Below are positions 1 to 64,000 of a stretch of 64,000 nt of DNA, piece by piece. Every line of letters starts with the position of its first letter. The stretch's first letter is position 1. The position numbers and the translations under genes were made by a program. Below the pieces are notes generated by a model. That model was not told the DNA's origin, made no database searches, and saw only the letters and a program-made list of their open reading frames with translations. This DNA comes from Xestospongia bergquistia (taxonomy: Eukaryota > Porifera > Demospongiae > Haplosclerida > Petrosiidae). Location: NCBI GenBank assembly GCA_963965975.1, contig OZ014421.1, forward strand, positions 2,965,001 to 3,029,000, written 5' to 3'.

Positions 1-1
1 G

Positions 2-737
2 GGGGCGTGGCGCATATTTATATGCGCGTCGCGGGTTAATAATGTTGATGATATGTTAGAATTGAGAGATGCACAAAAAAATGGCTACACATTAGCTGAT
101 GTACAAAGAGTTGTAGCTAACTGTTCAAAACAAAGATTTACACTTCGAAATGATCCTCATCCTCAAATACGAGCTAATCAAGGCCATTCTATAAATGTAC
201 TTATATAATATGACCTTTGACGTATAGACTTCATTATGTGTGTGTAGGTGGATGGTTTAGAACTGGTACCCATTATGTCACCTGACAAAGCACCTCATGG
301 GACATACTTTAAGGTATGGGAACAAATGAAAACATCAAGTGGGTGTGGTCTTAGACAAGCCTTTTTAATTACAGTGCATAATTTTAGAGTCTTAGTCGTA
401 TGGCAAGGACTCATGTTCATTTTGTAGCTCTTTTACCTAGAGAGAGTGGTGTAATTAGTGGTAAATTATAATATTAATGAGGAAATCCCTTATAATTATT
501 GTAGGAATGAGAGCTTCATGTCAGGTATTGATTTATTCTAATTTAAAGAAGGCATTACAAGGTATGACCCTAATAGTAGTAATTAATTATGTGGGTGTGG
601 TTTGTGCTAGATGGTCTCAATTTTTATTGTTCATCAAACAATGTTATTTATGTGCTGGAGATGAGAATGGATTTATTGATCCACAATATTTTGAGCAAGT
701 CTGTGAAGTACACACTGGTAAAAATCTAGAAATATGA
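2..737 (+). CDS. TRPT1: tRNA 2'-phosphotransferase (Tpt1/KptA family), 3' part, with apparent frameshift
   Basis: Enzymes of this family move the 2'-phosphate left on tRNA after splicing to NAD+. Five exons can be traced: 2-196, 248-342, 390-460, 505-561 and 611-737, separated by GT-AG introns of 43-51 bp. The first exon holds KQRFTL and IRANQGHS, the second HGTYFKVWEQ, the third SRMARTHVHF followed by LPRESGVISG, the fourth completes the GMR signature and continues with CQVLIY, and the fifth ends with ENGFIDPQYFEQV. In yeast Tpt1 an Arg-His-Arg-Arg set is essential; the later arginines are probably those in IRANQGHS and GMR, while the N-terminal RHG part lies off the window. About 180 residues are visible against roughly 230-250 in the family. 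The fifth exon enters in one frame (DGLNFYCSSN) but its conserved end lies in another, so about one base is missing near 650: a sequence error or recent inactivation. Family identity is firm; intactness is not. Confidence 0.85.
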
Positions 738-1620
738 AACTTTATAATATTTATTTATTGTAAATTTATTTTTATTTAAAAGAATAATATAAACTCCACA
801 CCCTAAGAAATACTCAATATTGACTGATACATAAGTATACACTGGGCTACTCACACTCACAAGCCTAGGATATACTAAGTATCCAATAATACCAGTGTTT
901 AGAGGTACCTTGTACACTGGTCTCAGGAATTAACCGTTCCAAGTAAAATAAAATTAGTATGAATACTTATACATCAGCTGAGGTCATATTAAGATGTACC
1001 AGTGATACTTGGTATTGAGAAGCAAACATGTACTAAACATAGCCAGTATCAAGTTTAGGATACACAGTGTTGAGATTGGTCCAGTCTTAGGGACTACTTA
1101 TTATCCTGGAATATATAGGATTGCTAATTAATACAAAGAACAAGATATGGTAGTACTTGAATTTACATTTGTGGAAATTTTTTGAAGTTAGAGATTATAG
1201 GACATTATAATATAGTTTCTCTCTAGACCTCTCTAACCTTCAACGTCTACCCTCAATTCCTCATTCTGGTTCATCTGATCAAGAAAACTTACAGTGATCT
1301 CGTAGCACAAGTAGTGAAACCAGTAGACAAGAAAATGATGAACCACTTGGATCCCAAGACCTCATTAACATGATATAATTCTGACATCATTAATATGAAC
1401 ACCCAGCCCCACCCCCTATTAAATGAAACAATAGATAAATTATTTTTAAGTGTAATAAAAATTAATATTCATTGTAATCTTTATAGTAAGTTGGTGTGTA
1501 TGGAGAATATTGTGATTCTACAACACACAAGGTTTAAAAAACAGTATTACACAAAAAATGACAGTTTTAGGAACACAGATACTAGCGGACATTTATATAT
1601 TGTAAGTTCGTCGATAGTTG
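738..1620. other. Intergenic DNA, no gene recognised
   Basis: AT-rich sequence with no convincing coding exon. Between about 1205 and 1375 the plus strand has a Ser/Gln/Glu-rich open stretch broken by one TGA, which could be a decayed exon but matches nothing I know. Short motifs of the type ccagtgt and ggatac recur irregularly between 850 and 1110. Confidence 0.4.
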
Positions 1621-1626
1621 ATTTGT

Positions 1627-1850
1627 CCTGGGATGGTTCATTTAGGAGTTCATATTTGACCCCAGTGCATATGTGTCTCTTAATATTATGTTCTTGATAC
1701 TTTGTATACTTTGGGATGGTCCTTATAGTAGCCCATATGTGTCCCTTAGTACCAAGTATCTTTTGATACTTATTACATTCTGGGATAGTTCATTTAGTGG
1801 TTCATTTTGGATCCAAGTACATATAATTATATCCCTTACTACTAAGAATT
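1627..1850. repeat. Degenerate tandem repeat, about three copies of 70-82 bp
   Basis: Three successive segments starting near 1629, 1711 and 1781 share a core of the form tgggatggttcatttag, followed by a catatgtgtcccttagtac-like part. The copies are clearly diverged. No coding role is apparent. Confidence 0.5.
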
Positions 1851-2229
1851 CCTGAATATGGAATCTCATCATTTTCACTAACAAAAAGCTTACTGTAAGA
1901 GTAACTTTACCAGGACCATTGCCAATATCATCCTTATCCTTATTCATCAAATATTATTTTCTTCACAATATTCAGTTTCTGCCAAAAAATATCTTCTGGA
2001 GGCAAATTAGAGGAAATTGCATTTAAAAAGTACTTAACTAGCAAGACTCTACAATTGATACAAAAAGTAACTATAGCAGGTATTATGAAGTCTATAGTCA
2101 TGTTGCTTAAGTAGCAACAATAGTGAACTGAGGCTCACTGTCAGTAGCAACTTATATCATTATACCTTCATCATCTGGCATAGAAGTAACACTCTCTTTA
2201 CTACTGATATTCCTTTCAGTATAATTCGG

Positions 2230-2472
2230 TTAAGTAGTTGATGATATTGGTTGTGGTGGCAGTGGTGATGGTGGTGGTGACACATCAAGTGGACTAGAGG
2301 AACTGCTACAACAATCTTTTACTTTAAGCCACCTACCTTGATGAAGGTATATGTGATGATGCTCTTTAAATGTCTTAGAAGACAAGAGATTTTTGCAGTT
2401 ATTGCAATAAATATAATCATTCATAATAGGTTTCTCCTTGATTTTCCAGCCATATTCTATGTGTGCAGCCAC
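2230..2472 (-). pseudogene. Possible zinc-finger-bearing fragment, unrecognised
   Basis: A minus-strand open frame of about 80 residues contains CNNCKNLLSSKTFKEHHH, a Cys-x2-Cys then His arrangement resembling N-terminal zinc fingers in some transposon proteins. It continues into an acidic, Ser/Pro-rich segment. Downstream on the same strand (about 2080-2230) the reading continues with several stop codons, which suggests a decayed transposon ORF. The family could not be named and the reading may be chance. Confidence 0.25.
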
Positions 2473-3309
2473 TTTATTAAAAGGAATTTGAACTTAAAGC
2501 TTCATCTGTGTGCAGTAAAAAAAACTGTTCAATCAAGAAAGTGTTTTAGTCAAGATTATCTCCTGAGAATAACATGTATGTTTAGCTATTAGTATAATAT
2601 CTTGTTTGGCAGAAAAGACCATTATCTTCAGACTAGATATCATCAATGATTACATAATATACTTTATCTCCATGTAAAAATAATAAAATTTATTTAAAAG
2701 GTTATACATAATTATATGTAGGAGACACTGCAATATTATAAGTTATTTGTAAAGGTTTGAAGTTGATGGTTGGCAAAAAACAACCTCACTAAAAAAATTA
2801 AGCGTAAATCATATTAGACTAAGCTGTGTCTAATACAATTAGTAATGAAGTTGGAAAATAAAGGATATGAAGGCCTTGACTGATGTATTTTTATCAGGTT
2901 ATTATCTTGTGTTTTGGTTATCAAAAGTCAAAAAGAAGTTATGTTTGACCTTCTTATGTTGAAATAATAATGATTTATATATGACAATTTCAAAAATTTA
3001 TAATATGCTAATAGGGTACAAAACATAGTTATGCTACCAAACATTTACCATGTACAGATTTCACTCATAGAGGATCTGTGCACGAGTACAGAATTTCCTG
3101 TCTAGTAATGAAGCTATTATTATGTACAGTACCAACATAGCAGAGGTTAGCTTATCAGTCAGTTCATATTATGATAGTAATTAATCTAGTGTTTTAAAGG
3201 TTCACTTGGATTTGTTGATACCAGTATCATCAAATAGATAGCAAATTTTTAAGTTGATTTTACAATAGATCAGATTAGAGAAATTATTGACTACTTTTGC
3301 TAAAGTAAT
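2473..3309. other. Intergenic DNA, nothing recognised
   Basis: AT-rich, with stop codons in all frames and no repeat that I could match elsewhere in the window. Confidence 0.4.
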
Positions 3310-3900
3310 GATTGTATCATGGTTGAGTGCATTTTCCAAATGTCATGGTTGTCTTGGAGAGATATAGGCTATATCCTCTGTGCATGTGTCTTCAATAGGT
3401 GACTTTAATGGTTGGCTAAGGTGATGGATGTAGCCTTGAAGGCCATGGTACTCCAAGTAAAGGACATGTAATGTATTGGAATAGAAGCTGATAATCCTCC
3501 TTTATTTTGGTATAAAGGTACCACTGTCTCTCTACTGTGAGACAATTATGTGCTATTAAAAGCCTCTACATAGAATTTAAAAAAGCTCAATATACATCAA
3601 TAGGATTTACTGACAATCTTACTTTACCAGCACAATTCCATTGTTCTTATTTTGTCCCACACAATTATCTACATGGAAATGTATATGACGAGTATTTAGT
3701 CCATAATTCTGAAGGTAATAGTTAATTAATTATAGCGTTAGTGCCTTTTCCTGTCTCATAGAATTAATTAATGAAATATTTTACCTGTTGTGTACTGCTT
3801 CACAACAGACACTAAAGATTCCACATTTCTTCTTTGTTAATAGGTCCTGGTTGAAGGGTTATTAAGAAAATTTACCTGTTGAACTAATAGACATCGAATG
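3310..3900 (-). repeat. Copy 1 of an inverted-repeat pair (partner at 6640-7620)
   Basis: Read on the minus strand, this stretch matches the plus strand of 6640-7620 in collinear patches. The segment around 3380-3540 aligns with about 7370-7530, 3600-3720 with about 6820-6930, and 3780-3900 with about 6650-6730. The partner carries roughly 400 bp more in the middle. The peptide upstream of the partner's zinc knuckle is recognisable here only as decayed sequence. The pair brackets about 2.7 kb that contains block X1. It is probably two opposed copies of one old mobile element. Confidence 0.6.
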
Positions 3901-4359
3901 TTTTCTAACAAATAACAAAACCTGTTTAGCATAATCGAAAATATAATAAGCTGTGATTTTTAGTAGAATGACTAGTTGTGTGAGTGGAGGAGAGACGGTT
4001 TGTTCAAACTGACGTGTTCCTTGGCCTTACACAATTTGTCTGTAATAATTTCATTCTTTCTATACAGTCTATTCTTCTTTTTCATTGTTTTAAAAGAGAG
4101 AAGGTTTGTATTATGCTTATTTTATAGAGATAGTGAGAATGATGGTAACAAGAGAAGAGAGTAAGAATAAGTTATTTTCATCTTTAAAATGTATTATATT
4201 ACAGATGTAGTAATAAGACCATATCAATATCTATAGTGAACTTTTAATACTGAGTTTGTGAGCCCGTTTAATAACTAATCAATGTGACAGACTAGTGAAG
4301 ACTGATAGAATGTTCCCACAATTCTTTATGTTACGTTTGAGGAATTAAATATAGTGTAA
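3901..4359. other. Intergenic DNA, nothing recognised
   Basis: The open frame at 3976-4164 is hydrophobic and low in complexity with no family resemblance, and was not accepted as a gene. Confidence 0.4.
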
Positions 4360-5263
4360 GCTTTAACAGAGATTATTCTTAATAGAACCTCCAACTGTTA
4401 GTTCAGTCAATGCAATGTTTTAGTAGTGACGGTGTACAGTATTCTATAATTATTATAATTGATATATAGTTGTATAGGTAGTCTCTTTATACAGTGTATA
4501 ACTTGATATAAGTAGACATAGATGAATGTTTATATGATCATGTATGATGAATTGATGAATGAATAAGTGTAAAACTGAAAGATTAATTGAAACAATATTA
4601 CTACATATTGAACAATGAGTGGGATTTGTTTGTCTTTACCTAATAATGTACTCTCAGCTTTATTGTTAACAACAGTGTTTCACATTGAAACTCAAATTCA
4701 AGAAAATAAATAAACTCATATACTACTAATATTATAGACAGACACGTTCACTTGATCCTGAAATTTAAACTACATGTTTGAAGTATATTTGTCATATGTC
4801 TTATATTGTTAATGTTACAAATACTCCCACTATTACTACAATTGTCTATTAGTCTGATAATTAATATCACTCTATTACTATATAAACTAACATATGGTTT
4901 TGGAAGGTTGTAGTTGAGGATATAACTGGATAATATGAATTAAACATAGCCTGAATTTACTTTTTGCAGTTGCTCACCAAGACATACATTTTAAGTGACA
5001 ATTTAATATGTGAAAATTTACAGTTTTATAACATCATAGCAATGCAATTTTTATTGTTTAATAATAGCTTCTACTATTTGCTTGTAGAGGAGAAAATCGC
5101 TCGTCTTCATAACACTGCTGTACTACCAAGTGATGGCAATGATGGATATTTAACATTTTTGAGGCTTACTTCTTTAAAAACAACAAATTCCTAGAAATAA
5201 AAGAAGGCATGCAGAAGAACATTGTTTTATTTTTATTTTTATCACAAATAATACAATTAAAAT

Positions 5264-5272
5264 ATACATACA

Positions 5273-5314
<42 letters not shown>
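5264..5314. repeat. TA microsatellite
   Basis: Uninterrupted TA dinucleotides over roughly 35 bp with an imperfect left flank. It lies inside block X1 and is absent from the other copies. Confidence 0.85.
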
Positions 5315-5316
<2 letters not shown>

Positions 5317-5396
5317 AATGACGATGATGGTAAGAAAGATTGTGATGATGAATGAAAGAATCAAGTGACTTAGAAGAATTTAAATATGATGAATCT

Positions 5397-5491
5397 TCAG
5401 GTATCATCTAAATAATTGTTCACTGCTTTGATGTATATCCTCAAAGAACCACTTATAGTTCCTCCAATTATAGCTAGAAATACCAGTCCAC
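5397..5491 (-). pseudogene. Possible C-terminal exon with a membrane segment, copy in X1
   Basis: After a possible splice acceptor at 5492-5493 the minus strand reads GLVFLAIIGGTISGS, a hydrophobic run, then YIKAVNNYLDDT and a stop. The corresponding exon at 13609-13703 has exactly the same length and keeps the frame, and that at 23881-23979 is similar but shifted. Conservation of the hydrophobic character and the terminal DDT/DNT-stop among copies suggests a real coding past: the end of a single-pass membrane protein. The protein family is not recognised. Upstream coding segments may lie at about 5600-5720. Confidence 0.35.
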
Positions 5492-6200
5492 CTGAGATAA
5501 ATAAAACAGATATATATATATAGAGAGAGAGAGAGAAATGATGACAGTTTAAATACAAAAATGGACATGTTATTTGTGCACAATTTTATAGTAACAGCTG
5601 TGTGTGTAAAGGAGTGTACTACAGTAACTTCAGTTGGAAATACATTGACAATGTCAAAGATGAAATGAATGAAGATGAAATTAACCTCAGTCAGAAGACA
5701 ACTGCTGCCCAATATTATCATTGGATAAGTGACAACAGTTTTGATGCATGTTCTTAAAAAATAAGCCAGTCATAATAGAGTAAAGGTACAGTGAAGCAAT
5801 CAAAACAGAATAAATAAAAATTTGTCTTACTAGGATTTGCTAGATAGCATTGCTATTTCTTCATGGAATTAAAAGATATCATCTGGACAATATTGGAGAC
5901 AATTACATAAAGAAGTAATACAAATTAGGTTTGATAACAAACACTGCACAATTGTTACCCTTTTATTGATATAGAAAACATGGATACAAATGACAACAGC
6001 CGTCTAATGATTGTAATCATCAAGCCAATGATTACCAGGTAAAGAAAAAATATGAAGGAATTACTCAACAATTTTTTTATTAGAATACCTGGAAATATGC
6101 ACATGGATTTACAACTTTTACTCTCAAGTACATACAAGCAAGCTATATGTTATGATCACTTACGAGCTACAGACACAACAAACTACAGACCTTATTTTTG

Positions 6201-6639
6201 CAATTGAGGCTTGAAAAAATCGTTTTGGTTCAGAATGTTTAGTTCTATTACTGAGATGACTTAATTTTACTACTACATTTTAGTGATGTCAATACACTCT
6301 GATATTTCTCTGTAGTGTAAAAAGTTAAAACTTTCATATTCCTCTCATCTGTGATAGTTACACATACATAAAAATGGGCTTCGCTTGTAACACTAACAAT
6401 TCTGTCGAAACAAACACACATGCATTGTATAAGGCTTTGTTAGCAGAGTAGTATTGCAGACTCTCCATAGACACAGAACAAATTGATTTTGGTTGCAATA
6501 GATACCCAAGTTGTATCTTTATTTATTAAAAACTTAATACATATAAGCTTTGATAGTTACAGCCAGAAAAGATTATTATATATCTTATGTCACAGATTTA
6601 TAACATCCTGATTTTCCAAATGATTATTGTCACCTTTTT
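6201..6639. other. Intergenic DNA, nothing recognised
   Basis: AT-rich spacer between block X1 and the second arm of the inverted repeat pair; no open frame of note. Confidence 0.35.
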
Positions 6640-7620
6640 GTGACATCTGCACACTAAGGGTTAAACTAGGGCTCGTATACTTTCTAACACAGAGGAAATG
6701 TGGAATTTTTGAAGCAGTACTACAACAGGTAAACTATTAATTTCAATTAATGAATTGTACAATACAGAAAAAGGTATTAACACTATAATTAGTTTATTAT
6801 GCTACTACTTTCAAAATTATGGATTAAATACTTGTCATGTACATCTCTACGTAGATAATTATGTGGGACAAAGTAAGAAAAATGCAATTAAATGTCAATA
6901 AATCCTATTAATGGTATACTTCCCTTTTAGTATTTTATGTAGATGGTTTTGTCAGTACATAGTACATATATCAAGCTTTCCATCTTACATGTGGATCACA
7001 CAATGTATTCTCAAGATTTATGCTTTAGCTGGTCAGATAGAAGTTCAGATGTATTGAAGGTAACTCTAAATGAGATAGCAAACACTATAAAAATTCTTTA
7101 TTAAATCAACACTATTAGTTGGTAGTGAAGGTGGTCAAGTATTGATACCTACCTATGACTGGACTGGTTTTGGGTTTTCTGGTCCCATATTTTTAGCATA
7201 GACATACTATAAAAACATCAACATGTTATCATTGACAGTGACTAACCTGACTAGCTAACGTTAAGGGAAACTACTGATGGTTCAGTTAAAGATTAGATCT
7301 CTTGCAAGCATGCACCTCAGATAAACTAGACAAACATGTAATGTTTTCTATTGTTCATCCATGTGGTCTCACACCAGAGAGACAATAGTGCCTTTTGTGA
7401 CAGATAAGGGAATATTGTCAACCTCCATTCCAAGACACTAAATGACCTTTACCTAGAGTGGCATGACCTTCAACACCACATCCATCACCTCAGACACACA
7501 TTGAGCCACCTACTGAAGATACATGTATAGAGGATGTATTCTATATCTCTCAAAAGCAACAATGACTGTGTAGAAAATGTGGTCAAAAAGGACACAGTCA
7601 TTACTCTTGCAAAAGTTAAA
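6640..7620 (+). repeat. Copy 2 of the inverted-repeat pair, ending in a zinc-knuckle fragment
   Basis: Plus-strand counterpart of 3310-3900. It is longer, with an extra segment at about 6960-7370, and it ends in a short coding remnant with a CCHC knuckle. Sequence similar to 6650-6720 also occurs near 25380-25430, so a third trace of this element exists. Confidence 0.6.
7475..7619 (+). pseudogene. Decayed ORF with C-terminal CCHC zinc knuckle
   Basis: The plus strand reads a Pro/Thr/Glu-rich peptide (QTHIEPPTEDTCIEDVFY), a TGA at 7563-7565, then LCRKCGQKGHSHYSCKS and a TAA at 7617-7619. The spacing Cys-x2-Cys-x4-His-x4-Cys fits a zinc knuckle exactly. A knuckle at the very end of an ORF, after a basic Pro-rich linker, is seen in several transposases, including MULE types. 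Upstream stops at TGA could be former CGA codons. The parent protein cannot be named with confidence. Confidence 0.45.
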
Positions 7621-8409
7621 TAAATAATAATTTTAAAAATTACTAAACTGATCACTTGTCCAAAATAATATTAAAAATCTATTTCATACTACATGTAAAG
7701 GTACCTTATATTAATTACCAACATAAAATAAACTGACTATAAACGTAACATTTACTACATTTGTATTGTAAAAAACAATAACTTCATTAATAAAGTAAAT
7801 TCTATACTGGCGCACAGATAATCTTAAAGTTTAATCTGTACATAGTAAATGTTTGCTAGCATAACTAACACTTGTTTACCAGAAAGGCTTATTTGTACCA
7901 GTGTGATTGTGCCATTAGCCTTAGCATTCTCAAATACAATTAACATTAAACACAGAAAAAGGTCAAACATTACTTCAATTTGAATTTTCATAACCAAAAA
8001 CAAAAGATAAGAACCTCATGGAAATGGATAAGTCCAACCCTTCATATCTCTTCTTCTTGTAAAGTGTGCTTGATCATGTGACTTGCATTTAGATGGAGTA
8101 GTATATGGAAACATTGAGTTCAAATGTTTTTTTTTGCTATATTCTCCAACTTAATTGTGATGGACATGGCCTAGTCTAATATGATTTATTTTTAGGTGCT
8201 TTAGTTTCTGTAAGGTTGTTATATTTGTCAAGCCATGATGTTCAAAGCTTTAAAAATTTATTATAATAATTAATTTACTTACCATTTTCTATTATGACAC
8301 TATCATACATATATACCTGTACAAAAATAATACCATTTATAAATGGCAAATTGTCATTGTAATAGATATCATTACATGTATATGATTGTAATATAAAATA
8401 CATTGTACG
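7621..8409. other. Intergenic DNA, nothing recognised
   Basis: AT-rich sequence; no open frame or internal repeat worth reporting. Confidence 0.4.
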
Positions 8410-9080
8410 TAGTATGTTTTGCTTTACTATCCCTTATAAATGTATTATGTGTGTGTTAAGATAAAGGAATTTAACATAACATTAGCCTTAACACTGACTA
8501 ATCTAAATACAACCACTAAATCTAAGTTCAGTCATTTTGATGTTGTAGTAGTGATGTTGTAGTAGTATCCTGTACTTATAAAGTTATAACTATAAAAGAA
8601 GTTGTATTGTACTTGGTATAATTGGATATAAGTAGACCAAGATGAATGTAGTTATGATCACGTGTGATGAATTTATGAATTGATGAAATGACAAGCATAA
8701 AAAATAGAAAATTGATTGATAAAATATTGCTATATACTAGTTAATAGGTGAAATTTGTTTGACTGTACTTGATTTATTTTCAGCTAAATTGTTAACAATA
8801 GTGTTTGACATTATAACTTAAATTCAAGACAATAAATAAATAAAGTAATATTCTACTAATATTGACAGACATATTCACTTGATCCCTGAAACTTAAACTA
8901 CAAGTATGATATATATTTGTCATATGTCTTATATTGTCAATATTACAAATACTTCCACTACTACTAGTATTGTCTATTAGTCTGTTGATTAATGTTACTC
9001 TATTATTATATAATTTGACATCTGGTTAAGAAGGATGTATTTGACATTATAATTGTACTAATAGGAATTAAAATAAGCAT
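8410..9080. repeat. Duplicated block X, copy 2 (left part only)
   Basis: Matches the left third of the other X copies, from the tgtgtgttaagataaagg landmark through the (a)gacatattcacttgatcc part, and stops where the others continue into the gacaattt segment. The possible membrane exon is therefore missing. Confidence 0.6.
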
Positions 9081-10059
9081 GAATTTATTTAAGAATGCCT
9101 TTATAACTGTTCTGATGATCATATACAGTACACATACATGGAGTTACTGTACTAATGACTTGATTGTCCAAAAATAGTACAATTTATTGTTGTTAACATA
9201 TAATATTAATGTTTTTATTGTTATCATTTTAAGCTCTTCTAATAGGAAGAGCATTTAGACCACTACAAGAAAATTCATTATAATAATGGAATAGATGTAC
9301 ACACACAGCTATGACTCTTCTACTACTGCTGCTATCTATATCTCTTAGTCTCATTATACCACTACTATAGGATACATAAAAAATAGTTAATTGATATTAC
9401 ATAAATTATTTGATATGATAGTTGAATTAATGAATGCTCAAAAATGAACATCTTTATAGTTGTAATACTTAATAAACCTCTTCAGTACAAACATCTCCAT
9501 ATAATTGCAAATAGAAATTTATTCATTTTAGCTAGTTATTGCTAATACAGTTTTAATACAAGCAATGAGTATAAGTAATGTACTCATAACAGCTTATTAT
9601 TAACAGTTTATGGTTTCAATAAAGTGCTATTATAATTTATGCCATTTGAAGAGATTTAGTATTTCTTATAATTTAAAGGACATTTAAGGCAATTTATGTT
9701 TACAAAAATTTTCTTGTGAATATTTCATGTATTCTAACCTTGAAGACATCTTTCTGATGGTATCTACCACTTAGATATTCTTCTGAAATATTAGTTTATA
9801 TAGATATAGTAGGATGTTTGTCATAAGACCATTACACAATACTGAAGTATATAGTGGGAGAACATGTATATAGTAACTGTTATAATATGAGACATTTGTA
9901 CAAGCAACAATACATATAATGTGTTGTGTCATTTTAAATGATATCACTACATTAACTATACTATACTTACACTATGTTATTATTCTGTACAGTTAGGATA
10001 TAATAGTGATAGTAGAATATTTGTTATGACATATGATTGTATGTTATGTTAAATATTAT
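9081..10059. other. Intergenic DNA, nothing recognised
   Basis: AT-rich sequence without a supported gene. Scattered short similarities to the Z blocks (tgtacatgtac motifs) are too simple to interpret. Confidence 0.35.
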
Positions 10060-10800
10060 CACTATAAATAGTATTATTAAATATTATATGTATGTACATG
10101 TACATTGAATTACTGGCTTTGGTGACAGATTTGTAATAATCAACAACAACAATCTACACAATTTAATTATGTGACATAATCTCAACTGTTCAATATTATC
10201 ATGAAGTAACTGATCAATCCAGCAGAGAGAGAGAGTCTTATTAGATAAAATCATTCAATTCTTTGCAAAGTTTCATGTTTCTCTTGATGGTGAAAGTCTT
10301 TTCTTGTAAATGCTGTCAATGAAATGAGTTGAGTAATGAAATATTTCTAACAAGGGTGTTAAAAATGCAAAAAATCAATGAAATTATAATTATAATTGAG
10401 ATTTGTCAACAATAAGTTTTTGTGAATAAGCCACAAATCCAAGTAAATGAGAGATAAGCCTAAATACTTTAATAATAGAAGTATCTGTAACACACTGTTG
10501 AAGTGATCATCAGCTAAACTAAACAATTATACAGCCAGTATTGATGATGGTATTGAACAGGTACATCACACAATTATGACTGACTTTAATAAGTCTTATG
10601 TCAAAAGTAATGTATTATTCAAGATCACTACATTACATCATCATGTTTGATTATGTTGATAATGATCTACACACACGCAAGGTATGAAAAAATGAACATA
10701 ATACAAATAATACATGATATGTATTATGTATTGTGCAGAACTAATGTGATAATTAAATCATTCATTTAAGAACCTATATTATGCACTTATATTGACTGAT
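10060..10800. repeat. Duplicated block Y, copy 1
   Basis: Closely matches about 25440-26140. Shared landmarks include gtgacagatttgtaataatc, a short GA run, tcttgtaaatgctgtcag-like sequence and aagtgatcatcagct. No coding exon is evident. Confidence 0.65.
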
Positions 10801-12569
10801 AAGACCCTTCCTTGTAAGTAAGTAATTGTTCAGTTCATACATGTACATACTAGTATACTAAGTGATAGCACATATGTATATACAGCTATAGAACAGAGTA
10901 ACCAGTGTTACACTGATCAAATAGAAATAACTTGATCAGTCAGTGAAATGATTTATTTTTTGAAGCATTGAGAGTAATTAGATTGGAATCTTAGGAAGCA
11001 TGAATACAATACTGTCCATGTTGACACATAGTGTGCGGTAGCAACACTATGTGTAGGGATGCCCTGGTAAAAAATGGCATTTTCATTAAAGTTTATTAAG
11101 TAATCAGATTGGAAGCTTAGGAAGCATGGATACAATACACGTGCATGTTGACACTATATATTCATATATTATAACTTACTAGTTATAGAATTGCTTTACT
11201 ACTTTCATAAATCAGTATGACTACTGCAATAGTCTCTCACTTTCTGAAATGTTTCTCTGTTAAACAAATGTTTATTTCATAATTTAAGCTACATGGTATG
11301 ATCACTGTATACATGCTGATCCTTCACAGTTGTATAACAGTATCAAAAGATTTATAGAGAAACATAAGACCACATAAATGATGCATATGTATATCTCATA
11401 CATGGTGTTTATGGTGTGGGCAGAATAAGACCAAACTTTTCATCTTTTTTGCCATGAAGATTACATATCTACAAGCATGTTTAACTAAAGTACTTAATGT
11501 CAATTTTTTCTAGCCATTGCAATAGCAAAATTCAAAATTTTAACCGCAAATGTGATTTTTATTAGTTATCAAACATAATACTAGTTCATAATGTAACTCC
11601 TCGTATATACAGTCTTAACAGTATCATATGTATCTGCTTTAACTCATTGAGTAAACTATTTATATGATTCAGTATGGTTTTGCATCATATTGCTACTTAC
11701 ATTTATTTTACAATGAAAGTCATATCTAAGTAAATTTCTTGATAAGTTTGGCCCAATTTTCTTCCTGAGTTAAACACATTCTATTTTATGACCACTGTTA
11801 ATACAGTGTATGATACTAAGTAAGTAACAGAATTAGATAAGTTATTACTGAATAGTAAGAAATTAATGTTGGAAAACATGAAAATTAGCAACAAGATTAT
11901 AACTTTAATAATTTTCCAAAACTTTTTTTATAAATGTGGATTTTATAGTAAAGTATTGACTATAGATACAATGTTTGTAGATCACTCATAGAAACACAGA
12001 TAATAATATAATATTATTTATGAGAGAAAGTAGAAATAGATAAGTTGGTGATCTTATTATTATCATTCACAGCCATTGCTGCAACACTTGTTATTTAAGT
12101 TATAGGTTAATGAATTCAGTGACTATTACACGTGGTGTCAGTTAAAATATATATTCAGTTTCATTTCATTGATTATTTAGTTATCACATACAATAATAGA
12201 ATAAAAAATAAAAAATCCATTAACAAATCTAAAATATCATCAGATACAATGAAAGCTGTATTGCATTTGTATAATAAAAAGTGTGTTTGATTTTAATTGA
12301 CAGTAATAAGTATAGCTATAATAAAATCTGTCATTATAACAGTATCTCCTACATACATTATTGTATGAAGCATGTCTTACCTTTCAAGTTTTACTTTTAC
12401 ATAGAGATATCATTACTAAAGTATATCATGTAATCATTGATGATATCCTGACTGAAGATAGTCAAGGTACTTAAGGTACTTACCATAAATTAGAAAAGAA
12501 AAGCTATGACACTGCCATGTATGTATAATGTACAAGAATAATCCCATTTGTAAATTGTACAAAATTGTA
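10801..12569. other. Intergenic DNA with a local direct and inverted repeat
   Basis: No gene recognised. The stretch 10970-11152 contains two copies of a 55-bp direct repeat and between them a perfect inverted repeat, listed separately. The rest is AT-rich with stops in all frames. Confidence 0.4.
10970..11152. repeat. 55-bp direct repeat enclosing a perfect 11-bp inverted repeat
   Basis: Segments at about 10970-11025 and 11095-11150 share the cores attggaatcttaggaagcat and attggaagcttaggaagcat, followed by a tacaata...catgttgaca end. Between them acacatagtgt (11024-11034) pairs with acactatgtgt (11044-11054) across nine bases. It could be a small transposon end or a hairpin by chance. Confidence 0.7.
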
Positions 12570-14180
12570 ACATAAAAAACATTGTATGCAGTATGTTGTG
12601 CATATGTGTGTGTATGTAAAGATAAAGGAATTAATTAAACATACTGTTAGCATTGATACTGAGCACTCTTAATAGAACCTTTAATTCTAAGCTCAGTTAT
12701 TTTGTGTTGCAGTAGTGACAGTATATACCATTCTATAGTTAATTGATAGTTATAAAAAGTAGTCTTTTATAAAGTATAACTAGATGTAAGTAGACACAGA
12801 TGAATGTAGTTATGATCATGTATGACTAATTTATAATTTGATAAAAAGACAAGCATAAAGCTAGGAGATTAATTGAAACAATACTATTATAATTATGTTG
12901 GTTAATGATTGAGATTTTTTAATAATTTAATAATAATTGTGTTTCACCTTGAAACTAAAATTCAAGATCAGACAATAAATAAATAACCTCATACTCCACT
13001 AATATATATGGACATATATATTTCCATGAAATTTTGAACTGTTAGTCTGATAAGTATTTCATATTGTTAATGCTACAAATAATCCCACTACTACTAGTAT
13101 CATCAACTTGTATGATGATTCATATCACACTATTACAATATAAACTGACATATGGTTAGGAAGGATGTGGTTGACGATATAATTGTAATATGAATTAAAC
13201 ATAAGCCTCAATTTACTTTAGACTGTCATCAACACATACATTGTAAATGACAATTTGTAAAGCGAAAATTAACAATTTTTAACATGATGACATCATAGCA
13301 ATGTAATATTAAAAATTTAACAATGACTTCTACTATCAGTTGTACAGAGTAGAGAAAAGCTCGTCTTCATTACAATGTTATATTACCAAATGATGACCAA
13401 GATGGGTATTTAGCTTTATTTGATGAGTACTTTATAAAACAATGAATTCCTAGAAAGTGAAAGAAGGACATGCAGAGAAACAATGTTTCATTTTTATTGT
13501 AAATCATAAATAAAAAACATAGAGATGAATGACGGAAATAGCAGGAAATAGTGTGATAATGGAATGGGAAAATCAAGTGGCTTAGAGGAATTTCAAGATG
13601 ATGAATCTTCAGGTATCATCTGAATAAGTGTTGATTGCTTTCATGTACATCATCACAGAACCACTTATAGTTCTTTTAATTACAGCTACAAATACCAGTC
13701 CACCTAAGATAAATGAAACAGATAAAAAGAGACAAACACAAATTTACATATGAAAGAGAATATATTATTCATAAAAAAATTAATATAGTAACAGCTGTGT
13801 GTAAAAGAATGTGCTACAAAGACTTAGCTGAAAATTCCTCGACAATGTCAAGATGATATGGGAAAATTGGCTAAAGATGAACTTGATCTCATAGTCATGG
13901 GACAACTACTGGTTAATATTAATATTAGTGAAATGGTAACAGGTTTGATGCATGTTCTTAAGGAATAAGATTAGCCAGCAAGTACTTTCACATCATGCAG
14001 CAATGTTAGAGTGAAATAATTAAAATAGAATCAATGAACTATTTGTCTTATTAGATTTGCAGAAAAATGTTTCTATTCATTCATGAGATAGGAAAGTATT
14101 ATCTGGACACTATCAGAGACAGCTACATAAAGGATGGAATACAACAAAGGTTTAGATGAAGATTTAGAACATATGCAACA
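12570..14180. repeat. Duplicated block X, copy 3
   Basis: Collinear with copies 1 and 4 from the tgtatgtaaagataaagg landmark to the segment after the possible membrane exon. The plus-strand fragment near 13350-13440 reads LPNDDQDGYLALFDEYF, matching the fragment in copy 1. Confidence 0.6.
13609..13703 (-). pseudogene. Possible C-terminal exon with a membrane segment, copy in X3
   Basis: Same 95-bp length and frame as 5397-5491. It reads GLVFVAVIKRTISGS then YMKAINTYSDDT and stop. The lysine-arginine pair inside the hydrophobic run would weaken a membrane segment. The preceding possible exon (around 13840-13940) carries a stop, so this copy is likely non-functional. Confidence 0.35.
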
Positions 14181-15177
14181 AGACCTACGAAAAAGATAAC
14201 AAAAAATTAACATTTTCAATTTTACTATAGTAAGATGTATGGCAACCTATGGTGATAATGATATACATATAAAATATATATACTAAATACTGACATTTAT
14301 TACAGTATATTGGCTACCTTCAGGTACAGATGTTCCTACTACTATCCAAGATAACTGTCCCAAGTAGTGGAAATAGTTACATAACAGAACATCATGTTCT
14401 TCTTCATCTCCTCTCAACATATTAACAAATAACTAACACAATAATACTACAGAGAGGAATCAGTTACTGCATTCTCGTATATATCAAACCATCCATCTAT
14501 CTATCTATCTATCCATCCATCTATTCAATCTGATCACATCTGATGTAGTCCATATATCACAAGTCCCTGAGAGCAATATAATATCAGGTAGTAAGAGAGG
14601 GTATCAGTAACACATGCCATGCCTAGTGACTGCTCCTGTGATATGGTGTTCTATGATTCTATCATGTTATTAGAGTAATCCCATACCTAATAATGCATAT
14701 ATTAATTCCTTGTAGGGTTTGATAATCCGGAGGCATGAGATTAACTGGGAGATTTGGAGAATGAATGAAAATTGTGATAAGAAATTTTTCTGTTAATTTC
14801 AAAACAGTTACCTTTAAGTAATATACATTATACCATATTAACGATGTGTTTGATGAAATTATATTTATATGTGTACATTACTAACCATTGAATACATATT
14901 AACGATGAACTCACTGAGTAATTTTGAAAAGGAAATGTTTCTCTTAATATTTTTAACTATTTTATTCCTTTTTCTTCATTCCAATGTGGGTGTGTTCTCT
15001 AAGCTGAGGTAATTTTACCTTTTTCTATGCCAAACTTAACTTCAACTAAACATTAAACAAGAGCCTACAAAGAGAGAGAGAAAGAGAGAGTTAAAAATAA
15101 ATTTTGCTATAGCTCTACCTTATGTTTGCTTTCCTCACAATCTCCTCTCCAGTCCTGACAATTCTTGCTATCCTTCA
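14181..15177. other. Intergenic DNA with small simple repeats
   Basis: Contains a CTAT/CCAT tetranucleotide run at about 14487-14528 and a GA-rich run at about 15070-15090. No gene recognised. Confidence 0.4.
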
Positions 15178-15180
15178 CTA

Positions 15181-15667
15181 TATCTATATGTAGTGACTAT
15201 ACATTATTATCTATATGTAGTGACTATATATTATTATCTATATGTACTGACTATACATTATTATCTATATGTAGTGACTATACATTATTATCTATTGTAG
15301 TGACTATACATTATTATCTATATGTAGTGACTATACATTATTATCTATATGTAGTGACTATACATTATTATCTATATCTAGTGACTATACATTATTATCT
15401 ATATGTAGTGACTATACATTATTATCTATATGTAGTGACTATACATTATTATCTATATGTAGTGACTATACATTATTATCTATATGTAGTGACTATACAT
15501 TATTATATATATGTAGTGACTATACATTATTATCTATATGTAGTGACTATACATTATTATCTATATGTAGTGACTATACATTATTATCTATATGTAGTGA
15601 CTATACATTATTATATATATGTAGTGACTATACATTATTATCTATATGTAGTGACTATACATTATTA
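15181..15667. repeat. 27-bp minisatellite, about 18 copies
   Basis: The unit tgtagtgactatacattat plus tatctata repeats head to tail about 18 times with few differences. One unit (near 15295) has lost a base, so the long open frame across it reads two different nonapeptide repeats before and after that point. The frame stays open because 27 is a multiple of three and the unit lacks stops in it; this is not evidence of a protein. Confidence 0.92.
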
Positions 15668-15699
15668 TTGGCTGATGGTTTGTGGAATTTTAAAATATA

Positions 15700-18120
15700 A
15701 TGATGTATGACTATCTGTATCATAAAGACAATATAACTGTGGACTTATAGTTTAAACTATTGAAAAATGATGGATGGACAGAAAAATGAATGGGATAAAT
15801 TAATAGATATAGTTATAATACTCCCACTACTACTAACACTACCTGTTAGTATCTACTATATAAACTGACATGTGGTCAGTTATGGACATGAATTTGTCCT
15901 AATATTACTTGAAAGAAATGTTTGTTAATATCAAGAAAGTTATGTAGAACTATGATCTGTATGTCTTAGATTAGCACCACTTTAAGGTTTATGTTTCAAT
16001 GGAAAAAACAAATTCTAATGGCACTCCTGGATAAGATTTGTTTGAAAATGTATATATAGATACATGTACATGTATGAGTTAATGAAATAGATGCACAAAG
16101 TAGAGAGTGAAATCACAAGGAATAAGATATATAGTACACATTGATGAACTAATGAGTGTAATATAAATAGATACACTGACATAGTAGTTGATAACATCAT
16201 TTTATCCTTATAAGGATAGCCACTAGAGTGTTTGTGGTTAATTTATTATATCAATTGTACACACCATAATGAATGTACATGTACACACACTAGACTGGTA
16301 TGTGTAGTAAGTTATGTCCTTCACTATATCCTCCTCATTACATACAGAGTCAGTTGTAAGTTAATGTAATAGTAAATGTATGATACTTTGTGTCTCTTTC
16401 TTTACTCTTGATATAAGTTTATATTTATAACAATCAATCTAGTAATATAATAATGTAATCAACTACTACTAGTATTGTGTATAGTAGTGACAATATTACA
16501 CTATTACATGTACATATCATTAATGAAGACATTATCATACTTAACATACATAGTGTGACTTTTAGTGAGTCATGTGATTCAATAGTAATCTGGTTCATTT
16601 AAAATTTCCTTTATCTATTGATCCTACAACATTTTCTATCTGTCCATCCATTCATTCATCCACTCATCTCTCTGTCCATCCATTTAATATATAGATGAAG
16701 TACTCAATACATGACACTGTATGGCTTATTACTATGTTGTAATGATTAATACTAATAAGAATCACACTTTATTAATGTTTAGTGACATTATTATATGTGT
16801 AGAAAATGAAGCCTCCTTTATAAACCATATATAAGTCTGTCCCTTTGTATTATCAAAATGATAAAGAAATTGTTTATATCATGATGATGTTGATTAAAGC
16901 TTACAAATCAAAGATAAATCTACATGTAACTATTGATATATCTATTTTATATTTTTAACAGGAATAAAATACTACATATTATGAACAGAGGAGTTTAGTA
17001 TAAGGGAGTTAAAGTTAATAAAGAAACCTCATTTTTTCTGAATGAATAAATGAAGTGTTGACTATGTACACTACATACTATTGAATGACAGATCAGTTAG
17101 TCTTATATATCAACAGTAATGTAGGATACATTGTCATCACAATCATTTACAAAAGTCACTTTCATAATATACTAACCAGTAATATTGATGAGTGGTAGGC
17201 AGTGACATGAGTGGGTGGAGTTTGGTTAGCTAGTTAACATATCCTTTTGAAATTCCTATGGCAACATATAAAGACATCACTGTCATCATTATCAATAAGT
17301 GCAGAATATTGTGGATGTGGGACACCTACTTTATTAGCTCCAGCAACTTTTACAACTTTTAGAAATCTATCTTGATGATTTATGACTTGTTCATAAGATG
17401 GTAGCATAGTAAGATCACTTAACTGACTAACAACCACATCCATATAACTTGGAAAAAATCATTTGGAGTTATAGCAATAGAATGACATGAAGATGTCAGA
17501 TGAGGCAGTCCAATTTGACCTGATGAATAAACAAGAGATAGTATAATATGAATACACCATAAGATGTTGTTGTTACTATTCTTATAAGGTAGATTTCAGT
17601 AGTCCCTTCATCTGCTATTACTTGATCTAGTAACATGTAATATAATGTATTATTATAATCACAGTTAATATACAATCTAATGATCATGTGATAATTATAA
17701 TTACAACATTTCATTATATGGTGTGGATATGAAGTCTTATCAAAAAAGACAAGTAAATTTAAATTTGAGAAGTGATCATTTTTGAGAAAGCTCCAATGTT
17801 AAAAATGCAGATAATTTTGTATTGTATATAATTATAGTAATTTTTTATTGTGAGTGATAAACTCTGTCACGTTTTATGTGGTTTTAAAGAAAAAAATGTC
17901 AAAATACAATGTACAAAAACAATGGACATTTGTAGTGAAAAACATTGGAACTAACAGATGTATAGAAACAGAGACACTAAGTATGTACTACAACTTTCAC
18001 TAACATGGACAGCTGTGAGGTTTTTAATTCTATACATTGATATCACTAGAACTAACTGAGCATTTTGATCTCATGATAGATACTTGTTGAATCTGAGCCT
18101 GTCTAGCCAACTGACTGGGT
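15700..18120. repeat. Duplicated block Z, copy 1
   Basis: Collinear with about 26590-28830 and, for the last part (17850-18120), with about 29890-30090. Landmarks are the tatagtagtgacaatatta segment, a CATC-rich simple run near 16640-16680, a gaacagaggagtttagtata segment and the minus-strand exon at 17234-17519. Confidence 0.65.
17234..17519 (-). pseudogene. Exon-like segment of an unrecognised protein, copy in Z1
   Basis: After a possible acceptor at 17520-17521 the minus strand reads QIGLPHLTSSCHSIAI, then in a second frame MDVVVSQLSDLTMLPSYEQV and on through VVKVAGANKVGVPHPQYS to DNDDSDVFICC. A frame change near 17440 separates the two parts, either decay or a missed intron. The counterpart at about 28340-28645 shows the same pieces with more damage. 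It sits upstream, on the same strand, of the possible membrane exon in X3, so both may come from one gene. I do not recognise the family. Confidence 0.35.
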
Positions 18121-18236
18121 ATGCTAGTAAGCCACGCCCTCGAGTAATAACCATTGATAACTTTCATTATTGGATACCTATACAACCACATATTGGTTAT
18201 AATAATCTATAGCTATTTTAAAATTATCTTGAAGAA

Positions 18237-20136
18237 ATGCCTAGTGATGGTGAATCTGACGACAACTTCGATGGTTACATTACAGATGAAGATGTGGAAG
18301 AGGAAGAAGAATCCAGCTGCACTGCAATCTCCAGCTCCACCCTTACCTCTTGCAAAGAGTGAACTAGCTCTAGTTCAACTTGTACTAGTGAGCTATTTTC
18401 TAGCTCATATCAGTCTCCAGGTAATAATGACATTATACTACACTTACATCATCTTTTTTGATAAATAATATGTGAAAAGATGTATATAAAATTATAGTCC
18501 AAAAATATTCATAAAATTATATTCTTAACATGATACACATTTACTAACATGGAATTTCTATTAGGACACTCCGTCACTTATCAACATACTATCCCAAATA
18601 TGCTCGATAAATCTCCATTGGATTTTTTCAATCTCCTTTTCAATGACGATATCAAGATAAACATATGGGAAGAGACTACTCGATTTGCTAACCAGTATAC
18701 ACATAAGCAATCTGAATTTATGGCCAGTCATTCTAAAGCTAGAGTTCATGACTGGGTAAAACAAGCTATGTCTCTAAAAGAGGTAGACACTTTACTCTCA
18801 ATAATTATTGCTATGGGAATTGTTGGATACCCTACTATTAGGTATAAAAAATATACATTACATATACACTTATATATTTGACATAACATTAACAAATAAA
18901 TTACTAGAGTGTACTTCTTTAGGTGTTACTGGAGTCACAAGTGGCCATTTGCTAATACAAACTTCTCTGTTATGTCGAGATGCAGATTCGAGCTTCTAAT
19001 GAAGTTTCTACATCTAAATGATACTGATAACATGCCATCACGGGATAGTCCAGATTATATAGAATTTATAAAATCAGACCATTTCTCGACAAACTTCTTA
19101 CCAGCTTCAAAACCAACTATAAGCCTTCTCAATATCTGTCAATCGATGAATCCATGATAAGCTTCAAAGGAAGGTTATCATGAATACAATACATGCCCAA
19201 AAAAACTACAAAATGGGACATGAAAGCTTGGGTACTAGCTGATTCAACAAATGCCTACGTGTACAATTGGAAATTGTACACAGGTAAAGAGACAAATAAC
19301 ATTGTGGAAAAGGGATTAGCACATCGAGTTGTTCTAGAACTACTGCAAGATTTAGTTAGAAACACTTATGAGGTCTACGTTGATATTTTTTACACCTCAC
19401 CAGCACTTTTTACTGACCTGATCCATCTTGGATTCAAAGCTTGTGGAACACTCAACAGTAACAGACGTGGGATAAATCAATCCTTCAAAAATCATAAGTT
19501 ACAAAAGGAAAGTTATACTCCAAATGAACAGACGACGATAAAATGATGTGTCTAAAGTGGAAAAATAAACGTGAGGTCTGTATGCTCTCTACCTTTCATG
19601 ATGACAGTGTCACCTCAAAGAAAAGGAGGACAAAGCATTCTGGTGATGGAATCAAGAAACCAAAGGTAGTTGAGGACTATAATCAATACATGGGAGGAAT
19701 AGATAAATCAGACCAACTGATTTTGTACAATGGCTTTGCTCATAGGAGGGTGAAATGGTGGGAAAGAGTGTTCTTTCATTTGCTGGACCTGTGTCTCGTC
19801 AATGCACATATTTTATGCAACATCCATAATAGCAAGAAACTCACCCAACTAGACTTTTGAATTGATGTTGGGAAAAGTCTCCTTGATGGCTTCCAAAGTC
19901 ATGTCTCTCAGCATTTCATGTCAGTTGAATTACCACTTACGCTAACAGAAAGGCCTTTTCTTGAGCCAATACCAACTGACACACCTCATGGAGGTCGTCC
20001 ACAATGTGAAGTGTGCTGATCTAGAAAACAAAAGCGATCACAAACACAATACAGATGCAAACAATGTAAAACACTACTACATTTACATCCATGCTTTGAG
20101 ATCTATCACACAAAACTTCACTACCACATTTGTTAA
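18237..20136 (+). pseudogene. piggyBac-type transposase, decayed
   Basis: Cut-and-paste transposase with an RNase-H-like DDD core. Exon 1 (18237-18420) starts MPSDGESDDNFDGY with an acidic run; exon 2 is 18565-18841 and exon 3 starts at 18923, joined by GT-AG introns. The conserved core is plain: YWSHKWPF, SIDESMISFKGRL, TTKWDMKAWVLADS (first catalytic Asp region), YEVYVDIFYTS (second), DYNQYMGGIDKSDQ (third) and a C-terminal Cys-rich domain ending CFEIYHTKLHY. Lesions are TGA at 18360-18362, a frameshift near 19110, TGA near 19178, a frameshift near 19535, TGA at 19858-19860 and TGA inside the Cys-rich domain. Several TGAs sit where arginine is expected, fitting CGA-to-TGA decay. Terminal repeats and flanking TTAA were not identified. 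Confidence 0.88.
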
Positions 20137-20363
20137 TATTCTATCACACAAAACTTCACTTAACTTCAAACTGTTCTAATGTCTGTACAAATCTCTACGT
20201 ATTCACACTTATATCAAGCTACATCATGACTCAATAGTATACTCGTATTTCTTATTTTAGGCGTCTAACTGAACTTGTGTTATATACATGCATGTTAGAA
20301 CACCTACATACAATTTCATTGTTTTACTTACCTTTTGAATTCCAAAGACATAAAAATAATTCA

Positions 20364-20696
20364 GAATGAGTAACAGACTTATAAAAACTGTCACAAATCT
20401 AGGTGAAGTAACAGCGAATGAAATTAGTGCAACGAACCTTTTTTTTCATCTAAAGTTGTTGACACAAGTTTTAAACTCTAAGAACAGAACCAATAACCAT
20501 TATACAACAACTAGCCTGTCCAAAAAATAACTCAGGATGAGTAACAGACTTATAAAAACTGTCACAAATCTAGATGAAGTAACCGCGAATGAAATTAGTA
20601 TGACGAAGCATTTTTTTCATCTAAACTTGTTGACACAAGCTTCAAACTCGAAGAATATAACCAAAAACCATTATACAACAACTAACCTGTCAAACG
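20364..20696. repeat. Tandem duplication of about 170 bp
   Basis: Copies at about 20364-20526 and 20537-20696 share gagtaacagacttataaaaa, a gaatgaaattagt part, a poly-T run and ccattatacaacaact, with a few percent differences. It lies just downstream of the piggyBac remnant and may be its 3' non-coding region. Confidence 0.8.
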
Positions 20697-20699
20697 TAG

Positions 20700-22819
20700 A
20701 GCGTACAGCTCTCAACAAGACAGAAAAATGATCAAAGATGACCTCGAGTAAAACGTGGATAATCAAGTCAATTTGGCCACCCATAGGAAGTTCATGTTGA
20801 TTAATTTGATTACCCGTGGTTAATACTGATTTTAGCCCAAAATATACTGTTTCAGAGTTTGGCATTAAATATGAACATAAAAAAGGAAATACTAAAGCAT
20901 TTTCCAACAGTTACAGGTGATTGGTAAAACAGCACAACTTTACTTATCATAAAGGTGTGTTTACTGCTTGTTTATGACAATATGTCCCCGGAGTTTGGAA
21001 AAGTAGAGGATATTATTATTTAGAGTAGTGATATTCTTTTCAGTACAAGATTTCCTTACTCAACATTTTCACTCACACAACAATGTATTTGTCATTACAT
21101 CTATTTAGACATTTAGAAGTTTTACATTTTCTTCTCTTTCGCATTATCAACCTCTACAAATGAAGCAATCATTAATTTGACTCAATTGACAGAAGTACAT
21201 ACATCATTTCATTAATTTTCTACTGATACATAAGTCAATACATTTACATTCCATCAACAATTTTCTAATAACTCTTAAGAAATATCAATAATTTTGTAAA
21301 GACAATGTCATGAACTATCAACTAATACATTTACATTTTACAATAACCCAATCATCGCACATCACAAATTTCATGTATGACGATTACAGTAAATATTTGC
21401 ATCAATGGCATAGATGCCTTTCTTTACTTCAAACGTCCTTGCACATGTCCTACTATATCGTACTTTTTACCTTGAGGACCTATTGTACTGAACAGTTAAC
21501 AATCACCCAATTATACTAGTGAATTTTGAAATAGCAGTCTGTACTGTCAACACAAGAGGTCAACACATGTTTACCTACATAAACATTTCAATATTATTAT
21601 AATTTCACATTAACTATTTTTATGTGCAATTTGATCTAATTCAAAAGTTGATTCAACATAAAGGAATACATGAAAATGAAGTTCAATAATTCTAATCAAT
21701 ACTATAATTATATTACTAAATATTAAAATAACCATATATTTATTAAATTGATAACATAGCTGTCAAATTAACCTGAGTATGTTTTAATAAATAAAGTTGT
21801 TCATTACAAACAGTATTTTTGTTAAAATAAATAAAACTTTCAAATTACCATTTTGAGGTCATTTCAATAACCATTTTTTGTATTGTAAAAGTGCAAGTAA
21901 AGCTTAACAAGAGCATATTACAAAAAAAGGTAAATTATCATTCTCCTCTAATTATCTCCAAAAAATTATGTCATTTACTTTCTAAGCATATTATTTTGTT
22001 ATTATAGTAATAATCAGTGGCACTTTTAGGAACTTCTTTAAAGATAAGCACACCAAAAGTTATTATTTTAAATTGGCTATTTTAAATCAAACAAGCAATA
22101 CAGTTCTAGTATACTTAGTGTTGTCAAAAGACAGCAAGGATAGGTTATTCAATCTTTTTGTATATAATGGAAAATTATCAGTAATACTCTTAAAGTGCAG
22201 ACATATTAGGCTATACCAAATATTTGCAAACACCAAATGGTTCTGATCAGCTAAATTTCAATGCCTTCAAAATCAAAATAATTTCAGCTAAACACATAAG
22301 TGTGTTAATATAATCTGATACAGTAAGTTGTTTGGTGTACTATTATTATTACCATATTTAATAGCTATAATTCTAACACTTAGTGTTGTGGGTATACATA
22401 ATGAACTTTAGCAAGGTAGTTGGACATCAATCAACACACCACTGTCATTGACAAATCCAATTAAATGTGACCTTAGCTTTTCCTAGGCTTCCTAATAATT
22501 CTGTGAACTTACATTGGAATAAGTACATGTATATTTACTAACAAAGTCATATGAGTACTTGATTGTTTTAGTGCAATCCACCAAAACAAAGCTAAGAGTA
22601 TTGATATCCTGAGGAGGCAACTAGACAAAGAAAGTTTTCTCAAGTCATTGTATCCTTGGTGAATAGCTGGAATATCAATAAAGCCTCTTTTCATATGCAA
22701 AAGTCCTTAGATCAATTATCAAGAGTATCATTGCAATCTTATAGAAATATATAAGGCAGACAAAGTTTGATAAGAACTGGGTTACTTAATGCTTACTATG
22801 ACAATGAAATGTTGTACCT
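20700..22819. other. Intergenic DNA, nothing recognised
   Basis: About 2.1 kb of AT-rich sequence. Open frames here are short and without resemblance to known proteins, and no match to other parts of the window was noticed. Confidence 0.4.
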
Positions 22820-25320
22820 TACCATAGTCCCATATATGTGTATATGTGTATGTTAAGTTTGAAGAAGTATAGAAATAATTTTAGCCTTAATACTGACTAC
22901 TCTTAATAGAATGTCTAAATCTAAGTTCAGTTATACTGTTGTTGTAGTAATGACAGTATATATTATTTTATTATAATTATAACTAAACAATAGTTATAAA
23001 AGTAGTATTCAGTATTGAGTATAACTGGATGTAAGTAGACACAGATAAATGTTTATATAATCATGTATGATGAATTGATGAATGGAAAATTGTAACACTA
23101 GACGATTAATTGAAACAATATTACTAATTATATTGGGTAATGAGCAAGATTTGTTTGCCTTTACCCAATAATGTAGCTAAATGTTTAACAATAGTGTTTC
23201 ACATTGACACTCAAATTCAAGAAAATAACTAAACTCATATTCTACTATATAGATAGATATATTCACTTAATCCTGAAACTGAAACTACATGTATGACATA
23301 TATTTCGCACATGTGTTTTACTGTTAAGGTTCTTAGTGCACCATTCTACGTAGTATGGTAGTATACTACTATATAGTATTGTCTATTAGTCTGTTGATTA
23401 ATATCACAACATTACTAGCATATGGGTTTGGAAGGATGTCGTTGACAATATAATTGTGATAATATGAATTAAACATAAGCTTGAATTTGTTTTAGCTTGC
23501 TTTTGCAGTTGTTTATCAAGACATATATTGTAAATGACAATTTGACACATGGAAATTTAAAATTTTATAACGCAATGAGATCATTGCAATAAATTTCTTA
23601 AATATTTATAATGGCTTCTACTATCATCTGTACCAAGGAGAGAATAACTCCTCTTCATAAAAATGCTGTACTACCAAGTAACAACAAAGATGAGGAATTT
23701 GATAAGTACTTTTTGAAAAACAATGAATTCCTAGAAAGTAGAAGAAGGACGTGCAAAGGAACAGTGTTTCATGTTTATTGTTAATAATAAAATTAAAACA
23801 ACAAACACAGAAACTAATGTAGAGTGTGATGATGAAATGAAAGAATAAAGTGACTAGGGAGATTTAAAGATGATGCATCTTCAGGTATTATCAAAATAAG
23901 TGTTGACTACTTTGATGTACTTCCTTACAGAACCATGCATATATACTTCCTCACATTATAACTACAATTACCAGTTCACCTGAAACAGATAAAGAGAGAC
24001 AAAGATAGATTAACATATGAAAGAGAACATATTATTCATGAAAACTTTTATAGTAACAGCTGTGAGTATAAAGTGATGTGCTACAAAACATTTATTTGAT
24101 AATACCTTCATTATGTCAAAGATGATATAAGTGAATTGTCTAAAGATGAACTCCATGTCATAGTCAAGGAAAAATTACTGGTTAATATTAATATTGGAGA
24201 AGTGACAACAGGTTGGAGGTGTCTTCCTAAGGTACCAGATAAGACATCAAGTACTTTAGTTATCATGGACTGAAGGTATAGTGAAACAATCAAAGCAGAA
24301 TCATTACATTTTATGTTTTATTAGATTTGCCAAAGAGGTATTTAATGAATAAAACACATTGTTGGACATTATCAGGGACAGCTACATGATGGAATACAAA
24401 CAAAGCTTGTTAAAACAAACATGAACTTGTGTGAACTAAAACTCTAGTCAAGAACTGTATTATACAGATTGATAGAGAGAACACCATTCAGACCATGACA
24501 AGCTTCAATATTGTACAGTCATTTATCACATTACAAAACAGGTACATTTTGATCACAAAGTTAAATGAATTAATAATATATTCTACATTAATTTACAGGT
24601 ACCAGTCATATTATATTTTACCTATTGGATGAGAGAAAGTTCTAAAAAACCCCAAGAAAACAAAGAAGAGGCATGTTTTTAAGTATTATTTGTAGTTCTC
24701 CTTCCCTCCTCCTCCCATTTCATCTAGGACAAAGAAACTAAGACACAATTATATGTTTTTTTAATAATATAGAAAACATAAATACAAAGAATGAAAGCCA
24801 GCTAATGTTTTTAGTTATCAAGATGTACAACATTATTGTTTATTTTATTCAAAGTAATGCTAAGAATAATGCTATTATATACTATTTACAAAGAATTTGA
24901 AGAGATTACTTGTATCTTATTCTAAGTAGAATACTCGTATACAAGATTATGGATTTATAACTTTTACTCTCAAGTGCATACAAACAAGCTGTATATGTAT
25001 GAGCAATGTATGAGCTATTAAGACAGCAATTGACAGACCTTATTAAGAGATTTTGTTCTGCAGTGTTTGAACCACTTACCTCATGTAATCATTATCAGGT
25101 CAATGTGAGATTTTTGTTGGTAGTGCCAGACAAACAGTACCACAACTGTGAAAGGTATGAACACTCAACCACAGAATCATTTGCTAGTAAGCTCCCACTC
25201 TTCATACCTTACTGTGAAAAATACTATTTACCTCTACTCACACAGCCAGTTATTTCACTAAACATCACAGGTGACTATATAGTTTTTATTATGTACAACA
25301 GGTTTGTTATCCATTAGAAC
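22820..25320. repeat. Duplicated block X, copy 4 (longest)
   Basis: Collinear with copies 1 and 3 and extends furthest to the right. The plus-strand fragment near 23640-23760 reads LPSNNKDEEFDKYFLKNNEF, again matching copies 1 and 3. The open frame 25006-25317 starts in a part shared with about 6130-6190 of copy 1, but the match is not maintained as coding sequence. Confidence 0.6.
23881..23979 (-). pseudogene. Possible C-terminal exon with a membrane segment, copy in X4
   Basis: Counterpart of 5397-5491 and 13609-13703 but 99 bp, with a stop and a net frame change inside the hydrophobic run. The end still reads YIKVVNTYFDNT and stop. The upstream minus-strand segment 24111-24293 (PVVTSPILILTSNFSLTMTW) has partial counterparts at about 5600-5720 and 13840-13960, and may be the preceding exon. 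Confidence 0.35.
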
Positions 25321-25439
25321 ACATTTAATGTTGATCTGTTCAAAAGGTACATTTTCCAAATAACTGTTTCAACAAGGACTCATATACTTTACTAACACTG
25401 AGGAAATGTGAAATGTTTTGTGTCAGTTGTGAAGCAAAA

Positions 25440-26140
25440 AATGTATTAAATATTGTATGTATATACGTGTATATTGAATTACTGACTGTGGTGACAGTTT
25501 TGTAATAATCTAAAACAATCTCTATTCCATTTAGTTATGTGATATATTCTCAACTATCCTACCGAGAGAGAGAGAGCCTTGTTAGATAAAACCATTCAAC
25601 TCTTTACAAACTTTCATGTTGTTAATAGTGAAAGTGTTTTCTTGTAAATGCTGTCAGTTAAATGAGTTGAATAATGAAATATTTCTAACAAGGTCTTAAC
25701 AATACAAAAAGTCAATAAAATTATAATTGAGATTTGTCAACAATAAGTATTTTCAAATAAGCCACAAATGAAAGTAAATGAGAGATAAGCCTAAATACTT
25801 TAATAATTTGTTAAGAAGTACCTCTAACACACTGTTGAAGTGATCATCAGCTCATCTAAACAATTACTGAGCAAGTATTGATGATTGTATTGAACTGGTA
25901 CATCATACAGTTATGACTCACATTAATAAGTCTAATGTCAAAAGTAATGTGTTATTCAAGATCACTACATTACATCATCATGTTTCATTATGTTGATTAT
26001 GATCTACACATACACAAGGTCTGAAAAAATTAATATGATACAAATAATACATGATAAGTATTATGTATTGTGAACTAACATATGATAATTAAATCATTCA
26101 TTTAAGAGCTATATATTATACAAAGATAGGCCAATAAATC
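25440..26140. repeat. Duplicated block Y, copy 2
   Basis: Matches 10060-10800 throughout. Here Y follows X4 and precedes Z2, whereas in the first set Y precedes X3, so the order of blocks was shuffled or one set lost parts. Confidence 0.65.
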
Positions 26141-26589
26141 AATTAATGTACAGTTACTGCTATGTATTTTAGTTTGTCATGATATACATTGGAGCCCTAG
26201 ATACCATTTTCACAATATCTGTACAAGATTATTAATAAAATGTAAACATTCACTATAACTTTATGACAAGGTAGACAATGAGTGACAACTTAACAACAAT
26301 TATGAACCAAGATTATTTCAAGCTTGTCACTATGATTGTGATATTAATGTAACAACTTTGTAATTTCTGCATGGATTGTAGTCATGTACATGTATATGAT
26401 GTAGTAATGGACATATAAATGAGAGGTTAAGTACACCATAAAATAATTAAGGACATTTATGAAATAAGGAATTAAATGTGTTGGATAATTTCTTAATTTT
26501 GTGCACAAATATATATCAGTAGGGACTGGATTTTAATTCATGAGTATTGGTGCTATAATCATATCCATTAACTGTCTCATCTGAAGTAG
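26141..26589. other. Intergenic DNA, nothing recognised
   Basis: AT-rich spacer between Y2 and Z2. Confidence 0.35.
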
Positions 26590-28830
26590 TTTATAGTATC
26601 TATACTGTATTCTTTGACTAATGCTTTATAGAATTGTAAATGAATGTTGCATGACTATCTGTGTCATCATGACAATATATAGGTGTAGCCTTTGAAGACT
26701 AATGGATGGATGGTACAAATAAATGGATAAATGGGATCAAGTATATTCATATTTATAATACTCCCACTATATACTACTAACATATCTGTTAGTGTTTACT
26801 ATATAAACTGACATGTGGTCATGATATCAGTAATGGACATGAATTTGTCATAAGATTACCTGAATGAAGTGTTTGTTAATATCAGAAAATGATCAAGAGC
26901 ATGTCCAGGATTACTGTTAGCATAAGCTTTATGGTTCGAATGCTTAGACAGATTCTAATGGTAGCCATGGATAAAATTGGTTTGAAGGCAAATGAATCTT
27001 TTGAGCACACTTTTTCATTTTGCGACCCCTCACATTGTATATGATATATTTCTATCTCATTTAATTAATTTGATGTGTATATTAATTACTGTACACACAT
27101 CTTATCATGTTAATGCAATGAATGAATCAATTAATGAAGAAAGGTCTCCTAGATATATGTACTTGTATGATTGAATGGAATAGATGACAAAGTAGAGAGT
27201 GAAGTCATAAGGAATATATATATAGGATACATTGATAAAGTAATGAGTATAATATAAATAGATACATTGACATAGTAGTTTTTATAGTTGATAACATTGC
27301 CTGTTCATTTTGTCCATATAAGGATAATCACAAGAGTGTTTGTGGTTAATTTATTATGTCAATTGTATATACACAGTATATAATATATGTACATGTATTC
27401 ACACTAGACTTTGTGTGTGTAGTAAGTTATGTCCTTCACTATATCCTCCCCATTACATACAGTCAGTTGTAAGTTAATGTAATAGTAAATGTATGATACT
27501 TTGTGTCTCTTTCTTTACTCTTGATATAAGTTTATATTTATAACAATCAATCTAGTAATATAATAATGTAATCAACTACACTAGTATTGTGTATAGTAGT
27601 GACAATATTACACTATTACATGTACATATCATTAATGAAGACATTATCATTCTTAACATACATTGTGTGGCTTTTAGTGAGTCATGTTATTCAATAGTAA
27701 TTCATTTAAAAGTTCCTTTATCTATTGATCCTACTATCTGTCCATCCATTCATTCATTCACTCATTTCTCTCTCTCTCTATCCATTTAATATATAGATGA
27801 AGTAATCAATACATGACACTGGTATGGTTTATTACTATGTTGTACTGATGAATACTAATGAGAATCACTAATGTTTAGTAACATCATTATATGTGTAGAA
27901 AAAGAAGCCTCCTTTCTAAATCATATGTAAGTCTGCCCCTGTACATTGTCAAAATGATAAAGAAATTGTTTATATCATGATGATGTGAATCAAGCTTACA
28001 AATCAAAGATACATCTACATGTAACTATTGACATATCTATTTTATATTTGTAACAGGAATAAAACACTACATATTATGAACAGAGGAGTTTAGTATAAAG
28101 CTATTAATGAAAACTTATCTTTTCCAAATGAATAAATGAAGTGTTGACTGTGTACACTACAAACTATTGAATGACAGATCAGTTAGTCTTATATATCAAC
28201 AGTAATGTGGGATACATAGTCATCACAATCATTTACAAAAGTCACTTTCATAATATACTGATTATGTAACCTATAATAATTATTGATAAGTTGTAGTCAG
28301 TGACATAAAGTGGGTGTAGTTTGGTTAGCAAGTTCACTTACTATAATTATGTTTATCATTTTTGAAATTCCTATGGCAACAAATAACAGACATCATTGTC
28401 ATTATTGTTATCATGAACAGTAGTAAGTGTAGAATATTCTAGAGATGGGGTAACTACTTTATTAGCTATAGCCATTTCACAAGTTTTATAAACTTATATT
28501 GACCAGTTACATCTTTATCATAAGATGATAGTATAATAAGATTACTAAATTGACAATGACATCCATACACTTTGCAAAAGATCATCTAGACTTACTACAA
28601 TAGAACAACATGGAGCTGTTAGGACAGAGCTGTCCAATCTGACCTGATGAAAAAACAAGAGAGAGTATAATATAATGACTATCATCATGTCCTCTTATAC
28701 CTATACTTCTAAGGTGTGGTTCAGTATTCCTTCCAGTTGCTCTTGTTTGAGCTGTAGCCCTGCTCTAGTAACATGTAATACAGGTATTATTATAATCATA
28801 TTTAGTGTACAATCTAATATGTACATGTAC
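26590..28830. repeat. Duplicated block Z, copy 2
   Basis: Closely matches 15700-17740; long runs such as the part around 27420-27620 are almost identical to 16300-16510, so this duplication is younger than the X copies. The minus-strand exon-like segment at about 28340-28645 is damaged relative to copy 1. Confidence 0.7.
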
Positions 28831-29889
28831 ATGTATATATAACATTGATGAAAGTGTAAACATATGTACATATAAGGAATATTAAAAATTCATTCATACA
28901 TTAATTTTAATTCAACATATAAAATTAACATTAATATTAATATATTTTAATATAGTCCAACACTTTAAACAACTGTTGTCATTGTCAAGTATCCTTGTTT
29001 ATCATTACAATAATCAATTAAAGAATTGTTCTTGTTTGTTACAGAATGATATATTCCAGGTGTGGTCTAATACAGCAGTTGTAATTGAGACCACACCTCT
29101 CGCATTGTAATAATGCTTTAACTATACTCTGTCAAGTGAGAGTCTTTCATTTAAAAAAGGTACTATTTGCATGGAATGTAAGGCGAGATATTTCCTCTCT
29201 TATTATATGCAATTAGCGCTGAAGTACAATTTTAATTTCATTCATAATTTGTTCACATGGACGTCATGCAAAGATACCACATTTTCTCTCATGTTCATAC
29301 AGTTCCCAAAGGGATAGAGACTGAGGTTACAAACAAAAGAGGTTATTTTCAATGTCCTTGATTATTTACAGGAACTCAGCAGGTGCATACCGACTCAAGG
29401 AACTTTGAAACAAACCTTTGATGCCGCAAGACTTTGATGACCAGCATCAAGAGGCTACTTCTAGGCATTCTCAGTCTTTCTTCTTCGTTAATTTTTTTTC
29501 AGAACTTTGGTGCCTTTATAGCTGCCTTTAATCACAAAAAAACAATACCAACTTATTATGTTAATAATAATAATTGTTATAGTAGAACATCTGTTCACAT
29601 AATTAGAACTGTAATTTGAATTGCCACATGACAGACAACTGACTTGTCAAGGATTAAATTGTTTTATCGTGAAATCCTTCAAGTTACAAAATTTGAAGTA
29701 TGTTGAAAGTATGCCATTGAAAATGAAAGGAGTTTTATAGTTTGCTACTTTCACTAGAGAGCCAAATTTTACATATAAAAAATGCAATTGCAAACCGAGA
29801 GCACGTAAAACGGCAAAGTTATTTACATGTCTGGCTAGCTTTTTTCAACTCAGATAGAGTATAATACGTATCCTAGTTGTTGTATCAAT
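28831..29889. other. Unique segment absent from the other Z copy
   Basis: In the Z1 set the match resumes after about 100 bp (17740 to 17850); here about 1 kb intervenes. It contains an 11-bp perfect inverted repeat (29058-29068 with 29088-29098) and no recognisable ORF. It may be an inserted non-autonomous element, but I found no clear ends. Confidence 0.4.
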
Positions 29890-30100
29890 TAGTAATTTTT
29901 GGAAGTTATAAACTCTGCCACATTGTATATGTTTTTAGAATAGACACATACATTGACACATAAAGCTAGTACTATAACACTAACTAATATGGACAGCAGT
30001 GAGGGTTAATAATTCTATACTTTGACATCAATAGAACTTGTTACTTGGTGAAATTGGGCCTGTCTAGCAAGTTAAGCTTGTCTTCTCTGCAAGGACCAAA
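29890..30100. repeat. End of duplicated block Z, copy 2
   Basis: Matches 17850-18120: shared actaatatggacagc, aattctatac and gcctgtctagc landmarks. Confidence 0.55.
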
Positions 30101-30410
30101 TAAATTAACAGAAGACATGATAGTGACATCACAAAAACATTTAATCCCAAAACGACCACAGTAATAGGAATTATGAAGCATAGGAAACTATTCACTGAGT
30201 AAAGGAATATGTTACACAGTATATACAAGATATTGAGATATTACTTACACATTACTGAGAGTTTCTTTAAATTATAGATAGTAAGGAACTACTACAGCAG
30301 TTAATAGTGTATCTATAATAGTGAAAATAGTTCAGAAGTTCGAGTTAGTACAGATTAACTTAAGACACGACCTGAAGATACCATTTATTATACCACACAA
30401 CGTCATAACC

Positions 30411-30476
30411 ATGCCTTTAGTACTTGGGTGTGGTCTTTGTTTTCCTCCCTGTTTTGAAATGGATCAGAGAGAATTG
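30411..30476 (+). CDS. Ankyrin gene exon 1 (start)
   Basis: 22 codons from the first ATG to the donor gtgagt. The N-terminus has no ankyrin character and is Cys-rich. The ATG at 30459 has a better context (gaaATGg) and may be the real start. Confidence 0.6.
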
Positions 30477-33400
30477 GTGAGTACTTATAAAGTATACTAA
30501 AATGGAGAATTCCTTCAGTAACATTTAATATGATTGGTCAGCTTTCTCTTTTCCATTCATTAATCCTGCCATATTCAAGATATTCCCTCTATCTAAACTA
30601 AACATGACCTGGTGGATTACTTTAGGTTATCTGAGCTAATATAAATAACGTATGTACTTGACCCTATAGTTTGTATATAGGTCATGTCCATATGCTTAGT
30701 ACAATATAATATATTAGTAGTTACTGTACTCTTGTTATAATATGTCTTCTATAATATTATGTCTACTGTATTATAAACTATGTTGTATATGATCTTGTTT
30801 ATGTGTAATATTACATTTATTAACTTTAATATCTTTGTTAGGATAAGTTACTGATTGACTCTGTTAAAAGTGGACAATTAGATGAAGTGAAAGAAGCTTT
30901 ACAAGTAGGAGCAAATGTCAATGCTCAAGATAAGTATGTAAGTGCGTCACAATATAGTACCATTCAGAGATGATATTGTCTTATGATAAGAGTTCTTGTC
31001 ATTATGAAATCATCATAATTATTTACATATATGTTATGTAAGTGTTATAGTTATTATAATAATAATCACAATATATCCTTTAAATCAACCTACTATAAAT
31101 TAATGTGTGTATGTTACAAAGTCTTCATCAAAGTTTAATCATGTAATTAAAACATTATATATATAACATTTGAGATATGACAATGAATGGATACATAAAG
31201 AGTTTACTCTGTTGTTAAGTGGTGTGGCTTGAATGTTTTAAACTTTAGAAATTCGTTATCGGAGTTGATGTGCCCATTTTGTCAGAAAAAAGTATCTACT
31301 TTATTTTTATCCTGACACTTGTGGTCATCTGGATTACAGTTCTGCTTTTAAACAAAAATCATTAAGTATTAGCTTAGATTGCGAAAGTTTCATTAATTGT
31401 TAAAAAAAATTTCGAATGTTGAACAACGTAGTAAAATTAAACGCATTAACATTATTACACAAGAAAGTATTAATTTTGCAGTAGGAATATTAGTTTATTA
31501 ATGCACTTGTCACATCATGGTGTTTATAGTGTTTAAATTGTAGAGAGTATTTATATGATTGATATGTCTCTTTTGAGATATACAACTTACATATAGAGTA
31601 CAAGATCGATACGTTTATCTATCATTCTCCATAAAACCTCAAGTAATTCCTCAGACAAATGAAGAATTAAGAAAGCCATGAAAAGCATGTCTACAAAAAA
31701 GTGGACCTTCTCATCTACACAGTTTAGATATACTAGCTAAAATTGGCAAATACACTAGTCATCATCGTGTTTACTGCATCGTCACGTTTCTTTTCTAGAA
31801 TTATATACATGATAAGCTCGAATAAAATAATTCATACAATACTATTTCATAGTGCTTAACATGTTGTACATGACAAAATATTAGGAGTTAATTATGTACA
31901 TCTTGTGTTTGAAAATTTTCATAATGTTAATTTTTACATGAACCACTTTTGACATGATTTGTTTTATTTATGATCAATTGTTTTAATTTTTTATAATCAT
32001 GTGTAACTTATAGATTTGTTGTAATGATTTGATGTCGTGTGTAAAATATGCTTATATGTTCACTATTTTTAAAAATTTTTTTGTTGCATTCAATTCTTTC
32101 ATTAATGACCCTTCACATTGTATTAGAGCCATTTTAGAAACTGATAGTTGGGTTTTAGGTGTTTTTTGTAATACAATTTCAAAAAAGATTTTGCAATGAG
32201 AATTTAGTCAATATAATAGTAACATTGTTTGTGAACATTTGAAGTTACCATGTAAGAACTATAACTTCACATTGTAGAAAGGAGAATGTAAATGTCAATC
32301 AATATTAGACAAATGACAGTACTCTGGTCTAGCCTTGTACCCAGGCTTTCGCAATAGAAAAGAAAGCCTGGTAAATACTGCTTGTGCATGCACGTAATTA
32401 TTGACATCATAATAACACATTTATATTAAATGACGAATTTATGGGCTGGGTTTATACTGATGATGTTTTATTCACTACTCGAGTTGAAGCATGGCTAGTT
32501 GAGTTTGTTAGTTGTGTAGAGATTTAGTGGAAACAAAAATTGCATCAAACTTGTTCAGTGCTGTTGGGATACAAAACCACACGAAGTCATCTTTTCCGTG
32601 ATATATAGCTTCAACGGATAAGAGTTGCTCCTTTTTAAGAGATATATTTGACCTTCATAGCTGCTTTAGAGCTTAGAGTAGAGCAGCAGAAAAGTTTTTA
32701 TCAGTACTACAAGTGGAGGAAGGTCTAGAAGCGAACTAGGCTTACTGCCTCATTGGAATATATGGAATGTGGAGCAGTACCACAATGTTGACATAGTGGT
32801 TATAAACTGTTATTTCAGTTGTCCATGGAGTTATAGAGGAAAAAAGATACTTGCAATTCAATTTAGATTAGACTGCCTTCAAATGGCTTATGACTGTCTA
32901 AAGAATGAGCAGAGGAAGGCCATCTTAAAAGTTTTACAGGCAAATCATTGTTTTATTTCTTTGACAATTGGATGTGACAAATGTCTTATATTTCAGGTTG
33001 TCCCATTTGTTATTGAATGTTATAGAAGATATGAGGACAGTCCACCTGGTGGTTCACTAGACTTTTCTCTTATGGTAGAGCATTGTAAACGTCTATAGCA
33101 GGCCTTGCAAACAAGTTGACGAAAATACCACTTTTCTACGATTGTGAACTGCTTCATTCCATTCTTTTCATGGGTGTAGAGTCAATAGCATGGCAATTCA
33201 GCTTCCAATTTGGAAGGACAGCAAACAGAGAAAAAAAGATCTCATGGGTTCACGTAGCAATTGTAATAACAATTTATAACCACTATGTAAATATTGTGGT
33301 ACTGTCCCACATTCCATACATTCCAATGGAGCAGTAAGCCTAGTTTGCTTCTAAACCTTCCTCCGCCCGTCAGCTTATCAAAATGAAGTTGGGTCTAGCT

Positions 33401-36400
33401 AGTGAGACTAATAGTTGCATACTCCTTCCTCCTTCATATGGTTATTGGTTCATGGACCATGTCATATATATTTATTGTTCACTGAGTGTACAGTCTATCT
33501 GTTGTCACTTCATATTATTTAGTTAATAATATGATAACATTACTCAATGAGATAATATATGATGTCATATTTACATGTACATGTATAATTATTACATTAC
33601 ATATTAATATTATATCACTTATCATTATAGTCATATACATGTAAGCACACATGTATCAGTGTATGTGTGTATATAATGATTGTACGATTGATATATTGAT
33701 GAATAATTATACTATTACTATTATTATTACATGTAGGCCAAGTGTACTAGTATATACTGGGCCTCATTTTATGGACACACAGATATTGTTCAATATCTGT
33801 TAGAAGAAGCAAAAGCAGATCCTAATATACCTGATAGAGTAAGTATATTATTATATTGATATACATTGTAAACTCTATATATATCAGACACCTTACAACC
33901 TTGTGTTCATAGTATGAAAGTGTCTTCTTTAACACTTTACCAATGAAATCGTACATGTGTGTTACTGTAACATAATAAAATTAACTTAGTGATCATGAAA
34001 CAGTTTCAAAGTAAAAGTTTGTGTATCCTTCCAATGCTACATTGGGCAAGTTAATTCTATGCTAAGATTCAATGAAGTTGTCTCTGTTGCAAACTGTTTT
34101 GTGTGACATCATTAGCTTTGAAAATTATAATGAGGTCTCCTTTACATAATATTTATCAGTAATAATATGACAGATTTCCAGCTGGTATGACTATCACATG
34201 TACTAAAAAACTGTCACAAAGTCCTACTTAGAATGATCCAAATATTACAGTATGTAATTTCCATAAAATTAACATTTTGTTGATGTTCCGATCTTGTATG
34301 TTAACTACTGTGTGCTTGTACTTTGAGGATTCATAAGAAATATACCAAGTTTCACTTTGGTTGTTGATTTGCAACCATCCTTGTTAATGCTTATCCAAAA
34401 AATGTGATAAATATGCAACATTCATCAATAAAGAGTTAATTCATAGTCTCATTGAACCTTTTAATTGCCACAGACTTTATACATGTTAATTGCGATTCAG
34501 TTCCATAGACATGTGTACATGTTGGTGCAAATTTCTTGCTTTTGGAAGCTACAATAGTTGTACTGATGATTATGAAGGTTCTTACTGTTTATTGGATAAT
34601 TGTATTACAATTTAGAGCTTAGATTACTTCAGTAGTGTGCTTGCATTCCTTCATTTCTTCACTTCCATTTCACTGCTACCTCAATATAGGTGAGCCCACA
34701 AGACAACAACAAAACATTAGACTATCAATGTTTTCATACACTGTTATAAGTAAACAAACAATAAAACAATCAAGCAAGGATAGCAATAGCATACATTATT
34801 CCCTAAAATAGAACAAATATGGCTTAGAGCTTTTGGTTCATTGATGAAGAGCTGACAACTGTTGACATTGCAATGGAAAGAGAGAGTTAAGTATACATGT
34901 ATTTCTAGGTAATGATCTATTTATTCAACACATCTGACTAAGCAGCAAATAAGTTTTCATAAATTACGTATTGCTATATAATGCACATGAAAATTTATCA
35001 CATAATCTTAATTTGCTAACAACAAGTTAGTTAAAAAATCACAATAACTAAACACTCATCAGATCTCAATGACAGAATTCAATATACATCATCACCTTTG
35101 AATATCTTCTTTTGTCACCAAACATCATAGAAAATGCTATAAAGTAACTTTTTACCTTCAAATGTACACATAAGACCTAAATATGTAGAAGCTTTCCAAT
35201 TGCCTCGTGACCCAAAAATTTGGAGCTAACAATAAACTACCACATAATTAATTACTAATTAGGCAATTAAAAGTTTAAGAGTGGTTCTGCTGTAGTAACA
35301 TTTGTATATAAAGTGATTGTAGTAATTATTTTTAGCTACTTTCTCTCTAGCTATACTTTGTATATGACAAAATCTATTTCTATCGTGTATTTTTTATTAT
35401 TAACTCTAGTAACTACTGACACTATACATAACTTCTGTATTTCCAATATACATGAATATATATAGACTTAGCCTCATATCCAGGCATTTGTGAAAGAAAA
35501 TGACAACTGGTAACTTCTGCTTGTATATGTGTTTAAATATTCAAATATATTGACATCATAATTACAACAATTTAAAGGCAATAATGAATTAATATGCTGG
35601 GTTTATATTGATGAAATTTTATCACTACTGAGTCCTCCCATTCCTGATGGATCACAAGCTATCTCTTTGTGTCGGGTTTGTCATTTGTGGAGAGATTTAG
35701 CGCAAGCAAAGGGATGATATACTTGTTCAGTAAAATTTGGTTCCTAAATGAATAGGCTTCATGTATAACTGGTTGATCCATTATTAGATCTACAAAATGA
35801 TTTATTATCAACACAGAACAGCTCTTCATAGTGCCAACAAGACCAAGATTGTAATATATCACAAATGAGAGGACTTGGAAATGCAATATCTTTCTAACAC
35901 CAGTTTGTGACCACACTAAGACATCTTTTCTGTCATATACAGTTTAAGTAACAAAAAAGGTTCTTTTAAGGGATAGATTTACTTTTTCTAGCTGCTATAG
36001 TTAGTAAAGTAGAATAGCAGAGAAGTTATTATCTTCACCCCAGGTAGCCATTGTAGATTGTATGATAAAGGATTTACGTCATAGTTGACAGATGATTCGT
36101 AGAGTATACTATTTTCCATGAAATCTGTGGAAAATACAGGCACAAGATGTAGTAACCAGGCATTCTTTTATAGACTGTGTTATAGCATGTGATACTATAG
36201 ATATAATGATATACATTACTTGCATATTGAGACACACTGTCTAACCACCCCCTTATCCTTATATTACATAAAATGCATATATTATCTTGTCTGTAGTTCA
36301 TTACATGATATAAGATAGACAGTTAAATATACTATCAACAGATCAGTTGTACATTGTATATATCCTATAACATTTTATGATTATAACACATTAGTGAATA

Positions 36401-39400
36401 TAATAATTATAAATAAAACATTACAATATTACCATTTGCTTTATTAATAGAAGCAGATTTTTTTACACAACTACACAGTTATCACAATACTAATATACTG
36501 TGTGTCTATAGACAGACAGTTAAAGTCAAATCAGATTACTATAATTATCCTTTTGATCCTCTACATATACAATAGAAAAAATACATAACTATGAGTTAAT
36601 GAAGGATAAAAAGTCAACAGTGAACATATGACAGACTATACTAAATGTACTTTAGATGTCAATAGTTTTTCTGAGTTTAGTACTACCAACAGAAAGTTAG
36701 ATTTAAAAAATTATGATAATGTTATTTAGAATTGACTATAATATTATGTATGTGTTGAGTTACATCAATGGACTATTTTCAGTCACTTAAATGAGGTGCT
36801 TTCATGTTTATTAGTGGGTGTGTCATATCATCTACACAAGCTATATTAATTGTGTGTCATATTACTGTCATTTGTAATCATTGTTTTATAGTAGAACAAT
36901 TCTAGTACAAGTTTTAGAATAATAAAGCTTTAGAAGAAGAGTAAGAATTTTGGTCACTTTCTATTTCCAGTTTAGTAGTGTTTATATAACATAACGTAAA
37001 TACATCACTTCGAAGTAAGCAATGTGAGTCAATATTGAAATTGTATTGGAAGTTTTTTACTTCAATTACTGATATACACAACAATCGATGAATGTTATTA
37101 CTGTTATCACAAATGTTTTTATTTAGATATGACTTATATAATGACGTGTGTCATACTTATATAATGACGTGTGTCATTAGTTATTTTTTTCACCTAGCAT
37201 ACTTCATTTGTAGGTTGTGCTAACATTGTTTTGGACAACATATTGTATACATATTATTATATTAGTATGTCTATTTCACAATTACTTTATACAGCTTTAG
37301 AGTGAAAGAAATGAAATTAATCCACATACACAACTACTAATGTACATAGCAACCAATAAATATCATTATTTTTACAGTGAGCACTATAATTTGAGTGTAA
37401 AACTTTTAACTTCCGTAATTAAAGAAATGATAGTACTCTAAAATCTTTAATGTAATAATAATCCTATCCCTTACAGCATCAATTGTGTGTTCTAAAGAGT
37501 GTTAGAATGTTTATGAAATAACATTTTGTTTTTGTTTGTCATTAGTGTTACATTGTATATATTGATAACCAGTAAAGTATGATATTTGAATTGTTCTACT
37601 AATACAATAATACATTAAGGACAGGGTCAAGATAAAAGTGTCACTCTCACTTTTATTAAACAACCAGTATTGTTGATCAATACTAATTTTATTAGCATTA
37701 GTTATTATTGTATATTTTATAATAGAAATATTATTATCACAGTTTTATGACATCATTGAGTGATTCTATGACAGTTAGAACTTATAAGATACCCTTTTGA
37801 TACTGCACATTTTAAATATAAACTGTTTTCTAGTAGTTTCATTACTTATGACATAACCTGGTAACTCATTATTGAAGTTGTTTACTGTTACCATTATGAG
37901 TGATTAATGTATACCTGGCAAAAATACAGATTCAACTATATTGTAAAAATATTTTCTCCATTTATCAGAGCTAACATATAACACTGTATTCTGTCTCTTG
38001 TATTAATACTTTGTCTTTAAAGTACCTTTAAGGAAAAGGCTTTTCTATTATATTTTGATGGTTGATTGATGATAGTGTATGTAAATTAATAATGAAATAT
38101 AAGAAGTCCACAATATTCACTGAACATTGAGACAAATAATTAAAAGTTTCTTTAGCTTGTATGAAATGATCAGACCTTTTCCAAACAGAAATTACATCAT
38201 ATTATATATAATCATTAAATTCTATAAAAATGAAAATATCCAGTCTTTATATAACCAGTATATCAAGTACAGTAGACCCTCGGTTATCCAACCAGCTTTG
38301 GGCACTGACGTTCATGAATGCTGTTCGTGCTCAGATAAGTGAATTGCAACCAAATTAACTTTATTATGGACATGTAATTGAATTTTATACAAGTAATGAT
38401 TACATGAATGAAGTAATTTGTAATTGCTTTGGGAAAGTCTTTTTTTAGCAACCAAATCCTTAAGTGACATTAGCAAGGTTGTACTATAGACTGTCGATTC
38501 TGGCTGATGTTGAAGCCATACTATACATTTCTGAAATAACTGCACAGCTTCTTTATTTGACATTGGACATGCAGAAATAGATGTCACTGTGACTTCATCT
38601 TCTGACTCAGAACTACATGTATATGTTCCTGCTGATCATCATTAGACTCATTAACCATGGCAACAATCTGTTCATCATCTAAATGTTGGTAACCTAAATC
38701 ATCTAAAGATAACCATTCTTCAATATCTGCTTCTTGAACATCAGCAGATACTAATGACAATAAATCTGCTACAAATTCTGAGTTAGATGGTGGCAGGTTC
38801 TCACTATCACTTGATCCATTTTCCTCAACCTCTGGAATGAGCTTTCTCTAAGAACGTTGAATTGTCAATTGACTAATCTCTTCCCAAGCTAATGATATAT
38901 TCTTAATAACTTTAAGTATGTTTATGGATTTCAAATGTTCAATAATATCCACATCATCTGAGAGAAGTAAGGCCCTCAGGAGGAACTTTCGATACCTTCG
39001 TTTTAATGCCTCAAGAACCCCCTGGTCCATTGGTTGAATGAGACCAGTAACATTGGGTGGCAAAAATACAGCCAATGTTACAAATTAACTCACTTTCATC
39101 CGGATGTGCTGAGCAGTTATCTAATAGTCACAGTTAGGTACCACGTCGTATGGCATCGTAGGTGTGTCCTTCCAAAAGCAAATTCGGATATCCGAAGTGA
39201 TGGATGCGTGAGATTCGGATAACCAAGGGTCTACTGTACATGTACATGTTATATACATGTACATAATGTTAAAGATGGTAACATGTAATTAAATGTCCTC
39301 ACTTAATGTGTGTCTATGATTACATATTTTTTTCATTAATTGCAGTTTGGATCTACTGCTCTGATGGAAGCATCATTTAATGACCACTTAGATGTTGTTG

Positions 39401-42400
39401 CTATGTTAATTAATAATTTTGTCGATATCCACCATACTGATGAGGTCAGTATATATATATATGTGTATATTGATGTAGTCTCTATTTATACTCTATTCTA
39501 TTTAATGTATGTGAAATGAAGTCTAGTACATATTAAGTGAGGATACAGATTCAAACAATATCAGAATTCCAAGGAAACACTCTATATCAATTGAATGCTA
39601 TTCCTAGCTACAGTCTAGTACTACTTAGAATAGACATGGTTACAATCAATACACAGTACTAGTATTTTACAATATAGCACCAGAATGTAGTAGTAAATAC
39701 AGTTGATATGTCTTTCTGGAGTGGACTTTGTGGTTCTTCTTGTGCTCAGATATAGTGTGGCCTCTAAATCACAAGAATAAATTAAAGCAATACTATATAG
39801 AATGGAGTCATGTTTTCAACTATATCTTTCTCTGTTTAATGTAATTTTGTATTGATTTGATTTTCCAGTAGTGCAGTCTTAATGATATAGGCAGATCAAC
39901 TTGAATTATTAAAACAGGTGTTGTAATAATAGATATAATAAATCAGACATCAGTATTTGTTTATGTTCATTGTTTGTAAGTCAATGTTCTCTTTATTACA
40001 ATCTTTTACAAGTTGTGTTAGCCTTGAATCTACTATTTTCTACAACGTCTGTGTATACCTGTAGTGTTCTCATAAATGTAATACAGTCAAACAACAACTA
40101 TTTTAACAATAAATGTTGTGATCAGAAACAATACAAAGATAAGAGAGAGAGAGAGAACACAACAACAAAACAAAGGATAACACAAAGCATATGTTTAACA
40201 ACAACAAAACACCACCCCATACATCACCCTAGCTTTAGTTTAAGCAAACTTAATAAAGTAATTTCTGTCCAATTTATCAGGTTTGAATGTCATAAGATTG
40301 ATTATTCCATTTATTAAAGGATTCTGTTGACAACAACCAGTTGACAACTGTGTTCTAGCATCATTCGAGGATGGATACAAGAACAGATTATCTGAATTAT
40401 AGTCCTGACACATATCAATTTCAATATGATGAAAGTCTCATATGATTGTAATGCCTACCATGGACTTTACCATTTTATAATTTAATTTAGTCTTTTTAGA
40501 AATTGATCCCAACAATTCAGTGATCTTTGACAAGCACTGAATTTCCTGATTTCAACTAGATTGCTTACCATACTGATTATCTTTTGAGTTACTTGATGTT
40601 ATTCTACATAGCTAGGAAATGTAGCTAGGAACCATCTGATCTGGCATCAGATGGTTCTTTTAACAAGACCATCTGATGCCAGATGAGACAGAGAACTAGT
40701 TAAGTGTACTATTCCATTCACTTTTAAGAACTTGACCTCATCGCTTATGAACACATTACTACTAACGGACACAACTATTCAGAAGACCACAAGCCAATGG
40801 ATCAGCAGGTACCATTTTTATCTTAGCCATTTCTATACGGTAGACGTAATTTTACATTTTGCTATTAATTTTACTATTTTGCTATTAACCATAATATGGT
40901 AGTTGTAGAGTCTGGAACAGTGAAAAGTTACAAAATTCTCCACCTTACAAAAAAACCTATGAAATACACAGGCCATGTTTTTCGCAGATGCTTCTACTAT
41001 GTATCCTGAATGCGAGACGTTGGTAGCTTCACCACAGCTGTCTCAAATTGGAAATTGGAAACCCAAGTGTCTCTCTGTCACAATTTTGAGTACACTCACA
41101 CAATGAAAGTAAAATATCTGAAGTATTTACGTAAGCATTCTTTGAATTCCAAACAGAAATGTAATAATGTAGAAGAAATGGCTAAGAGACCTTTTTCACC
41201 AAAATGTTTATGTTAAAAAGTTGAACAACCTAGCATATCAACACAAAAGTAATTAACAAGCAAGTGCATGGAATTAGTGATTTACCTATACTGCTAGAAT
41301 ATAGAGAAACATTCTGTCCATTAGCCCATTTATCCTTCAATAGCTTAGAAAGTGTAAAACAATCATGATACTCTTCCATACCAACTTCAGATGTGAGTGT
41401 TGCTAGCTGTACTGTCACTTCCTGAGCCTTGTGAAATTTCTGGTGTTGACTTTAAACTGTTTGAGCATGCTCTTTCCCAAGCCTGTTACCTGATTCATTA
41501 GACCATAATGAGAATAAAATGTATTACCACTATTTGACGTCATTTTTTCGCCATAGTCTGCTTTCATGTTCAGTTTATAAGTGGAGTCAAAAAGAATTAC
41601 CTCAGGATACAAATCAAAGACGGACTTCATAATACTGTTTTGAAACAATAAGCCTGTAAAAGTGTTGCTAGCATCAGCGAACACTTAAACTGACGAACCT
41701 AAAAAAATTTAATTCACATACATGTACAAGTATGTGAATAACGATATTAATATACCTGACATATCTCTTAACTTCTTAGCAAGATCATCTAGATTATTTC
41801 CATCCTCTTTACTTACTAGTCCAGTCTGTATGTTGTTAATGTGTTTCAATGTGACAACCTTCCTCACTTTGATGCTTAGATTTTGGTAAAGCAACTTCTT
41901 GTTAACTTTCATCTTTGAAAACCCTTCTGCTTCCTTCCTGGTTTCACAGTCAAGCATACGCTGAAGAAGAAGCTGATCATATATTTAATATTTAATCAAG
42001 CTATCATAGTGATTCAGGTAATGACTACTTCTTACTTTGCTAACGTTATAGGTGTGGTTGTCATTAACATCAGTGACAACTAAATGCTGCCCATCATCAC
42101 TTAGAGATAGTTTGCTCATCGCCTTAAATTCTTACTTAATAGTACTATGTTCCAACTTGCTTATTTTCAGTGGGATATTTTTTCTTTTGAAAGAAAGTAA
42201 TCTTTAGTTGTGACAAATATGGTAGCATACAATAACAAGAAAATGGAAGAGAATATAATGAGCCTTCAATTGAGTCCTGTTAGGTAGGGCGTAAGGTGAG
42301 CAGCACTTAGTAATTAACTTTAGTTTCTTCTGCTAGAAACCTCTTCTCCACTTCAATCTGACTCTGACTCTCTCTTCGCAATCGCCTCTGCACTTTTTTT

Positions 42401-44837
42401 ACTCTGACTGACGTGCTCTGATTGATCCATTTCTTGCCTATTTTGTTTGATCTGTTTTTCGTCACATATTGCTGACTCAGCACGGGAGTGATCCGATGGC
42501 TCAACATGAATAGCTTGATCCATCTGCTGGGCATCTAACATACCATCGGTCACTTACTCTAGAAAACAATGTGAAGTTTAGACCCTTAACTACACAAATG
42601 TATCGGCACTGACCTCTGATTAGATCTCTTTCCTTTTCCCTTACCCTGATATGTTTTGCCACCAAACACACAGGAAAGATTGATGTAGTAGTAAACTAAG
42701 TCTTGATTAGCTTTTGCAGCATCTAGTGAAATTCTTTTACTGGCAGTCTGAAGTGTCTTTGAGTCACCGTGACTCAACTGAACTGATTTTGCCCTCTCGT
42801 ATGGTACCACTCTCTCTTTCAAAAGGAGATATGAGGAGAATCTTCTCCAACAGTAAAGCACACAAGATCTGATTGTAATCTCTGAAAATAAGTCTTCATC
42901 ATCTTTTGTAAAATAGATTAGAGTGTTAATTGTGTAACATTATTAACCACAAATACAATCAAAACTTACTGTTTTGTATCAGCTTTCATACCCTGTCTCA
43001 TTATATGTTAAGTACTCTTTCTATTCATAAAACTAGCAGAGATTCTCTAGCACATTTATGTTAGTTGTTCCTGTGTTTAGACAGATTGGTTTGATTAGAG
43101 TTTAGTAATGCACTATATTATGTCTACAATAGTAGGGTAGCTATATATACATGAACATAACTATATAATAATTGTATCATCTTGACAACATCAAATGATG
43201 GATGTTTACATGAAATCATTAAAATCATGAATGTATTATGTCTTACTAGTATATTTAGTTGAAATTTATCTGTATAGTGTTCATTGTGTATCTATTGCTT
43301 ACTATTTATCGCTACAGAATGGCTGGAATGCATTACATTTTGCAGCCTCTAATAATCATCCGGAGAGCATCAAATTATTGATTTCTAATGGTGCTGACAT
43401 TACTGCTGACAATAAAGTAAGAAAGGTCATTGTAGTTAATGATCATAGATAATGTGCTAAGTATGACATTAATAAGGTATTATAGATCAATGAAAATACT
43501 GTTTTGTGCATGCTATTTATTATTGTTTGTTAACCTGTGAACACTAGCAACATCACTTATGTACTGGGAACATTCATTGTAACCAATTTAACTTAGAAAT
43601 GTTTTGATTATGTTATAACTCTATATAATTATCTATAGCTTCATGTAATCTGTTGAAACAAAATGCTCTAGTATCATTTGTCACATTAACTGTTGCATGC
43701 ATGTTTATAGCTATTTTGTATAACAAAAGATGCTTTTTAGCTAGAAAATACAGTTATATTATGCAAGAATCATGTTAAATTTTGTGTCTATGAAATACAG
43801 TATTACAAATTTTTAATACAAAGGTTGATACAAAATGTCGGCATACCAACTGTTTGAATGAAACCATTAGCTTGACAGATTTTCTAATTTTGAAGTGGCA
43901 CCTTTTCCAGGTCTTTTTCTTTATATGTATTCATGTAAGAACATGTCCATTTTGTACATTCTATTTTAATGTGACTTAAGCTTCCAAGAATGAACTTACA
44001 TATGTCACTGCCAACATTATAACAAATTTCAAATCACTATACTGTTATAGAGTCATACACCAAAATAAAAATGTGGACACAATTATATTACAGAGTGAAA
44101 TAATTGGTACAACAGTATATGGGAAGTAAACTAAACAATACAGTAAAGTACTAACATGTCTCTCATTTACTTGGTCAGAAAGACCTGTTCCAAGTTGAAA
44201 TTTATAAATGTATGTACAAGGCTAGGCATCCAATTCTTATCCTTTCAACTCTTTTAAACTCTTTACCACTTAGGTTTTTTTTGTAATTATGTTAGTTAGT
44301 ATCTCTACTGTAAATTGGTGCTAATTGTGTTAATAGTTTGTTACTTACCTCTTTTGTTTATTGTTATTGATTTTGTATAAATAGGATTTAGTTTCTACTT
44401 GTACTAGACTTTCAATCTATCCATTAAAATTATTTCAACTTAACCAAAATACTACAATTGGAGATGAGGGTTGTGGATTTCAACCAAGCAATGGCTACTG
44501 GTACAACACAATTTGGAACTCTCAAGGAATTCAACTCCGACGTAGAGACAATCACAAATACCTTGATCGTGCCTAAAGGGTGCCTATTCTCCTCAGTTCC
44601 ATTGGACCCACTATATACTCATTGATACGTGATTCTCCAGAGAATCCAAAAACATTAACTCTGCCTGCGATTGCTCAATTACTAAAAGACCTCTTCAAAC
44701 CAAAAAAGCTAATTATTGCAAAAAGGTTTACATTCCACAGACGGAATCAGAGGCCTGGTGAAACTATTGCTGAATATGATTCCGCTCTATGTTTTAACCT
44801 GGCCGAGATAGGTTCAACATGTAGCAAATATAAAGTA

Positions 44838-44870
<33 letters not shown>

Positions 44871-47800
44871 ACTTGTACAAACTCAAAACAGAACTAACTA
44901 CTCAAAAATGTGCTAACACAATATATACATGTGCTCACTCTGGAATATTCTGGAATATATAAATATTCATACATTATTACCATATTCATAATTATCACAT
45001 TTCCTCACTTTTAAGTTTGAAGTAGGGGTGCAAAACAATCAACAGGTCATGGTACACGAGTAGAATGGCGAACAGCAACAGGACGAACTTGTGCAGGTGG
45101 TGGTATATTGACTTGAACTGCAAGAGGATCTGGATTTGGAGTTAACACATCTGTCATACACCAATTTTTAACTCGTTCCTGTGGAACGTGTTCAGAGTAG
45201 TTACATCTATGTACAATGATGTACGGAGTCCTCTTCCCATTATTAGTTCAGACTGTGAAACTCCCGTGGTTGTCTGAGGGCTTACATGGTATTTCAAAAA
45301 AAATCGAGCTAACTTAAGTTCCATGGGTCTTTCTGTTTTTAAGATAGCATGCTTAAAAGATTGTACAGCATGTTCAACCAACCCATTTGAAGCTGGGTGA
45401 TACGGGGAGGTGAAAGAGTTTTTTTTCCCGTTTTGGGACATAAACTTCTTAAATACTGAACTTCTAAAACCAGGTCCATTATCCCATACTATGTGTTCTG
45501 GAAGGCCATGCGTAGCAAAAAGGTAGCGTAAGACTGCAATTGTTGAATCAGAAGGAGTAGACTTCACTATCAGAACATTGATCCATTTCGAATGTGCGTC
45601 TACAACTACTAGAAAAATTTTACCTCGAAAGGGCCCGGTATGGTCTATGTGTAATCTTGCCCAAGGTCTACTAGGCCATTTCCATGGGTGTAAAGGAGCC
45701 TTTGGGGGTGATGAACGATTGTTTTGACAAATGTGACAATGTCTTACTTTATAACACTATCAGAATCAAGATGTGGCCACCAGACATAAGGTCTAGCTAA
45801 ACATGCCAGGATGAATGTCATGAAGTTGCTCTAATAAGATTGCATGACTCTGAGGTGGAATCACAACACGTGACCTCCATAGTATACAGCCATCCAAACA
45901 CTTAATTCATTTCAACGATTAAAGTAAGGTTGTAAATCATCATTAGAAATACTGGTATTCCTATCATGTAGAATGAAATGATTTACACGAGAGGGAATTG
46001 AATCCTTACTGGTGCAATGTCTGATCTAGGATGCTGCAATTATTGCCTCTGAAAGATGACTAAGAAGGAAATTAACCTCTCCAACCTCAAAACTAAAATT
46101 TAACTGTTTGTCAGATATAGGTAGTCTGCTAAAGGCATCAACATTAGCAAACTTATGACCAGGTCAGAATTGGATAACATACTGATAAGAGCTTAAGAAT
46201 AAGGACCATCGCTGGATCCTTGGAGAAGCCATCTGAGGGACTGGGCAATTATCACTGAAGAAATACTTCAAAGGCTGATGATCCAAATATATGATAAATT
46301 TCCGGCCTAATAACTACTGATGGAACTTTTTAACAGCAAATACCACAGCCATACCTTCCTTCTCCAGCTGCGAGTAATTTTTCTCTGCGGATGTCAAAGT
46401 ACGTGAAATGAATGGGCTAGGCTTCTCTGATCTATCCTCCATATGGTGTGCAGGAACAGCACCTAGTCCGTAAGCAGAGGCATCACAGAATAGTAATAAC
46501 TCCTTCTGACTGTCATAATGAACTAGTAAGGTAGACAACTGTAGCAACTTCTTAGCTTGTTTAAACACTAGTGACTGTTCCTTCGTCCATTCCCACTTCG
46601 CAAGTTTTCGAAGCAACCTATAGTGAGGAATAGGAATAACAGAAAAGTTAGGTAAAAATTTAGCATAATAATTTAGTAAACCAAGAAAAGACTTGAGTTA
46701 AGTTATGTTCCATGGTTCCGGTGCTAATAGTATTAATGGTAGTGTATTTTTTTGACTCCTCATCTAATTCAAGTTCATGGTAAGCATGTGACAATTTAAG
46801 TTTGGAGAACAATGTACCTCCTGATAAAGCAGTGAAAAGATTATCCACTCTGGGTAGTGGGTAAACCACTGGCTCTGCAATGGCATTGATAGTTACTTTG
46901 TAGTCTCCACAAACACGGCAGATGTTTCCATCTGACTTGATAACAGGGATGATGGATGCTGTCCAATCTGAGAACTGCATAGGCATGATAACTTTAGCTT
47001 GTAGAAGTAGCTCGAGTTCGACCTTAACCCGACTCTTAAGAGCGTATGGCGAGGGACGCGGTTTGAAGAAGCGAGGCTGAGCCTCGGATGGTACAAAAAT
47101 CTTGGCTTTCATTCATTGAATAGTGCCCAATTCAGAATGGAATAAACGAGAATGTTTTTTAATAAGTTTTTCTACTGACGACTTGCAATAAACAGCTTTA
47201 ACGGACTGCCAATCTAACTGAAGCCAATTCCTACCTACCGTAGTTTCTCTAAAAATTCGTCTGGTAAGATTTTGTTGCAATAATTTTAGAATGAATTTTT
47301 AGAGATCAAAAAGAAAAATTATTTGTCTTTAATTATTATTTGGACGAAATTAGAGAATATACCGTATGTATTTATTGTCAAATTTAATAAAATGGCAGTT
47401 CTTCGTGTGGAGAGTGTAGTTAGAGGTTAGCATCGGTACAAAGATGTCTGGCTGCCCCAAATAGGAGATTCTTTCGACTTAACCATCGAATAAGACAACC
47501 GTCATGATCGGTATGCTGTTGCTACGATCGTCAACGAAGAAATTGTAGGACATGTTCCACGGGAGTTTTCAAGAATTGTATATTATATTATCCAAAATGA
47601 TGGTTCTGCGACTGGAAGAGTGACTGCCAGACGCAAACGAAGCATTACAGATATGAAAGGTCTAGAGATCCCCTGTATTTATGAATTCAGCTCACAGAAG
47701 AAGAAAATAGTTAAGATGAAGAAACTACTAAGGCGAATTGCCAATGACACAAATGTAGAGATGCAGATATTGTGATTATTAATTTATTTGTCATAATATT

Positions 47801-50800
47801 ATATATACCAGTACTTAGAGAATATGATTTTAATAAATTAGTAGTGACAATCCAAGGATCACATTGCTGGTGTTAATCAGATTTATTGTCATCTTGGTCA
47901 GTCTCCTTGTCACTACTGCCACTTAGAAATGGGTCCTCTTCACTTTCATTCAAATATGGTAGTTGTAAGTTTGGTAACTCTTTGGCGCAATGAATGAGAT
48001 GACTTTGAGATCCATCTAAAGCGTTACTTATTCCACAAACAAGGAAAGATTTTTTTACCATTTCTTTGTTTGTCCTCAGGTAATCCAAGCCAGCCGAGAT
48101 CCTTTGGCAAACAATCTCTTTGGAAGGTGTTACAAGCTTTGAGAGGCCTGGATCTTTTTCTACTTGTTCTTCCATATACTCCTTCCATTTGTGTCTCATT
48201 ATACACTTGAAAGGTCGATTTAAGCACACATCAACAGGTTGTATTTTACTTGTGCACCCTCCTGGTATGATGATGATATCAACATTTCTTGACTTGGCTT
48301 CTTTGAGGAGTTCTTCTGACTCATGTGCAGTGAATGAATCCATGACTTAACAGTGCTCTTCTTCCCTGTGTATGTGGCAAAATTACTCCCTTGAACCATC
48401 GTAGCATGAGTTCAGAGTCCATCCACCCCTTAACTTGTACTGTCACCTTTACATCGTCAGGGGTTTTGAATTTCAATTTTTGCTTTCCTTTGAAGATTGC
48501 TAGAGCTGGCAACATCTCTCCCTTACCCGTACAGGTAAGTGCAATTGTCAATCGTCTCTTCTATGCCCCTGAAGAGCGGACACGGACTTCCTTCACACCC
48601 TTTTTAGAGATTGTACGCTCTGGTACCATATCAAAGTACATTGGTGTCTGATCCATATTTATTATGAGATCATAAGGGTAATTGTGGTTCGTTCTAAAAA
48701 TAGGTACTTCATTGAGAAAATATTCTATCTTTCTTTCCAGCTGAGGAGGTAGCTTTTGACTAACGGATGTCCTTGATCGTAAAGAGAGTCCATTACGGAG
48801 CATGAACTTATGCAACCATCCTGTAGAAGCTGTGAATCGAGGATTGTAAGGTTTCACTAACTGACGAGCTTTTATCTTGATCATATCTCTTCCTACAGGC
48901 TGATGCATGTCTCTTCTAATAAGTATCCACTCCATAAGTTCCTCATTCACTTCCTTTGGATATGAAAGGGGATGCCCAGCACCAGAGTGAAGATGTCCTC
49001 GACTGTGTTTAGATATTTTCTGTGTTTGATCCATTCTACGTAATTGTGTTTCCTAGCTAGTAATCGTTGTTCTTGGTATATTGTACTTCTTAGCTATTAC
49101 ATGAGGCGGAAAATACACCCGTTCTTCGACAACTGACATTTTAAACTGTAAACTATAGGAACAATAATGTCCCCGTTTCTTCTTTGGTGGTTCCTCGGCG
49201 GCATCACCGCCCGAGAGTTCACCACCGTCGAAATCGCCGTTACAGTCGGTTACCTCGGCAACTTCTATAGTTGTAGGCTCGGCAGTATTTTCAAGTGCTA
49301 CTCCTTCTGAAGAAGGGCCTTCAACGATGGGGTCAACAACAGCAGCTGTCGAAAGTGCAGCTGGCGGCTGGTGATTAGTAGGTCGCTTTTTTGGTGGCCT
49401 GCCAACTGGTCTCTTTTCAACTGGTATGGGATTGAACCGCTTTAAAAAATCTAGATGTTGGCAAACCACTGAGTAAAATTAAAAAAATTAGGTTAACCTT
49501 ACTTGGCCAAGACATTTCAGAACAGCAGAACTACCGACCACGTGCTCCTGACGATTGACGAAATTAGAGAAGGTCGGACGAAATTAGGCACGTGTTGTCA
49601 CAATTTTCAAAACTAATAGTTAGAGTATATTTGATAACAAAATACGAAAATAATTATTTATTAACGAAATTGGATTAACGAATTTTTAAAGAAACTACGG
49701 TAACAAGTTGGTCCCTGACCTTTGACTACAACAATAGGCAATGTAAACTGCTGAGACTTGTAGGTTATCTTGAGGTCAGCTATTCCTAATATGGTCGGAG
49801 ATGTCCTATGAATGTAGAGAAATAGTAGTGGGTTGGATTTTGACCTTGTCATGAAAAAGTGGCTTGAAGGTGTCCTCACTGAAGATAAGACACTGCTGAA
49901 CCTGTATCCAGCTCCATGTCAGGCTTATGACCATAGGGTGTAACTGTAACTTTAAGTGGTGCAACTCTAGACGGTATAGAATAAACTCGAAAAGAATGGT
50001 GTGGGTCATCTAAAAAAGACAGACTTGTCTCTTCAACAACATTGGCTGCTTTGGGGGCCTGCCCTTCGAACAAGCTTGAGCAGGGTGTGTGTGTAGCGCA
50101 GAGGGCTTTCTGCAACAAACCTTGGAGATGTGACCAGTTTTACCACAAGAGTGACACTTCTCTTTGATAAACCAACACTTGTTTGCTAAATGAGGCCCTC
50201 CACACCTGTAGCAAGAAACAACAGAATGATTTTGAGGCTTTCTTGAACGATTACCAACACGATGAACCTCATGGGTCCCATGTGATGAAATTGGTGACTT
50301 CATCAATTGAGCATTCAACTTTGTTCCTTCTAAATTGATAGCAATCTTTACCGCTCAATGTAACGAGAGGTTGTCTGTTTCTGTGAGTAACCTGCTCCAT
50401 AAGTACTCTTGAATAAGACCATACACGAATCTGTTCTCATCGAGAGCATCGGCCTTGAAATTGCAACAGGCTAAAAGTCTTCGGAGATCGGCAATGAAGT
50501 CAGCTGGGCTTTCTGAGTCTCCCTGATGACGGCATCCAAACTTGTGTCTTTAAGCAACAATTGATGATTTATTGTGAAAGTGGTTAGTCAATCTATCGAC
50601 CAGCGTGTCGAAGTCTTCCGTCTCAGGATTAGTGAATATCTTCGCGTGTATCTCATACATTTCAAAGCCCAACGCATAGAGAAAAACGGCCTCTTATGAT
50701 CTTCTGTTATATTGTTCGCATTGAAGTAGAGCTGCACATGTTGTACGTACTTCGGGAAGTTATAGTGCTTCAGGTCAAATACTTCAAGCTTGCTCACTAT

Positions 50801-53800
50801 AGTCTGTGCCATCTAGCTAGTGAGTTTGTTTCATCTCTTGTCACCAAATATATTGTAACCTGGCCGAGATATGTTCAACATACAACAAACATAAAATAAT
50901 AGAGAGAGAGAGAGAGTTACTTGTACAAACTCAAACAGAACTAACTCCTCAAAAACGTCCTCGCACAATGTATACATGTGCTCATTCTTGAATATTCTGG
51001 AATACATAAATATTCAAACATTATCACCATATTCATACGTAATTATCATATTCATAATTATCACACTCTATGAAAACTAGCAGTTACTTGTGAATTCTAA
51101 GCATACCTGGAGGAAGTTCTTTGAAATAGATTTGTATGTGGACTTTGTAACAAAGCCATTTAACGAAGTTTGTTATCTGAGCCTAAACTTACCCTTGCAA
51201 AGGCAATGGAACTTGCCCAAGGGAGGAATATGCTGACCACAGTTCTAGATGACTGAAAAGACAAGAACAGCACATCAAGAAGGTCATATGGATGCCAGTC
51301 AAGCCCCAAACAGCCTACAGTCATGTTACAGATGCAGAAAATCAAACCATATCCCTGTGGATGTAGATACATGGATTGCAATGCTTGTGGAAAGAAGAGC
51401 CACATAGCTCCAGCTTGTCATTCTAATCCCCAGAGGAAGCACAACTCTCCTGGAAATTCACAGAAATCAAAGAAAAGATTTACGGTACTCATCAGATCCA
51501 TCAAGAGTCTCAATGTAATGCTGATTCAGAAGAAGTCAGGTTTACACACAAAGTGAGACAGTGTCTCCCTGTACCCCAATTCAAGTCACACTACAAGTTG
51601 CCCAAAAACCTCTTAACATGGAAGTAGACACCGGAGTTACAGTATCTTTAATCTCAGAAGCTACATAAAAGAAATACTTCCCTGAGATGAAGTTACGGAC
51701 ATGCAAGTTAGTGCTGAAAATGTACACAAATGAACCTATGCCTGTTCTCGGACAATTGCATGTTGATGTATGTTATCAAGGACAATCTGAAGTAACATAC
51801 GACTAGGATACATTGTGGTTTACATAATACCTGTTTACATGTACAATTTTAGTGAAATGGGCAGTTTTGTAAACTGCTCTTTCTATTGACAGTACTTTCA
51901 CAAATATATTCATATTCCTTTGCACGGATACATTGAAAGATTAATATCAACTGTATTGTTGATGCTATATCATGATATTCATTTCATATAGAAGCTATCA
52001 TTTTCTTAAGAAAATGTTATTCTGACCATAACACAAGTAATTACAGTTATGTTGTCAGCTGTTAATTGTCATAACATTAAAAATTATTATAGAAAACTTT
52101 ACTTATGAAATTTTCTTCCTTAAGAGAAATAAATTTTTTCTCCTATAATTCTGTATATTTCAAAAATGTTTAATGTAAATGTCTCTAATTCAATTATCTC
52201 ATAAATTGAGATAAGGGAAGTTTATTAGAAGTGATAATTGCTGTGTTGTTCATCACTACCAGTGTTACTTGATAATAACATCAACTCCCAGCATCAATTT
52301 TAATCTTTAATTATAGCTCTTTGTCATTCAATTACTTTTGTGATTTGATTTAATTAGTGTCTGTAGATATCATTCTTTTGCTCTTGTGCATGTATGAAGT
52401 ATCTAAACAATTAATACCAGTGCTTCATAATTTGACGTTATTGATATCATATGACTATATAGTAATGTGTTATTATTAATAAATCAAATTCATTGGTCAA
52501 CCTATAGTTTGTTGATAATAATCAAACAATAATTATAGTTAATCAATTTATTTTAGATTCTATAATGCCATGTTAAATGATTTAAATGATTTTTACCTCC
52601 TGTTATGTCTAAAACACAAACGTATACTTTGATGTTTGTACACATTTCTTCTCTCTAATTACTCTAATATATATCACATAATTCTTTAGGATGGGAAAAC
52701 TTCATTGATGTTAGCATGTACGTGGGGACACCTGAATGCAGCTAAAGCATTATTAGAGCAAGGAGCAGACATGAACATCTTTGATAAAGTAAGTTAGTGT
52801 GTTATCTTTACACCAATCAAATAAAGAATTTAATCAATGTGTTATTCTATGACAATACAACTATATAATTACAACTTCAGTAGATTTTTATGTAAATGTA
52901 GACTTTTGAATTAAAAGAAGAGAGATAGCTAATATTAAATCAAAACTGTTTGCATGCAGCCCTGAAATCAGTAATAGTACATAGTCAAGAAACCTCTCCC
53001 TCTTCACAAATTGATTTTTGCAAAAATGATTAATAATTATTACAATTGCCACTCTTCCCCTCTCATTTTCCATGTCTAAGAACATAGTTAATATGAAATT
53101 TTCTAACATAATGTCATATCTGACTATTGTCATGACTATGTAACAATTTCTACAATAGTTTGTCGTATAAATGTATTTTATAGTTAATAAGTAAATGTAT
53201 ATTGAAACACAATAATAAGATATCTGAATGGAGACAATATCTAATTTCACAAACACTTGTAACTTGTGTTGACAGTAATTTTATAAAATTATTTTAACCT
53301 TCCTACATCATTTAAATCATATTAACCCTCAGAGGACCACTGTTACAAATTAGTGAACAAGGAATGTTAATTAAAAGAGACTTACCATTGACTTATTCTT
53401 ATTTATACTTTTCCTTTATTAACAAAATATCACTATAATATTACCAAATTACTAATGTAGAACAACAATGAATATTGATTAGGTATTTAAAAATTGGTCA
53501 GATATTGAAACAGAGGAATTTATTAATAATGAATATGATAATAATAGTGATAATGAACTGGATAACAAATTCATAGATGTTGTATTAACATTAATAACTA
53601 CAAATACAAATCAAAACTTACTGTTTACTATTTATAAAGAATGACTAGTTTAGTCACTGAAGTATTCTTTCTATTCATAAAACTAGATGATGTTCTCTAT
53701 TATGTTAGTTATTCCTGTATTAAGACAGATTGGTTTGATAATGCAATGTAATGCAGTATATTAAGTCTACAATAGTAGCTATATATGCATGAACATAACT

Positions 53801-56800
53801 GTATAATAATTGTACCATTGACAATATCACATAGTGGATATTTACAAGAACCATTAAAATTATGGATGTATTATGTGTTACTAGTACATTGATTTATCTG
53901 TATAGTGTACATTGTGTATATATTCCTCCTTTTGTTATTACTACAGAATGGCTGGACTGCATTACATTGTGCAGCAAACAATAATCATCCAGAGATGATC
54001 AAAATATTAATTACCAATGGTGCTGACATTATTGCTGTCGATAAGGTAGGAAAGATTATTTTTTGATTTCAACAAGTATTCAAGGATCATAGATAATATA
54101 CTAAGTATGATATTAACCCTTAGAGACCAGATGTCATGAACTCATAACAGCAATTATTACGTAAAAAACACAAAAGTGACAATATTGTGACAGGTGATAA
54201 ATGTAAACAAAAACTGGGAGTCATATGTTTGTGATCACGTCTGAATTGTAAAACCACTGTTATTGTAGTGCATGGTTTTCTTTCTTTATACAATGAAGAA
54301 TGTAAAATGAATGCTCAGGAAGCGATAGATAGATTGTCAGAGATAGATACAGATGTAAGTATTTAAGAATGTGATGATATGAAAGAGGAAAATGTGAGTA
54401 GTGTGAGTAGCAATGGCTGTAGTGATGAGTCAAGTGAAGACATTGATGAAATGAAGCAGTGTCAGCTGTGACTACAGGAAGAAGAAGGGGACGAAATAGA
54501 GGGAGAAGGAGGAAAGGAGGAAGTAGTGAGAATACTAGATGTCAGAAAGAATCATGTTATAAGTGCAAAGAAATAAAAGGTACAATTTTTAAAAAAATTT
54601 TATTATCCATAATTATTAGATACAGACCCTGACATTCCACCGGTACAACTATTATTCAATGAAACACCAGGCCCTACAGTTAATCTTACTGACAGGTTAT
54701 CACCGATACAATGTCTTAATCTTTTCTTTACTTCTGCTGTATAGCAATATCTAGTTGACAAAACCAATGAATACGCTCTGCACAAGCAACAAAAGCACAA
54801 TGGAAGACATTCTGTTTATAGCAACTGGAAAGCAGTTACAATAAAGGGAATGAAAGCATTCATTGGGATGATACTCAATATGGGAATAATATAGTTAGAG
54901 CTCATCCGTGACTATTGGTCTACTTGTACTACATGTAATATTCCTTTCTTTCGCCAAATTATGTCACGAGACCGTTTTATCCAAATCTTTGGAATGCTTC
55001 ATGTAGGTGAAATTGATGCAAGACCTAGACAAAGCAAGATACAACCATTCATCAATTTGTTATTACCCATCATAAAAAGCAATTACACACAGACAAACAA
55101 GTAGCTGTTGATGAAGCAATAATCACCTTTAGAGGTAGAGTTAGCTTCAGGCAATACATAAACGGAAAACGTGACACGTGGGATATAAAAGCTTATGTAA
55201 TGTCTGACAGCAAGTCTGGATATATGCACAACCTACTCATATATTATGGTAAAGATAGTTGTCTCATTGAGAGACCAGACTTATATCATACATGGAAGGT
55301 AGTTCTAACACTCTGTGACTATCTGAAAAACAAGCGATATGACTTGTACACTGATAGGTTCTACAATAGCATACCTTTAGCTGATGAGTAAGATAAAATA
55401 GGCTTTACTGTCACTGGTACTGTCCTTGCAAACAAGAAAGGGTTAAGGCATTAAAAGATAAAACAAAACAAAAGAGAGGAACTGTAAAAGCATTTAGAAG
55501 TGGCAAAAATGATTTGATTCATTATGTATAAAATAGATTCCTACACAGCTAATGACTGTGTGGAAAACCCATTAGATACCTTGTTGGTCAAGCATACAAC
55601 TAGGATAGATTGTGTTTTACATAATACCTAATTACGTGTACAATTTTAGTGAAATTGGCTTTTTTTGTAAAGTACTCTTTCTATTGACAATAATTTCACA
55701 CATACATTGAAACATTAATGTCAAGTGTATTGTTGATGCTATATCATGATATTCGTTTCATTTAGAGTTATCATTTTCTTAAGAAAATGTTATTCTGATA
55801 AAAACACAAGTAATTAGTGTTATCTTGTCAGCTTGCTGTTAAACAATGTCACAATATTAAAAGTTATCATAACAAACATTACATATGAATTTTTCAACAT
55901 TCAGAGAAATAAATTTTTTATTCTATAATCTATAAATTTCAACAACATTGTCTTACTTTCTTATTTTAACGTAAAATTCAAGTATCTCAGATGTAATATT
56001 TAAGGGAGGTTGATTAGAAGTAATAATTGCTGTGTTGTTCATCACTAGCAGTGTATGTTGATAATAACATCAACATTTAACATCAATTTTGATCTTTAAT
56101 TATAACCCTTTGTCATTCAATTACTTCTCTGATATGATTTAATTAATGTTAGTAGATGTGATTCTTTTGTTCCTGGGTATGTAAGAAGTATTGTATACAA
56201 TTAATTGCAGTGCTTCATAACTTGAGGTTATTGAAATCATATGCCTATACAGTAATTGAATATTATTATTTAAACATCATTTTTCAACCTACATTATTTA
56301 GGATGGGAACACTCCATTGATGTTAGCATGTATGAAGGGTTCACTGAGTGCAGCTAAAGTGTTATTAGAGCAAGGAGCAGATATGAACATCATTGATAAA
56401 GTAAGTTCATGTGTATCTTTACACCAATCAATTAAACAATGTAATTAATGAGTTATTCTATGACAATACAACTATATAATTACAACTTCAATAGATTTTT
56501 ATGTGAATGTAGACTTTTGAATTAAAAGAAGAGAGATATCTCAAATAGTTAATAGTAATTGTCAACACAGTCATTGTATGTATTTTAAAATAGTAAATCA
56601 AAGCTGTTTGCATACAGTCCTTAGGTCATAAATTGTACATAGTCAAGGAACTTCTCATTCTTCACAAATTGATTTTTGCAAAAATGATAAATTGTTATTA
56701 CAATTGCCACTTCCCTCTCTTTTTCTACATGACTAAGAAGACAGTTAATAAGAAACTGTCTAACATAATGTTATATCTGACTATTTTCATGACTATGTAA

Positions 56801-56846
56801 CAATCTCTACAATAGTTTTTACATGTCAATGTAAATACATTGACAT

Positions 56847-56900
<54 letters not shown>

Positions 56901-59900
56901 ATGACCAGACATTTGAAGGGACACAGTATCTGATTTATATAAAGACACCACAAATAACACATAAACAATCTTTCAAAATTCTACTTGAACAAAATAATAT
57001 AATAACTTACCAGCATTCTTTTTATACATAATTATTGATTCTATTTATAGTTAATTTTGTAATTGACCTTGCTATCATGATCAAGTATAAACAGAATCTG
57101 TTAAGTCTGTTTTAGTCCCCTTTTTATATAACTACATCTGAAGTACAGCCACATGCTCATGTGAGAGCCATCTCCTTGGATTTGTAATTGAAAAGCAACA
57201 TTGATTAACATTAGTTTGAAGATGAGAAACTACTTACATAGTTTAGCACAGAAGAAACAAATGTAAGCATATACATATTCATGAAAGCTTACAGAAATTA
57301 TTGGGAAAAGCAATCTGGTTCATTAAAACTAAAACAAAGCCAAGCTGACAACTTGGCCTGTCATAAGGTAATTGTGCATTCACAAATTCTTGTACGCCAG
57401 TTCACTTTATTTACTATGTATATTTTTAGTTTTCTTAGGACTAATACACTCAAAATTTTCTTTAAAATACAACTCTGTGTGCACGTACAAACTTACATCA
57501 AAAGCACAGCTTTTAATCAAAAATAATACTGCTATGTCAGTGTTTTGTAACCTCTCCTTTTTCACAAATTGATTTTACAAAAACAATAAATTATAATAAT
57601 TGCCACTTCTCCCTCTCGTCCTACATGACTAATAAGACAATGTCACATCTGACTATTGTCATGACTATGTAACAATATCTGCAATAGTTTGTCATGTAAG
57701 CATATTTTATAGTAAATAAGCAAATGTGAATTAAAACGTGATGACAAGACATTCAAATAGAGAGAATATCTAATTTGACAAACACTTGTAACTTGAGTGG
57801 ACATTAATTTTACAGAATTGCTTTAACTTTCCTACATCATTTGAATGATGTTAACCCTTGAATGATAACTGTTACAAATTAGTTACATGTCCACCTCCAT
57901 TAATAACCACTGTCACTCATTAGTGAACTGGGAATTACCATTTACTTGTTCTTATTGTTACTTTTCCTTTATTGAAAAAACTATCACTATAATATTACCA
58001 AATTACTAATATAGAACAACAATGAATATTGATTATGTATTTTAAAATTGATCAGATATTAAAACAGAGGAATATTGTAATAATGAATATGATAATATTA
58101 GTGATAATGAACTGGATAAAGAATTCATTGAATTATTGTGTTAACATTAATAAGTACAAATACAAATCAAAACTTACTGTTTCCTATTTATAAAGAATGA
58201 CTAGTTTAGTCATTGAAGTACTCTTTCTATTTATAAAAATGGAAGAGGTTCTCTATTATGTTAATTATTCCTGTATTAAGATAGATTGATTTGATAAGAG
58301 TTTTATAATGCAGTATATTAAGTCTACAGTAGTAGCTATATATACATGAACATAATTGTATAATAATTGTACCATTGACAATATCACATAGTGGATATTT
58401 ACAAGAATCATTAAAATTATGAATGTATTATGTGTTTTTAGTACATTGAGTTGAGAATTATCTGTATAATGTACTTTGTGTATATATTGCTTCTTTGTGT
58501 TATTGCTACAGAATGGCTGGACTGCATTACATTGTGCAGTAAACGATAATCATCCAGAGATTGTCAAAATATTAATTAGTAATATTGCTGACATTACTGC
58601 TGTCGATAAGGTAGGAAAAATTAATTTTTGATTGCATCAAGTCTTCAAGGATCGTAGATAATATAGAAGAATATAGTAATAATGAATATGATAACAGTAG
58701 TAATAATGAACTGGATAATGAATTCATAGAAGATGTTGTGTTAACATTAATAACCACCAAAACAAATCAAAACTAACTGTTTCCTATTTACAAAGAATGA
58801 CTAGTTTAGTCACTGATGTACTCTTTCTATTCATAAAACTAGAAGAGCTTCTCTATTACATTAATTATTCCTGTATTAAGATAAATTGGTTTGATAAGAG
58901 TTTTATAATGCACTATATTAGGTCTACAGTAGTAGCTATATATATGAATATAATTGTATAATAATTGTACAATTGACAATATCACATAGTGGATATTTAC
59001 ATGAATCATTAAAATTATGAATGTATTATGTGTTACTAGTATATTGAGTAGAAAATTATCTATATAATGTACTTTGTGCATATATTGTTTCTTTGTTACA
59101 GGATGGCTGGACTGCATTACATTGTGCAGCCTACAATAATCATCCAGAGATCGTCAAAATATTAATTACTAATGGTGCTGACATTACTGCTGTCAACAAA
59201 GTAAGAAAAATTAATTTTTGATTGAATCAAGTGTTCAAGGATCATAGATAATATGCTAAGTATGATATTAAAATGTTATTATAGATCGATGAAAAAACTC
59301 TTTGTGTTATCTGTTATTGTTTGTTAAATATGAAGACTGGTATAATCAATATTTTGTATAACCATCCTGTTCAGTTTTTTAACTAGAAATTACAGCTATA
59401 TTGTGTTAGAATCATATTAAATTTGGTATCTAGGAAGTACAATATATACAAATGTTTAATACGAGGTTTTTACAAAATGTCTGTATACCAACTATTTGAA
59501 TGAAACTTTAGGCTTGACACATTTTCTTATTTTGAAATTGCATGTTTTCCTGATCCTTTTCCTGATGTATGGATATAATCACAGGTCCATTTTGTATTAA
59601 TTTATTTTATTGTTCTGTGTGAATTAAGCTTCTAAGAGCAACAAATGAACTTACATAATTTACTCATAGGATAGATGGGGCTTTCCTGCAATCTCTAGCA
59701 AAGGGTCTCCTTCAGAGAAGAAATATTGTGTACAAAATGGAAATTTAGTTATAACAGTAATGAAGGATAACAAACCCTTCTGTTTTACCTGAACAAATCC
59801 AATCAAAATTAAATCTTGATTCCTTTCCTTGATACTAGAACAAATCCTTTTTATCTTATTTTGAAATCACAAAACACCATTATATTTACAATACGTTACC

Positions 59901-60619
59901 AAACATTTTGAATGTCTCTTAAACTTCTCGTGCTCGTCGAAGATAATAGGCGTTGTTTATTGAAATAACAAATAAATTTGGTGGGCATGTGAACTATACA
60001 TTACAATAAATTTAAATGCAATACAATACAGGACAGTACTGTGTAGTAGATTAACAAACAGAATAGTTTGTATACAATACATGCAGCAAGCTAAAACAAT
60101 ATAATACATTGTCAAGGATATGTTTTTACATTGTCTATTATATTGTTTATGCATGGTCAAAGCTAATATTTCAACATCATTTTAAATTAGAGGTTAGTGC
60201 TTGAAACGTCAGATGGTTAAAGTACATGGAGTCTATAAAACGAAACTACTTTTGTGCTGTTTATAATGGTTTTCAAATGTCCATTCTATCATAGTGACTT
60301 CAATTATGTACCTCAAATACACATTTGCAAGATTAAGCTTAGAATACTTTTATCATGTCATAGCTCTGTATATGTATAGTTACATGATCTGCAAAAAAGA
60401 AACAAGTCAATGTGACTTTTCAAGTCAGCTGTTACATGTTTTGTATGTTTATTATGATTAGAAATATATAAAATTAGCCAACTATAATGTGCAACAATAT
60501 GAGTTTATGATACAAAGATTTAGATTGTTGACACTAGATTGCTTTTTACAACCTGTTTAGATGAAAGTATTGGCTGAACTGATTTTTTTTTATTTTGAAA
60601 TGACACGTTTATCATATCC

Positions 60620-60660
<41 letters not shown>

Positions 60661-63597
60661 TAATGGCATGTCTACTTCTTATTATGTAATTTTTCTTGTG
60701 TGTGTGTCACTTTTAACAACAACAAACAAATTTTATTTGCTTAAATTATTCCGAACACAAATGACAACTTAAGAATATATTATAATTATCCTGTCATGGA
60801 CACTTGAACAAACTTCTAAAATTTTACTGCTACAATATAATAACTTATCAAGATTCTTTTCGCTGATAATAATTGGTTATTCCTTTGCTATATTTAGCTA
60901 TAGTTAGTTAGAAACATATAAAATTTAGTATCTATGAAGTACAATAATATTAGCTTCTAATACAAACATTTATATAACATTTTTGTCTCCTAACTATTTG
61001 GATGGAGATTTCCTTGACTAACTTCTCATTTTGAAATACACGTTATCCAGACCTATTCATATGTCTTTAAATACATAATTTGTAACAACATTTTTTATCA
61101 TTTTACTTTACTGTTGTGTGTGATCTTTGTAAGTAAAAAATGAACATTACATAAAAATACATCCATCGCACAAACTTATGAATATTTTTATCTTGATAGT
61201 AAATACTTTGAACTAATTTCTACAAAAATACAACAATATAATAGCCTACCAGCATCCCTTTTCTATATAATATTTGACTATCATTCATAAGCTACTTTCT
61301 TCTTAACCCTGCTAGAATAATTAAGTGGAAATAGATTTATCTAAGCGTATTTTAGTCTATCTTTCATAATCACAACTGCAGCAATACACTTAGTTGGCAA
61401 AACAAAAGCAACATTAATTAACCTAAATGTTAAATGAGTAACTATTTTCATAGTTCTAACATAGAAAATAAGAAAGAAATATAAGCTAGTAGTTATTTTC
61501 AGAGTGCTTATCATTAACACATTCAGTCACTTAAGGCTAGTAACTGTAATGATTGAATTAGATCATATTAGACACTATATTCATGCACACATGTTGAGCA
61601 ATTTTTTTGATATATAGTCTTTAACCAGCACAACACCTTAAATTTCAGTAGTGATACATTGTCAATATTATTTTAGAGTAAAATTAAATGTTGGAGAATT
61701 GAGTGCAAAATGACAAAGAAAATCAAAACATGAAAACACCTTTATAAAGTTAAAAGTTTGTAATATGAACACATTAATAGAAGCTTGAGGTGTTGAGTAG
61801 CCATTAGGTCAACAGTTTATCACTAGCTTTTTGTAACCTTCATTTGAAAATCTATGTAATATTGTGTACATATATGTCGATTAGTACTTGTTAAGTTTAC
61901 AGGCTCATAGGAGAGCTGCGGAAGATATTATGTTGGCAATTACATTATATATTATAAAGATAGTTGAAACAATACAATAGATACCAATAAGTATATTGCA
62001 ATCCATTCCAAATAAAGTAATGCGTTGGTACTTGTTGATATTACTAAGTGTATAAAGATGAAGACAGTTTACCTGGTAAGGATAGCTTTAATTTATTGTC
62101 CAAGAATTCATATATGATATCATGTGAAGTCTTGTTTTTACAATAAAATTACTAGTATCTCTCTAGGATATAAACTTCTTTATTATGAATCACATACATA
62201 GGCCAAATTTCTTTAACTGTGCATATTTTGCAAAAATTTATAGTAAACAAAAAGTGACTGAAATTTTAAAGTGTATTGGTGAATGGAGTATCAGATGAGT
62301 TAGGAATAATAGGATTTAGTAGATAAAAGGGCTAATACCTCAACAGAGGATAAAGATATAACATCAGAACATCACACAAAGATTGTGGTGATGCTTTGTC
62401 CAAGCAAACAAAGAATAGGATAGAGCCTTTTAAACATTTTGTAACTTATTACTACAACTATCTCTTGCACTTACTTAAAACACGTGATGAATATAAATAA
62501 GAGGTCATCTCTACTATCAAAGGTACTCATGGTTGGTAATGAGTAGAATAAAATGACAAACTTGAAGTGAGAGCTGGACAGACATTTGTGAGTAGTAATA
62601 ACAAGACATGTAGTAAAGAGGATGTGTTGAGGTGTCACATGGATACATTGTATTTTACATAATACCTCTTTGTATCTATAAATTCTGTTGACAGTAATTC
62701 AACAGCTACATTCCATATTCCTTGACACAACATATTTATTGAAATTGTTAAGACAGTTAATGTTATATCATGATATTAATTTCAATATAGAAACTATTAT
62801 GTACTTTTGAAAATGTTATGTCTGACCATAACACAAGAAATTAGTGTTATATTGTCTGTTTATGCTGTTAATTATCATAATATTACAAAGTATCACAACA
62901 TACTTCTACATTTAGACATATAAAGTTTTTCTTGTTTATCTTCCATAACCAATAGACATCAGCAAATTCCTATGTTACTTAGTTATTTTAACTAAAAATT
63001 TCTACAGTAGAATTATCTTATAAAATGAGATCCTATTGCAGGTTGCTTCTTTAAGGAAAGTTTATGAGAAGTAATTACTACGTTTATTATCATTAGCACT
63101 GTTTGTTAATAACAATGTCAACAACTAGCATCAATTATTCTTCTTATTATGATTCTTTCCCATACACTTACTTCTCTGATTTGGTTTAATTTGTGTCTGT
63201 AGTAATAGTTATGTTCCTTTGGTGCATGTATGAAGTATTGTATACAGTTAATACCAGTGCTTCATATCTAGCGGTGATTGAAATTGTGTTAGTATTAACC
63301 ATGCAGCAATGCAATATTATTTATAATAGAATGTCAACTTGATTTCACAAATTACAGCTAATAATAATTATATTTAATTAAGCTAATTTTGATATCTACA
63401 ATGCCATATTAAATAACTTAAATGATTTTAACCTCATGTAATGCCTAAAGACAAACATTTTCTCTAATTACTCTAATTTATATCAAATTATTCCTTAGGA
63501 TGGAAATACTCCGTTGATGTTAGCATGTAAGTATGCACGACTGAATGCAGCTGAGTTATTATTAGAGCAAGGAGCAGATGTGAATATTATTAATAAT
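30411..63597 (+). CDS. Ankyrin-repeat protein gene, 11 exons in window, 3' end beyond the window
   Basis: Coding exons are 30411-30476, 30842-30937, 33737-33838, 39346-39444, 43318-43416, 52690-52788, 53947-54045, 56302-56400, 58512-58610, 59102-59200 and 63499-63597. All introns are GT-AG and all junctions are phase 0. Exon 1 begins MPLVLGCGLCFPP; a second in-frame ATG (30459) gives MDQREL. Exon 2 is a capping half-repeat (DKLLIDSVKSGQLDEVKEAL). Exons 3-11 each encode one repeat of 34 or 33 residues with the usual GxTALH...LL..GAD pattern. Exons 5, 7, 9, 10 (NGWTALHCAA type) and 6, 8, 11 (DGNTPLMLAC type) are two recurring types. Ankyrin repeats form protein-binding scaffolds; partner and role cannot be told here, and any non-ankyrin domain lies off the right edge. 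Introns reach 9 kb and hold most of the mobile DNA. The splice model rests on pattern only. Confidence 0.82.
30842..30937 (+). CDS. Ankyrin gene exon 2 (N-terminal cap)
   Basis: 32 codons, ttag acceptor, donor gtaagt. It encodes a helix-turn-helix and GANVNAQDKY, the usual finger leading into the next repeat. Confidence 0.8.
30938..32319. other. Intron sequence, nothing recognised
   Basis: AT-rich part of the intron between exons 2 and 3; no open frame or repeat recognised. Confidence 0.4.
32320..32710 (-). mobile_element. Fragment of a RecQ-like-helicase element, copy 1
   Basis: Read on the minus strand, about 32540-32640 encodes EQLLSVEAIYHGKDDFVW followed by a damaged Walker A region (IPTALNK), the start of a RecQ-like superfamily 2 helicase. 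The left edge (about 32335-32375) holds a hairpin with arms ccaggctttc and gaaagcctgg. The whole stretch matches 35468-36050, so it is a repeat family carrying a helicase ORF. Confidence 0.55.
32715..33364 (+). mobile_element. 650-bp element with about 100-bp terminal inverted repeats and a RecQ-like helicase fragment
   Basis: 32715-32815 and the reverse complement of 33264-33364 match over about 100 bp with few mismatches; shared cores include aactaggcttactgc and acatagtggttataaa. Inside, the plus-strand frame 32769-33098 reads DCLKNEQRKAILKVLQANHC, then LTIGCDKCLIFQVVPFV. This corresponds to the Q-like motif and Walker A region of RecQ-like helicases, with the key Gly-Lys-Ser altered to Asp-Lys-Cys, so it is not active. 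Helicases of superfamily 2 occur in some DNA transposons such as Academ; assignment to that group is a guess. No target duplication was established. Confidence 0.7.
33737..33838 (+). CDS. Ankyrin gene exon 3
   Basis: 34 codons: AKCTSIYWASFYGHTDIVQY then a second helix and ADPNIPDR. It has one residue more than the later repeats, and phase-0 junctions at both ends. Confidence 0.85.
33839..35467. other. Intron sequence, nothing recognised
   Basis: AT-rich intron between exons 3 and 4. No coding or repeated structure was recognised. Confidence 0.4.
35468..36050 (-). mobile_element. Fragment of a RecQ-like-helicase element, copy 2
   Basis: Longer relative of 32320-32710. The minus-strand frame around 35660-35950 reads KDVLVWSQTG, then HFQVLSFV and, further on, VLIINHFVDLIMDQ, matching the Walker A surroundings and motif Ia of RecQ-like helicases in order. 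Conserved Gly-Lys-Ser residues are lost. Edges resemble those of copy 1 (the ccaggc hairpin side and the tagctgct...gcagagaag side), so the two are deletion derivatives of one element. Confidence 0.55.
36051..38269. other. Intron sequence with one short tandem repeat
   Basis: About 2.2 kb of AT-rich intron. The only structure noted is the perfect 23-bp tandem repeat at 37132-37177. Confidence 0.4.
37132..37177. repeat. Perfect 23-bp tandem duplication with TGACGT motif
   Basis: Two identical copies of a 23-bp unit sit directly next to each other, each containing atgacgtgtgtcat, an imperfect palindrome with the CRE-like core TGACG. Function is unknown. Confidence 0.85.
38270..39236 (-). mobile_element. 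Deleted Tigger/pogo-type transposon with TA target duplication
   Basis: The ends cagtagaccctcggttatcc and ggataaccaagggtctactg are inverted repeats with one mismatch over 20 bp, flanked by TA at 38268-38269 and 39237-39238, as expected for Tc1/mariner-type insertion. The minus strand keeps the end of the transposase: 38848-39075 reads PPNVTGLIQPMDQGVLEALK, the region of the third catalytic Asp in pogo/Tigger proteins, and 38312-38587 gives a C-terminal helical part. The N-terminal two thirds of the transposase are missing, so it is a non-autonomous deletion derivative. Confidence 0.9.
39346..39444 (+). CDS. Ankyrin gene exon 4
   Basis: 33 codons: FGSTALMEASFNDHLDVVAM and on to VDIHHTDE. The donor is gtcagt. 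Confidence 0.85.
39445..40980. other. Intron sequence with a three-arm palindrome
   Basis: No gene recognised. The open frame 39970-40317 lacks any family resemblance. The structure at 40629-40684 is listed separately. Confidence 0.4.
40629..40684. repeat. Perfect 12-bp hairpin with a third matching arm
   Basis: gaaccatctgat (40629-40640) pairs with atcagatggttc (40646-40657) around a 5-base loop. A third arm, accatctgatgccagat (40668-40684), can pair with the middle region in an alternative fold. It may be a transposon end or a small structured RNA by chance. Confidence 0.7.
41230..42870 (-). pseudogene. MULE-type (ZSWIM-like) transposase, decayed
   Basis: Fragments occur in the right order on the minus strand. 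42861-42586 is an N-terminal domain with SKTLQTASKR and YYYINLSCVFGGKTYQGKGK. About 42130-42045 gives KLSLSDDGQHLVV and NDNHTYN. 41957-41709 has NKKLLYQNLSIKVRKVVTLK and HINNIQTGL. 41684-41415 starts the catalytic region with SVFDLYPEVILFDSTYKLN, where the Asp of DSTYK fits the first catalytic position of MULE DDE enzymes. Later catalytic residues and a SWIM zinc finger were not found; 41418-41230 is an uncertain continuation. Pieces are separated by stops or short introns. No terminal repeats or target duplication were identified. It lies in the ankyrin intron before exon 5, opposite to the gene. Confidence 0.72.
43318..43416 (+). CDS. Ankyrin gene exon 5 (type 1)
   Basis: 33 codons: NGWNALHFAASNNHPESIKL, ending GADITADNK. 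It is the first member of the type-1 exon series and its flanking introns match those of exons 7, 9 and 10. Confidence 0.88.
43417..44279. other. Intron sequence homologous to the intron after exon 10
   Basis: Matches 59201 to about 59690 patch by patch (for example ggatcatagataat-like and ttttgtataac landmarks), showing that these introns were duplicated with the type-1 exons. No gene. Confidence 0.6.
44790..44999 (-). repeat. 3' LTR of the inner gypsy element
   Basis: 210 bp, tgttttaacc to attatcaca. It contains a GA run (about 44841-44867) that is longer than in the other LTR, so the two differ mainly by microsatellite length plus scattered substitutions. Confidence 0.9.
45010..45760 (-). 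pseudogene. Integrase region of the inner gypsy element
   Basis: Minus strand. The HIDHTGPFRG and DAHSKWI part (first Asp region), VWDNGPGF (second Asp) and HPASNGLVEHAVQSFK (Glu) are visible, so the DDE triad is traceable. A C-terminal RHSTRVP motif near 45060 is followed by TGA. Frame changes separate the parts. Confidence 0.85.
46314..46616 (-). pseudogene. RNase H region of the inner gypsy element
   Basis: Reads WTKEQSLVFKQAKKLL, then LLLFCDASAYGLGAV (catalytic Asp), ISRTLTSAEKNYSQLEKEGM with the catalytic Glu in LEKE, and AVVFAVKKFH. This part is intact as a frame. Confidence 0.9.
46617..47130 (-). pseudogene. Reverse transcriptase of the inner gypsy element, active site deleted
   Basis: Fingers and palm start are clear: PRVDNLFTALSGGTLFSKLK (first catalytic Asp position altered to Lys) and LSHAYHELELDEESKKY. 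The sequence then jumps within a few codons to GLLNYYAKFLPNFSV, which normally lies about 90 residues further on. The stretch with the Tyr-x-Asp-Asp motif is therefore missing, which by itself ends activity. Confidence 0.87.
47392..47775 (+). pseudogene. HIRAN-like second ORF of the pogo-like element
   Basis: 127 codons from ATG 47392 to TGA 47773-47775, with two internal stops, TAG 47428-47430 and TAA 47491-47493. The readable parts are MAVLRVESVVRG, HRYKDVWLPQIGDSFDL, DNRHDRYAVATIVNEEIVGH continuing VPREFSRIVYYII, a GRVTARRKR stretch, and GLEIPCIYEFSSQKKK. The order (a conserved entry, Asp-Asn...Asp-x-Tyr-Ala-Val, Gly-His-Val-Pro, and an EIPC end) recalls HIRAN-domain proteins, a DNA-end-binding fold found in helicases such as HLTF, and small uncharacterised invertebrate proteins. 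It is unrelated to the transposase and on the opposite strand, yet lies between the same terminal repeats. The low damage suggests it was functional when the element inserted. Confidence 0.62.
47873..49469 (-). pseudogene. pogo/CENP-B-type transposase of the nested element
   Basis: Cut-and-paste transposase. N-terminal region: AT-hook-like VGRPPKKRP, an acidic linker, then KRGHYCSYSLQFKMSVVEER leading into a helix-turn-helix. The CENP-B-type second DNA-binding domain follows (NEELMEWILIRRDMHQPVGR to STGWLHKFMLRNGL). The DDE core shows LIINMDQTPMYFDM (first Asp), MDSFTAHESEELL (second) and CTSKIQPVDVCLN (third), with 35 residues between the last two, a DD35D spacing. An acidic tail follows. 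Lesions: in-frame TAG at 49053-49055 and at 48561-48563, and one extra base near 48344. Length, about 530 codons, is normal for the family. Confidence 0.92.
49701..50812 (-). pseudogene. Gag and protease of the inner gypsy element
   Basis: Minus strand from MAQTIVSKLEVFDLKHYNFP at 50812, with a frameshift after about 45 residues. Two zinc knuckles follow (CYRCGGPHLANKC and CHSCGKTGHISKVC, about 50110-50215), then the protease with MELDTGSAVSYL near 49890. A frame change occurs near 49710, close to the pogo insertion site. Confidence 0.87.
50854..51065 (-). repeat. 5' LTR of the inner gypsy element
   Basis: 212 bp, tgtaacctgg to attatcaca. It matches 44790-44999; visible differences indicate that the insertion is not recent. 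Confidence 0.9.
51798..52689. other. Intron sequence homologous to those before exons 8 and 11
   Basis: Matches about 55590-56301 and 62640-63498: shared ttacataatacct, tatcatgatattcatttca and gtgttgttcatcactac landmarks. No gene. Confidence 0.75.
52690..52788 (+). CDS. Ankyrin gene exon 6 (type 2)
   Basis: 33 codons: DGKTSLMLACTWGHLNAAKA, ending GADMNIFDK. First of the type-2 series. Confidence 0.88.
52789..53946. other. Intron after exon 6, with a piggyBac-like fragment
   Basis: Homologous to 56401-58511 (intron after exon 8), minus an insertion there. The part from ttaaccctcagagg (about 53325) to about 53650 looks like a piggyBac left end followed by a short acidic open reading stretch (EFINNEYDNNSDNELDNKF). 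The same fragment recurs at about 57853-58145 and partly at 58660-58750, so it was present before the exon duplications. Confidence 0.5.
53947..54045 (+). CDS. Ankyrin gene exon 7 (type 1)
   Basis: 33 codons: NGWTALHCAANNNHPEMIKI, ending GADIIAVDK. The donor is gtagga. Confidence 0.88.
54114..55590 (+). mobile_element. Second piggyBac-type element, 3'-truncated, on a TTAA target
   Basis: It starts ttaacccttagagacc, a typical piggyBac end on a TTAA. Paralogous introns at about 43470 and 59266 show the same flank without insertion. The transposase remnant on the plus strand includes NWKAVTIKGMKAFIGMILNM, PFFRQIMSRDRFIQIFGML, DTWDIKAYVMSDSKSGYMHN (first Asp region) and YDLYTDRFYNSIPL (second Asp). 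Stops and frame changes are numerous. The third catalytic Asp and the Cys-rich end are missing because the copy stops at about 55590, where intron sequence resumes. It differs from the 18237-20136 copy and belongs to another lineage. Confidence 0.85.
55591..56301. other. Intron sequence before exon 8
   Basis: Homologous to 51798-52689. No gene. Confidence 0.7.
56302..56400 (+). CDS. Ankyrin gene exon 8 (type 2)
   Basis: 33 codons: DGNTPLMLACMKGSLSAAKV, ending GADMNIIDK. Confidence 0.88.
56401..58511. other. Intron after exon 8
   Basis: Homologous to the intron after exon 6, with an additional segment of about 1 kb (about 56570-57590) that begins next to a palindrome and TA run. A short part of the intron (ccacttctccctct with gactattgtcatgactatgt) occurs twice within it (about 56700-56810 and 57600-57680), so the extra segment arose at least partly by local duplication. 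Confidence 0.55.
56820..56900. repeat. Perfect 14-bp palindrome next to a TA microsatellite
   Basis: tacatgtcaatgta (56820-56833) is perfectly repeated in inverse orientation at 56836-56849 with two bases between, directly followed by about 50 bp of TA dinucleotides. It would extrude as a cruciform readily, and the pair may mark a breakage-prone site. Confidence 0.85.
58512..58610 (+). CDS. Ankyrin gene exon 9 (type 1)
   Basis: 33 codons: NGWTALHCAVNDNHPEIVKI. The usual NGAD turn reads NIAD, so one glycine is lost. It is followed by another type-1 exon rather than a type 2. Confidence 0.85.
59102..59200 (+). CDS. Ankyrin gene exon 10 (type 1, tandem copy of exon 9)
   Basis: 33 codons: DGWTALHCAAYNNHPEIVKI. 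It begins exactly 590 bp after exon 9, and the intron between is a copy of the intron before exon 9. Confidence 0.87.
59201..63498. other. Intron after exon 10
   Basis: The first 490 bp match the intron after exon 5 and the last 860 bp match the introns before exons 6 and 8. The middle (about 59700-62640) has only a TA run (60622-60655), repeated gaagtacaata-type pieces resembling the start of the same intron near 60900-61100, and no recognisable ORF. Confidence 0.5.
60622..60655. repeat. TA microsatellite
   Basis: Uninterrupted TA dinucleotides in the intron after exon 10. Confidence 0.9.
63499..63597 (+). CDS. Ankyrin gene exon 11 (type 2)
   Basis: 33 codons: DGNTPLMLACKYARLNAAEL, ending GADVNIINN. 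The donor gtaagt implies further exons to the right of the window. Confidence 0.87.
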
Positions 63598-64000
63598 GTA
63601 AGTTAATGTGTTATCTTTACATTAATTAAATGTATGAGCAATTTCATTACTGAGTTATGTTATGACAACATAATCAAATAATTTCAAATTTAGCAGATTT
63701 TTATGTGAATATATAATTATTTCTGATTTAAATGAAGAGGAATATCGCAAATAGTTTTTGTGATTGTCATCACAGCTAATGTATGGATTTAAAAGAATGT
63801 ATGAAAACTTTTTGTATGAAATTTATGAAAATTCCAGGAAGCTTAGATGATAAATATGTAATAAACAAGACATGTTTAGCAAATTCATATAATCATTCAT
63901 TAAAATATGTTTCTAGGATATTAATAGTCTTATGAAATGTAATTAGCTATGCAAAAAACATTAATTAAAAAAGGTTAATATAATTATTAAGTTATCATTG
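63598..64000. other. Start of the intron after exon 11
   Basis: Begins with gtaagttaatgtgttatcttta, similar to the intron after exon 6, then diverges. The gene continues beyond the window. Confidence 0.6.

Follow-up and report, generated by a model that had tools for sequence, protein, structure and literature searches.

What is a broken reading frame doing on the opposite strand of a decayed DNA transposon, and what might the element have gained from it? The question is raised by a locus in a 64,000-nucleotide stretch of DNA from the sponge Xestospongia bergquistia (hereafter, the window), in which a reading made from the letters alone (the sequence-only reading) had pointed to a HIRAN-like frame inside a pogo-like element. 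As shown here, the frame is what remains of a HIRAN accessory gene carried by a cut-and-paste transposon of the pogo type (DD35D, TA target), and it belongs to a group of element families in which HIRAN lies opposite the transposase and is under purifying selection between families. The genome searched comprises 146 Mb in 21 contigs, and all counts given below come from this one genome.

The window element and its HIRAN frame

The features of the element are collected in Table 1. Its limits were examined by an empty-site check, in which the left and right flanks, each with the TA, served as separate, unjoined queries. Left- and right-flank matches overlap by exactly 2 bp at C10:5201610-5201611, C7:3987439-3987440, and C7:3485555-3485556, all of which lie in copies of the Gypsy-like repeat into which the element had inserted, and this overlap supports both the limits 47238-49700 and the TA target. 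A fourth empty site, at C1:2875508, fits by extrapolation. At C1:21237814, C1:5740560, and C11:2886518, the right flank aligned only from base 7, and an ungapped count yields a 1-base overlap; in other copies of the Gypsy-like repeat, the junction is absent or broken, or the alignments end a few bases before it. The finding of a TA target-site duplication applies to the window element only. Each flank matches approximately 20 other genomic places, mostly at 79-89%, and, by eye, a Gypsy-like retroelement surrounds the window element, with RT-like and CCHC-knuckle-like minus-strand frames at 46660-47112 and 49661-50354.

Table 1. Features of the pogo-type element, numbered from the first letter of the window
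Feature	Position	Strand	Basis
Pogo-type DNA transposon, 2.46 kb	47238..49700	.	TIRs and 2-bp flank-match overlap at three paralogous empty sites
Left terminal inverted repeat (TIR) with target TA	47236..47260	+	25 nt, 96% complementary to 49678-49702
Subterminal direct repeat of 15 nt at the left end (candidate transposase-binding repeat)	47343..47357	+	Repeat family D1
HIRAN accessory frame, 127 codons, decayed	47392..47775	+	Pfam PF08797, E 8.3e-8; sister copy on C7 96% identical and uninterrupted
Transposase C-terminal piece with second and third catalytic D (DD35D)	47873..48346	-	Pfam DDE_1, E 5.9e-9; spacing
Transposase middle piece	48321..48560	-	Open frame; match to transposases from several other HIRAN elements
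Transposase piece with DNA-binding HTH and first catalytic D (by eye)	48561..49052	-	Pfam HTH_Tnp_Tc5, E 7.3e-14
Transposase N-terminal piece	49053..49478	-	Open frame; no Pfam match at E <= 1
Subterminal repeat, two further copies, right end	49557..49591	+	100% and 80%; repeat family D1
Right terminal inverted repeat with target TA	49678..49702	-	Pairs with 47236-47260

The earlier delimitation of the element by terminal repeats at 47238-49700 thus agrees with both the 25-nt TIRs and the empty-site overlaps, and its description as a 2.46-kb pogo-like element is borne out by the TIRs, the TA target, and the DDE_1 and HTH_Tnp_Tc5 matches in the transposase pieces. The transposase itself is broken, surviving as four open minus-strand pieces that together span 47873-49478.

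The HIRAN frame begins with ATG and ends with TGA, and its two in-frame stops are one TAG and one TAA. With an X at both stops, the frame is matched by the Pfam HIRAN model at E 8.3e-8 (32.4 bits, relative to a cut-off of 24.7). Together with the 70 genome-wide matches of the window HIRAN protein at E <= 0.1 (its own match included), this above-cut-off score places the frame beyond chance. A 127-codon frame with only two stops was accordingly recovered at the position given by the sequence-only reading (47392-47775); it lies on the plus strand, between the 25-nt TIRs and convergent with the four minus-strand transposase pieces. The domain call was confirmed with the Pfam HMM, both in the window and in 14 of 15 aligned family members (E <= 0.01).

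At least three other DNA-level copies of the window element exist in the genome. The copy at C7:6987028, 0.89 kb in length, has both TIRs and no transposase, and it retains a stop-free HIRAN frame at C7:6987184-6987543 that differs from that of the window by three synonymous and three non-synonymous changes over 118 codons. The copies at C3:3569006 and C3:10087293 lack the transposase together with most of HIRAN, and short MITE-like copies without HIRAN are also present. The expectation that sister copies keep the frame is therefore upheld by the C7 copy, transposase loss notwithstanding, and fails for the two copies on C3.

HIRAN genes, their partners, and element families across the genome

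Forty-nine HIRAN places, spread over 14 of the 21 contigs, were compiled by removing from the 70 protein matches 21 with E > 0.001, merging two adjoining pieces on C3, and adding one place from a search with the Pfam HIRAN model, which gave 27 matches in the genome. The 85 transposase places were merged by hand from two match sets of 16 and 120. A related transposase lies no more than 4.5 kb away at 22 of the 49 HIRAN places; 21 is the fairer count, since the HIRAN at C1:9112289, located 2.4 kb from its transposase, sits in a short element whose right TIR precedes the transposase. By arithmetic, 85 transposase places would be expected to bring approximately 0.3 of the 49 HIRAN places within 4.5 kb by chance. 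No transposase is found within this distance at 27 of the 49. Viewed from the transposase side, HIRAN is nearby at 24 of the 85 places, with none within 4.5 kb at the other 61, a good part of which are fragments or weak matches. In every one of the 24 HIRAN-transposase pairs, the two genes are on opposite strands, 19 pairs being convergent and five, from four places, divergent.

TIRs of at least 19 nt enclose both genes in 10 of the 14 two-gene elements examined (the window element, L066, L069, L070, L071, L072, L074, L081, L082, and L084). Weaker ends characterize the rest, with 16-nt matches only in L067 and L075, subterminal ones only in L073, and none in L083. By our grouping, eight element families carry the HIRAN gene: A (the window element), B (L066, L067, L075), C (L069, L070, L071), D (L072, L073), E (L074), F (L081 and L082, with divergent genes), and two further types represented by L083/L026 and L084/L023. 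The TIR starts with TACCGTA or a near form in A, B, C, E, and L084, and with TACCTTAAGT in L082. The DD-35-D spacing is 35 residues in seven of eight typed segments and 36 in family B. In L081, whose transposase frame spans 495 aa, Pfam did not find the HTH_Tnp_Tc5 domain at E <= 0.1.

Two observations concern the neighborhoods of these elements. On C12, between 3366403 and 3969563, pieces of transposases belonging to the same broad group, with equal or near-equal scores, occur at five places within 0.6 Mb; the pieces adjoin as if they were exons or frameshifts, and no kept HIRAN lies within 4.5 kb. At 2716-3985 of L075, a GTPase-like frame with the P-loop GKTGAGKSS, recognized by eye, adjoins the family B element.

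A Ulp1-type protease is encoded 3' of HIRAN, on the same strand, in families C, D, and E. The two domains form a single open frame in L069 (348 codons) and L070 (339 codons), and in families D and E interruptions fall between the domains or inside them. Pfam Peptidase_C48 matches L069 of family C, the sole one scanned, at 21.4 bits relative to a cut-off of 20.7, and in all three families an H-D-C triad can be discerned by eye, formed by the motif NHW, a D, and the C of (D/N)CG. When the 29 high-scoring of 79 protease matches are used, a protease is found within 1.5 kb at 8 of the 49 HIRAN places, each time downstream and on the same strand. Additional Ulp1-like frames (for example, at C2:1974359, C3:2119188, and C8:3784273) are approximately 35-40% identical, stay open for several hundred codons, have no kept HIRAN nearby, and perhaps represent other mobile elements or host genes. 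Finally, at C13:4436500-4440900 (L085), a transposon that resembles L076 in type and lacks HIRAN adjoins, by eye, a family E-like Ulp1 frame, as if it had landed in or beside a HIRAN-Ulp1 element.

The two genes can also be found without one another. Three 974-bp elements of family B with TIRs and no transposase, on C4 (the query), C2 (99%), and C12 (98%), keep a 144-codon HIRAN frame. In family C, 23 pairs of TIRs by our own count lie approximately 0.4 kb apart, too short for either whole gene; a search with the family C TIR, allowing up to three mismatches, gave 44 forward and 42 reverse matches (some of them D-type TIRs), and the reversed pattern gave 0. Elements L076 and L077, with complete TIRs (TACTGTAAAACC), a length of approximately 1.7 kb, and a transposase of the same group, lack HIRAN, and L077 has lost the third catalytic D. 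HIRAN was not found with the family profile (E <= 0.01) in L076, L077, L078, L079, L080, or L085. Since the L076-L079 lineage is nested inside HIRAN-bearing lineages, loss of HIRAN from this lineage is suggested by the midpoint-rooted transposase tree, a tree with a support of 0.21 at one deep node and a rooting that does not count as independent evidence. L080 lost HIRAN as an individual copy, given that its transposase groups with that of L083. HIRAN as an essential gene of all pogo elements is ruled out by these HIRAN-less sister elements.

Identity and constraint of the HIRAN domain

When the family profile was compared with the PDB, only human HLTF HIRAN chains were matched at E <= 1 (2mzn, 5bnh, 4xzf, 4s0n, and 4xzg), and the five distinct HLTF HIRAN sequences gave E values from 7.6e-5 to 1e-4. 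As single frames, L066 scores 30.8 bits with the Pfam HIRAN model, and L069 (19.4 bits) and L082 (15.5 bits) fall below the cut-off of 24.7. In the family alignment, columns W20, N36, G53, and H54 are invariant, and D39 is conserved in at least 90% of members. Relative to HLTF, the invariant N corresponds to the second N of the motif NNPYD, the near-invariant D to the D of the same motif, and the GH to that of GHL; the first N of the HLTF pair is not conserved in the transposon family. We read the NN of this motif as residues N90 and N91 of HLTF. The D and H that align with HLTF presumably have a role in the DNA-end pocket. A single-sequence AlphaFold2 model of the transposon HIRAN has a mean pLDDT of 37.7, too low for the model to be of use. 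No NCBIfam match was obtained for the 15 members at E <= 0.01, and searches of viral contigs with HIRAN-Ulp1, transposase, and HIRAN queries found no relative.

Under a codon model, omega is 0.188 for HIRAN across 16 elements and 0.206 for the transposase across 13, and with one element per family (eight elements) the respective values are 0.073 and 0.048; these figures are rough, since synonymous sites between families are near saturation (pS 0.75-0.92). Fixing the HIRAN omega at 1 worsens the fit by 171 lnL units for the 16 elements and by 122 for the eight. Between families, purifying selection on HIRAN is about as strong as that on the transposase. Within families, omega for pairs of copies ranges from 0.3 to 2.6, a spread that would be expected if dead copies drift once inserted, and some family B pairs (L021, L068, L075) include tails that follow a frameshift, which inflates their non-synonymous counts. 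The purifying selection anticipated by the sequence-only reading is thus found between families (omega 0.19), and copy pairs within families mostly display weak constraint or none.

Trees were built from elements for which enough sequence was fetched, with 23 transposase rows (one row of 45 residues having been dropped) and 21 HIRAN rows. The two trees recover the same families and differ in their deep branching. Distance matrices for the two genes are correlated (r=0.69; 5/20000 permutations) across 11 elements, a set that includes close pairs; with one element per family (eight elements), congruence is not significant (r=0.47; 3167/40320 permutations).

Possible roles of a transposon-borne HIRAN gene

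Retention of the pair in related elements makes the HIRAN gene look like a helper rather than junk. An accessory gene is favored by the HIRAN match in Pfam and to HLTF, the opposite-strand pairing with the transposase, the TIRs around both genes, the omega values, and the families shared by the two gene trees. A precedent for what such a gene might do comes from HLTF. According to the available parts of one study (PMC11237066), the HLTF HIRAN domain binds the 3'-OH end of single-stranded DNA, and in isolation it is a dominant negative for HLTF action, hindering HLTF from clearing Cas9 off cut ends and reducing resection; the N90A-N91A form has a much weaker dominant-negative effect. By analogy, our best explanation, to which we incline with some reserve, is that the accessory HIRAN protein binds the 3' ends generated by transposition and keeps HLTF-type remodelling and resection away from them. 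The protein would bind the free 3'-OH ends produced by transposase cutting, whether at the ends of the element, at the donor break, or at both, and would compete there with host HLTF/Rad5-type remodellers, much as the isolated HLTF HIRAN does. Disassembly and resection of the ends would be held off until the element integrates or a repair route that suits it is taken, so that the cut complex would be protected and its repair shaped by the transposon's own HIRAN. In the fusion families, a SUMO/ubiquitin-type protease would be brought to the same ends, where it may remove SUMO or ubiquitin.

A bolder form of this proposal is offered only tentatively. It holds that a large pogo clade carries its own repair-steering HIRAN decoy, armed in part with a SUMO/ubiquitin protease, which might cap 3' ends, exclude HLTF/Rad5, and be a eukaryotic counterpart of phage anti-host DNA-end proteins.

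HIRAN might instead be a part of the transpososome, a structural cofactor and not a shield, which would join the transposase in binding the element's ends or subterminal repeats and would help with synapsis or end pairing. A constraint like that on the transposase, the same families in both gene trees, and the presence of subterminal repeats at either end of the window element would all suit such a part. The HIRAN-less sisters L076 and L077, with their full TIRs, argue against it, and HIRAN is not known to bind DNA sequence-specifically; we regard this role as rather unlikely. Moreover, no such gene is mentioned for pogo elements elsewhere, the word HIRAN being absent from the available text of PMC7386202 and PMC7325037.

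In yet another reading, HIRAN would guide the element to replication forks that are stalled or passing, a choice of target or timing that could allow post-excision copying from the sister and raise copy number. The HLTF HIRAN has indeed been proposed to steer HLTF to the nascent-strand 3' end at forks (PMC11237066, available in part), and even so we consider a guiding role of this kind unlikely.

The decay of copies within families, the two stops in the window copy, and the many short copies without HIRAN are what would be seen if a piece of a host or phage gene had been picked up once and carried along as a functionless passenger. This reading is strongly disfavored, and we deem it very improbable, in view of an omega of 0.19 across 16 elements (with omega=1 worse by 171 lnL units), the opposite strands in 24 of 24 pairs, the single open frame that HIRAN and Ulp1 share in each of L069 and L070, and the identity of the window element to the seven other families, which is 0.29-0.42 for HIRAN versus 0.20-0.29 for the transposase. 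The idea that HIRAN is a host gene next to which a transposon happened to insert draws on proximity only. It is refuted, as far as the window copy is concerned, by the TIRs on either side of the frame and by the empty sites, and it is scarcely credible given HIRAN inside long inverted repeats in 10 elements and 49 HIRAN places on 14 of 21 contigs.

The accessory-gene reading can be set beside several known systems. The elements resemble Passer of the pogo superfamily in their features, sharing with it DDE_1, HTH_Tnp_Tc5, DD35D, a TA target, and short TIRs; in the available text, Passer has one or two ORFs encoding transposases (PMC7386202), whereas the present elements have an additional HIRAN or HIRAN-Ulp1 gene. 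With the HIRAN of HLTF/Rad5, the transposon domain shares the profile match to HLTF and the retained N, D, and GH; unlike it, the transposon domain stands alone or is followed by a Ulp1-type protease, and Pfam scans of four frames (window, L066, L069, and L082) found neither SNF2 nor RING. Six PHROG families of phage HIRAN-like proteins, with blank descriptions, match from 1 to 8 of the 15 members at E <= 0.01; these proteins are phage-borne, whereas ours are encoded by a eukaryotic-type cut-and-paste transposon. HIRAN in phages is described as being of unclear function in the accessible portion of PMC7785012. Ginger1 and Mutator-type transposons are likewise DNA transposons that encode a Ulp1/OTU-type protease, and it has been suggested that the Ulp1 of Ginger1 functions in repair, either during transposition or afterwards; Ginger1 differs in belonging to another transposase group and in having the protease as part of the transposase, whereas here it follows HIRAN in a separate gene (PMC2836005, as far as its available text extends). 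KolobokP, with a His-Me nuclease (PMC9587614), and the fungal TET/JBP transposons (PMC12730594), both sources being available in part, are similarly DNA transposons with an extra enzyme; the accessory enzymes are different ones, and Kolobok is another superfamily.

In the titles and opening lines of abstracts that were searched, among which subscription papers and Repbase reports are mostly not represented, HIRAN is not described in any eukaryotic DNA transposon. To that extent a HIRAN accessory gene is undescribed for pogo, and this is weak evidence of absence; extra genes in DNA transposons are already known.

Taken as a whole, the HIRAN elements bear on the old question of how cut-and-paste transposons influence the repair of their own breaks. 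A transposon-borne domain whose host counterpart binds 3' ends, selected like the transposase and joined to a protease in some families, makes this question testable by excision and repair assays. A new class of accessory gene would be added to the pogo superfamily, and HIRAN transposons would constitute a mobile source for stand-alone HIRAN genes.
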